From: a virus
Length of the DNA: 31,552 bases
Virus record (IMG/VR): IMGVR_UViG_3300034072_001291
Location: 1-31,552 of that record
Strand: one strand, 5' to 3'
The notes under the pieces were generated by a model. It saw only the letters and a program-made list of their open reading frames with translations. It did not search any database and had not been told where the DNA came from. Each line of letters begins with the position of its first letter. Within the stretch, counting starts at the first letter, position 1. Below, one piece after another: positions 1 to 31,552 of the stretch. A program made the translations under genes and the position numbers.

Positions 1-2500
1 TCTCGACGGCGCGGATGCAGGACACGCCCACCGGCACATCCCCCGGCGCCTGGACGCTATAGGTCGCACCCGAACCGTTGAGCGTGAGGGGATTGGTCCC
101 GTTCCCCGAATTGAACCACAGCGCCACGCTGTCGGTCTCATGGCCGGTGTTGAGCGCGGACCCCGATGCCGCCAGCCTCGTCCGATCAAGCCGGACAATC
201 GTGATCTTGTCCGTGATCCCGCCCAGCGTGGCCGTCACCGTCACCTGCCGGTTGGTGCCAAAAGCCGCGACCGAGAGCGTGCGGGTGTTGCCCGAGCCGC
301 CCAGCGTCACCGAAGGCGAGGTCGACCATGTGGGCGTGCCGCTGAGGTTGTTCAGCAGCGCCTCGATGGTGATCGTCTGGCTTGCCGGATTGGGCTGACC
401 GTCTGTGAAGGTGAAGCCTTGCGCATCTACCGCCAGCGCCAGCCTCGGTCCGGTCACGCCCTGCTTGGACTTGGCGAGGGTGTATGTGACTTCGTAATCA
501 ATTCCCGCCCATGTCGCGCGCAGCGTAGCGGTGGCGAGGTCAACACCGGGATCAGTGACTGTGTAAGCGCCGGTCGACGAGTTGATGTTGATCCAGCTCG
601 TGTTCGGGGTCTTCGCCGGCACGCTGAAGCTCGGGGTCAGCACCGTGTCGCCGCGCAGCAAGCGCATCGTGCCGCCCGCGCTGCTGTAATCGCCACCGCT
701 GCCATCCGCCGCCGTGGCGACAACGTGCGCCTCATTGCTTACAATGATCGTGAGGCCGGGCAGACCATCCGCCCCCGCCGGGCCGGACCCCGCGTTCGCC
801 AGCAAGGCCCAGCGCGCCACATCAGGCGGCGCGTTGCCGGTGCTGGTCTCGACAATCAGGCGGTAGGACGAGCCAGAGAACAGCACCTCGTCGCCGCGAA
901 CATAAGTCGCTCCGGCCTCATAGGTGCCACGCGCGACGTTTCTGGTAGCGTCGTCAGCCGGCCGCCCCGGGCCATCGACCTCGGGCCAGTACGGAGCGCG
1001 CGCCTCGCGCGTGATCGTGTCGCGATCCTCGGCGCTGTTGGTCAGCGAAGGCGTGGGCGGCGCAACGCCGGTACGGCCCAGCGCAAAAGCGTGCTTCGCC
1101 GGATCCTCGGTCACCAGCGTGAGCGTCACGGTCATGCTGGCAGGGTCGAACTCGCGGCGCAGGATCACCGCATCGTGATCGAGCCCGAGCTCGGGCAGCG
1201 CGAGGTGGAGGCACTCGCCCGGACGATAGTCGCGCAGGCGCGGCATCAGGGTGAGCGTGATCGGCGTGAGCTCGCGCGAATTCGCCACCCAGTAGCCGGC
1301 CAGCTGCGCCGCCTGGTTGACGTCCTTCACGAAGTTGAACGGGACGTCCTCGGCGCGCTCCTCGCCATCCTCTGCGAGGTAGCTCGCCACCTGCAACTCG
1401 TCGGCAGGCACCAGCTCCCAGTTGTGTGCGGCCGAGGTGTAGCGCGGGCGAACGGTGTTGAGCCGGTCGCGCCAGCTCTGCATCGCGGTCACTTCCTGCG
1501 GTCCGTCAGCGAGGTCCGCCTCGGTCACCGTGTCGAGCGGAACGCGCGGTCGCTGCCAGTGGAAGCCGAGCACCGCGCCCGAGAACAGCGGCTCGCCGCC
1601 GCCGGCGATGCATATGTCGCGCAGGTTCTGCCAGCGCCGCTGTGCGTCGTCCTCGGCCCCTTCGAATACGAAGCCGAACATGCGCCAGCCATTGGCCTGG
1701 CAGTCATTGGCCCAGGCGGCGATGCCTTCCCAGTCGATCCCCTCGTCGGGAAGGCCGACGCCGATGACCCGCTTGCCGTTCACATAGCGACCGAACGCAT
1801 AGGTGCCGGCATGCAGCGCCGGCAGCTCGCTCCATTCGTAGGTGCTCTCGACGCCGAGGCGATGCGAACCCGATCCGCCCGGGCGGGTGCTGTCCTTGCG
1901 GGGATCGTAGCAAAGCGCCCACTTCGCCAGCACGCCGCGGGTCGGCAGGCCCGAGGCGTAGATCTTGCCTTCCTTGTCGAACTTGTGATTCCACGCGATC
2001 GCGGCCGTGCCGCTCATCTTGTGGTTCGTCGACCAGCCCGTGGGGTTCGCCTGCAGCGGGGCTGTCAGCGCGGTGTCGGGGCGCGCGCCGAGGCGGGTGT
2101 CGGTCGCGAGCCAGCCAGAATAGTAGCTGGTGACCGGCCCGAAATCGACCTGCGGCGTGATCGGTCCGGCGATCGGCCCGGCAACGCAAAGCGCCATGGC
2201 TTCGAACAGGAACGGGTTAGGCACCTTCTTCAGCGTGGGCCCATACCCGACCTTGTGGCGCAGCACCCCGCCGAAATAGCCCTCGCCCATCCCGTAGGGC
2301 GACGGTGGATCAACAGCGACGATCGTCTCGGTGACGCTGCCCCGCGCCGGCGGCGGCTTGGTGAGCAGGCGGGCGCCGATGCCCGCCACGGCGGAGACTG
2401 CGCCCGCGATCGCCGCGATCGGCTGCAGGCCGGGGATCACGGACGCAACTATGGCGACGGCGCCCGCGACCTTCGAGATGAAGCGCAGGGCCTTCGCCAT
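1..2500 (-). CDS. Tail-tip / host-specificity protein, partial (C-terminus beyond left edge)
   Basis: The reading frame is open from the ATG at 2500 to the window edge (833 codons, no stop), so the C-terminus is missing. The first 50 residues are an Ala/Gly/Ile-rich hydrophobic stretch ending near a Pro-rich LTKPPPARGS, as in sphingomonad phage central tail proteins. The middle resembles tail hub/fibre proteins of gpJ type. Around residues 520-570 there is a small aromatic module of the pattern TY.RGDEV...SSYR......G..PP....W, which looks like a carbohydrate-binding (CBM5/12-like) fold. A short collagen-like GPAGADGLPG follows, then beta-rich repeats that look Ig-like. Expected role: the tail tip that contacts the host surface. 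It is the last gene visible in the late operon, starting 3 bases after the preceding stop. The tail assignment is firm from position and size. The domain names are pattern-based inference. Confidence 0.82.
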   Translation of the reverse strand, partial: MAKALRFISKVAGAVAIVASVIPGLQPIAAIAGAVSAVAGIGARLLTKPPPARGSVTETIVAVDPPSPYGMGEGYFGGVLRHKVGYGPTLKKVPNPFLFEAMALCVAGPIAGPITPQVDFGPVTSYYSGWLATDTRLGARPDTALTAPLQANPTGWSTNHKMSGTAAIAWNHKFDKEGKIYASGLPTRGVLAKWALCYDPRKDSTRPGGSGSHRLGVESTYEWSELPALHAGTYAFGRYVNGKRVIGVGLPDEGIDWEGIAAWANDCQANGWRMFGFVFEGAEDDAQRRWQNLRDICIAGGGEPLFSGAVLGFHWQRPRVPLDTVTEADLADGPQEVTAMQSWRDRLNTVRPRYTSAAHNWELVPADELQVASYLAEDGEERAEDVPFNFVKDVNQAAQLAGYWVANSRELTPITLTLMPRLRDYRPGECLHLALPELGLDHDAVILRREFDPASMTVTLTLVTEDPAKHAFALGRTGVAPPTPSLTNSAEDRDTITREARAPYWPEVDGPGRPADDATRNVARGTYEAGATYVRGDEVLFSGSSYRLIVETSTGNAPPDVARWALLANAGSGPAGADGLPGLTIIVSNEAHVVATAADGSGGDYSSAGGTMRLLRGDTVLTPSFSVPAKTPNTSWININSSTGAYTVTDPGVDLATATLRATWAGIDYEVTYTLAKSKQGVTGPRLALAVDAQGFTFTDGQPNPASQTITIEALLNNLSGTPTWSTSPSVTLGGSGNTRTLSVAAFGTNRQVTVTATLGGITDKITIVRLDRTRLAASGSALNTGHETDSVALWFNSGNGTNPLTLNGSGATYSVQAPGDVPVGVSCIRAVE

Positions 2501-2503
2501 TGG

Positions 2504-2944
2504 TCAGAGCCTCCAGGCAGCCGTCACGTCGGCGAGATCGATGTCGAGGACCGCCATCAGGTGCTGGTCGGGATGCCAGCCCGCGAACTTGCGTGGCGCC
2601 ACATTCACCAGCAGGCAGTCGAGCCAGGCCTCGTTGTCTTCCGCATCGCCCGGGATCGCGGCGAGATCGCCCAGTAGCATCTCCGCCGGCGCGATGCGCG
2701 GCAGCAGGCTGTCCATGAGCGCGATCACAGTCGGGTGCCCGCGTGCGTCGAGCTCCCTGCGCGCGCGCAGCGCCGATCGCAGGGGCGGCATGCGCGGCGG
2801 CTTGTGCCCCATCTGGCGCATCTGGAAGCGCGCCATGTGCAGACAGGTCGTGCTCTTGCGCCATTCGAAGGCAGAGCCGCCATAGCGCCGCAGCGTCGCA
2901 GCGGTGGCAAGCCGGCGACGTTCGAGTTCGGGAAGCTGGGTCAT
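2504..2944 (-). CDS. Tail protein, possibly NlpC/P60-like (DUF6950-like)
   Basis: 146 residues. It starts in a TGATG overlap with the upstream tail gene and ends 3 bases before the tail-tip gene. This slot in siphophage and gene-transfer-agent tail modules usually holds an NlpC/P60-type peptidase or a degenerate relative. The TCLHMARF segment near residue 33 resembles the Cys-containing start of such domains, and a HPDQHL segment near residue 128 could supply a His. The fit is weak: no full Cys-His catalytic set can be confirmed by eye, so the protein may be a catalytically dead structural relative. It probably acts with the tail tip during DNA injection through peptidoglycan. Confidence 0.6.
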   Translation of the reverse strand: MTQLPELERRRLATAATLRRYGGSAFEWRKSTTCLHMARFQMRQMGHKPPRMPPLRSALRARRELDARGHPTVIALMDSLLPRIAPAEMLLGDLAAIPGDAEDNEAWLDCLLVNVAPRKFAGWHPDQHLMAVLDIDLADVTAAWRL

Positions 2945-3561
2945 CAGTAGAGATTCACGTTGGGAAAGCCGCCGGGGCCAAAGCCGCCACCGCCACCGCC
3001 ACCACCGCCGCCGCCGCCGCTGAGGGCGCGGACGGGCGCAGCGACGCCCCAGGCGACCGGCAGCTTGAGCCCGATGGCGTTGTCGTGGCCGAGCTCGCCC
3101 GGCCAGATCGACTTGTGGAAGGTCGGCGACAGGGTGTTGCCGATGTTGCGCTCGAACAGCCGTTCGGCGGTCGAGACTATGCTCATGGAAAGCGACCGCT
3201 CGCCCCGGCTCACCCGCACACTCGTCTGGTCGACCTGCCCCTCGAAGGCGAGACTTGGCGTGCCGGCGATCAGCCCGGTCGCGGGATCGTACTCGGCAAT
3301 CCAGAAGCGAGCGCGCGCCTGCTGGAAGCTGGGCCGGGATAGGTCGGCTGCCGGCGTCGTGCTCGGCGGCTGAAGGGTCAGCTCGAGCGCCGGCACCTCG
3401 TCGCCGATCCCCTCGGTCAGCGATTCAAGGCTGGCGATGTTGCCGAACACCGCGTCGCTGCTCTGGTAGAGTTCGCTGGCGAAAGTGAAGAAACCGCCGT
3501 CGCACAGCCGCACGGTTCGCGTCGGGAGCTCGATCTTGAGCAGCCCGGTGATCGCGACCAT
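2944..3561 (-). CDS. Distal tail / baseplate hub-like protein with poly-Gly tail
   Basis: 205 residues. It overlaps both neighbours by one base (TGATG) inside the tail cluster. The body (ITGLLKIELPTRTVRLCDGG... and WPGELGHDNA near the end) resembles small distal tail or hub proteins placed after the tape measure in alphaproteobacterial siphophages. An uninterrupted run of 12 Gly (codons at 2983-3018) lies close to the C-terminus, followed by a short Phe/Gly/Pro tail. Such runs are usually flexible or assembly-related linkers. The family could not be named with certainty. The tail role is inferred from position, length and coupling. Confidence 0.7.
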   Translation of the reverse strand: MVAITGLLKIELPTRTVRLCDGGFFTFASELYQSSDAVFGNIASLESLTEGIGDEVPALELTLQPPSTTPAADLSRPSFQQARARFWIAEYDPATGLIAGTPSLAFEGQVDQTSVRVSRGERSLSMSIVSTAERLFERNIGNTLSPTFHKSIWPGELGHDNAIGLKLPVAWGVAAPVRALSGGGGGGGGGGGGFGPGGFPNVNLY

Positions 3562-4151
3562 CAGCCGAGCTCCTCGAGCGTGAAACCCAGCTGCACCATG
3601 CGATCGACGCGGATAGCCCAGTCGGAGCTCTCGCCGTCGACGAAGCCGTCGATCATCGGCTGCGCGAGGTGGACCACCGCGCCGTCCGGAAAGGGAAAGC
3701 GCAGCGCCGGCACGATGTTGACCGTGGCCAGTCCGGATCCGCTGGCGACAACGGCATTGGTGACGTTGTGCAGGTAGTGGTTGCCGCCGCCCTCGATGCT
3801 GAGCCAGAAGCCTTCGGCGATCGGGTAGCTCGCCGTGAGACCGCGCAGCGCGATCGCTGTGCCTGCCTGCCCTGCCCCGTTGACCACCGGGCTGCCCGGG
3901 GATCCCTGATCCATGCCGAGCAGCGGCCAGGGCATCCGGACGAAAGTCGACTTGGCGCGCAGCAGGCGCGAAACGAAGATCGCGGCTTGCGCCGGGGTCA
4001 TCAGCGGATAGGAGATTGCTGCACGAAAGCGGTTGCCCGGCCGGTCGACCCGCACCGTGCGCGCGCCGAGCGCGCCGCGCAGATTGACGCCGAAGTCGAT
4101 CATCGATGCCTGCGCATCATTCGGAGCGGGGGACGCGGGCAGCGTGATCAT
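3561..4151 (-). CDS. Distal tail protein
   Basis: 196 residues. The start overlaps the tape-measure stop (ATGA) and the stop overlaps the next start (TGATG). The sequence is rich in beta-forming segments (NRFRAAISYPLM, FWLSIEGGG, FPDGAVVHLAQP) and ends QLGFTLEELG. This is the usual first gene after the tape measure, corresponding to distal tail proteins that cap the tube and hold the hub. No signal peptide or membrane segment is seen. Exact family unknown to me; the role is inferred from gene order. Confidence 0.72.
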   Translation of the reverse strand: MITLPASPAPNDAQASMIDFGVNLRGALGARTVRVDRPGNRFRAAISYPLMTPAQAAIFVSRLLRAKSTFVRMPWPLLGMDQGSPGSPVVNGAGQAGTAIALRGLTASYPIAEGFWLSIEGGGNHYLHNVTNAVVASGSGLATVNIVPALRFPFPDGAVVHLAQPMIDGFVDGESSDWAIRVDRMVQLGFTLEELG

Positions 4152-6307
4152 GCGCCGATCCGCCGCGTCTGTCGCCGCGCCAGGCGCGATTCCGTCAAGC
4201 GCGCGCTGCCATCCATGATCTGCGGCGCCTTGCCCGCGACACTGCGGCCAATCCGCGCCTCGACGATATCGGTCCGCTCATCGAGGATGATGCGGATCGC
4301 CGACTGCCCGGCCTCGCGCAGCTCGTGATTGGGAACGACGCGCCCGCCGCGCGGCACCTGCAGGATCTCCGGTCCGCGCTCGCCGACCATCATCAGCCCG
4401 CCCGGGTGGAAGGCGGTACCGTTGGCATTGCCCGGGATCTGCGCTGCGTTGATGCTGGTGGCGAGCTTGCTGCCAAACAGGCCGCTGCTGCCCAGCTGCA
4501 GGAACAGGTTCACCGCACTGCCAAGAATATCGAGAAAGCCGCCGCCCTTGATGGCATTGACCATCCGGTCGAGCGCCTGGATCGACTTCTCGGTCATGTC
4601 CTTGAAGCTGTCGGCGATCTGGACGGTCTGCACCCGGGTGGTCTCCGCCACCCGCCCGATGCTCTGGGCGATTGACTCCGCGGCCGCGTTGACCTCCGCC
4701 GCCTCCTTGAGCGGGCCCTCGTCGAACCCTTGCGCGCGGCGCACGGATTCACGCCGCGTGCTGGCGCTGATCACGCCGGCGCGCTCGCCCGCGAAGAGAT
4801 CGGCGATCCGCGAGGCCTTTTCGTCGGCCGCGACAAGCTCGGGAAACAGCTCAGCCAGGTGGCCCTGCACGCGCTCCCGAAGGTCGCGCATCGCCTTTTC
4901 GACGCCATTGGCCGCCTTCTGCGCGGGATCGACCATATAGGTCTGCAGCTTGGCCATCTCGACCCGGATGCCGTCGACCATGTCGGGCACGTAGGAGTTG
5001 CCGACGACGGCGATGTACATGTCCCTGAAGAAGCCGGTGACCGCGTTGATCTTCTTTCCGACCCAGTCGAAGATCGCGCCAAGCTTACCGACCAGCCAAT
5101 CCTTCACGCCGGTCACCAGTTGCGCGAGCGCGCGCACGCTGCCGACCTGCATATTCCACCACCAGGTGACGGCTCCGACCAGCAGATCCTTTAGCGCGCC
5201 GAGCACCGGGGCGACATTCTCGTTCCACCAGGCCGACACCACGCGGCCGAGATCGGCGACGATCGCCTTGATGTCGTCCCAATAGTACCAGGCCGCAACC
5301 ACGGCAGCGACAGCCGCGACGATCAGCCCGAGCGGCGAAAGCAGCAGCGTGTTAAGCGCCAGCCCGACAACCGATAGGATCGCCGGGAAGCCACCAAGCA
5401 TTGCGATGGTAGCAGCGCCCGCACTGATGACCGAACCGAGGCCGACCGCGATCGGCCCGACGATCGCTGCGATCGCGCCAAGCACCACGACAGCCTGCTG
5501 CACCGGCTCGGGAAGGCTCGCGAAGGCCGAAGCCATCCCGGCAATCGCCTCGCCGATCGGCGCGATGGCGGGGAGGATAGCGCCGCCGATCGCATCCATC
5601 GCCTGCCCGATCGCTACCTGCGCTTCGCGCCAGGGCGAGGTGTCGGCGGCGGCCTGCGCGGCGCCGGCAAACTGGCGCTCGACTTCGGCAAGGATCACGC
5701 CCTGCGCGCCGGCCATGTCGCCGGCGTCTGACATGGCCTTGATCTGTGCCTTCTGCGCCTCGGTGAACTGGACGCCGACGCGGGTGAGAGCGGTGATGCC
5801 CTTGATCGGGTCGTTAAGCGCCTTGCCCAACATGATTGCCGCCGACTGCGGCTCGGTGCCGAGGCGGGTCGCCATGTCGACGGCCGCCTGCTGCGCGCGG
5901 TCGAACTCGCGGCCCGCCACATTGCCGAAGGTCAGCAGCTGCGCGGTGACCTGCTTGAGGATGACCTCGGCGTCGAACAGCGAGCGCATCTCGAGCGCGT
6001 CGGCCGCCTTGGACAACTCATCCGCCGTCTTGCCCGACACGCCGCCCATCGAGGCCAGCGCCGCGGTGACGTCGGCCATCGCCTTCTGCTGGTCGATGAA
6101 ACCGTCCACCGCGCTCTTGGCGATCGCCGCCATGGGCAGCGACACGGCGAGGCTCATCTGCTTGCCGAAGTCGGCGATATCGCGGCCGCGGCGCTGGATC
6201 GCCTTCGTCGTCTTCGCGATGTCCTGCTCGGACCGGGCGAGCCCTTCCTGAAGAAGGCCATGCTCGACCGCAAGCCGGATCAGCAGCGATCCGATCTTCA
6301 CTGCCAT
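4148..6307 (-). CDS. Tail tape measure protein
   Basis: 719 residues, the longest complete protein in the window. It sits directly after the tail chaperones, as tape measures do. Residues 1-60 are a charged helix (ARSEQDIAKTTKAIQRRG). Ala-rich helices and an extended hydrophobic zone (about 235-345) contain several possible membrane-spanning stretches, followed by Trp-rich repeats (AWWNENVAP, WWWNMQVG). Residues 629-660 carry the common tape-measure C-terminal motif NGTAFHPGG...GERGPEI..VPRG..VVPN. It sets tail length and helps DNA cross the cell envelope. At 719 residues the tail would be of the order of 110 nm by the usual 0.15 nm per residue rule, which is an estimate only. The start is ATG at 6307, two bases after the previous frame stops. 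Confidence 0.93.
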   Translation of the reverse strand: MAVKIGSLLIRLAVEHGLLQEGLARSEQDIAKTTKAIQRRGRDIADFGKQMSLAVSLPMAAIAKSAVDGFIDQQKAMADVTAALASMGGVSGKTADELSKAADALEMRSLFDAEVILKQVTAQLLTFGNVAGREFDRAQQAAVDMATRLGTEPQSAAIMLGKALNDPIKGITALTRVGVQFTEAQKAQIKAMSDAGDMAGAQGVILAEVERQFAGAAQAAADTSPWREAQVAIGQAMDAIGGAILPAIAPIGEAIAGMASAFASLPEPVQQAVVVLGAIAAIVGPIAVGLGSVISAGAATIAMLGGFPAILSVVGLALNTLLLSPLGLIVAAVAAVVAAWYYWDDIKAIVADLGRVVSAWWNENVAPVLGALKDLLVGAVTWWWNMQVGSVRALAQLVTGVKDWLVGKLGAIFDWVGKKINAVTGFFRDMYIAVVGNSYVPDMVDGIRVEMAKLQTYMVDPAQKAANGVEKAMRDLRERVQGHLAELFPELVAADEKASRIADLFAGERAGVISASTRRESVRRAQGFDEGPLKEAAEVNAAAESIAQSIGRVAETTRVQTVQIADSFKDMTEKSIQALDRMVNAIKGGGFLDILGSAVNLFLQLGSSGLFGSKLATSINAAQIPGNANGTAFHPGGLMMVGERGPEILQVPRGGRVVPNHELREAGQSAIRIILDERTDIVEARIGRSVAGKAPQIMDGSARLTESRLARRQTRRIGA

Positions 6308-6311
6308 CGGT

Positions 6312-6542
6312 TCAACCTTCCACTTTTCGTATCGTGATTGGAGCGCCGCGCGCGGCGGCGTCCTGCAGTGCGAGGATCATGTCCCGCACAGAGCGCGGCT
6401 TGCTGGGCCTGACCTGCTCGACCCATCTGTCGAGGCTGCCGAGCTTTCCTGCCCCGGCCATCACCCGCATCTGGGCCGCGACGTAGTCGGTCAGCACCTG
6501 CTCCTCGATGCGCGCCTGCCGGACCTTGGCGTCAGCCTCCAT
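6312..6542 (-). CDS. Second tail assembly chaperone (gpT-like), probably made as a -1 frameshift fusion
   Basis: From its first ATG this is 76 residues, but the frame is open well upstream with no stop, back past the end of the preceding gene. It encodes segments such as WLDLLGRWLASG and EAAFWQQTPASFAAAME that look like real protein. The upstream part is in the -1 frame relative to the first chaperone, and a GGGAAAC slippery heptamer lies in that gene at 6677-6683. The likely product is therefore a fusion of 122 residues of the first chaperone plus 121 residues read here, 243 in all, equivalent to lambda gpGT. An independent start at 6542 remains possible. It would help load the tape measure for tube assembly. 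Confidence 0.75.
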   Translation of the reverse strand: MEADAKVRQARIEEQVLTDYVAAQMRVMAGAGKLGSLDRWVEQVRPSKPRSVRDMILALQDAAARGAPITIRKVEG

Positions 6543-6622
6543 CGCCGCGGCGAACGAGGCCGGCGTCTGCTGCCAGAAGGCGGCCTCGGTCCTGCCCGAG
6601 GCCAGCCACCGGCCGAGCAGGT

Positions 6623-7042
6623 CTAACCACGCTCGGCGGCGGCTCTCCGGGCCTTCCGGTTGGCCGCCGGGGGCGCGTTTCCCTCCTCGACACCGCCGGG
6701 CGCCATCGCTTGGGCGATCGCCCAGGCGACGATCCCCATTGCCCCGGCCGTGCCGAGGTCCTGGATGATGTCGCCGACGTCCTCGAGGCTGACGTCGTGC
6801 GCGCCCGACAGCGCGTGGAACATCACGAGCCGCACGTCCGATTGCCGCAGTCCCTTGATCGCGGCAAAGACCTTCGCCGGGTCCTTGGCGTCCTCGGCGT
6901 CGAGCTGGATCATCAGCGGACCGACGAACTCATAGAAGCCCTTGCCGGTCTCGGCCTCGATCGCGCAGGTGGCGTTGAAGTCGAAGCGGGCAGTCCACTC
7001 CTGCCCGAGCGCGGTGAACCGCTTCTCGTCGAGGCGGCTCAT
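6623..7042 (-). CDS. Tail assembly chaperone (gpG-like, GTA-gp10-type)
   Basis: 139 residues. It lies between the tail tube and tape measure genes, where the chaperone of long-tailed phages always lies. The sequence FDFNATCAIEAETGKGFYEFV and the helical remainder match the small GTA-gp10-like family, which coats the tape measure before the tube polymerises. The start at 7042 overlaps the TAA of the tube gene by one base. The C-terminal 20 residues are Ala/Arg/Lys-rich (ANRKARRAAAERG) and look like a disordered end read only in the unshifted product. A slippery heptamer 17 codons before the end should divert a minority of ribosomes into the next frame. Confidence 0.85.
   Translation of the reverse strand: MSRLDEKRFTALGQEWTARFDFNATCAIEAETGKGFYEFVGPLMIQLDAEDAKDPAKVFAAIKGLRQSDVRLVMFHALSGAHDVSLEDVGDIIQDLGTAGAMGIVAWAIAQAMAPGGVEEGNAPPAANRKARRAAAERG
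6677..6683 (-). other. -1 programmed ribosomal frameshift site (GGGAAAC)
   Basis: On the minus strand the bases read G GGA AAC, with GGA at 6682-6680 and AAC at 6679-6677 exactly in the codon register of the upstream chaperone gene (ATG at 7042). This is the X XXY YYZ form and differs from the lambda G/GT site (GGGAAAG) only in its last base. Slipping back one base enters the frame that stays open to the stop at 6312. The GC-rich stretch just 3' could form a stimulatory structure, but I did not identify a defined pseudoknot. Confidence 0.8.
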
Positions 7043-7482
7043 TACGGCGCCGCCGTGATTTCAGCCGCGTCGACCGGCTTCAGCGTGATCTCGAAGGTGC
7101 GCTTGGCATCCTTCGGGTTCATCCGCTTGAAGTTGTAGAACAGCCCGGTGCCCTCGACGTGGAAGATATCCGCGCCTTCCTTGAGGATGATGCGGTATTC
7201 GCAGGCACCTTCCTCGTCGTCGGCCGACTGCAGCAGCGTGTCCGAGGCGGAGTTGATGACGTAGTTGCCGCGGATCGTGATCGGCGTACCGTCCTTGAGC
7301 GGCAGCTTCTTCCACTCCTTGTATTCCTCGGTGTCGAAGTTGCTGGTCTCGTAGAGCTCGCGCTCGCTCGAGGTCGGCAGCTCGGGGATATCGTCGACCT
7401 CGGCGACCTTGGTCAGCACGCCGGCGCCGATCTTGATCCAGAGCTCGGACCCATGGCCATGGGTCGTTTTCGAAAGTGCCAT
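7042..7482 (-). CDS. Major tail tube protein
   Basis: 146 residues. It starts MALSKTTHGHGSELWIKIG and contains the tube-protein pattern VAEVDDIPELPTSSERELYETSNFD followed by beta-strand-rich segments (GTPITIRGNYV, CEYRIILKEG). This is the short tube type found in HK97-like and GTA-like tails. It should assemble as stacked hexamers forming the tail tube. Its position between the tail terminator and the chaperone agrees. It starts 12 bases after the preceding stop. Confidence 0.88.
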   Translation of the reverse strand: MALSKTTHGHGSELWIKIGAGVLTKVAEVDDIPELPTSSERELYETSNFDTEEYKEWKKLPLKDGTPITIRGNYVINSASDTLLQSADDEEGACEYRIILKEGADIFHVEGTGLFYNFKRMNPKDAKRTFEITLKPVDAAEITAAP

Positions 7483-7494
7483 CGGCTTGGTCTC

Positions 7495-7884
7495 CTAGTT
7501 GTGCCAGATGATGAGGTCGGACCGCTCCCGGCAAAGCCGGCCGGCCGGGGTGTTCACGGCGTCGCTGCCGCCGTTGTCGACAAAGCTGCGCAGGAAGGTG
7601 GTGCTGCCCACAACCGCCGGCAGCACCAGCACGGGGATCACCAGCTCCAGCAGCGCTTCGGCCTGTGAGGCGGTGCGCGCGAGGCAGTTGACCTGCACCC
7701 GCGTGCCCCGGAAGCCGTCGAAGCCATCGTGATTCTGCGGACGCGGGTCGCTGATGACCTGAAGCGTGATCGCGGGCAGCGGCGCATCGGCTGCCAGATC
7801 ATTCCATTCGATCTCGTTGCCCGTAAGTGCGAACACCTCCGGCGTGGTCAGCAGCCGGGCAACCAGCGCGGCCTTCCAGCTCAT
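7495..7884 (-). CDS. Tail terminator / completion protein (DUF3168 family)
   Basis: 129 residues. It opens MSWKAALVARLLTTPEVFALTG and continues with PLPAITLQVISD and a central VQVNCLARTASQAEALLELV, the usual pattern of DUF3168 proteins. These form a ring that stops tail tube growth and joins the head. The start overlaps the upstream gp10-like gene by 4 bases (ATGA). No oddities seen. Confidence 0.85.
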   Translation of the reverse strand: MSWKAALVARLLTTPEVFALTGNEIEWNDLAADAPLPAITLQVISDPRPQNHDGFDGFRGTRVQVNCLARTASQAEALLELVIPVLVLPAVVGSTTFLRSFVDNGGSDAVNTPAGRLCRERSDLIIWHN

Positions 7885-8387
7885 CCCTTGCCTCGCTTCT
7901 TTGCCAGGCGCTCGGCTGCGCGTTCGATGACCTGACCTGCTTCTTCACCGAACCGGCGGATCGTCGCCTCGCCCTCTTCGTCGAAAGCCGGGCGGAAGAA
8001 CGGGTTGGCCGCCTCGCCGGGCCTGCCGAACTCCTCGATCACAGCGACCCCAGCGACGCCGGGATCGCGATAGGTTCCTCCCTTGCCCCGGCCAGACTTC
8101 GTCTTCCGCGTGACGTAGCGGGCAGGTTCCTCGTTCGCGTCGATACCGATCACGATTCCGAATTGCGGGCTGTCTGGCCGTTCACCCTTGGCTGCCGCCA
8201 TTTTGACCGATCGCCTGAGGTTGCCCTTGTCCTCGCGCGCTTTGTTGCGAGCCTTCTCGAGCATCGGCTTTCCGGCCTTGCGGAGGGTGGCGCGCAGCGC
8301 GGTGCGGACCGCACGCGGATCGCCCAGCTCGCGCAGCGCCGCCTGCAGATCGGTCAGGCCCTCCACTTCGATCTTCACGGCGCCCAT
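7881..8387 (-). CDS. HK97 gp10-like head-tail connector protein
   Basis: 168 residues. Starts with KIEVEGLTDLQAALRELG, the typical opening of HK97-gp10-like proteins. A basic region (LRKAGKPMLEKARNKARED) follows, then the EEFGRPGEAANPFFRPAFDE segment that is the family hallmark before the C-terminal helix. It forms part of the neck between head closure and tail terminator. It overlaps the previous gene by 13 bases and the next by 4, showing translational coupling. Confidence 0.87.
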   Translation of the reverse strand: MGAVKIEVEGLTDLQAALRELGDPRAVRTALRATLRKAGKPMLEKARNKAREDKGNLRRSVKMAAAKGERPDSPQFGIVIGIDANEEPARYVTRKTKSGRGKGGTYRDPGVAGVAVIEEFGRPGEAANPFFRPAFDEEGEATIRRFGEEAGQVIERAAERLAKKRGKG

Positions 8388-8719
8388 GCCTCGCCGGTGC
8401 TTTCGACCAGCAGTTCGATCGCGTGCTCACGCGGGCGGTCGATCGGGATGGGGGGCTGGAGCAGCTCGAACCGCTCGCCCAGCATCCCGATCGCGTCGGC
8501 GCTGGTGATCTGGCGGGTCAGGCCATCGATGCGCAGCCACAGGCTGTAACGCGCAAAGCTGCGTCGGCGCTCGCCTTCTTCGCGTTCGCCGCCGGGCAGC
8601 GCCTTGCGCGAGGCCGAGCGCGTACCCAACAGCTGCCAGGTCTCGACCTGCTGCAACCCGTCGTGCGTGAGCGTCCGGCGCAGGATTGCGACCCGCCGGT
8701 CGAGGTTGCCCGCCCTCAT
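8375..8719 (-). CDS. Head-tail adaptor / head closure protein (SPP1 gp16-like)
   Basis: 114 residues. It begins MRAGNLDRRVAILRRT, matching the 'AG.LDRRV.I.R' start of phage head-tail adaptor proteins, and ends in a beta-rich part with AIELLVEST. These proteins plug the connector after DNA packaging. It starts in an ATGA overlap with the upstream connector gene. Position in the canonical order connector - closure - gp10 - terminator supports the call. Confidence 0.85.
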   Translation of the reverse strand: MRAGNLDRRVAILRRTLTHDGLQQVETWQLLGTRSASRKALPGGEREEGERRRSFARYSLWLRIDGLTRQITSADAIGMLGERFELLQPPIPIDRPREHAIELLVESTGEAWAP

Positions 8720-9291
8720 AGCCAGATCCTGTAATTGGTCAGCAGGCTCTCGACCTGCATGGTGCTCGGCACCCTGGCGGCCACGGTTCCGATCGCGAAG
8801 CTCTCGCGCTGGGCGAACAGGTCGGCGACCATGATCAGGATCGCCGTCTTCAGCGGACCGGGAACGGTCTCGTATCCCAGCTCCAGCGTTACCCGGATCG
8901 CATCCTGGCGCCGCAGTGCCGCAGGCCAGGCCGTGCCATAGGCCGGGCGAAGGCCGGACTGCAGGCCGCTCCCGAAGAGCTCCCAGTTCGCCTCGGGCAG
9001 GCTCTGTTCGCTGCCCGCCGCATCGTCATAGGCGATGGCCGTAACGGAACGGACAGGCCCGATCGGCAGCGCCGTGAGATCATGCCAGTCGTTGGCCGCA
9101 CACCGGACGGTCTGCTGCACGAGCCGCGTGCCGGTGACGGCCTCTACCTGCTCGCGCGCAGCGGTGATGAAGCGCGCCAGCTGCTGATCATACAGCACCT
9201 CTTCCGCCTCGACCGCGACGAATTCCTTCGCCTCGTCGATCGATACCGGCTCGGAAGCCGGCGGCGTCAGGGTTACCGGCGCGCTCCACAT
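8716..9291 (-). CDS. Head-tail connector protein (phiE125 gp8 / HK97 gp6-like)
   Basis: 191 residues. The opening PVSIDEAKEFVAVEAEEVLYDQ and the helical RFITAAREQVEAVTGTRL match the adaptor family typified by phiE125 gp8, which forms a ring on the portal. A beta-rich middle (PVRSVTAIAYDD) and a C-terminal helix (LKTAILIMVADLFAQRE) complete the usual architecture. The gene lies 6 bases after the stop of the preceding gene and overlaps the next start by 4 bases. Confidence 0.85.
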   Translation of the reverse strand: MWSAPVTLTPPASEPVSIDEAKEFVAVEAEEVLYDQQLARFITAAREQVEAVTGTRLVQQTVRCAANDWHDLTALPIGPVRSVTAIAYDDAAGSEQSLPEANWELFGSGLQSGLRPAYGTAWPAALRRQDAIRVTLELGYETVPGPLKTAILIMVADLFAQRESFAIGTVAARVPSTMQVESLLTNYRIWL

Positions 9292-9297
9292 CGGGGC

Positions 9298-9654
9298 TTA
9301 GGCCTTGCCAGTCTTCTTCGCCGGCGCGGCGGCGGGCTTCTCCGCAGCTTCCGCCTCGGCCTTGGCCTTCGCCTCAGCCTCCGCTTCGGCGGCGGCATCC
9401 GCTTCGGCCTTGGCTTTCGCTTCGGCATCGGCCTTGGCCTTTGCAGCGGCCTCGGCCGCGACAGCGTCGATCACGGGCGTGTCTTCGCCGGTTGCTTCAT
9501 CTTCGAGCGGCAGCGGCTCGAACCCGTCGAGAGCCACGGCAAAGCCCGCACGGATCAGGCCAGAGGCCTCGCGCTCATCGCACTCGTGCTCATCGCCGCG
9601 GACAAGCGAAATCGCCGGGCCGCACAGCCCGGTCAGCATTTTCAGTTTCGGCAT
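9298..9654 (-). CDS. Small head protein with long Ala/Lys/Glu helix
   Basis: 118 residues. Residues 1-45 (KLKMLTGLCGPAIS..RGDEHECDEREASGLIRAGFA) match a short domain commonly found between the capsid and connector genes of siphophages, with the GD-E...A..LI.AG.A pattern. From about residue 66 onward the chain is almost only Ala, Glu, Lys and Asp, resembling TolA-type stalks and predicting one long charged helix. The DNA of that part is correspondingly repetitive. The function of such proteins is unsettled; decoration or head stabilisation is a guess. It starts after a hairpin-containing gap behind the capsid gene. Confidence 0.75.
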   Translation of the reverse strand: MPKLKMLTGLCGPAISLVRGDEHECDEREASGLIRAGFAVALDGFEPLPLEDEATGEDTPVIDAVAAEAAAKAKADAEAKAKAEADAAAEAEAEAKAKAEAEAAEKPAAAPAKKTGKA

Positions 9655-9705
9655 TGGTCGGTCTCCTTCGCAGGCCCGCGCAGCAGCTGCGCAGGCCAGC
9701 GAAAG

Positions 9706-9730
9706 CCCGGGCGAGCTTGGCCCGCCCGGG
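9706..9730 (-). terminator. Hairpin behind the capsid gene, terminator-like
   Basis: On the minus strand an 8-bp perfect stem (CCCGGGCG with CGCCCGGG) and a 9-base loop lie 13 bases after the capsid stop, followed by CTTTCG. A second dyad around GCGCAG-CAG-CTGCGC follows at about 9676-9690. The U-tract is poor, so this could be a partial terminator or an RNA-stabilising structure rather than a strong stop. Confidence 0.5.
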
Positions 9731-9742
9731 TCTCGTGTGCAA

Positions 9743-11023
9743 TTACAGCTGGCGCAGGTGCTTGACCGCCGCGGTGTCGGCGAGCTCGCCGTCGAAGCGG
9801 ATGAGACCGGCGAGGCCGATCTTCGGCCAGAAGCGCTCGCGCACCGTGCCGACCAGCGGGCTGCCGACCTTGCGGACGATGTAGGCGCTCATGTCGCCGA
9901 ACAGCACCGAGCGCGCACCCGCCGCGATCGCGGGGATGTCATCGTTCACCCAGTACTGCTTGCCGAGCACGAGGTCGGGCGCACCGACGCGTACGTCACC
10001 CATCTGCCAGAGGTAGTTGCCCTGCCCGTCCTTCAGGCGGCGGATCGCCCCCATGGTGGTGTCGGCGAACTGCCAGCCACAATTGGGGCTGCGGCGGTAG
10101 GCCGAGTTGACCGAATGCTGCAGGTTGATCAGCTCGTCCGCCGCGATCGCGGTGGCCGAGGCGGCGATCAGGCCCTGCGTCGAGGCACCGACGATCCCCT
10201 GGGGCTGGTTGGAACCGGTGCCGGTCGTCAGCAGGCGGTTGCCGATGCGGCCGAGCCGCTCACCGATCTTGCGACCGACGAAGGCCTCGACGTTGAAGGC
10301 CGAGTCCTGGAGCAGCTCGAAGCTGATCTTGATCCAGGGCGTGGCGTAGACGAACGCACCGAGGTTCTTCTCGCCGAACACCAGGTCGCCCGAGTTGTCG
10401 TCGGTCGGATCGCCGCCTTCCGCCAGCAGCGCCGCGGTGTTCCCCGTGTCGTTGTTGGTCGGGATGTCGAACGGATTGCCCGAGCTGGTGACGATCTCGG
10501 TCGTGATGCCCGGGTCGTACATCGGGCCCCAGGCCAGCATCGATTCGACGATGAAGCCGGCGAGCGTGGTCGGCACGGTGAAGCCGCCGGCCGCGTCGGC
10601 GCCGCCGGTCTGCACGCGGTTTTCCGCGACATAGCCGCGGCGCAGCAGCGCGCGCTGCTCAGGCGGAAGCGCGATGTCGGTGCCCTCGGCCAGCATCGCG
10701 TAGAACGCGGCGCGGTAATCGGCCTGCAGCTGCTCGTCGGAGCGGTCCTCCCCGCCCGGCTCGTCGGTGCCAGGCTCGCTGCCATCGCGGCCGTTGGGGC
10801 GGTTCCGGCGCCGGCGCTCTTCCTCGGCGTTCTCGAGCTCGAGCTGGCGCTCCTCGCGCTTGATCTTGGCGTCGAGTGCCTTGAGCTTCTCCATCACGGC
10901 GTCGTGGCGCTGCTCGGCCTCGGTGATGCGGGTGTTGTCGGTTTCGTTCTCGATCCCGTCGAGGATCGAGCGGGCTTCGGCGACGAGCTCGCCGCGCTGC
11001 TCGTAGTACTGCTGGAGAATCAT
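9743..11023 (-). CDS. HK97-family major capsid protein
   Basis: 426 residues. Residues 1-95 form a charged coiled coil (delta domain, acting as built-in scaffold) with an Arg run and a Gly/Asp/Glu-rich linker where the prohead protease would cut. The main part starts with RALLRRGYVAENRVQTGG..AAGGFTVP, continues with GIVGAS and ends with the segments GARSVLFGD and RFDGELADTAAVKHL. This is the usual layout of HK97-type shells. The gene is preceded by a perfect intrinsic terminator and followed by another hairpin, unlike its tightly coupled neighbours. The start is ATG at 11023 with GGAG 6 bases upstream. Confidence 0.95.
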   Translation of the reverse strand: MILQQYYEQRGELVAEARSILDGIENETDNTRITEAEQRHDAVMEKLKALDAKIKREERQLELENAEEERRRRNRPNGRDGSEPGTDEPGGEDRSDEQLQADYRAAFYAMLAEGTDIALPPEQRALLRRGYVAENRVQTGGADAAGGFTVPTTLAGFIVESMLAWGPMYDPGITTEIVTSSGNPFDIPTNNDTGNTAALLAEGGDPTDDNSGDLVFGEKNLGAFVYATPWIKISFELLQDSAFNVEAFVGRKIGERLGRIGNRLLTTGTGSNQPQGIVGASTQGLIAASATAIAADELINLQHSVNSAYRRSPNCGWQFADTTMGAIRRLKDGQGNYLWQMGDVRVGAPDLVLGKQYWVNDDIPAIAAGARSVLFGDMSAYIVRKVGSPLVGTVRERFWPKIGLAGLIRFDGELADTAAVKHLRQL

Positions 11024-11039
11024 CTCAGGCTCCGGTCAC

Positions 11040-11062
11040 AAAAAAACCCGCCAGCGGCGGGT
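11040..11062 (-). terminator. Intrinsic terminator between prohead protease and capsid genes
   Basis: Minus-strand reading gives a perfect 7-bp stem (ACCCGCC / GGCGGGT), a 3-base loop and an immediate run of seven T. It lies about 60 bases after the protease stop and 17 bases before the capsid ATG. It has all features of a Rho-independent terminator, placed inside the late operon. Confidence 0.85.
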
Positions 11063-11121
11063 GGTTGAGGACGCCGCGCGTGCGGATCGTCGCCTCGGGC
11101 TCTCGCCCGGTAATGGGTTGG

Positions 11122-11724
11122 TCAGATCTTCCGCTCGGCCTGCGCCTGCTTCATGCGGAGCCGGGCGAGCGCGCCCGACTTGTTGTGCTGCCGCCGTTCG
11201 GTGCGCGACTGTTCGAGGCTGCGCATCCCGGCCTCGGTGTCCGGATAGGCGGGGAAAGCGGTGTAGGTGACCTCGATAAGGTCGGCCTCCTGGATCGTCC
11301 GCAGCGGCGGGTCGACGGTCTCGTCCCACTCCTGCTTGCGCGCGACGAAGCGGAAGCTCATCCCCTCGATGTCACCGCGCTCGAGCTGCACCTTCAGGTC
11401 TCGGCCGTCGCTGGTGTCCGGCAGATCGTTCTCGAAGGCGAGGCCGCGGTCATCCTCGTTCAATCGCAGCGTGCCGCGGCTGCGCCGGCCAACCGGCCGC
11501 GAATCGTCATGGCTGTGCAGCGCGACGACGTCGCGCTCGCCAAGCGACCGCGTGAAGCATCCCGGCGCGAACTGTTCGGTCCACCACCCGCCGATATCGG
11601 TGCGGTTGTTCCACAGGACGGCGTAGCCGGCGGCTGTTCCGATTCCGTCATCGCCCTGCACCATGCGCAGCTCGCCGCCGCTGAGCGCACGGCGCTCCTG
11701 CCCGTCAGTCTTCGGTGCCGGCAC
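11122..11724 (-). CDS. HK97-family prohead protease
   Basis: 200 residues from the GTG at 11724. I prefer this start because a perfect AGGAGG (11736-11731) sits 6 bases upstream. ATG codons at 11769 and 11748 lie inside the end of the portal gene without such a site. The family pattern is GYAVLWNNRTDIGGWWTEQFAPGCF, then a His-rich catalytic region (ALHSHDDSRPVGR, His70/His72), then GMSFRFVA with the expected catalytic Ser123, then LIEVTYTAFPAYPDTEA. It trims the capsid delta domain during head maturation. The start overlaps the portal stop by 20 bases. Confidence 0.9.
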   Translation of the reverse strand: MPAPKTDGQERRALSGGELRMVQGDDGIGTAAGYAVLWNNRTDIGGWWTEQFAPGCFTRSLGERDVVALHSHDDSRPVGRRSRGTLRLNEDDRGLAFENDLPDTSDGRDLKVQLERGDIEGMSFRFVARKQEWDETVDPPLRTIQEADLIEVTYTAFPAYPDTEAGMRSLEQSRTERRQHNKSGALARLRMKQAQAERKI

Positions 11725-13021
11725 CGCCGTCCTCCTCTTCAAGTTCATCTTCCAGCGGCGTACCGCCATTCTGCCCCGCCCCGGGACCGGTGCCCGCGCC
11801 CGCCATCGTCAACGGCACGGTGGCCTGCTGCACGTAAAGCCGATCGCCACCCTCCATTGGCGGCCGCTGCTCGAGCGCGCGCGCCTCGTTCGGGGTCAGC
11901 TGCCCGGTCTGGATTGCGCGGGCCAGCGCCTCGCTGCGCTCCTTGAAGGCGCCGCGCTGCAGCCCGTCGAGATTGTGCCGCACCTTGCGCGCCGGGTTCT
12001 TCCACCCGTAGAGCTTCAGCGTGAGCTCATCCTCGAGCGCCTTGGCCCACTGCATCACCAGGTGCTTGGCCAGCCACAGATCCTGCTGCTCGGTGTTGCT
12101 GAAAGTGCCCTTGCTCAGATCCTGCACGAACACCGGCGGCATCTGCCACCCGCGGCTGATCTCCACGATCTGGAAGGCCCGCGCCTCGACCATCTGCCCC
12201 TTCGAGGGATCGATCCCGACCGCCTTCAGGCTGTGCCCGGGCGGCATGCCGAAGAAGTTGGAGTTGGATCGCCGCGCGAGATCGATCGCCCGCATGATGT
12301 CGGCCTGCGCGCGCTTGAACGCGTCCGCCCCGCTGGGCATCGGTCCCTCCAGCGCCAGCGGAGGAACCCCGCCGCCGAGGAAGAACCCGCCCGCGAAGCT
12401 CTCCATCGCGATCGCCAGGCTGATCGCCTTGTTGATCTTCCCGATCGGCGAGTAGCTTCCGAGCCCGTCCCGCTTCAGCATGAAAGGGACGTCGATCACA
12501 TCGCCCGGCACATATTCGCGGCCGTCATGGATATAGACCTTGCGACCGGCCACCCGCTTGATCGTGGTGAGCCCCGGGTCCATCGGCCAGATCCCGACCG
12601 GCCTTCTTCCGGCGCGCTCGATCCATGACAGGCCGCGGCCGCCGGTGAAGACCTGCTGCCAGAACCAGCGCCGCCAGCCATAGCTGGTCTCGCTCTCGTT
12701 CGGCGCGTAGCTGAGCAGCTGGGCGGGCTCGTCCTCGATCCGCTCGCCATTCTCGCCCGCCTCGAAGGTCGGCAGGGGCAATGCGGCCAGCGTGCGCGAC
12801 AGGAACGACACGATCGAAAAGACAGCGGGCACGCACAGCGCCGCCTCGACCGAAACGATGGGCAAGGCGCCCATCTTCTCGGCGACGCCCAGCAGGCGCA
12901 GCAGCTCCTCCGGATTTTCCGAGAGGCTGTACTTCGGATCCTCGAGCGACCGCTGCTCCGCCAGATATGATGGCGGCGCGCTGTCGCCGGGTTGCCCGAA
13001 GGCCCAGCTCCACAAACCCAT
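11705..13021 (-). CDS. Portal protein (HK97 gp3-like)
   Basis: 438 residues. It starts directly after the TerL stop (TGAATG). The pattern VSVEAALCVPAVFSIVSFLSRTLAALPL is the standard opening of HK97-type portals, followed by the wing region (GRGLSWIERAGRRPVGIWPMDP), the crown/stem region (RSNSNFFGMPPGHSLKAVGIDPS, SRGWQMPPVFVQDLS.GTFSNTEQQ) and LTPNEARALEQRPPMEGGD near the end. It forms the dodecameric channel through which DNA is packaged. The last 45 residues are Gly/Ala/Glu-rich and probably disordered. Confidence 0.94.
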   Translation of the reverse strand: MGLWSWAFGQPGDSAPPSYLAEQRSLEDPKYSLSENPEELLRLLGVAEKMGALPIVSVEAALCVPAVFSIVSFLSRTLAALPLPTFEAGENGERIEDEPAQLLSYAPNESETSYGWRRWFWQQVFTGGRGLSWIERAGRRPVGIWPMDPGLTTIKRVAGRKVYIHDGREYVPGDVIDVPFMLKRDGLGSYSPIGKINKAISLAIAMESFAGGFFLGGGVPPLALEGPMPSGADAFKRAQADIMRAIDLARRSNSNFFGMPPGHSLKAVGIDPSKGQMVEARAFQIVEISRGWQMPPVFVQDLSKGTFSNTEQQDLWLAKHLVMQWAKALEDELTLKLYGWKNPARKVRHNLDGLQRGAFKERSEALARAIQTGQLTPNEARALEQRPPMEGGDRLYVQQATVPLTMAGAGTGPGAGQNGGTPLEDELEEEDGGAGTED

Positions 13022-14788
13022 TCAGTTCTCGCTTTCATCCGGCGCGAGCCGGTAGTTCGGGTCATCCCAGGGAGAAGGCGGCGCCTCTTCCTCGCCCGAT
13101 CCGCCCGTCGCGGTCCCGATCGCCATGATCAGCGCGACGGCGCTGTCGATCTTGGCTTCGGGCCCGGGCTTGTTCGGGTAGACATTGTCCTTCTTGTCGA
13201 TCTGCGCGACGACGTTGCTCAGCTGCCATTCCATGACAGCACAGCCGCCGTGCGCGATCGCGCCCGAGCGTGTCAGTGCATCGAGCGTCTTCATCGGCTC
13301 GCTCATGTTGAGCACGATCTGCCGGTACTCGAGCATCGGGTGCCCGGCCTTCATCGCCGTGGTGACGAAGTAGTTCGCCTGGTGCGGGTCGTAAGGGACC
13401 TGCTCCAGCTGGAGGAAGCTGCTGATCTCCTCGAGCTTGATCAGCATCTCGTCGTAATCGAGGATCTCGCCCGGGTTTACCGAGAGCAGCCCCAGCTTGT
13501 CCCAGCCCTGATAGGACGGCCGATCCTCGACCGCCTTCTCGGGCACGAAGTACCAGCCCGTCCGGATCACCGGATCCTCCGGTGTCGGCTTCTCGCCTTC
13601 CGGCAGGATCAGCAGCTCGAGCGCCCCGATGTCGATCTTTGACGCGAGGTCCAGCGCCGCGATCGCGCGGCGTCCGCGCAGCTGCTCGAGCGTGAGGACC
13701 TCGTCGCCGGTCGGCGGGAGCCAGTCCCGCTTGCAGCGGCGCCATGCCTCGATATCGAAGTATGCCGCGCGGGCCGCGACCCACAGGTCGAGGTGCTTCG
13801 TCTTGAACGCACCGGCCTTGCGCGGCGTCCTGATCGCATCCCGCTGCCGCGCGAGGAGATAATCCTCGAGCACCGAGATGCCCATGTTCGGGTTCGCCTT
13901 GCGCAGCGCCTCGACGCTCTTCCAGTCGTCGTCCTCGTCGATCGTGTACTCGACGAAGAAGGTCTCGTGGTCGAGCGGGAACACCCCGCCCTCGCATCCG
14001 ATCCCGGCGAGTTTCTCGCGCTCCTCCCGGATCGAGGCGTAGCACGGGCCCGCCAGATTGTAGCCGGCCGTGGTGATGATCACCTGCATCGGCTGCTCGC
14101 GCGCGCCCATGCCGGTCTGCATCGTCTCGACCTGGCTGTCGTCGTCGTGCTCGTGGTACTCGTCGTGGATCGAGCAGCTCGGGCTCTGCCCGTCGCCCGG
14201 ATCGCCGATGATCGTCTCGAACTTCGACCCGTCAGCCGGCCGGATTATGTTCTTGGCAGTCAGCTCGATGCCGAAGCTGTCGCGCAGCGCCTGCGTCCGC
14301 TTCACCATCAGCCGCGCCGGGGTGAAGACCTCCCACGCCTGCTTCTCGTTGGTCGCCCCGCTGTAGACCTCGGCACCATGCTCGCCGTCGAGGCAGAACA
14401 TGTAGAGCCCGACGCCGGCGGCGATCACGCTCTTGCCGTTCTTGCGCGGCACCACGACGTAGAGGACGCGGTACCGCCGCAGCCCGTCGGCCTTGCGCAG
14501 CCACCCGAAGGCGCAGGCAAATATCCAGATCTGCCAGGGCTGCAGGATCAGGGTCTCTTTGCCCCGGGCCCATTTGCCTTTCGTGTGCGGCAGGCACTCG
14601 ATGAAGGCGCAGATCTTCTTCACCTTCTTCGGATCGAAGGTGAAGGGGAAGTCCTCGTCCCCCTGTCGTGTCAGCTCCTCGAGGAAGCGCTGGCACTGCA
14701 GCCGGATCGTCTTGCAGGCGAGAATCTCGCCGGCAACCACGTCGCGCGCGTATTTCTCCGCTATCGCGGCGTAGTCTTTGCTCCCCAC
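13022..14788 (-). CDS. terL: Terminase large subunit
   Basis: 588 residues. The ATPase half shows a Walker A variant VPRKNGKS (113-120), Walker B CSIHDE (205-210) and a coupling motif ITTAGY (238-243). The nuclease half has the acidic residues expected for the RNase H-like fold at Asp380 (AIAALDLAS), Asp467 (YDPHQA) and Asp548 (KIDSAVA). It therefore looks fully active as the packaging motor and DNA-cutting subunit. Length is normal for the HK97-like/P27 terminase type. It follows the TerS gene with a small gene between, and its stop abuts the portal ATG with no gap. Confidence 0.96.
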   Translation of the reverse strand: MGSKDYAAIAEKYARDVVAGEILACKTIRLQCQRFLEELTRQGDEDFPFTFDPKKVKKICAFIECLPHTKGKWARGKETLILQPWQIWIFACAFGWLRKADGLRRYRVLYVVVPRKNGKSVIAAGVGLYMFCLDGEHGAEVYSGATNEKQAWEVFTPARLMVKRTQALRDSFGIELTAKNIIRPADGSKFETIIGDPGDGQSPSCSIHDEYHEHDDDSQVETMQTGMGAREQPMQVIITTAGYNLAGPCYASIREEREKLAGIGCEGGVFPLDHETFFVEYTIDEDDDWKSVEALRKANPNMGISVLEDYLLARQRDAIRTPRKAGAFKTKHLDLWVAARAAYFDIEAWRRCKRDWLPPTGDEVLTLEQLRGRRAIAALDLASKIDIGALELLILPEGEKPTPEDPVIRTGWYFVPEKAVEDRPSYQGWDKLGLLSVNPGEILDYDEMLIKLEEISSFLQLEQVPYDPHQANYFVTTAMKAGHPMLEYRQIVLNMSEPMKTLDALTRSGAIAHGGCAVMEWQLSNVVAQIDKKDNVYPNKPGPEAKIDSAVALIMAIGTATGGSGEEEAPPSPWDDPNYRLAPDESEN

Positions 14789-14794
14789 ATCGGA

Positions 14795-15004
14795 CTAGGC
14801 GGTCTTCGCTTCCCAGTCGGAGGGCAGCTCCCGAACCAGGAGATCACGACCCGAGTGCACGGCGAATTCGCCGCTGCTGTTCTTCGCGACCTCGCCGATC
14901 TTAGTGTAGCTGCCATCCTTCATGGGCACGCGGCCGGGGCCCAGTGGGAATTCGAACACCTCGACCGGCCAGTCGTGGGTCGTGACGGTGACCTTGGTAG
15001 TCAT
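14795..15004 (-). CDS. Small protein between terminase subunits, unknown function
   Basis: 69 residues, starting MTTKVTVTTHDWPVEVFEF and ending ELPSDWEAKTA. It looks like a compact beta-rich protein without Cys, signal or membrane segment. It lies 12 bases after TerS and 6 bases before TerL in the same direction, so it is made with the packaging machinery. I do not recognise the family. A packaging accessory or head protein is possible but unsupported. Confidence 0.65.
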   Translation of the reverse strand: MTTKVTVTTHDWPVEVFEFPLGPGRVPMKDGSYTKIGEVAKNSSGEFAVHSGRDLLVRELPSDWEAKTA

Positions 15005-15016
15005 GAACGGTTTCCT

Positions 15017-15505
15017 TTAAAGATCGAGGAGCGCCGCGAAGGGATTGTCCTCAGGCTTCTCGCCCTGGCCGAGCCGCAGTGCCGTCGCCGGCGTGATCAT
15101 CAGTTCGGCGAGCAGCGCGTGCGCATGGCGCATCGCATCGCCCAGCATCTGCACTTCCGGCCGCTTGCGGATCATGAAGCCGTGCTGGGTCGCGCTCTCG
15201 TAAGTGTCGCCCTCGACCTCGAGCACCGCCTGGTAGCGGCGGATCTGCTCGAGCCGCATCGCGAGCAGCGCGACGATATCGACATAGTGCGGCGAAGCCC
15301 GCCCCTGCTCCTCCAGGATCCGCGCGATCGAGCCGAATAGGCCCTGCGCATGCTCCGACAGATGGAACGGCGGTGGCATGCCACCCGGCACCACTGGCGC
15401 CGGAACCTTCGCTTCGCGATCGCTGCGGTCAGTGCCGCGCAATCGCTTCAGCGCCGGCTCGGTCGGCTTCCGCCCCGACCCCGGCCGGGACCCTCCTCGC
15501 GGCAT
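15017..15505 (-). CDS. terS: Terminase small subunit (P27 family)
   Basis: 162 residues. The opening MPRGGSRPGSGRKPTEPALKR is the typical basic N-terminus of P27-type small terminases. It is followed by PPPFHLSEHAQGLF.SIARILEEQG and a helical DIVALLAMRLEQIRRYQAVLE segment. It binds the phage packaging start and recruits TerL. Its own ATG is preceded by AAAGGT and an A/T-rich 40-base stretch unusual for this window, which could include a promoter. The HNH gene lies 66 bases upstream, a common pairing for this terminase type. Confidence 0.9.
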   Translation of the reverse strand: MPRGGSRPGSGRKPTEPALKRLRGTDRSDREAKVPAPVVPGGMPPPFHLSEHAQGLFGSIARILEEQGRASPHYVDIVALLAMRLEQIRRYQAVLEVEGDTYESATQHGFMIRKRPEVQMLGDAMRHAHALLAELMITPATALRLGQGEKPEDNPFAALLDL

Positions 15506-15571
15506 GTTTTTACCTTTTGAAATCGACCGCGTGAAAATTTAACTGGGGCGGCGGTGTCCGTAGGGAACGCC

Positions 15572-15901
15572 CTAAGACTTCGACCCTCCCCCCCCGTGCT
15601 GCGCCTCGAGGCGCTCGGCCTTGGACTTGGCCTCGTGGCATGGCTTGCACAGTGCCTGCCTGTTCGACCGTGCTTCAGTTCCGCCGGCTGCCAAGGGTCT
15701 GATGTGGTCGACCTCGACCGCCCGGACATGTCTACCCTGCTCAAGGCAGAGCCTGCAGAACGGCTCTTCGACCAGCACGGCAGCCCGCATCGCCTGCCCG
15801 GCGCGACCTCTGATCCGCTTGTCGCGGTAGGTCGTTCGACGCGCCCACGGCTCACGAGGCTTCCATCCCGGAGGACGGAAGACAGGCGGCCGCTCGGCCA
15901 T
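15572..15901 (-). CDS. HNH endonuclease of the packaging module
   Basis: 109 residues from the ATG at 15901, which overlaps the stop of the preceding gene (TGATG). Zinc ligands C49-x2-C52 and C85-x2-C88 flank the HNH core: Asp65-His66 (EVDHIRPL), Asn80 and His89 (CKPCHEAKS). HNH proteins next to P27-type terminases are known to help TerL cut concatemeric DNA at packaging sites. That role is the likely one here rather than a homing nuclease, because the gene is coupled to its neighbour. The C-terminus is a short Gly4 tail encoded by an eight-base G run. Confidence 0.9.
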   Translation of the reverse strand: MAERPPVFRPPGWKPREPWARRTTYRDKRIRGRAGQAMRAAVLVEEPFCRLCLEQGRHVRAVEVDHIRPLAAGGTEARSNRQALCKPCHEAKSKAERLEAQHGGGGSKS

Positions 15902-16128
15902 CAGTCGACCTCGACGCCAAGCCCTGCCAGCTGCCGGTCGACGAAAGCGATCTGGGCCTGGCACTCGGCGATCAAGGGCGCCCGGCAGACGGCCTTGAGG
16001 CTTTCATCAGCATACTTGCCGCCGAGGATCACGTCGATCAGGCCCACTTCGACCGCATCGACCAACGCTTGCAGCTTGTATCGCCGGTCAACCAGCTCGC
16101 TCGCTTTGGGGAGCTCGGTCAGCTTCAC
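15901..16128 (-). CDS. Small helical protein, unknown function
   Basis: 75 residues from a GTG at 16128 that overlaps the Gam stop as GTGA; the stop overlaps the HNH start as TGATG. The sequence (KLTELPKASELVDRRYKLQALVD, AECQAQIAFVDRQLAGLGVEVD) suggests two amphipathic helices around a short middle. Two Cys residues, no signal or membrane segment. The tight coupling on both sides shows it is a true gene. I do not recognise the family. Confidence 0.7.
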   Translation of the reverse strand: MKLTELPKASELVDRRYKLQALVDAVEVGLIDVILGGKYADESLKAVCRAPLIAECQAQIAFVDRQLAGLGVEVD

Positions 16129-16655
16129 GACGCGACCTTTCCCTGAGTGCCCGACTGACCGGTGCGCTCGATGTAGAAGGTCTCCCCGCCAGGCTCGTAA
16201 CCCAGCCCGAGCGCCTTCAGGGCCGGGCCATGCTTGCCCTTCAGGCCCGCAGCCGTCTCCGTCTTGCGCAGCTCGTACTTGGGCCGGACGAACTTTCGAC
16301 CCCATGCGGTGGCGCGCAGCTTCTCGACCACCTCGTCGATCTTGCCGGCCACGGTGACCTTGCCGCGGCCCGTGCGCGTGCCGAGCATCGCGCCGCCCAG
16401 CTCGGCCGACTTGCGCTTGCCCTTGGTCAGCTGCTCGGCATTGTCCTTCCACCACGGCTCGAGCTTCTTCTCGATCGCCTCGCGCCGCGCGACCAGCGCC
16501 GTCAGATCCTTGTCGACCTCGGCATTGGCGGCCGCGATCGCCGCATCGCGCGCTTCCTCGATCGCGGCGATCTCGCCGTCGAGCTCGGACCACTGCTCGC
16601 AGAGCCGCTGCGCCTCGTTCAGACTGCGCGGCTTGCGGATCGATCCATCGCTCAT
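16125..16655 (-). CDS. Host-nuclease inhibitor, Mu Gam-like
   Basis: 176 residues from the ATG at 16655 (TGATG overlap with the previous stop). Residues 10-75 form the long helical arm (QRLCEQWSELDGEIAAIEEAR..). The Gam core follows, with KKLEPWWKDNAEQL, RKSAELGGAMLGTRTGRGKV, WGRKFVRPKYELRKTE and LGLGYEPGGETFYIE. Gam proteins of the Mu family bind DNA double-strand ends and shield them from exonucleases such as RecBCD/AddAB. Here the gene travels with the packaging and HNH genes on the late strand. Protection of replicating or freshly cut ends is the inferred job. Confidence 0.88.
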   Translation of the reverse strand: MSDGSIRKPRSLNEAQRLCEQWSELDGEIAAIEEARDAAIAAANAEVDKDLTALVARREAIEKKLEPWWKDNAEQLTKGKRKSAELGGAMLGTRTGRGKVTVAGKIDEVVEKLRATAWGRKFVRPKYELRKTETAAGLKGKHGPALKALGLGYEPGGETFYIERTGQSGTQGKVAS

Positions 16656-16969
16656 CAGCGTTCCTTCAGCAACATGATGACCAGCGTCAGCGTCAGCAGC
16701 TCGTCGCCGCCGAACGAACGCCAGTCGTAGGAGGTAATCCCCGCCTCGACGGCCAGATGGCCGGGCACGTTGAACTCGCGCTCGGGAAGGGAATCGTGGA
16801 ACAGGTCGCCGGCCTTCACGGCCTCCGCGCCGGTGAAGCGCAGCACCAGCTGGTGGCGCGCGCCCGACAGCGTGATCGCGTTCCATTCCTGCGCGTCATG
16901 ACCGATGATCTCTGCCGCCGGTACTTCGCGCGCGATCAGGCGCTGCAGCTGGCGACTTTCCAGCTTCAC
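16655..16969 (-). CDS. Hypothetical phage protein
   Basis: 104 residues from a GTG at 16969 that overlaps the preceding stop (GTGA). It has an N-terminal helix (LESRQLQRLIAREVPAAEIIG), a beta-rich middle (AITLSGARHQLVLRF) and a C-terminal hydrophobic stretch (ELLTLTLVIMLLKER), which is short for a membrane helix and probably a buried strand or helix. It is coupled upstream of Gam. Function unknown; nothing catalytic is apparent. Confidence 0.68.
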   Translation of the reverse strand: MKLESRQLQRLIAREVPAAEIIGHDAQEWNAITLSGARHQLVLRFTGAEAVKAGDLFHDSLPEREFNVPGHLAVEAGITSYDWRSFGGDELLTLTLVIMLLKER

Positions 16970-17121
16970 CGGGCAACCCCGTTAAGGTGCCGCAGCAGCC
17001 GCTTCGCGTCGCGCCCCTCCTGCAGCTCGGCCAGCGCCTGCGCCAGCCAGGCCCGGCTCACCACGGTGCGATCGCCATTTGTGCTTTCGGCTTCGGCCTT
17101 CAGCTTCGCCAGGTCAATCAC
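16966..17121 (-). CDS. 51-residue protein coupled in the late operon
   Basis: A short gene from a GTG at 17121, overlapping the stop of the previous gene (GTGA) and ending in a GTGA overlap with the next. A GTG two codons further upstream is an alternative start. The product starts MIDLAKLKAEAES and contains RAWLAQALAELQEGRDAKRLLRHL, a single amphipathic helix rich in Leu and Arg. The exact 4-base overlaps on both sides and normal codon use argue that it is real. Function unknown. Confidence 0.62.
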   Translation of the reverse strand: MIDLAKLKAEAESTNGDRTVVSRAWLAQALAELQEGRDAKRLLRHLNGVAR

Positions 17122-17309
17122 CGCCACACCCCTCGGCGAAAGGCGTCGCGCACCCCGCGGGCGGCCTGCGCTGCGCGATGCTCGAGCTCATCGAAGCGCT
17201 CGGCCGATCGGATCCCCTGATAGTCGATCTCGTTGAGGACCTCCTCCAGCTCGTCGATCTGCGCGCGCAGCAGCTGCGCGAGACCTTGGCCGGTTTCGGC
17301 TCGTGACAT
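17118..17309 (-). CDS. First gene of the late operon, small helical protein
   Basis: 63 residues from the ATG at 17309 (GAGGAC 8-13 bases upstream). An upstream in-frame start at 17324 is less likely because it lies against the leader hairpin. The sequence LAQLLRAQIDELEEVLNEIDYQ...RFDELEHRAAQAARG predicts a coiled coil. It is followed by three small overlapping genes before Gam. Function unknown. Its position immediately after a strong hairpin marks it as the promoter-proximal cistron of the structural operon. Confidence 0.62.
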   Translation of the reverse strand: MSRAETGQGLAQLLRAQIDELEEVLNEIDYQGIRSAERFDELEHRAAQAARGVRDAFRRGVWR

Positions 17310-17329
17310 TCGTCCTGTCCTCAAACGAA

Positions 17330-17373
17330 GAAGCCCGCCGGTTGCGCACCAGGGAGGCGCAAGGGCGGGCTTC
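17330..17373 (-). terminator. Nested hairpin in the late-operon leader
   Basis: On the minus strand a perfect outer stem of 10 bp (GAAGCCCGCC / GGCGGGCTTC) encloses a second perfect 6-bp stem (TTGCGC / GCGCAA) with a 9-base loop and only 1-2 unpaired bases between them. The 3' side runs into TTCGTTTG. This looks like a terminator or attenuator placed 20 bases before the first late gene. Confidence 0.6.
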
Positions 17374-17405
17374 GCGGGGGTTCCACGGGCTCGGGGCGGA
17401 CCTGT

Positions 17406-17453
17406 GGCGGGGTCGTTTCTGGCCGAAAACGTGACCGATCGGCAGGGTCGTTT
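17406..17453 (-). promoter_or_regulatory. Direct repeat pair upstream of the late operon
   Basis: Two near-identical 13-mers, GGCGGGGTCGTTT (17406-17418) and GGCAGGGTCGTTT (17441-17453), lie 35 bp apart on the same strand, in the only sizeable non-coding gap ahead of the late genes (17374-17468). Spacing near an integral number of helical turns suggests protein binding. A late promoter and activator site is the inference. No clear -35/-10 pair can be fixed by eye. Confidence 0.4.
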
Positions 17454-17468
17454 TTGTAACGGTCCCGA

Positions 17469-17645
17469 TCAGATGCGATTGAACAAGCCGCGAAACGGGA
17501 TTTTGTAGCTCGGCGCAGGCTGAACCAGTGGCGCGGGACGTGCTGGCAAAATCTCGGTAATGTCCGAACGCAAACGGGCCCTGAAGCTCTCAATTTCTCG
17601 CCTCTTCTCGACCCGCTCACGGAACGATTGACTCCAGCTCCTCAA
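17469..17645 (-). CDS. 58-residue basic protein with TTG start
   Basis: The gene begins with TTG at 17645, overlapping the stop of the preceding regulator as TTGA, with a perfect AGGAGG 5 bases upstream inside that gene. The product opens MRSWSQSFRERVEKRREIES, continues as a basic helix (FRARLRSDITEIL) and ends with PSYKIPFRGLFNRI. The longer 99-residue frame that overlaps it has Pro/Arg-rich shadow composition and no such start signal. Being translationally coupled to the putative late regulator suggests a shared regulatory job, possibly nucleic-acid binding. Family not recognised. Confidence 0.62.
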   Translation of the reverse strand: MRSWSQSFRERVEKRREIESFRARLRSDITEILPARPAPLVQPAPSYKIPFRGLFNRI

Positions 17646-18232
17646 GACAGCCTCCTCTGCACCGCCACAAGATCATCCTCGTCGACACTGTCCCGTGCCC
17701 AGCCATAACAGTCAGGCCAGGCATCCAGCGCACCGGTCAGCAATCCGCGCGCTGTCGCATCGCGCATCCGGAATTCGGCGGCCACCGCCCGGCACGACCG
17801 GTCATCGATGATCATCGCCAGCACCGGGGCGGGCTTGCGCAGCTGCCGCCGCCAGCGGGTGTAGGCGACCTCCGCCCGCACCCGCCCAAGGCTCTCCTCG
17901 GCCATGCGGTGCCCGGCAAAGCCGTTGTCGACCCGCGTTTCGAAACTGATCGTGCCGATCGCCACGTCGCGACCGATGCGATCGTAGACTGTGCGGATCT
18001 CCTCGGCCCACGCCAGCTGGTCGATCGACAAGTGGCCATTCCCGAACATCCGGGCGAGCGAACCCTGCGATGCGAAGCGGGCCTTGATCAGGGTCTCGGC
18101 TGTGCCGTGCGCTTCGTGCCTGCGCCAGCTGTCGACAGCTGCCGCGCGCGCGGCCAGATCCGCTTCTTCCATTGCCCGGCGCGGATGCGCCCGCGCCCAT
18201 GCGTCAGTCCGAACCGCTGTCTGTATGCCCAT
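17642..18232 (-). CDS. Candidate late-gene regulator with HTH-like segment
   Basis: 196 residues from the ATG at 18232, overlapping the upstream gene by 29 bases. An N-terminal helical part (EEADLAARAAAVDSWRRHE) is followed by a basic region (RVRAEVAYTRWRRQLRKPAP). The segment VLAMIIDDRSCRAVAAEFR..DATARGLL then has the spacing of a sigma-region-4-like helix-turn-helix, with a C-terminal tail. It is the last sizeable gene before the late-operon leader and is coupled to a 58-residue gene. By position it is the best candidate for a Q-like antiterminator or late activator. I do not recognise a named family, so the function is inferred from context and the HTH look. Confidence 0.6.
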   Translation of the reverse strand: MGIQTAVRTDAWARAHPRRAMEEADLAARAAAVDSWRRHEAHGTAETLIKARFASQGSLARMFGNGHLSIDQLAWAEEIRTVYDRIGRDVAIGTISFETRVDNGFAGHRMAEESLGRVRAEVAYTRWRRQLRKPAPVLAMIIDDRSCRAVAAEFRMRDATARGLLTGALDAWPDCYGWARDSVDEDDLVAVQRRLS

Positions 18233-18617
18233 CCTGCCGCTTTCCCCGCTCCGCCTGGTGATCGCGCGCAGGATAATCGAGCGCCGGCGGAGGCAGCAGG
18301 GTCGGATTTGTGACGCAGACATCGGGCGGGATCATCCCGGCCCGCTCGAGCACCTTTCGCGCCGTCTCGATATCGCTCGGCAGGCGCAGCCCGCGTGATC
18401 CCGGCGATCGGTGGAGCAGCCCCTCGCGCTCGAGGCTGATGATGGCGCGCTTCACCCGGGTGCGGTTGCTGTCGAGGCCCGCAGCGATCTCGCCATAGCT
18501 GGGCGACTGCCCCCAGCGGGTCAGGTAAGTCCGCACAAAGTCGAGCACCAGCGCGCGAAAGCTCGCCATCTCGGGACGCAGGCGCAGCGTCGGGTGCAAG
18601 TCTTCGGGCAGGTCCAA
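18204..18617 (-). CDS. LexA-type winged-HTH regulator
   Basis: 137 residues from a TTG at 18617 with GGGAGGGAC about 6 bases upstream. Residues 20-80 (FVRTYLTRWGQSPSYGEIAAGLDSN then RAIISLEREGLLHRSPGSRGLRLP) match the DNA-binding domain of LexA-like winged-HTH proteins. The C-terminal half lacks the Ser/Lys autocleavage domain and is short and Pro-rich, so it is not a LexA repressor itself. It is followed by the candidate late regulator in the same direction, and both may form one regulatory operon. Target unknown. Confidence 0.75.
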   Translation of the reverse strand: MDLPEDLHPTLRLRPEMASFRALVLDFVRTYLTRWGQSPSYGEIAAGLDSNRTRVKRAIISLEREGLLHRSPGSRGLRLPSDIETARKVLERAGMIPPDVCVTNPTLLPPPALDYPARDHQAERGKRQDGHTDSGSD

Positions 18618-18691
18618 ACTGCCGTCCCTCCCTGCCCCGCTTTTGTTCTAGCCGAGCGGAGACTCCGGGGGAAGATCGGAATTGCGAGCCT

Positions 18692-19051
18692 TCAGAGGCA
18701 GTTGATGCCGTCCGATTTTGCGAATCGTGCGCAATCGACCGCGAACTCATCCAATCCGCTGAACCTGTTGCGCCGATAGCTGAAAGCCATCGTCTCGACC
18801 TGATTGTCTGACATGGGAAGCGAAGTCGCAAGCTGCGTCCTGTCAGTCCAACCGAAAACCCAGCACTGGTCTTCGTTGCCGCACTTGTCCCCTGCCGCGG
18901 TCACGAGTTCATCGGTCGTCGCGCCCTCCGGGATAAGCAGCGCCCAGTTCCCGCGGCCTGACATTGCGGCGAACTCGAATGAGTCCGTGCCTCCACAGCC
19001 GCCCAGCGAAAGCAGGCCTAAAGCGATTGCCGCAATCCTCATCCCTGACAT
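18692..19051 (-). CDS. Secreted lipoprotein, candidate lysogenic-conversion factor
   Basis: 119 residues from the ATG at 19051 (AGGGG 6 bases upstream); an ATG at 19042 forming an ATGA overlap is an alternative. A hydrophobic stretch MRIAAIALGLLSLGGC ends in a lipobox, so the mature protein should be lipid-anchored at Cys. The mature part has four further Cys (CGNEDQC, VDCARF, INCL) that could form two disulfides, and the patterns GNWALLIPEGATTDEL and MAFSYRRNRFSGLDE. Base composition is visibly lower in GC than its neighbours. It lies in the repressor direction behind a Cys-rich exported peptide. Likely a cargo (moron) gene made in lysogens, for example for surface modification or superinfection exclusion; the exact function is unknown. 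Confidence 0.75.
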   Translation of the reverse strand: MSGMRIAAIALGLLSLGGCGGTDSFEFAAMSGRGNWALLIPEGATTDELVTAAGDKCGNEDQCWVFGWTDRTQLATSLPMSDNQVETMAFSYRRNRFSGLDEFAVDCARFAKSDGINCL

Positions 19052-19218
19052 GCGCACCCCTTTGGTTTGCTGCAGGCCTTGTCCTTCGCGATGCAGCTGT
19101 CGCCGCACGGTTTGCCTGCCTTGCACACCTTGCAGCAGGCCCCGGCAGCGCACAAGGGTGCGGCCGTGGTGATCGGCGTCACCAGCGCCAGTGTTATCGC
19201 TCCGAGCAAAATCTTCAT
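19039..19218 (-). CDS. Cys-rich exported small peptide
   Basis: 59 residues from the ATG at 19218. A clean signal peptide (KILLGAITLALVTPITTAA) with a likely cut after Ala-Ala is followed by a 39-residue mature peptide containing nine Cys, with the pattern C....CC..C.....C...C......C.....C.C and Lys/Gly-rich spacers. I have seen this pattern in small exported bacterial proteins of unknown function. It starts 18 bases after the repressor stop and overlaps the lipoprotein start by 13 bases, so all three are probably one transcript. It could bind metal or be disulfide-rich in the periplasm. Confidence 0.75.
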   Translation of the reverse strand: MKILLGAITLALVTPITTAAPLCAAGACCKVCKAGKPCGDSCIAKDKACSKPKGCACQG

Positions 19219-19236
19219 GGCATTCCCCCTCTTTTC

Positions 19237-19644
19237 CTAACCCGATTTGTACCCCAACTGCCGGTCGTGAATGGTCGTCGGTCGGCGATCATTTATCGCG
19301 GGCGGTGTCCCTGGCAGCCCTCCGCCGACAAGTCGCCGGGCGATGTAGGTCAGCACCGTGAAGTCCTCGCGGCCGAGCTGGCGCGTGACGTCGATCAGCT
19401 CGCGCTCCTCGAACGAGAGCGCGGCCTCCGCGATCTCCGAATCGGGGTCGTCCGTTTCACCCAGCAAATAGGCCGGAGTCGTACGCAGCGCGGCGGCCAG
19501 CTTGATCAGGTGCGGAGACGATCGGGTGTCCCGCTGTAGTATTGAATTCAATGTGGATTGCGGGACGCCGGATGCCCGGCACAAGGCGGCCTGCGTCATG
19601 TTTATCGCGCTTAAACGCGTCCTGATCCGGTCGCCGAGGCTCAT
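19237..19644 (-). CDS. CI-like repressor (XRE-type HTH)
   Basis: 135 residues from the ATG at 19644. Residues 2-60 form an XRE helix-turn-helix (IRTRLSAINMTQAALCRASGVPQSTLNSILQRD then LIKLAAALRTTPAYLLGE). The C-terminal half is short and helical (LSFEERELIDVTRQLGREDFTVL) and lacks a LexA-type Ser/Lys cleavage domain. Induction is therefore probably not by RecA-stimulated self-cleavage. The gene diverges from a Cro-like gene across an operator region and heads a minus-strand unit that includes two exported proteins. Role: maintains lysogeny by blocking the early operon. Confidence 0.88.
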   Translation of the reverse strand: MSLGDRIRTRLSAINMTQAALCRASGVPQSTLNSILQRDTRSSPHLIKLAAALRTTPAYLLGETDDPDSEIAEAALSFEERELIDVTRQLGREDFTVLTYIARRLVGGGLPGTPPAINDRRPTTIHDRQLGYKSG

Positions 19645-19655
19645 GGTCGCAGGGT

Positions 19656-19717
19656 AACGCAAATGCGTTTGACAACATACTTTGCAAATGCGTTTGACTC
19701 ATGAACGCAATTGAGAG
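19656..19717. promoter_or_regulatory. Repressor/Cro operator region with three sites
   Basis: The divergent gap holds a perfect dyad AACGCA-AA-TGCGTT (19656-19669), a related site TTTGCA-AA-TGCGTT (19681-19694) and a half-site AACGCA-AT-TGAGAG (19704-19717), spaced 25 and 23 bp. The 15-mer GCAAATGCGTTTGAC occurs twice, 25 bp apart. TTGAC boxes within the repeats could be -35 elements. The layout mirrors three-operator switches of lambdoid phages. Confidence 0.75.
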
Positions 19718-19729
19718 TATGCGACTCAC

Positions 19730-20101
19730 ATGCCGATCGAAGATCAACTCCAGACCAGCATCGCAAAGGCCACCAGAGCTGCTGGTGGCCAGGCGGCCAT
19801 GGCACGCGTGATCGGGGTCCGCCCATCTACCGTTTCGACTTGGCTGCGCCGCGGGAACGAGCTTCCCGCCGAGTACGTGATCGCGGTGGAGAAGGCCCTC
19901 GGCATCCCGCGCTACGAACTGCGTCCCGATATCTACCCTCCCGAGGAGCAGGTCCCGGCTTCCCCGGAGCTCGCGCAGCGTCCGGCCGCGCAGCCGTTGG
20001 CGTCCGCGGCGGGCTCGCCCCCGTCCGCTGCGGGCGTCGACGGTCCCGACACCGCGCCCGATCTGCCCTGCGCCGATCCGCTGGAGGGTATGTCCGCATG
20101 A
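19730..20101 (+). CDS. Cro/YdaS-like DNA-binding protein
   Basis: 123 residues, first gene of the rightward early operon. Residues 5-60 carry a YdaS/Cro-type HTH (SIAKATRAAGGQAAMARVIGVRPSTVSTWLRRGNELPAEYV then VEKALGIPRYELRPDIYP). The remaining half is Pro/Ala-rich and probably disordered. It lies opposite the repressor, so it should bind the same operators and favour lytic growth. A ribosome-binding site is not obvious and the mRNA leader may be very short. It ends in an ATGA overlap with a tiny open frame. Confidence 0.85.
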   Translation: MPIEDQLQTSIAKATRAAGGQAAMARVIGVRPSTVSTWLRRGNELPAEYVIAVEKALGIPRYELRPDIYPPEEQVPASPELAQRPAAQPLASAAGSPPSAAGVDGPDTAPDLPCADPLEGMSA

Positions 20102-20169
20102 TCATCGCGGCGAACCTTTCACGCGCGCTGTCGCCCGTCTCCACCAATCGACCGGAGTGTTTCGGGTGA
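20098..20169 (+). CDS. Possible 23-residue coupling micro-ORF
   Basis: ATG at 20098 overlaps the Cro-like stop (ATGA) and its own stop overlaps the GTG start of the CII-like gene (GTGA). It encodes MIIAANLSRALSPVSTNRPE and three more residues. GGAGGG lies 9 bases upstream of the ATG. It either encodes a micro-peptide or serves to carry ribosomes from the Cro-like to the CII-like gene. The peptide itself shows no recognisable feature. Confidence 0.35.
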   Translation: MIIAANLSRALSPVSTNRPECFG

Positions 20170-20630
20170 CAAAGCCGCGCAAGCCCCTCTCTGTCGAACA
20201 GGCGCTGCAGCGCATCGCAGGCCAGCTGGAGGGCGGGGTCGAGGCCATGGGGCGCATCGCGGGGCGCCAGCCCGGTACGATCCGGCTCTGGATGGATCCC
20301 GATCGCGCCGAACAGGTCAGCCTCGAAGCGGCGATCGAACTCGACCTTGCCTTTCAGGCTGAAGGCGGCACCGGCGCCCCGCTGTTCGAAGCCTACGCCA
20401 CACGCCTGCAACTGGCCGAGGCTTCGCGCTTCGCCGATCGCGGCCGCCTGCTCGACCAGGCACACGGGGTCGCCAAGGAAGGCGGCGAGGCGATCGCCGC
20501 GATCATCCTCGCGACCCGCCCCGACGCCACCCCGGCCGACCGCCGCGAAGCGCACCGTGAGGCGGCCGAAGCCTACGAGAAGCTCCGCGACATTCTGCCC
20601 CTGCTGCAGGAGCAGTCTCAGCCGCCCTGA
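20166..20630 (+). CDS. CII-like phage regulatory protein
   Basis: 154 residues from the GTG at 20166 (CGGAG 8-12 bases upstream; a GTG at 20157 is the alternative). The pattern LSVEQALQRIAGQLEGGVEAMGR, then RQPGTIRLWMDPDR, then VSLEAAIELDLAFQAEGG resembles the phage regulatory CII (CP76-type) family, with an HTH that reads the 'growth state' of the cell. The second half is helical (LAEASRFADRGRLLDQ, ADRREAHREAAEAYEKLRDIL). It sits second in the early operon, as CII genes do. Family call by pattern, moderately sure. Confidence 0.68.
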   Translation: MTKPRKPLSVEQALQRIAGQLEGGVEAMGRIAGRQPGTIRLWMDPDRAEQVSLEAAIELDLAFQAEGGTGAPLFEAYATRLQLAEASRFADRGRLLDQAHGVAKEGGEAIAAIILATRPDATPADRREAHREAAEAYEKLRDILPLLQEQSQPP

Positions 20631-20701
20631 TCCCGGGCGGTCCCGATGGCAGCGCGGCACAAGCGACCCGGCCGCGCTGTCAACCTGACGGGGCAGGGCA
20701 C

Positions 20702-20914
20702 ATGTCGCTTCCGCACCAGCGCAACGGGCGGTTGATCGACGGCGTTGAAGCCAGCCCTGCCCCCGATTTCCCGATCCGACCGCCGCACCGGCTTGCGCCC
20801 CGCGCTTCCCGGAGCGGCTTTCTGCTGCCCGAAACGAAAGGTCCGCATGTCCCCCGGAACCTATCTCGAAAAGCGCCGCATCATGGCCGGCCACTCGCTT
20901 ACCAGCCTCGCTAG
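20702..20914 (+). CDS. Possible small basic protein (doubtful)
   Basis: 70 residues from an ATG preceded by GGGGCAGGG. The N-terminal part (RLIDGVEASPAPDFPIRPPHRLAP) uses typical codons, but the last 23 residues overlap the next gene in another frame and look like shadow (KAPHHGRPLAYQPR). The gap 20631-20846 holds no better candidate and no clear terminator. Report as doubtful. Confidence 0.3.
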   Translation: MSLPHQRNGRLIDGVEASPAPDFPIRPPHRLAPRASRSGFLLPETKGPHVPRNLSRKAPHHGRPLAYQPR

Positions 20915-21395
20915 CGAGCTGCTGAAGCTCACCGGCTTCGGCGCCGGCTACTTCGAAAGCGACTTCCGCCGCCTCCGCCTGCTGCTGGTCGCGGCCGAGC
21001 AGGGCAGTCAGCACCACCCGGCCGAACGGATCGACCTCATCCGCAATTTCGTGCCGCTCGATCGCGCGATCTACCTGCGCCTGGTCGAGCTCGCGCAGAG
21101 CGGCGCGCCGGTCGAGGTTGCCGGGATCTGCCGCAACTGCGCCTGCAGCTTCTTCGACCCCTGCATCACCGCGCCGCCGCAATCCGCAGCGCACCGTCCC
21201 GACACCTGCTTCTGGGTCAACGACACGCTCTGCTCGGCCTGCTCGGGCATTACCGAACGCACCGCACCCCCGGCTGCGAAGCCCGGCCGCGGCATGCCGC
21301 TGACCGAGGCGATGCTCACCCCCGTCCCCGCCGCCGGCGGCCCATCGATGACCGGCGTCATGCTCCGGCTCGTCCCCAAGCAAGGAGAGAACTGA
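20847..21395 (+). CDS. Phage protein with Cys-cluster (zinc-finger-like) domain
   Basis: 182 residues from the ATG at 20847. The opening MSPGTYLEKRRIMAGHSLTSLA looks like an HTH-type start, and residues 37-85 are helical. Residues 95-132 carry C-x2-C-x-C-x5-C...C-x7-C-x2-C with TCFWVNDTLCSAC. This is a small metal-binding module recurrent in alphaproteobacterial phage early proteins (ending C.WV...LCS.C). The first helix and metal cluster suggest DNA or RNA binding in early infection. The tail (MTGVMLRLVPKQGEN) is hydrophobic. The stop overlaps the next ATG by one base. Confidence 0.72.
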   Translation: MSPGTYLEKRRIMAGHSLTSLASELLKLTGFGAGYFESDFRRLRLLLVAAEQGSQHHPAERIDLIRNFVPLDRAIYLRLVELAQSGAPVEVAGICRNCACSFFDPCITAPPQSAAHRPDTCFWVNDTLCSACSGITERTAPPAAKPGRGMPLTEAMLTPVPAAGGPSMTGVMLRLVPKQGEN

Positions 21396-21742
21396 TGTTC
21401 AGTGACTTCGCCACCTTGTCCATGCCGTGCTACCCGCGCGCCGAAATTCGCGCGCAATTGGTCAACATGCGCGCCGCGAACAACTCGCCGATGCCCGACG
21501 CGGCGATCGACGAGATCGTCGACCTCGCGTGCCATGCCGCGCAAAGCGGCCGCCAGGCCATGCTCCAGGTCATCGACCGCGCCTCGGACTATCGCGTGTC
21601 CGTAACCGCGGTCGGCATCGCCAGCTCGCTGATGGCGCACGACATGAAGCTCCTCATCGAAGGGTTGCAGCACGCTGCGCAACATGTCGGCCTGCACTTC
21701 GAGAGCACGACGATCAGCGCGGGAGGTCAGGCCCATGGCTGA
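21395..21742 (+). CDS. Hypothetical early protein
   Basis: 115 residues, starting in a TGATG overlap with the previous gene. Predicted mostly helical (AEIRAQLVNMRAANNS, DAAIDEIVDLACHAAQSGRQAM, IASSLMAHDMKLLIEGLQHAAQHVG). Two Cys, no signal or membrane segment. It overlaps the GapR-like gene by 8 bases, so the products are probably made in similar amounts. Family unknown. Confidence 0.7.
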   Translation: MFSDFATLSMPCYPRAEIRAQLVNMRAANNSPMPDAAIDEIVDLACHAAQSGRQAMLQVIDRASDYRVSVTAVGIASSLMAHDMKLLIEGLQHAAQHVGLHFESTTISAGGQAHG

Positions 21743-21971
21743 TGCATCCGACGATCGCCTCCGCCTGCTGATCGAGCGCATCGAGCGCCTCGAGGAGGAG
21801 AAGAAGGGCATCAGCGACGATATCGCCGACGTCTACATGGAGGCCAAGGCGACGGGCTACGACCCCAAGATCATGCGCGAGATCGTCAAGCTTCGGAAGA
21901 TGAAGCCGAACGATCGCTCCGAACGCGACATGGTCCTCGAAACCTACAAAGCCGCGCTGGGGATGGGCTGA
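21735..21971 (+). CDS. GapR-like (DUF2312) nucleoid protein
   Basis: 78 residues from the ATG at 21735; the upstream in-frame ATG at 21684 adds an unrelated Arg-rich stretch. The whole chain fits GapR/DUF2312: DRLRLLIERIERLEEEKKGI, then DDIADVYMEAKATGYDPKIMREIVKLRKM, ending ETYKAALGMG. Chromosomal GapR of alphaproteobacteria forms clamp-like tetramers on overtwisted DNA ahead of replication and transcription and binds AT-rich sequence. A phage copy could help phage replication, or displace the host protein. The call is firm; the phage-specific role is inference. Confidence 0.88.
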   Translation: MADASDDRLRLLIERIERLEEEKKGISDDIADVYMEAKATGYDPKIMREIVKLRKMKPNDRSERDMVLETYKAALGMG

Positions 21972-22234
21972 TGCCCTGCGATAACGTGACCTTGCCTGAC
22001 GGCACCCACGCGATCGTCTGCTCGAGCGGGCCGCGCAAGCGCTGCGCCTGCGGCCAGCGCGCTACCCTCCTCTGCGACTGGAAGGTGCCGGAGCGGCGAT
22101 CGGGAACGTGCGACACCCCGATCTGCGCCAGCTGTGCCACGTCCCCCGCCCCCGGAAAGGACCTTTGCCCCACCCACGCCGCCGCCTTCCGCGAATGGAG
22201 CGCGCGGCAAGCCCGAAGGAGAGCCGTATCATGA
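21971..22234 (+). CDS. Small Cys-rich protein
   Basis: 87 residues, TGATG overlap with the GapR-like gene. Cysteines occur at 3, 17, 25, 27, 35, 47, 52, 55 and 66 with a following His (CPTH), in the arrangement CACGQR...LCDW....GTCDTPICASC....DLCPTH. This suggests two structural zinc sites, like a compact zinc-ribbon or treble-clef protein. The C-terminus is basic (ARQARRRAVS). Possibly nucleic-acid or protein binding; family not recognised. It ends in an ATGA overlap with the next gene. Confidence 0.7.
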   Translation: MPCDNVTLPDGTHAIVCSSGPRKRCACGQRATLLCDWKVPERRSGTCDTPICASCATSPAPGKDLCPTHAAAFREWSARQARRRAVS

Positions 22235-22623
22235 AGTTCTGGCCGATCTTCCCGTCGCGCCGCAGCGGCAAGTCTGCCGGTGCCGGTCCCGTCGATCCGG
22301 AGGGCTGGCAGCCCGGCGATCAGGCCGAATGCATCGGCAATGGCAACTGGTTCGATCTCCACGGCCGCCGCGTCGCCGGACCGAAGACCGGACAGGTGCT
22401 CAAGGTAGCCGGTGTCCACGATGGCTGGTCGATCGGCGAACAGGGCAAGGTCCTCGGCCTCTCCTTCGCGGCCTTCCCCGGCGAAAGCTACGTCGCGAAG
22501 GCCTTCCGCAAGGTTCGCCCCCGCTCTGACGAGGCAACCGCCGCCGACGCGGAATTCACCGCTCTCGTCCGCCGCCCGCCCGAACCGGTCATGCCGCGCG
22601 AAACCATCGAGGAGTGCCAGTGA
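22231..22623 (+). CDS. Hypothetical early protein with SH3-like look
   Basis: 130 residues from the ATG at 22231. The N-terminus KFWPIFPSRRSGK is basic and hydrophobic. The middle (WQPGDQAECIGNGNWFDLHGRR, KTGQVLKVAGVHDG, LSFAAFPGESYVAKAFRKVRP) reads like a small beta-barrel of the type seen in KOW/SH3-like proteins. The acidic tail (FTALVRRPPEPVMPRETIEE) follows. It is coupled on both sides. Function unknown. Confidence 0.65.
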   Translation: MKFWPIFPSRRSGKSAGAGPVDPEGWQPGDQAECIGNGNWFDLHGRRVAGPKTGQVLKVAGVHDGWSIGEQGKVLGLSFAAFPGESYVAKAFRKVRPRSDEATAADAEFTALVRRPPEPVMPRETIEECQ

Positions 22624-22805
22624 TGCCGATGCGCACCACGCCCCCCTTCCTCGATGAGGCCCAGCTGCGCATCGAGACCGAACAGCGCCGCGCCGAATAC
22701 CAGGCGCGCCTCGAACGCGACCGGCGGCTTCTAGTGGCCTTCGCAGGCCTCGTCGCCGTGATCAGCGCGGTCATTCTCTTCAGCCTCGCCGGACTGCTCG
22801 GCTGA
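22623..22805 (+). CDS. Small single-span membrane protein
   Basis: 60 residues from the ATG at 22623 (TGATG overlap). Residues 12-38 are a charged helix (QLRIETEQRRAEYQARLERDRRL) and residues 39-58 a hydrophobic membrane segment (VAFAGLVAVISAVILFSLAG). With the charged helix likely cytoplasmic, it would sit in the inner membrane. Early membrane proteins of this size in phages often act in exclusion or host takeover, but nothing specific shows here. Confidence 0.65.
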   Translation: MPMRTTPPFLDEAQLRIETEQRRAEYQARLERDRRLLVAFAGLVAVISAVILFSLAGLLG

Positions 22806-22833
22806 GACCCCCAACCACCAAAGGAGACAACCA

Positions 22834-23100
22834 GTGAAGGCACTTGTGACAACCAGCTACCGCGGCGTGTTCGCCGGCGAGATCGATGATGATCAGGATC
22901 TCACGGCCACGTCCATGCCGCTCAAGGGTGCCCGCATGGCGATCCGCTTCGGAACCACCCGCGGCGTGCTCGAGCTCGCCCAGACGGGCCCGACGTCCAG
23001 CAGCAGGATCAGCGCGCCGGCCGATATCGCGATGCTTCACAGCATCACCGGTGTCTTCGCGATCACCGAAGAAGCGTGGGCCAAATGGCAGGCGGCCTGA
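22834..23100 (+). CDS. DUF6948-like phage protein
   Basis: 88 residues from a GTG at 22834, preceded by a strong AAAGGAG. The sequence KALVTTSYRGVFAGEI, then DLTATSMPLKGARMAIRFG, then TTRGVLELAQTGP and SRISAPADIAMLHSITGVFAITEEA closely follows the small, widely spread phage family DUF6948. Function unknown. The independent Shine-Dalgarno and the 28-base gap suggest its translation is set separately from the genes before it. Confidence 0.78.
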   Translation: MKALVTTSYRGVFAGEIDDDQDLTATSMPLKGARMAIRFGTTRGVLELAQTGPTSSSRISAPADIAMLHSITGVFAITEEAWAKWQAA

Positions 23101-23555
23101 GCCTCCCGCCCGAACCCGGACCGCTGACAGCCGATGACATCATACGGGCAGGAGCTTGCAATGGTGGCGTCGGTCGTCGGCTGCGCGAGGTTGCGGACAC
23201 GATCGAGGTCGCCGCCGCGGAGCCCGCTTCCCGGATGCTGACCATGGTTCCGCGAGAAGAGCGGCAGTACATCCTGGACGCGGTTTCGGCCAAGACCCTC
23301 CCGGGCGACGGAGCCACCCAGAGCTACGGCGACGGCTACGGCGACGGCTACGGCTACGGCGACGGCTACGGCTACGGCTACGGCTACGGCTACGGCTACG
23401 GCGACGGCTACGGCTACGGCTACGGCTACGGCTACGGCTACGGCTACGGCTACGGCGACGGCTACGGCTACGGCTACGGCGACGGCTACGGCGACGGCGA
23501 CGGCTACGGCGACGGCTACGGCGACGGCCGTGGGTCGGGGGTGGCCTATGGATAA
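23085..23555 (+). CDS. Tyr-Gly / Asp-Gly repeat protein
   Basis: 156 residues from the ATG at 23085 (a GTG at 23076 is possible), overlapping the previous gene by 16 bases. Residues 1-80 form a folded-looking domain (LTADDIIRAGACNGGVGRRLREVADTI..., PREERQYILDAVSAKT). Residues 81-148 are 34 consecutive Tyr-Gly or Asp-Gly dipeptides (24 YG, 10 DG), then RGSGVAYG. Such a low-complexity tail would be disordered, aromatic and acidic, with the make-up of phase-separating or sticky sequences. I recall Gly-rich repeat tails of this style in some phage early proteins but know no function. The tail is not secreted: no signal peptide. Confidence 0.75.
   Translation: MAGGLSLPPEPGPLTADDIIRAGACNGGVGRRLREVADTIEVAAAEPASRMLTMVPREERQYILDAVSAKTLPGDGATQSYGDGYGDGYGYGDGYGYGYGYGYGYGDGYGYGYGYGYGYGYGYGDGYGYGYGDGYGDGDGYGDGYGDGRGSGVAYG
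23325..23528 (+). repeat. 34-unit hexanucleotide repeat (TACGGC / GACGGC)
   Basis: 204 bases made only of the units TACGGC and GACGGC, differing at a single base (T or G). Every Gly codon is GGC. The order of T/G units is irregular (Y and D arranged in runs), and all three forward frames are free of stops. The unit length keeps the reading frame on expansion or contraction. This is a polymorphic-looking minisatellite inside a gene. Confidence 0.95.
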
Positions 23556-23826
23556 TCTGATCGTCAGCCGCCACGCGATGGATCGCTACCGCGAGTGCGT
23601 GGCGGACCTGTCCGATCACGAGATCTTCGCCCGCCTGTCCGGCCCGGCCTTCGAGCTCGCGGCCGAGATCGGCGCGCCCTTCGTCAAGCTTCCGACCGGC
23701 CATCGCGCGGTCATCCGCGACGCGACCGTCATCACCATCCTTCACGCCGATTGCAGCTGCGGCCTGCTCGATCCCCGCCGCGATCCCCACCCAGCCCAGG
23801 AGCACCACAGGAGCACCCAACCATGA
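23548..23826 (+). CDS. DUF4258-like small protein
   Basis: 92 residues from the ATG at 23548, which overlaps the repeat gene by 8 bases. The pattern IVSRHAMDRYRECVADLS..EIFARL, then AAEIGAPFVKLPTGHRAVIRDATVITIL resembles DUF4258-type proteins, small relatives of the RelE/MqsR fold found in phages. Residues His9 and Arg13 (SRHAMDRYRE) are the family's usual start. It ends in Cys/Pro/His-rich tail residues. No partner antitoxin is adjacent, so toxin activity is not claimed. The stop overlaps the ParB ATG (ATGA). Confidence 0.62.
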   Translation: MDNLIVSRHAMDRYRECVADLSDHEIFARLSGPAFELAAEIGAPFVKLPTGHRAVIRDATVITILHADCSCGLLDPRRDPHPAQEHHRSTQP

Positions 23827-25778
23827 CCACGCCTCCGCCTGACACCACAGTCCATCTCACCCTCGCCGATCTGGCGATCTCGCCGCTTAATGTCCGCTAC
23901 AACGAGAAGGACGCCAACGCGGTCGAGGCGCTCTCCGCCTCGATCGTCGAGCAGGGCCTGCTCGAGCAGCTGCTCATCCACCCGGCGCCTGAAGGCGCGA
24001 AGTGGACGAAGCGCGAGAAGATGAAGGGCGATCTTCGCCCGCCCGCAAAATATGGCGTGCTCGCCGGTGGCCGGCGCTACCGCGCGATCCGCCTCGCGGT
24101 CGCGCGTTTCCAGCTGCCCGCCGACTTCCCGGTCCGGTGCGTGATCAAGGATCTGTCCGACCAGCAGATCGTGCTGCTCTCCCTGTCTGAGAACCTCCTG
24201 CGCCGCGATCTGCAGGGCTATGAGGTCCATGCCGCGATCGCGCGCCTGCGCGGCCTCGGGATGGACATCGGCGAGATCGCCCGCAACCTCGGCCAGAGCC
24301 CCGACTGGGTCGCCCAGCAGGCGCGGCTCGGCGCGCTGCACCCGCCGATCTTCGCGGCCTATTCGGCAGGCGAGATCGATGTCGAGCAGGCCCGCGCCTT
24401 CGCCGCGACCGAGGAACTCACCCTGCAGGCTGCCGCCTGGGAACACTTCGCCCGGCGTCAGAACTGGGAACGCCAGCCGCACCAGATCCGCGCCTTCTAC
24501 AAGGTCGGCGATCACCAGCTGGCCAAGCTCCTGCGCCTGGTCGGCGAGGACGCCTATCGCGCCGCCGGCGGGCACTTCGAGCTCGACCTTTTCGCCGCCG
24601 ATCAGGACCACCGCGGCCGCGTGGCCGACGAGGAGCTGCTGCAGAAGCTGGCAGAGAAGGTTCTCGATGCCGTCCGCACCGGGATCCGCGCCGAATCGCA
24701 GCGCCGGGATCTGCGCTTCGCTGCCCAGCCGCCCCAGCGGCACGGCTTCAACGACACCGCGCTCGAGATCTATGTCGAGAGCCCGGCCGATCTCGACCCC
24801 GCGATTCCCGCTGATGCATTGTTCGCAACGCTTGAAGTCACCAACCACGGCAGCGCTGTTCACCGCTTCTGGTGGGCCAGCCGCAAGGCGAAGGATGACT
24901 TCGAAAGGGGCAAGGTACCCACTTCAGCGGGTGGCGCTCCCGCTCGCGAGGAGGAGCTCGAGGGCGCCGCCCTCGCCGCCCCGGCTGTCTACGGTAAGGA
25001 AGCGCGCGCGATCGCCCGGGATGAGCACGGCCTGTCGGCGAGCGGGCTCGAGGTCTGCCGCTCGATCCGCCGCGACATCCTGCGCTGGGGGCTGCTGACC
25101 GAGGCGCGCAGCATGGCCGGTGCGGGGCTGTCGATCGACTTCATCCTGTTCTCCCAGCTGCGAGTCGAGCTCGGCCGGGAGAGCGGGACCGCGCTCGGCG
25201 TGCGCCACCTCACCACCGCCTACGGTGCCGAGGACAACGAGGACGCCGAACTGGGCAAGGCCTATTGCCAGAGCAACGCGCGCGAGACCTTCAAGAATGA
25301 GGTCGAAGCGTTGATCGCCGAAGACTGGATGACCGGGAAGGATGTCGGCAAGGCTTTCGCTGCCTTCCTCGAGCTCGATCAGCCAGCCAAGGATCGCGCC
25401 GCCGCAGTACTTGCCGGGCTCCTGCTGAAGCGCTCGGTCAATGCTCCCGGCTTCAGGGTGCCGATGCACGATGCGCTGGCTCGCCAGCTCGGCCTCGATG
25501 CCGAACAGGCCCGCCGCGCCTGGACGCCCGATCATCACTTCACCGGCCTGTTCCCCAAGCTGAAGCGGATGGAGTTTGCTCAGGCTTACGTCCCGGCCGA
25601 TGCCTTCCGGAGCTGGAAGAACCTGGCCGACACTCCGCTCGCCGCAGCCACCGCCCACGTCCTCGGCGAACAACCGGACTGGGTGCACCCGGTGATCAGC
25701 TTCGACTTCGAAGGCTTCCACCCCGGCGGCGCGCCCGGCACGCTCGCCGCGATGCTCAAGCCGGAGCCCGCCCTGTGA
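23823..25778 (+). CDS. ParB-like protein of phage type
   Basis: 651 residues from the ATG at 23823, much longer than classical ParB (about 300). Residues 10-130 hold the ParB/Srx domain: SPLNVRY, SASIVEQGLLEQLL, then GVLAGGRRYRAIR (82-88 core) and LSENLLRRDLQGYE. An HTH follows at about 148-170 (IGEIARNLGQSPDWVAQQARLG). The last 400 residues are an unassigned helical extension (LEVCRSIRRDILRWGL, DWMTGKDVGKAFAAFLELD, WTPDHHFTGLFPKLKRME). The CTP-binding GGRRYRA box is intact. There is no ParA nearby. Such phage proteins may load on DNA, act as nucleases or aid segregation. Large ParB-like proteins are common in phages and plasmids of this group. Confidence 0.88.
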   Translation: MTTPPPDTTVHLTLADLAISPLNVRYNEKDANAVEALSASIVEQGLLEQLLIHPAPEGAKWTKREKMKGDLRPPAKYGVLAGGRRYRAIRLAVARFQLPADFPVRCVIKDLSDQQIVLLSLSENLLRRDLQGYEVHAAIARLRGLGMDIGEIARNLGQSPDWVAQQARLGALHPPIFAAYSAGEIDVEQARAFAATEELTLQAAAWEHFARRQNWERQPHQIRAFYKVGDHQLAKLLRLVGEDAYRAAGGHFELDLFAADQDHRGRVADEELLQKLAEKVLDAVRTGIRAESQRRDLRFAAQPPQRHGFNDTALEIYVESPADLDPAIPADALFATLEVTNHGSAVHRFWWASRKAKDDFERGKVPTSAGGAPAREEELEGAALAAPAVYGKEARAIARDEHGLSASGLEVCRSIRRDILRWGLLTEARSMAGAGLSIDFILFSQLRVELGRESGTALGVRHLTTAYGAEDNEDAELGKAYCQSNARETFKNEVEALIAEDWMTGKDVGKAFAAFLELDQPAKDRAAAVLAGLLLKRSVNAPGFRVPMHDALARQLGLDAEQARRAWTPDHHFTGLFPKLKRMEFAQAYVPADAFRSWKNLADTPLAAATAHVLGEQPDWVHPVISFDFEGFHPGGAPGTLAAMLKPEPAL

Positions 25779-26701
25779 GCCGCCGTGTCGCGATCGGCGT
25801 GCACGAGATCACCCGGGTCCTCGCCGGAGAGCAGACGCTCTTCCTCCGCCCCGACAGCAGCTTCTTCACGCGCGTGAAGGAAGGCGATCGGCTGTGGATC
25901 GCCGAGCCCTTCTATCTCGAGAAGCGCTTCGATGGCATCGCGCCGACCGTCGCCCGCGATCTCGGCGCGGTCCCGGCTTTCGCGGCGGACAACGTCTACA
26001 ACGCGCAGCAGCTGTCCCGCACCCACGGGCAGCGGCACCCGGCCCGCTCGCTGTGCCGCGATTGGCACCGCGCCCACATCGTCATCACCAGCCGCACCGA
26101 ACTGCGCCTGCAGGATCTTGGCGACGAGGACATCGCCCAGCTCGGCTTCGCCAACCGCTCGGCCTTCGCAGCGCACTGGGACAAGGAAGCCCAGCTGGTC
26201 GGGATCGTCCGCTACAAGCTGCAGCACAATCCGCGCGTGCTGCGTTTCGGCTTCCGTCTCGTCAACGAGCCGATCGCCTTCCCTGCGAAGCCACCTGCGA
26301 AGAAGCGCGGGCCAAAGCCGTTGACACAGAAGTCAACGCCGCCGGCACCCGTCGCGGCTGTTGCCGTTGCACCGCCCCCGCCGATCGTTGCACCCCCGCC
26401 GCCCCCTGTTGCACCGCTCACGCCGCCGCCGGTCACCCCCGCCGCTCGCCCGATCGGCCAGCAGGCTCCCCTCGGCGAGATCTTCAGCACAGGGAAAGGC
26501 GACGCCGCATTCCTGGCTGCGCTGAAGCGCGAACGCGCGAGCGGCCACACCGATTACGCCGCGCCGGTGCGCGCGCCCGTCCGCATCCGCACGATGCCGG
26601 CCATGCGCTCGCCGACCGGCAGCTGCCCCACCTGCGGCACCCGCTTCGCCCACGGCTGCAAGCACTATCCCCTGACCGAACAAAGAGAGGCTGCAAGATG
26701 A
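25775..26701 (+). CDS. ASCH/PUA-like protein with Pro-rich linker and metal-binding end
   Basis: 308 residues from a GTG at 25775 that overlaps the ParB stop (GTGA). Residues 15-170 fit the ASCH (PUA-fold) pattern: TRVKEGDRLWIAEPFYLE, IVITSRTELRLQDLGDEDIAQLGF, then RVLRFGFRLVN. ASCH domains bind RNA or modified bases. Residues 185-235 are mostly Pro, Ala and Val. Near the end is CPTCGTRFAHGCKHYP, a small C2HC-like metal site. A nucleic-acid-binding role is likely. Coupling to the ParB-like gene suggests the two work on the same DNA or transcript. Confidence 0.72.
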   Translation: MSRRVAIGVHEITRVLAGEQTLFLRPDSSFFTRVKEGDRLWIAEPFYLEKRFDGIAPTVARDLGAVPAFAADNVYNAQQLSRTHGQRHPARSLCRDWHRAHIVITSRTELRLQDLGDEDIAQLGFANRSAFAAHWDKEAQLVGIVRYKLQHNPRVLRFGFRLVNEPIAFPAKPPAKKRGPKPLTQKSTPPAPVAAVAVAPPPPIVAPPPPPVAPLTPPPVTPAARPIGQQAPLGEIFSTGKGDAAFLAALKRERASGHTDYAAPVRAPVRIRTMPAMRSPTGSCPTCGTRFAHGCKHYPLTEQREAAR

Positions 26702-26820
26702 GCATTCTCGAACTGATCCGTTGCGCATGGCGCGATGACCCGGGCGGGCTCATCGTCGGCCCCCTGATCCTGCCGGCCGCGCTTTTCGTGGCGGCCCTGT
26801 GGATCGAGGTGCTGCGGTGA
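26698..26820 (+). CDS. 40-residue membrane peptide
   Basis: ATG at 26698 overlaps the previous stop (ATGA) and the stop overlaps the next GTG (GTGA), so it is almost certainly translated. The product begins MSILELIRCAWRDDPGG and continues with one hydrophobic span (LIVGPLILPAALFVAALWI) ending VLR. A tiny single-span inner-membrane protein, function unknown. Confidence 0.65.
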   Translation: MSILELIRCAWRDDPGGLIVGPLILPAALFVAALWIEVLR

Positions 26821-26999
26821 TCGAGCAGCTGCAGATACTAAAGATGCGCGACGTCACCCGCCTGACCTCGCTCCACCGCGCAACGATATACCGCCTGATC
26901 GAGCGCGAGGAATTCCCGAAACAGATCCGCCTCGGCCGCCGCCGCGTGGGCTGGCGCGCCGCTGATGTGAGCGACTGGATCAACCGCCAGCAGGCGTAA
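26817..26999 (+). CDS. AlpA-family regulator / excisionase-like
   Basis: 60 residues from the GTG at 26817. The pattern LKMRDVTRLTSLHRATIYRLIER, then FPKQIRLGRRRVGWRAADVSDWI is the AlpA family (winged helix MerR-like). AlpA activates integrase or excision in CP4-57 and similar elements, and many family members act as recombination directionality factors next to P4-type integrases. Here it is the last gene of the early operon and precedes the integrase by 195 bases, so control of excision is the likely role. Confidence 0.88.
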   Translation: MIEQLQILKMRDVTRLTSLHRATIYRLIEREEFPKQIRLGRRRVGWRAADVSDWINRQQA

Positions 27000-27012
27000 T
27001 CCCCGGACACCA

Positions 27013-27483
27013 TTGGGGGCACCGACCCCTCAATCCTTCACCTAAGTACAAGCAAACAGGACGCTTTATGACTCCGCCCTGCATCCTTCCGCCCCAGCCA
27101 GAATTTGCCGCATATTGTCGCGCAAAGTCGCTTGGACTAGGCCAAACCCCCGAAAGTCATAGCGAATCGCGCGCAGTTTGTCGCGGCGGATCGCGTGGAA
27201 GCGCAGCCCCTGCGGGGGCACGAACAGGGGCACCGCTTGCTAACCGAGCTGCAGATCAGGAACGCGTGCCCCCAGGCAAAGCGCTACAAGCTGGCGGATG
27301 GCGGCGGGCTTTATCTCGAGGTGCTGCCTTCGGGCACCCGCTCCTGGCGCTGGAAGTATCGCTTCGGCGGAGTGGAGAAGCGCCTCACCTTCGGTCCCTG
27401 GCCGCTGATCTCTGCGCGCCGCGCGCGCGAATTGCGGGATCAGGCCAAACTAACCCTACTTGGGGGCACCGATCCGGGGGCAC
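27013..27483. repeat. Repeated GGGGGCAC motif around the integrase start (possible arm-type / att sites)
   Basis: GGGGGCAC occurs exactly at 27015-27022, 27214-27221, 27462-27469 and 27476-27483, inverted at 27266-27273, with one near copy (AGGGGCAC) at 27226-27233. The longer 13-mer TTGGGGGCACCGA is identical at 27013-27025 and 27460-27472. Copies come in pairs 12-14 bp apart. The arrangement is what arm-type sites of a P4-type integrase look like. The region upstream of the start (27000-27194) has no gene and could hold the att core, which I cannot identify. Confidence 0.6.
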
Positions 27484-28472
27484 GGCACCGGGAATCGAAG
27501 GTGCAGGCGCGACATGGCGAGACCTTCGAGGCGATCGCCCGCTCATGGCACGCGCAGAAAGCGCCGACGCTGGTGCCACGCTACGCGGCCGAGGTCATGG
27601 CGCGGCTCGAGGCGAACGCCTTCCCGCATCTTGGCCGAATGGCGATCCGCGATATCAAGCCGGCGATGGTGCTCGAGACCCTGCGAAGGATCGAGGCGCG
27701 CGGCGCGAAGACGATGGCCCACGAGGTACGCGGTCATCTTTCCGAGGTCTTTGTCTGGGCGATCGCGGCCGGGCTGGCGGAGAACGATCCTGCCGCTGTT
27801 GTCCGAAAGGCGCTGGCGCCCACGAATCCGCGCCGTCGGCCCGCGCTGGTGACCGTGCCCGAGCTGCGCGCGCTGATGGCGAAGGTCGAGGCGATGCCGC
27901 GTGTATGGCCGTCAACCAAGCTGGCCTCGCGCTTGCTGGCGCTGACCGCATCCCGGCCGGGCCCGGTGCGCCTGGCGGAGCGGGACGAGTTCGAGGACCT
28001 CGACGGAACCGAGCCGATCTGGCGCATCCCGGCCGCCAAGATGAAGCTGTCTGCCCGGAACAAGCGCGACGGCACCTTCGACTTCGTGGTACCGCTCGCC
28101 CCGGCCGCGGTGGACGTGGTCAGGGAAGCGCTGGCGCGCACCGGCGGCCCGCGATCGAAACAGCGCTGGCTGTTCCCCGGCATGACGCGGGTCGATCCGA
28201 TCAGCGATGTGACCTTGAGCAAGGTCTACATCGACGCCGGATATCGCGGCCGTCACGTGCCTCACGGATGGCGCGCGAGCTTCTCGACCATCATGAACGA
28301 GCGCGCGGCGAAGGCCGGGCGGCCGGAGGATCGCGCGATCATCGACCTGATGCTCGCCCATATGCGCGACGACGTCGAGGCAGCTTACAACCGCGCGGCG
28401 TACATGAGCAGGCGGCGCGAGCTGGCCTGCGAATGGGCGCAGCTGCTGACGGGACCACCGCCAGCCGCCTGA
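27195..28472 (+). CDS. Tyrosine recombinase, P4-type integrase
   Basis: 425 residues from the GTG at 27195; a TTG at 27237 is an alternative start close to where the conserved part begins. The order is: arm-binding domain (DUF4102) with LTELQIRNACPQAKRYKLADGGGLYLEV and WRWKYRFGGVEKRLTFGPWP; core-binding helices; then the catalytic domain with Arg254 (TASRPGPVR), His357-x2-Arg360 (VPHGWRASFS), His389 (LAH) and the Tyr398 nucleophile (EAAYNR). All catalytic residues are present, so it looks active. The usual Glu after 'RPG' is Pro here. Copies of a GGGGGCAC motif flank and enter its 5' end. Confidence 0.93.
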   Translation: MEAQPLRGHEQGHRLLTELQIRNACPQAKRYKLADGGGLYLEVLPSGTRSWRWKYRFGGVEKRLTFGPWPLISARRARELRDQAKLTLLGGTDPGARHRESKVQARHGETFEAIARSWHAQKAPTLVPRYAAEVMARLEANAFPHLGRMAIRDIKPAMVLETLRRIEARGAKTMAHEVRGHLSEVFVWAIAAGLAENDPAAVVRKALAPTNPRRRPALVTVPELRALMAKVEAMPRVWPSTKLASRLLALTASRPGPVRLAERDEFEDLDGTEPIWRIPAAKMKLSARNKRDGTFDFVVPLAPAAVDVVREALARTGGPRSKQRWLFPGMTRVDPISDVTLSKVYIDAGYRGRHVPHGWRASFSTIMNERAAKAGRPEDRAIIDLMLAHMRDDVEAAYNRAAYMSRRRELACEWAQLLTGPPPAA

Positions 28473-28488
28473 CCGCGCGAGGTGCCGC

Positions 28489-29319
28489 GTGACGGCGCCC
28501 GCTGGTACCCGGGGCGGCGAGGCCACTCCCTTTGGCCTGTTGGCATCGAAGATCGCAGCTGCGCCCCTGTCGCGCAAGACGCGCCTGAAGCTCGAGCGCG
28601 GCGACAGTCCGCGATCGGGCCAGCCGGTCTGGCGAAACAGCTACTACGAGGGGCAGTGCGAGGATCGGATCTGGCGGCGCTACGGCAATGGCACGGCACG
28701 CACGGGCCACCGGCTCCGCGGGCTGATCCTCAAGGCTGCCCGGCGCCTCGAGCGCGAGACGCGCCGCGAACGTCAGGCCGAGGCGGAGAAGCGCCGGCGC
28801 GGGCTGCTCGGCGATGTCGGGCTCGAGGTGCTCGAGTTCCTCTGGAGCCGGGTGGATTACTTCACCGGCCGCCTCGAGCCCGCGATCGCCACGATCGCGG
28901 ACGAGCTGGGACGGTCATACTCGGCCGTCCACCGTGCCCTCAAGGATCTCCGGTCCCACGGCTTCATCCAGTGGTACCGACGCTCCCGGCCGATCGAGAA
29001 CCCGGTGCCGGGCGGTCCGCTGGTCGAGCAGATCCCCAACGCCTACGCCCTGCTGATTCCCAAGGCGCTGCAGAGCTTCTTCGCAATCGAGATCGGCGGG
29101 AAGAAGCCGCCAGTGCCCGATTGCGTGGCGTGGGACCGCGAGAAGGCACGCGAGGAGTTCGAACGCCAGCTCAACCAGCTGACCCTGCGTGAGTGGCAGC
29201 AAGCCACCTGGCAGGGCGACAGCCTGCTGGGCGAGCGCCTCGAGCGCCTCGCGCGTCTGGTGGAGGAGCGCGAATCCTCGATAGCCGGAGAGACCGGGGG
29301 AGAACTTCGTTCTCCATGA
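28489..29319 (+). CDS. Winged-HTH protein, possibly a replication initiator
   Basis: 276 residues from a GTG at 28489 (GAGG 6-9 bases upstream), 16 bases after the integrase stop. Residues 75-100 are very basic (RGLILKAARRLERETRRERQ). Residues 112-165 form a winged HTH (VLEFLWSRVDYFTGRLEPAIATIADELGRSYSAVHRALKDLRSHGFI). A LVEQIPNAYALLIPKALQSFF segment follows, which is the style of DnaD/RepA-like initiators and of HTH_36 plasmid proteins. The C-terminal part is a charged helix (LERLARLVEERESS). It may start replication of the element or regulate integrase. The replication idea rests on resemblance only. Confidence 0.55.
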   Translation: MTAPAGTRGGEATPFGLLASKIAAAPLSRKTRLKLERGDSPRSGQPVWRNSYYEGQCEDRIWRRYGNGTARTGHRLRGLILKAARRLERETRRERQAEAEKRRRGLLGDVGLEVLEFLWSRVDYFTGRLEPAIATIADELGRSYSAVHRALKDLRSHGFIQWYRRSRPIENPVPGGPLVEQIPNAYALLIPKALQSFFAIEIGGKKPPVPDCVAWDREKAREEFERQLNQLTLREWQQATWQGDSLLGERLERLARLVEERESSIAGETGGELRSP

Positions 29320-29349
29320 AAGGAATGGCCTGACATGCGGTCAGGCCAT
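29299..29349 (+). terminator. Two hairpins at the end of the HTH gene
   Basis: Stem GGAGAAC-TTC-GTTCTCC (29299-29315) lies over the last codons. A perfect 10-bp stem ATGGCCTGAC-ATGCG-GTCAGGCCAT (29325-29349) starts 6 bases after the stop. The following GCGTTTCC is T-poor, so this may be a weak terminator or mRNA end protection. The rest of the gap to 29508 holds only GC-rich dyads (GCGGCGGC-TGC-GCCGCCGC at 29423-29441). Confidence 0.5.
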
Positions 29350-29486
29350 GCGTTTCCAAGGTCCGGCCCGACCCCACCGGCTGACACAGACGAAAAGAAC
29401 CACCCAGCGGCACCGTCGCGCAGCGGCGGCTGCGCCGCCGCGGGGGCTTTGCGGGGGCCGGACCGCAAGGTCCGTGCCAGAATTGG

Positions 29487-29507
29487 CCCTCGCGGCTGAC
29501 GCGAGGG
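29487..29507 (-). terminator. Hairpin just 3' of the methylase gene
   Basis: A perfect 8-bp stem (CCCTCGCG / CGCGAGGG) with a 5-base loop ends one base from the methylase stop. No T-run follows. It could limit read-through between the converging genes. Confidence 0.4.
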
Positions 29508-29508
29508 A

Positions 29509-30336
29509 TCACTCGATCGCGGGAAGTGCGAAGTTGCTGATGAGGAGCTCGCCCGCCGGCTTGGCGCCACCATGCGCGGACGAGATCGAGTACGTCGTCT
29601 TGATCGGCACCTGGTGCAGATCCGCAAAGATCTCCCGAATCTCCGGCGTGTCATTGATCGAGACGATCGACTTGCCGCGCGCGGCCGAGAGCGCCCGGGC
29701 GAGCCGCTCGAAGTCCGCCGGCGCGAAGACCGTCTTCCCGTAATCGTCCTCGCAGCCCCAGTAGGGCGGGTCGCAATAGAACAGCATTCCCGGCCGATCG
29801 TACCGCGCGATGAACTGGTCGAAGGGCAGCTGCTCGATCGTCACCCCGGTCAGCCGTTCGTGGATGTCCGCGAGCAGCGGCTCCAGCTTGCCGATATCGA
29901 AGCGGGCGCCCTGGGCCTTGTCGACACCGAAGTTGCGGCCCTCAACCTTCCCGCCGAACGCCAGGCGCTGAAGATACAGGAATCGCGCTGCGCGCTGGAG
30001 GTCCGTGAGCCGCGTGGGATCGAGACCGCGCAATCGTTCGAATTCGTTGCGGCTCGAGATGCGCCAGCGCAGCATATCGATGAAGTAGGGATAGTGCTCC
30101 TGGAGCACACGGAAGAAGCAGGCGACGTCGCCACTGATGTCGTTGATCGCCTCGAACCTCGGCCGGGCCCCCCGGCGCAGGAAGATCCCGCCCATCCCGA
30201 CGAACGGCTCGGCATAGCCGTCATGGTCGACCGCCTCGATGATCGCGCAGATCCGCTGCGCGAGGTTGCGCTTGCCGCCGATGTATCCGGCAGCGGGACG
30301 CACAGGTTTGATCGCCCTCAGTGTTGCATTTGTCAC
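29509..30336 (-). CDS. D12-class DNA adenine methylase
   Basis: 275 residues from a GTG at 30336 with AAAGGA 8 bases upstream. Motif X (GYIGGKRNLA, residues 17-26), motif I (AEPFVGMGG, 42-50) and motif IV (CDPPYWG, 188-194) are all present in the order of Dam/D12 (alpha-type) N6-adenine methylases. It also shows AFGGKVEGRNFGV and FERLARALSAARG. A target of GATC or a related site is likely but not provable here. No restriction enzyme gene lies next to it, so it is a solitary methylase, perhaps protecting the element or timing its replication. It faces the HTH gene and shares direction with the second integrase. Confidence 0.92.
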   Translation of the reverse strand: MTNATLRAIKPVRPAAGYIGGKRNLAQRICAIIEAVDHDGYAEPFVGMGGIFLRRGARPRFEAINDISGDVACFFRVLQEHYPYFIDMLRWRISSRNEFERLRGLDPTRLTDLQRAARFLYLQRLAFGGKVEGRNFGVDKAQGARFDIGKLEPLLADIHERLTGVTIEQLPFDQFIARYDRPGMLFYCDPPYWGCEDDYGKTVFAPADFERLARALSAARGKSIVSINDTPEIREIFADLHQVPIKTTYSISSAHGGAKPAGELLISNFALPAIE

Positions 30337-30448
30337 GATAACAGTCCTTTATTCCCCCGCCCGTTGCGCGGGTGCGGGGCGGCCAGCGTGGCCAGCTGTG
30401 TCGTGACGAGTTCCGGCTCGTCGGTTCATCGGGCTGCAACCCCGGTGA

Positions 30449-30467
30449 CCCCCGCTCGCGGCGGGGG
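30449..30467. terminator. Hairpin between second integrase and methylase
   Basis: A perfect 7-bp stem (CCCCCGC / GCGGGGG) with a 5-base loop lies 15 bases beyond the second integrase stop, in the 145-base gap before the methylase. No T-run on the minus side. Weak terminator or structure only. Confidence 0.4.
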
Positions 30468-30481
30468 ATATCAAGATTTCT

Positions 30482-31552
30482 TTATGTGTCAGAAAGCAGC
30501 TGTCCCCAGCGGTCGAACAGCTGGCGCCGCCGGGCGAGCTGGGCCGAACGGTTATAGGCGGCCTCGACCTTCCCCTTGCCCGCGTGGCCCAGCGCCGCGT
30601 CGATATCGAAGCGCCATTCGGACCCGAGCTCTTCGTTGAGGATCGTCGAGAAACTGGCGCGCCACCCGTGCGGCACGTGGCGGCCGGCATAGCCCGCTCG
30701 CTCGTAGAGCTCGCGGATGGCGCCCGGCGCGATCGGCCCGCCATCGCGGCCGGCGAAGACGAGCTGCTGCGGGTGGACTAGTGTTGGCGACAGATACCTC
30801 AGCAAGGCCACCGCAGCCTCGCTAAGCGGCACGACGTGATCGAACCGCGCGTCGGCCTTCTTCGCGCGGCTCAGCTTCATCCGCTCTGCCGGCACCGTCC
30901 AGGTGCGCGCCTCGAGATCGACCTCTGCCCATGTCATCCCGCGCACCGCCGCCAGGCGCACAGCCGTGAGCGCGAGGAACTTGCTCGCGAGGACCGTCTC
31001 AGCGCGCGCCGGTTCGGCATCGCTCGCCTCGAGCAGCGCCCGACAGTCCTCGATCGACGTCAGCGCCGGGTGCGGCCGCGCCGGCGGAGGGCTCAGCATA
31101 GCGGCACCGAGATCATCGGCCGGGTTGCCGGTCACCAACCCGCGCGCGCGGCCGAAGGCGAAGATCTCCGCGAGCCGCTGGCGCACGCGGTGCGCCGTCG
31201 CGTTCCGCCCTCGCCGCGCGATCGCCTCGATCCGGCCGAGCAGCTGCGGCGCCGTGATATCCGATGCGCGCGCCGCGCCGAGCTCGGGGAAAATATCGCG
31301 CTCGAGGCTGGCGAGCACGTCCCCCGCGTGCGCCGGCGACCAGGCCGGAAGGTTCGCCTGGTACCAGAGCCGCGCGAGCTGCTCGAGCGTCTCGCCTTCA
31401 GCCGCATCCCGCGCCTTCAGCCGCGCCGGATCGACGTGCCGATCCAGCTGCTCCTTGGCTTCGGCCTGTAGGATCCGCGCGCGGTTGACGTTGATCTCGG
31501 GGAACTGGCCGAGCGTGAGCAGCTTCTCGCGGCCCTGCCAGCGGTACTTCAG
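30482..31552 (-). CDS. Second P4-type integrase, 5' end cut by the window edge
   Basis: 356 codons are visible and the frame is open to the last base, so the true start lies beyond the right edge. Visible parts: the end of the arm-binding DUF4102 domain (LKYRWQGREKLLTLGQFPEI), core helices, and the catalytic domain with ALTAVRLAAVRGMTWAEVD (Arg), GRHVPHGWRASFS (HxxR), ALGHAGKGKVEAAYNR (second His and Tyr). It is a relative of the integrase at 27-28 kb but clearly different in most positions (not a recent duplicate). It presumably belongs to a neighbouring island, or is the second integrase of a composite element. It looks catalytically intact. Confidence 0.92.
   Translation of the reverse strand: MKYRWQGREKLLTLGQFPEINVNRARILQAEAKEQLDRHVDPARLKARDAAEGETLEQLARLWYQANLPAWSPAHAGDVLASLERDIFPELGAARASDITAPQLLGRIEAIARRGRNATAHRVRQRLAEIFAFGRARGLVTGNPADDLGAAMLSPPPARPHPALTSIEDCRALLEASDAEPARAETVLASKFLALTAVRLAAVRGMTWAEVDLEARTWTVPAERMKLSRAKKADARFDHVVPLSEAAVALLRYLSPTLVHPQQLVFAGRDGGPIAPGAIRELYERAGYAGRHVPHGWRASFSTILNEELGSEWRFDIDAALGHAGKGKVEAAYNRSAQLARRRQLFDRWGQLLSDT

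Follow-up and report, generated by a model that had tools for sequence, protein, structure and literature searches.

A very probable lambda G/GT-type -1 frameshift at GGGAAAC between the tail chaperone frames of a virus record, and possible exchange of the slip site among its relatives

Two reading frames overlap between the major tail protein gene and the tape measure gene of the virus record IMGVR_UViG_3300034072_001291, and the second of them continues past the stop of the first without a usable start of its own. How do ribosomes reach it? The window analyzed here is this whole virus record of 31,552 nucleotides. Its first frame, referred to as G, is a tail assembly chaperone-like ORF of 139 codons on the minus strand (7042-6623). 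Near the 3' end of this ORF, the heptamer GGGAAAC (6683-6677, minus strand) is split as G GGA AAC and thus lies in zero-frame register; it is the sole heptamer of the form XXXYYYZ from 7042 to 6300. From 6677 onwards the -1 frame, referred to as T, is open for 121 codons up to a stop at 6314-6312 (whole extension 6312-6677, minus strand), and reading through AAC followed by a -1 step yields a fusion of 243 aa. Register, open frame and fusion length had all been proposed in an initial annotation and are reproduced by our computation.

The gene order is major tail protein (7042-7482, minus strand; PHROG 158, E 9.4e-7), G, T, tape measure (4148-6307, minus strand; Pfam TMP_2, E 1.2e-9), and the same-strand run also holds tail terminator, neck, capsid, portal and terminase genes. 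Oriented on the strand opposite to these structural genes is a 727-aa ORF (23595-25778, plus strand) that weakly matches the N-terminal and HTH domains of ParB. The PHROG matches are 2115 'tail protein' for G (E 3.4e-9) and 19318 for T (E 4.7e-11). Foldseek places the predicted fold of G close to several predicted viral proteins labelled 'tail assembly chaperone' (probability about 1.0, with a best E of only 1.7e-3); searching the PDB for folds like those of G or T returned nothing of use, and no solved structure was matched. Gene transfer agent (GTA) clusters have the same tail chaperone gene order as the window, and in Pfam scans Phage_TAC_6 matches weakly in seven of 13 T family members (best E 0.0049) and Phage_TAC_11 (GTA gp10) in two of 13 G family members (best E 0.032). 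The likeness to this GTA-type pair therefore consists of gene order and weak profile matches, whereas the T protein of the window itself scores 14.5 bits against Phage_TAC_6, below the Pfam gathering score of 23.4, and its G protein has no Pfam hit. Judging by these profiles, the G/T proteins lean weakly towards the Phage_TAC_11/Phage_TAC_6 pair.

Conservation of the heptamer across related phages, which the initial annotation had put forward as a check, was examined in nine distinct sequences including the window, the other G proteins being 53-82% identical to that of the window. GAG GGA AAC is found in register in all nine, a count that is not one of independent cases, since the set of close relatives is small and of common descent. 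The heptamer is kept although the surrounding C-terminal tail of G varies in length and sequence; in the predicted structure of the window G protein, the site falls inside a low-confidence linker (residues 116-127) that is probably disordered. Its glycine is the sole invariant glycine column of G with GGA in all nine sequences. Because GAG GGA AAC recurs in register in every one of them, despite GGA accounting for just 44 of 546 glycine codons (8%) in the long genes of the window, we do not regard the heptamer as a chance occurrence. In the corresponding region of more distant relatives, L003 (51% identity) has A AAA AAC, L019 has G GGA AAC, and L022/L023 (40% identity) have G GGA AAG, which is lambda's own site. 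A prophage-like locus on a Tritonibacter plasmid likewise carries GGGAAAG in register. Two scans of genome contigs for relatives found none, and the phages collection yielded distant relatives only.

A wider search with a diverged T alignment returned 53 loci; 47 of the analyzed loci, with pairwise T identities below 80%, form the diverged set. The position of the shift can be bracketed in each locus, because it must follow the last upstream stop of the T frame and precede the stop of G. This bracket is tight in several cases: the first base of the heptamer is where the T-frame stop ends in L108 (a member of the close clade), L050 and L065, and in L095 and L106 the stop lies 3 bases away. All 47 diverged loci contain an in-register -1 candidate inside the bracket, and 34 of them lack ATG, GTG and TTG between the site and the T core.

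The most obvious alternative is that T is a separate 76-aa gene, coupled to G or independent, which begins at the ATG at 6542-6540 (minus strand), and that the heptamer is there by chance. A gene caller would choose this codon, and an ATG is present near that position in the majority of close relatives; in L016, however, the corresponding codon is GTG. It is the first ATG, GTG or TTG in the T frame after the heptamer, and none occurs between the G stop and 6542, in line with the earlier claim that the -1 frame is entered without a start. A conserved WLDLLGRW...FWxQTP core lies in the stretch from the G stop to 6542, and its FWQQTP part (6561-6578, minus strand, from the family alignments) is entirely upstream of the ATG. 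Over the same stretch, pN/pS among the nine sequences is 0.33 in the T frame versus 1.49 and 1.42 in the other two frames; this protein-level selection indicates that the -1 frame is translated as protein upstream of 6542. Furthermore, the AlphaFold model of T (mean pLDDT 81) has well-predicted helices from residue 11 onwards, and the ATG corresponds to residue 47, within the helix formed by residues 40-76. No Shine-Dalgarno sequence precedes it, whereas several neighboring genes have one. We judge that the ATG at 6542 is not the real start of T and consider a separate gene extremely unlikely.

Re-initiation at a non-AUG codon (CTG, TTA or TTG) near the G stop would produce T with no slippage at all. 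The T frame does overlap this stop, and most relatives have CTG codons after it, but a TTG near the stop is present in just one of the nine close sequences (L006), and re-initiation leaves unexplained why GGA AAC is invariant some 60 bases further upstream. Among the loci with GGGAAA, moreover, the heptamer persists while its distance to the G stop ranges from 22 to 133 bases. We therefore hold re-initiation to be very unlikely. As single contigs can carry indels, the frame transition might also be a sequencing error or the mark of a decaying gene; we found no support for this, the same frame relation occurs in 47 of 47 diverged loci, and both reading frames are conserved, which leaves it a negligible probability.

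Hence, we consider it very probable that the two frames are joined by a programmed -1 ribosomal frameshift of the lambda G/GT type at GGGAAAC. Register, open frame, lack of a usable start, conservation of the heptamer and of the -1-frame protein, and gene order were computed directly; the slippage itself we infer. According to this model, most ribosomes would complete the 139-aa chaperone G, while a minority, having GGA in the P site and AAC in the A site, would slip back by one base onto GGG and AAA and read 121 more codons to give the G-T fusion of 243 aa. Lambda suggests the roles of the products: G, like the G part of G-T, would bind the tape measure protein, and the major tail protein would be recruited by the T part. 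The corrected gene model would be a 243-aa G-T fusion rather than a truncated 76-aa gene, in a phage family that is poorly annotated and mostly uncultivated.

In lambda, -1 frameshifting yields gpG and gpGT at a ratio of about 30:1, the tape measure being bound by G and the major tail protein by T, and a tail chaperone frameshift is widely conserved in long-tailed phages (PMC5009743). Most Rhodobacter capsulatus phages of one collection are also implied to carry such a frameshift (PMC8601537). The window shares with lambda the placement of the pair between the genes for major tail protein and tape measure, the short G ORF, the in-register XXXYYYZ heptamer near its 3' end, the start-less -1 extension, and the first six bases of the heptamer. 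It differs in the last base, which is C (AAC, Asn) in the window and G (AAG, Lys) in lambda's GGGAAAG, and in its protein sequences: in Pfam scans, none of the 13 G or 13 T family members matched a lambda-type family, and no similarity to gpG or gpT was detectable. The likeness to lambda that had been suggested thus holds for arrangement, mechanism and gene position, but not for protein sequence, and the window site is a well-supported new case of a known arrangement. At the slip site itself, there is a counterpart in the g-t sites of the haloarchaeal siphoviruses HCTV-1, -2 and -5, which are archaeal viruses unlike the window phage: the site of HCTV-1, G_GGA_AAC, is identical to that of the window (PMC5009743).

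In E. coli, slippage at A_AAA_AAC is much lower than at A_AAA_AAG (PMC5009743), so GGGAAAC may be a weak site; this has to be set against lambda's need for just about one G-T per 30 G. Two candidate stimulators were tried and rejected. Downstream RNA folds with a z-score of -2.4 versus shuffles in the window, but the consensus of the nine sequences (15 pairs, just one of them compensated) does not support a structure. As for an upstream Shine-Dalgarno stimulator, the heptamer of the window is directly preceded by a run of purines, but this run is not constant among the relatives.

The diverged loci differ in the kind of site that they contain. The 47 candidates comprise GGGAAAC (15), GGGAAAG (6), AAAAAAC (1), AAACCCT (17) and CCCT after a non-slippery triplet (8), counts which overstate independence because the loci share ancestry. 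AAACCCT is found in register 20 times and in neither of the two alternative registers at all, and CCCT is found 30 times in register versus two and four times in the others. When the G proteins were resampled synonymously with the codon usage of the family, in-register GGGAAA(C/G) was expected in 1.7 loci (21 seen), in-register AAACCCT in 0.75 (20 seen), and CCCTC in 4.9 (28 seen). Mapping the site types onto the T tree requires 13 changes, i.e. repeated exchange, and one AAACCCT locus (L121) groups with the GGGAAAC loci of the window in a supported clade (99/100).

In the 17 loci of the A_AAC_CCT type (L070, L071, L072, L074, L075, L076, L077, L079, L081, L084, L089, L092, L094, L101, L115, L121, L122), the site is located 37-109 bases before the G stop, and the next base is nearly always C. 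Since 14 of the 17 have no ATG, GTG or TTG between the site and the T core, a shift is needed there too. The eight loci with NNC CCT C, which lack a slippery preceding triplet (L073, L103, L104, L105, L110, L111, L114, L118), possibly use a single-tRNA slip at C_CCU; three of them (L103, L110, L105) also have possible T-frame starts. L088 contains the composite G_GGA_AAC_CCT_C, 61 bases upstream of the G stop (1541), in which the two types overlap by the AAC codon – a possible bridge between GGGAAAC and AAACCCT.

We lean slightly towards the view that the -1 site is exchangeable in this family and that A_AAC_CCU and N_NNC_CCU_C represent a proline-codon slip which, as far as the literature was searched, is undescribed for phage tail chaperones. 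The tRNA-Pro would move from CCU to CCC, with or without a movement from AAC to AAA. A_AAC_CCU may be an undescribed phage -1 site: searches for frameshifting at AAACCCT, AAACCCU or AAACCC found no report on phage tails in titles and abstracts, with subscription papers and supplements outside their reach, and the novelty of AAACCCT as a -1 site is not established by this search. A caveat is that the letters AAACCCTC would be forced without any slippage if G requires Asn-Pro and T requires Lys-Pro-Ser. However, these would be the sole fixed residues in linkers that vary elsewhere, they coincide with the place where the frame has to change, and most GGGAAA loci lack them. An argument from codon degeneracy in the T frame was dropped, because the joint requirement for Asn-Pro and Lys-Pro-Ser forces the same letters. 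As at least three kinds of -1 site appear to be in use among homologous genes, the family offers a natural experiment in which one can ask in which hosts each site works, and whether C_CCU is a real bacterial -1 signal.

The initial annotation also stated that the second protein is usually mis-annotated as a short gene starting at 6542; for the close relatives, no annotated record was found. Among named phages, the distant relative Caulobacter phage Kronos (L123; MH884648, 992-1725) has a separate hypothetical protein annotated for each of G and T. The homology of its T extends upstream of the annotated T start, and a different candidate site, C_CCC_CCG, is present in register; the Kronos G/T pair is therefore a probable unannotated frameshift.
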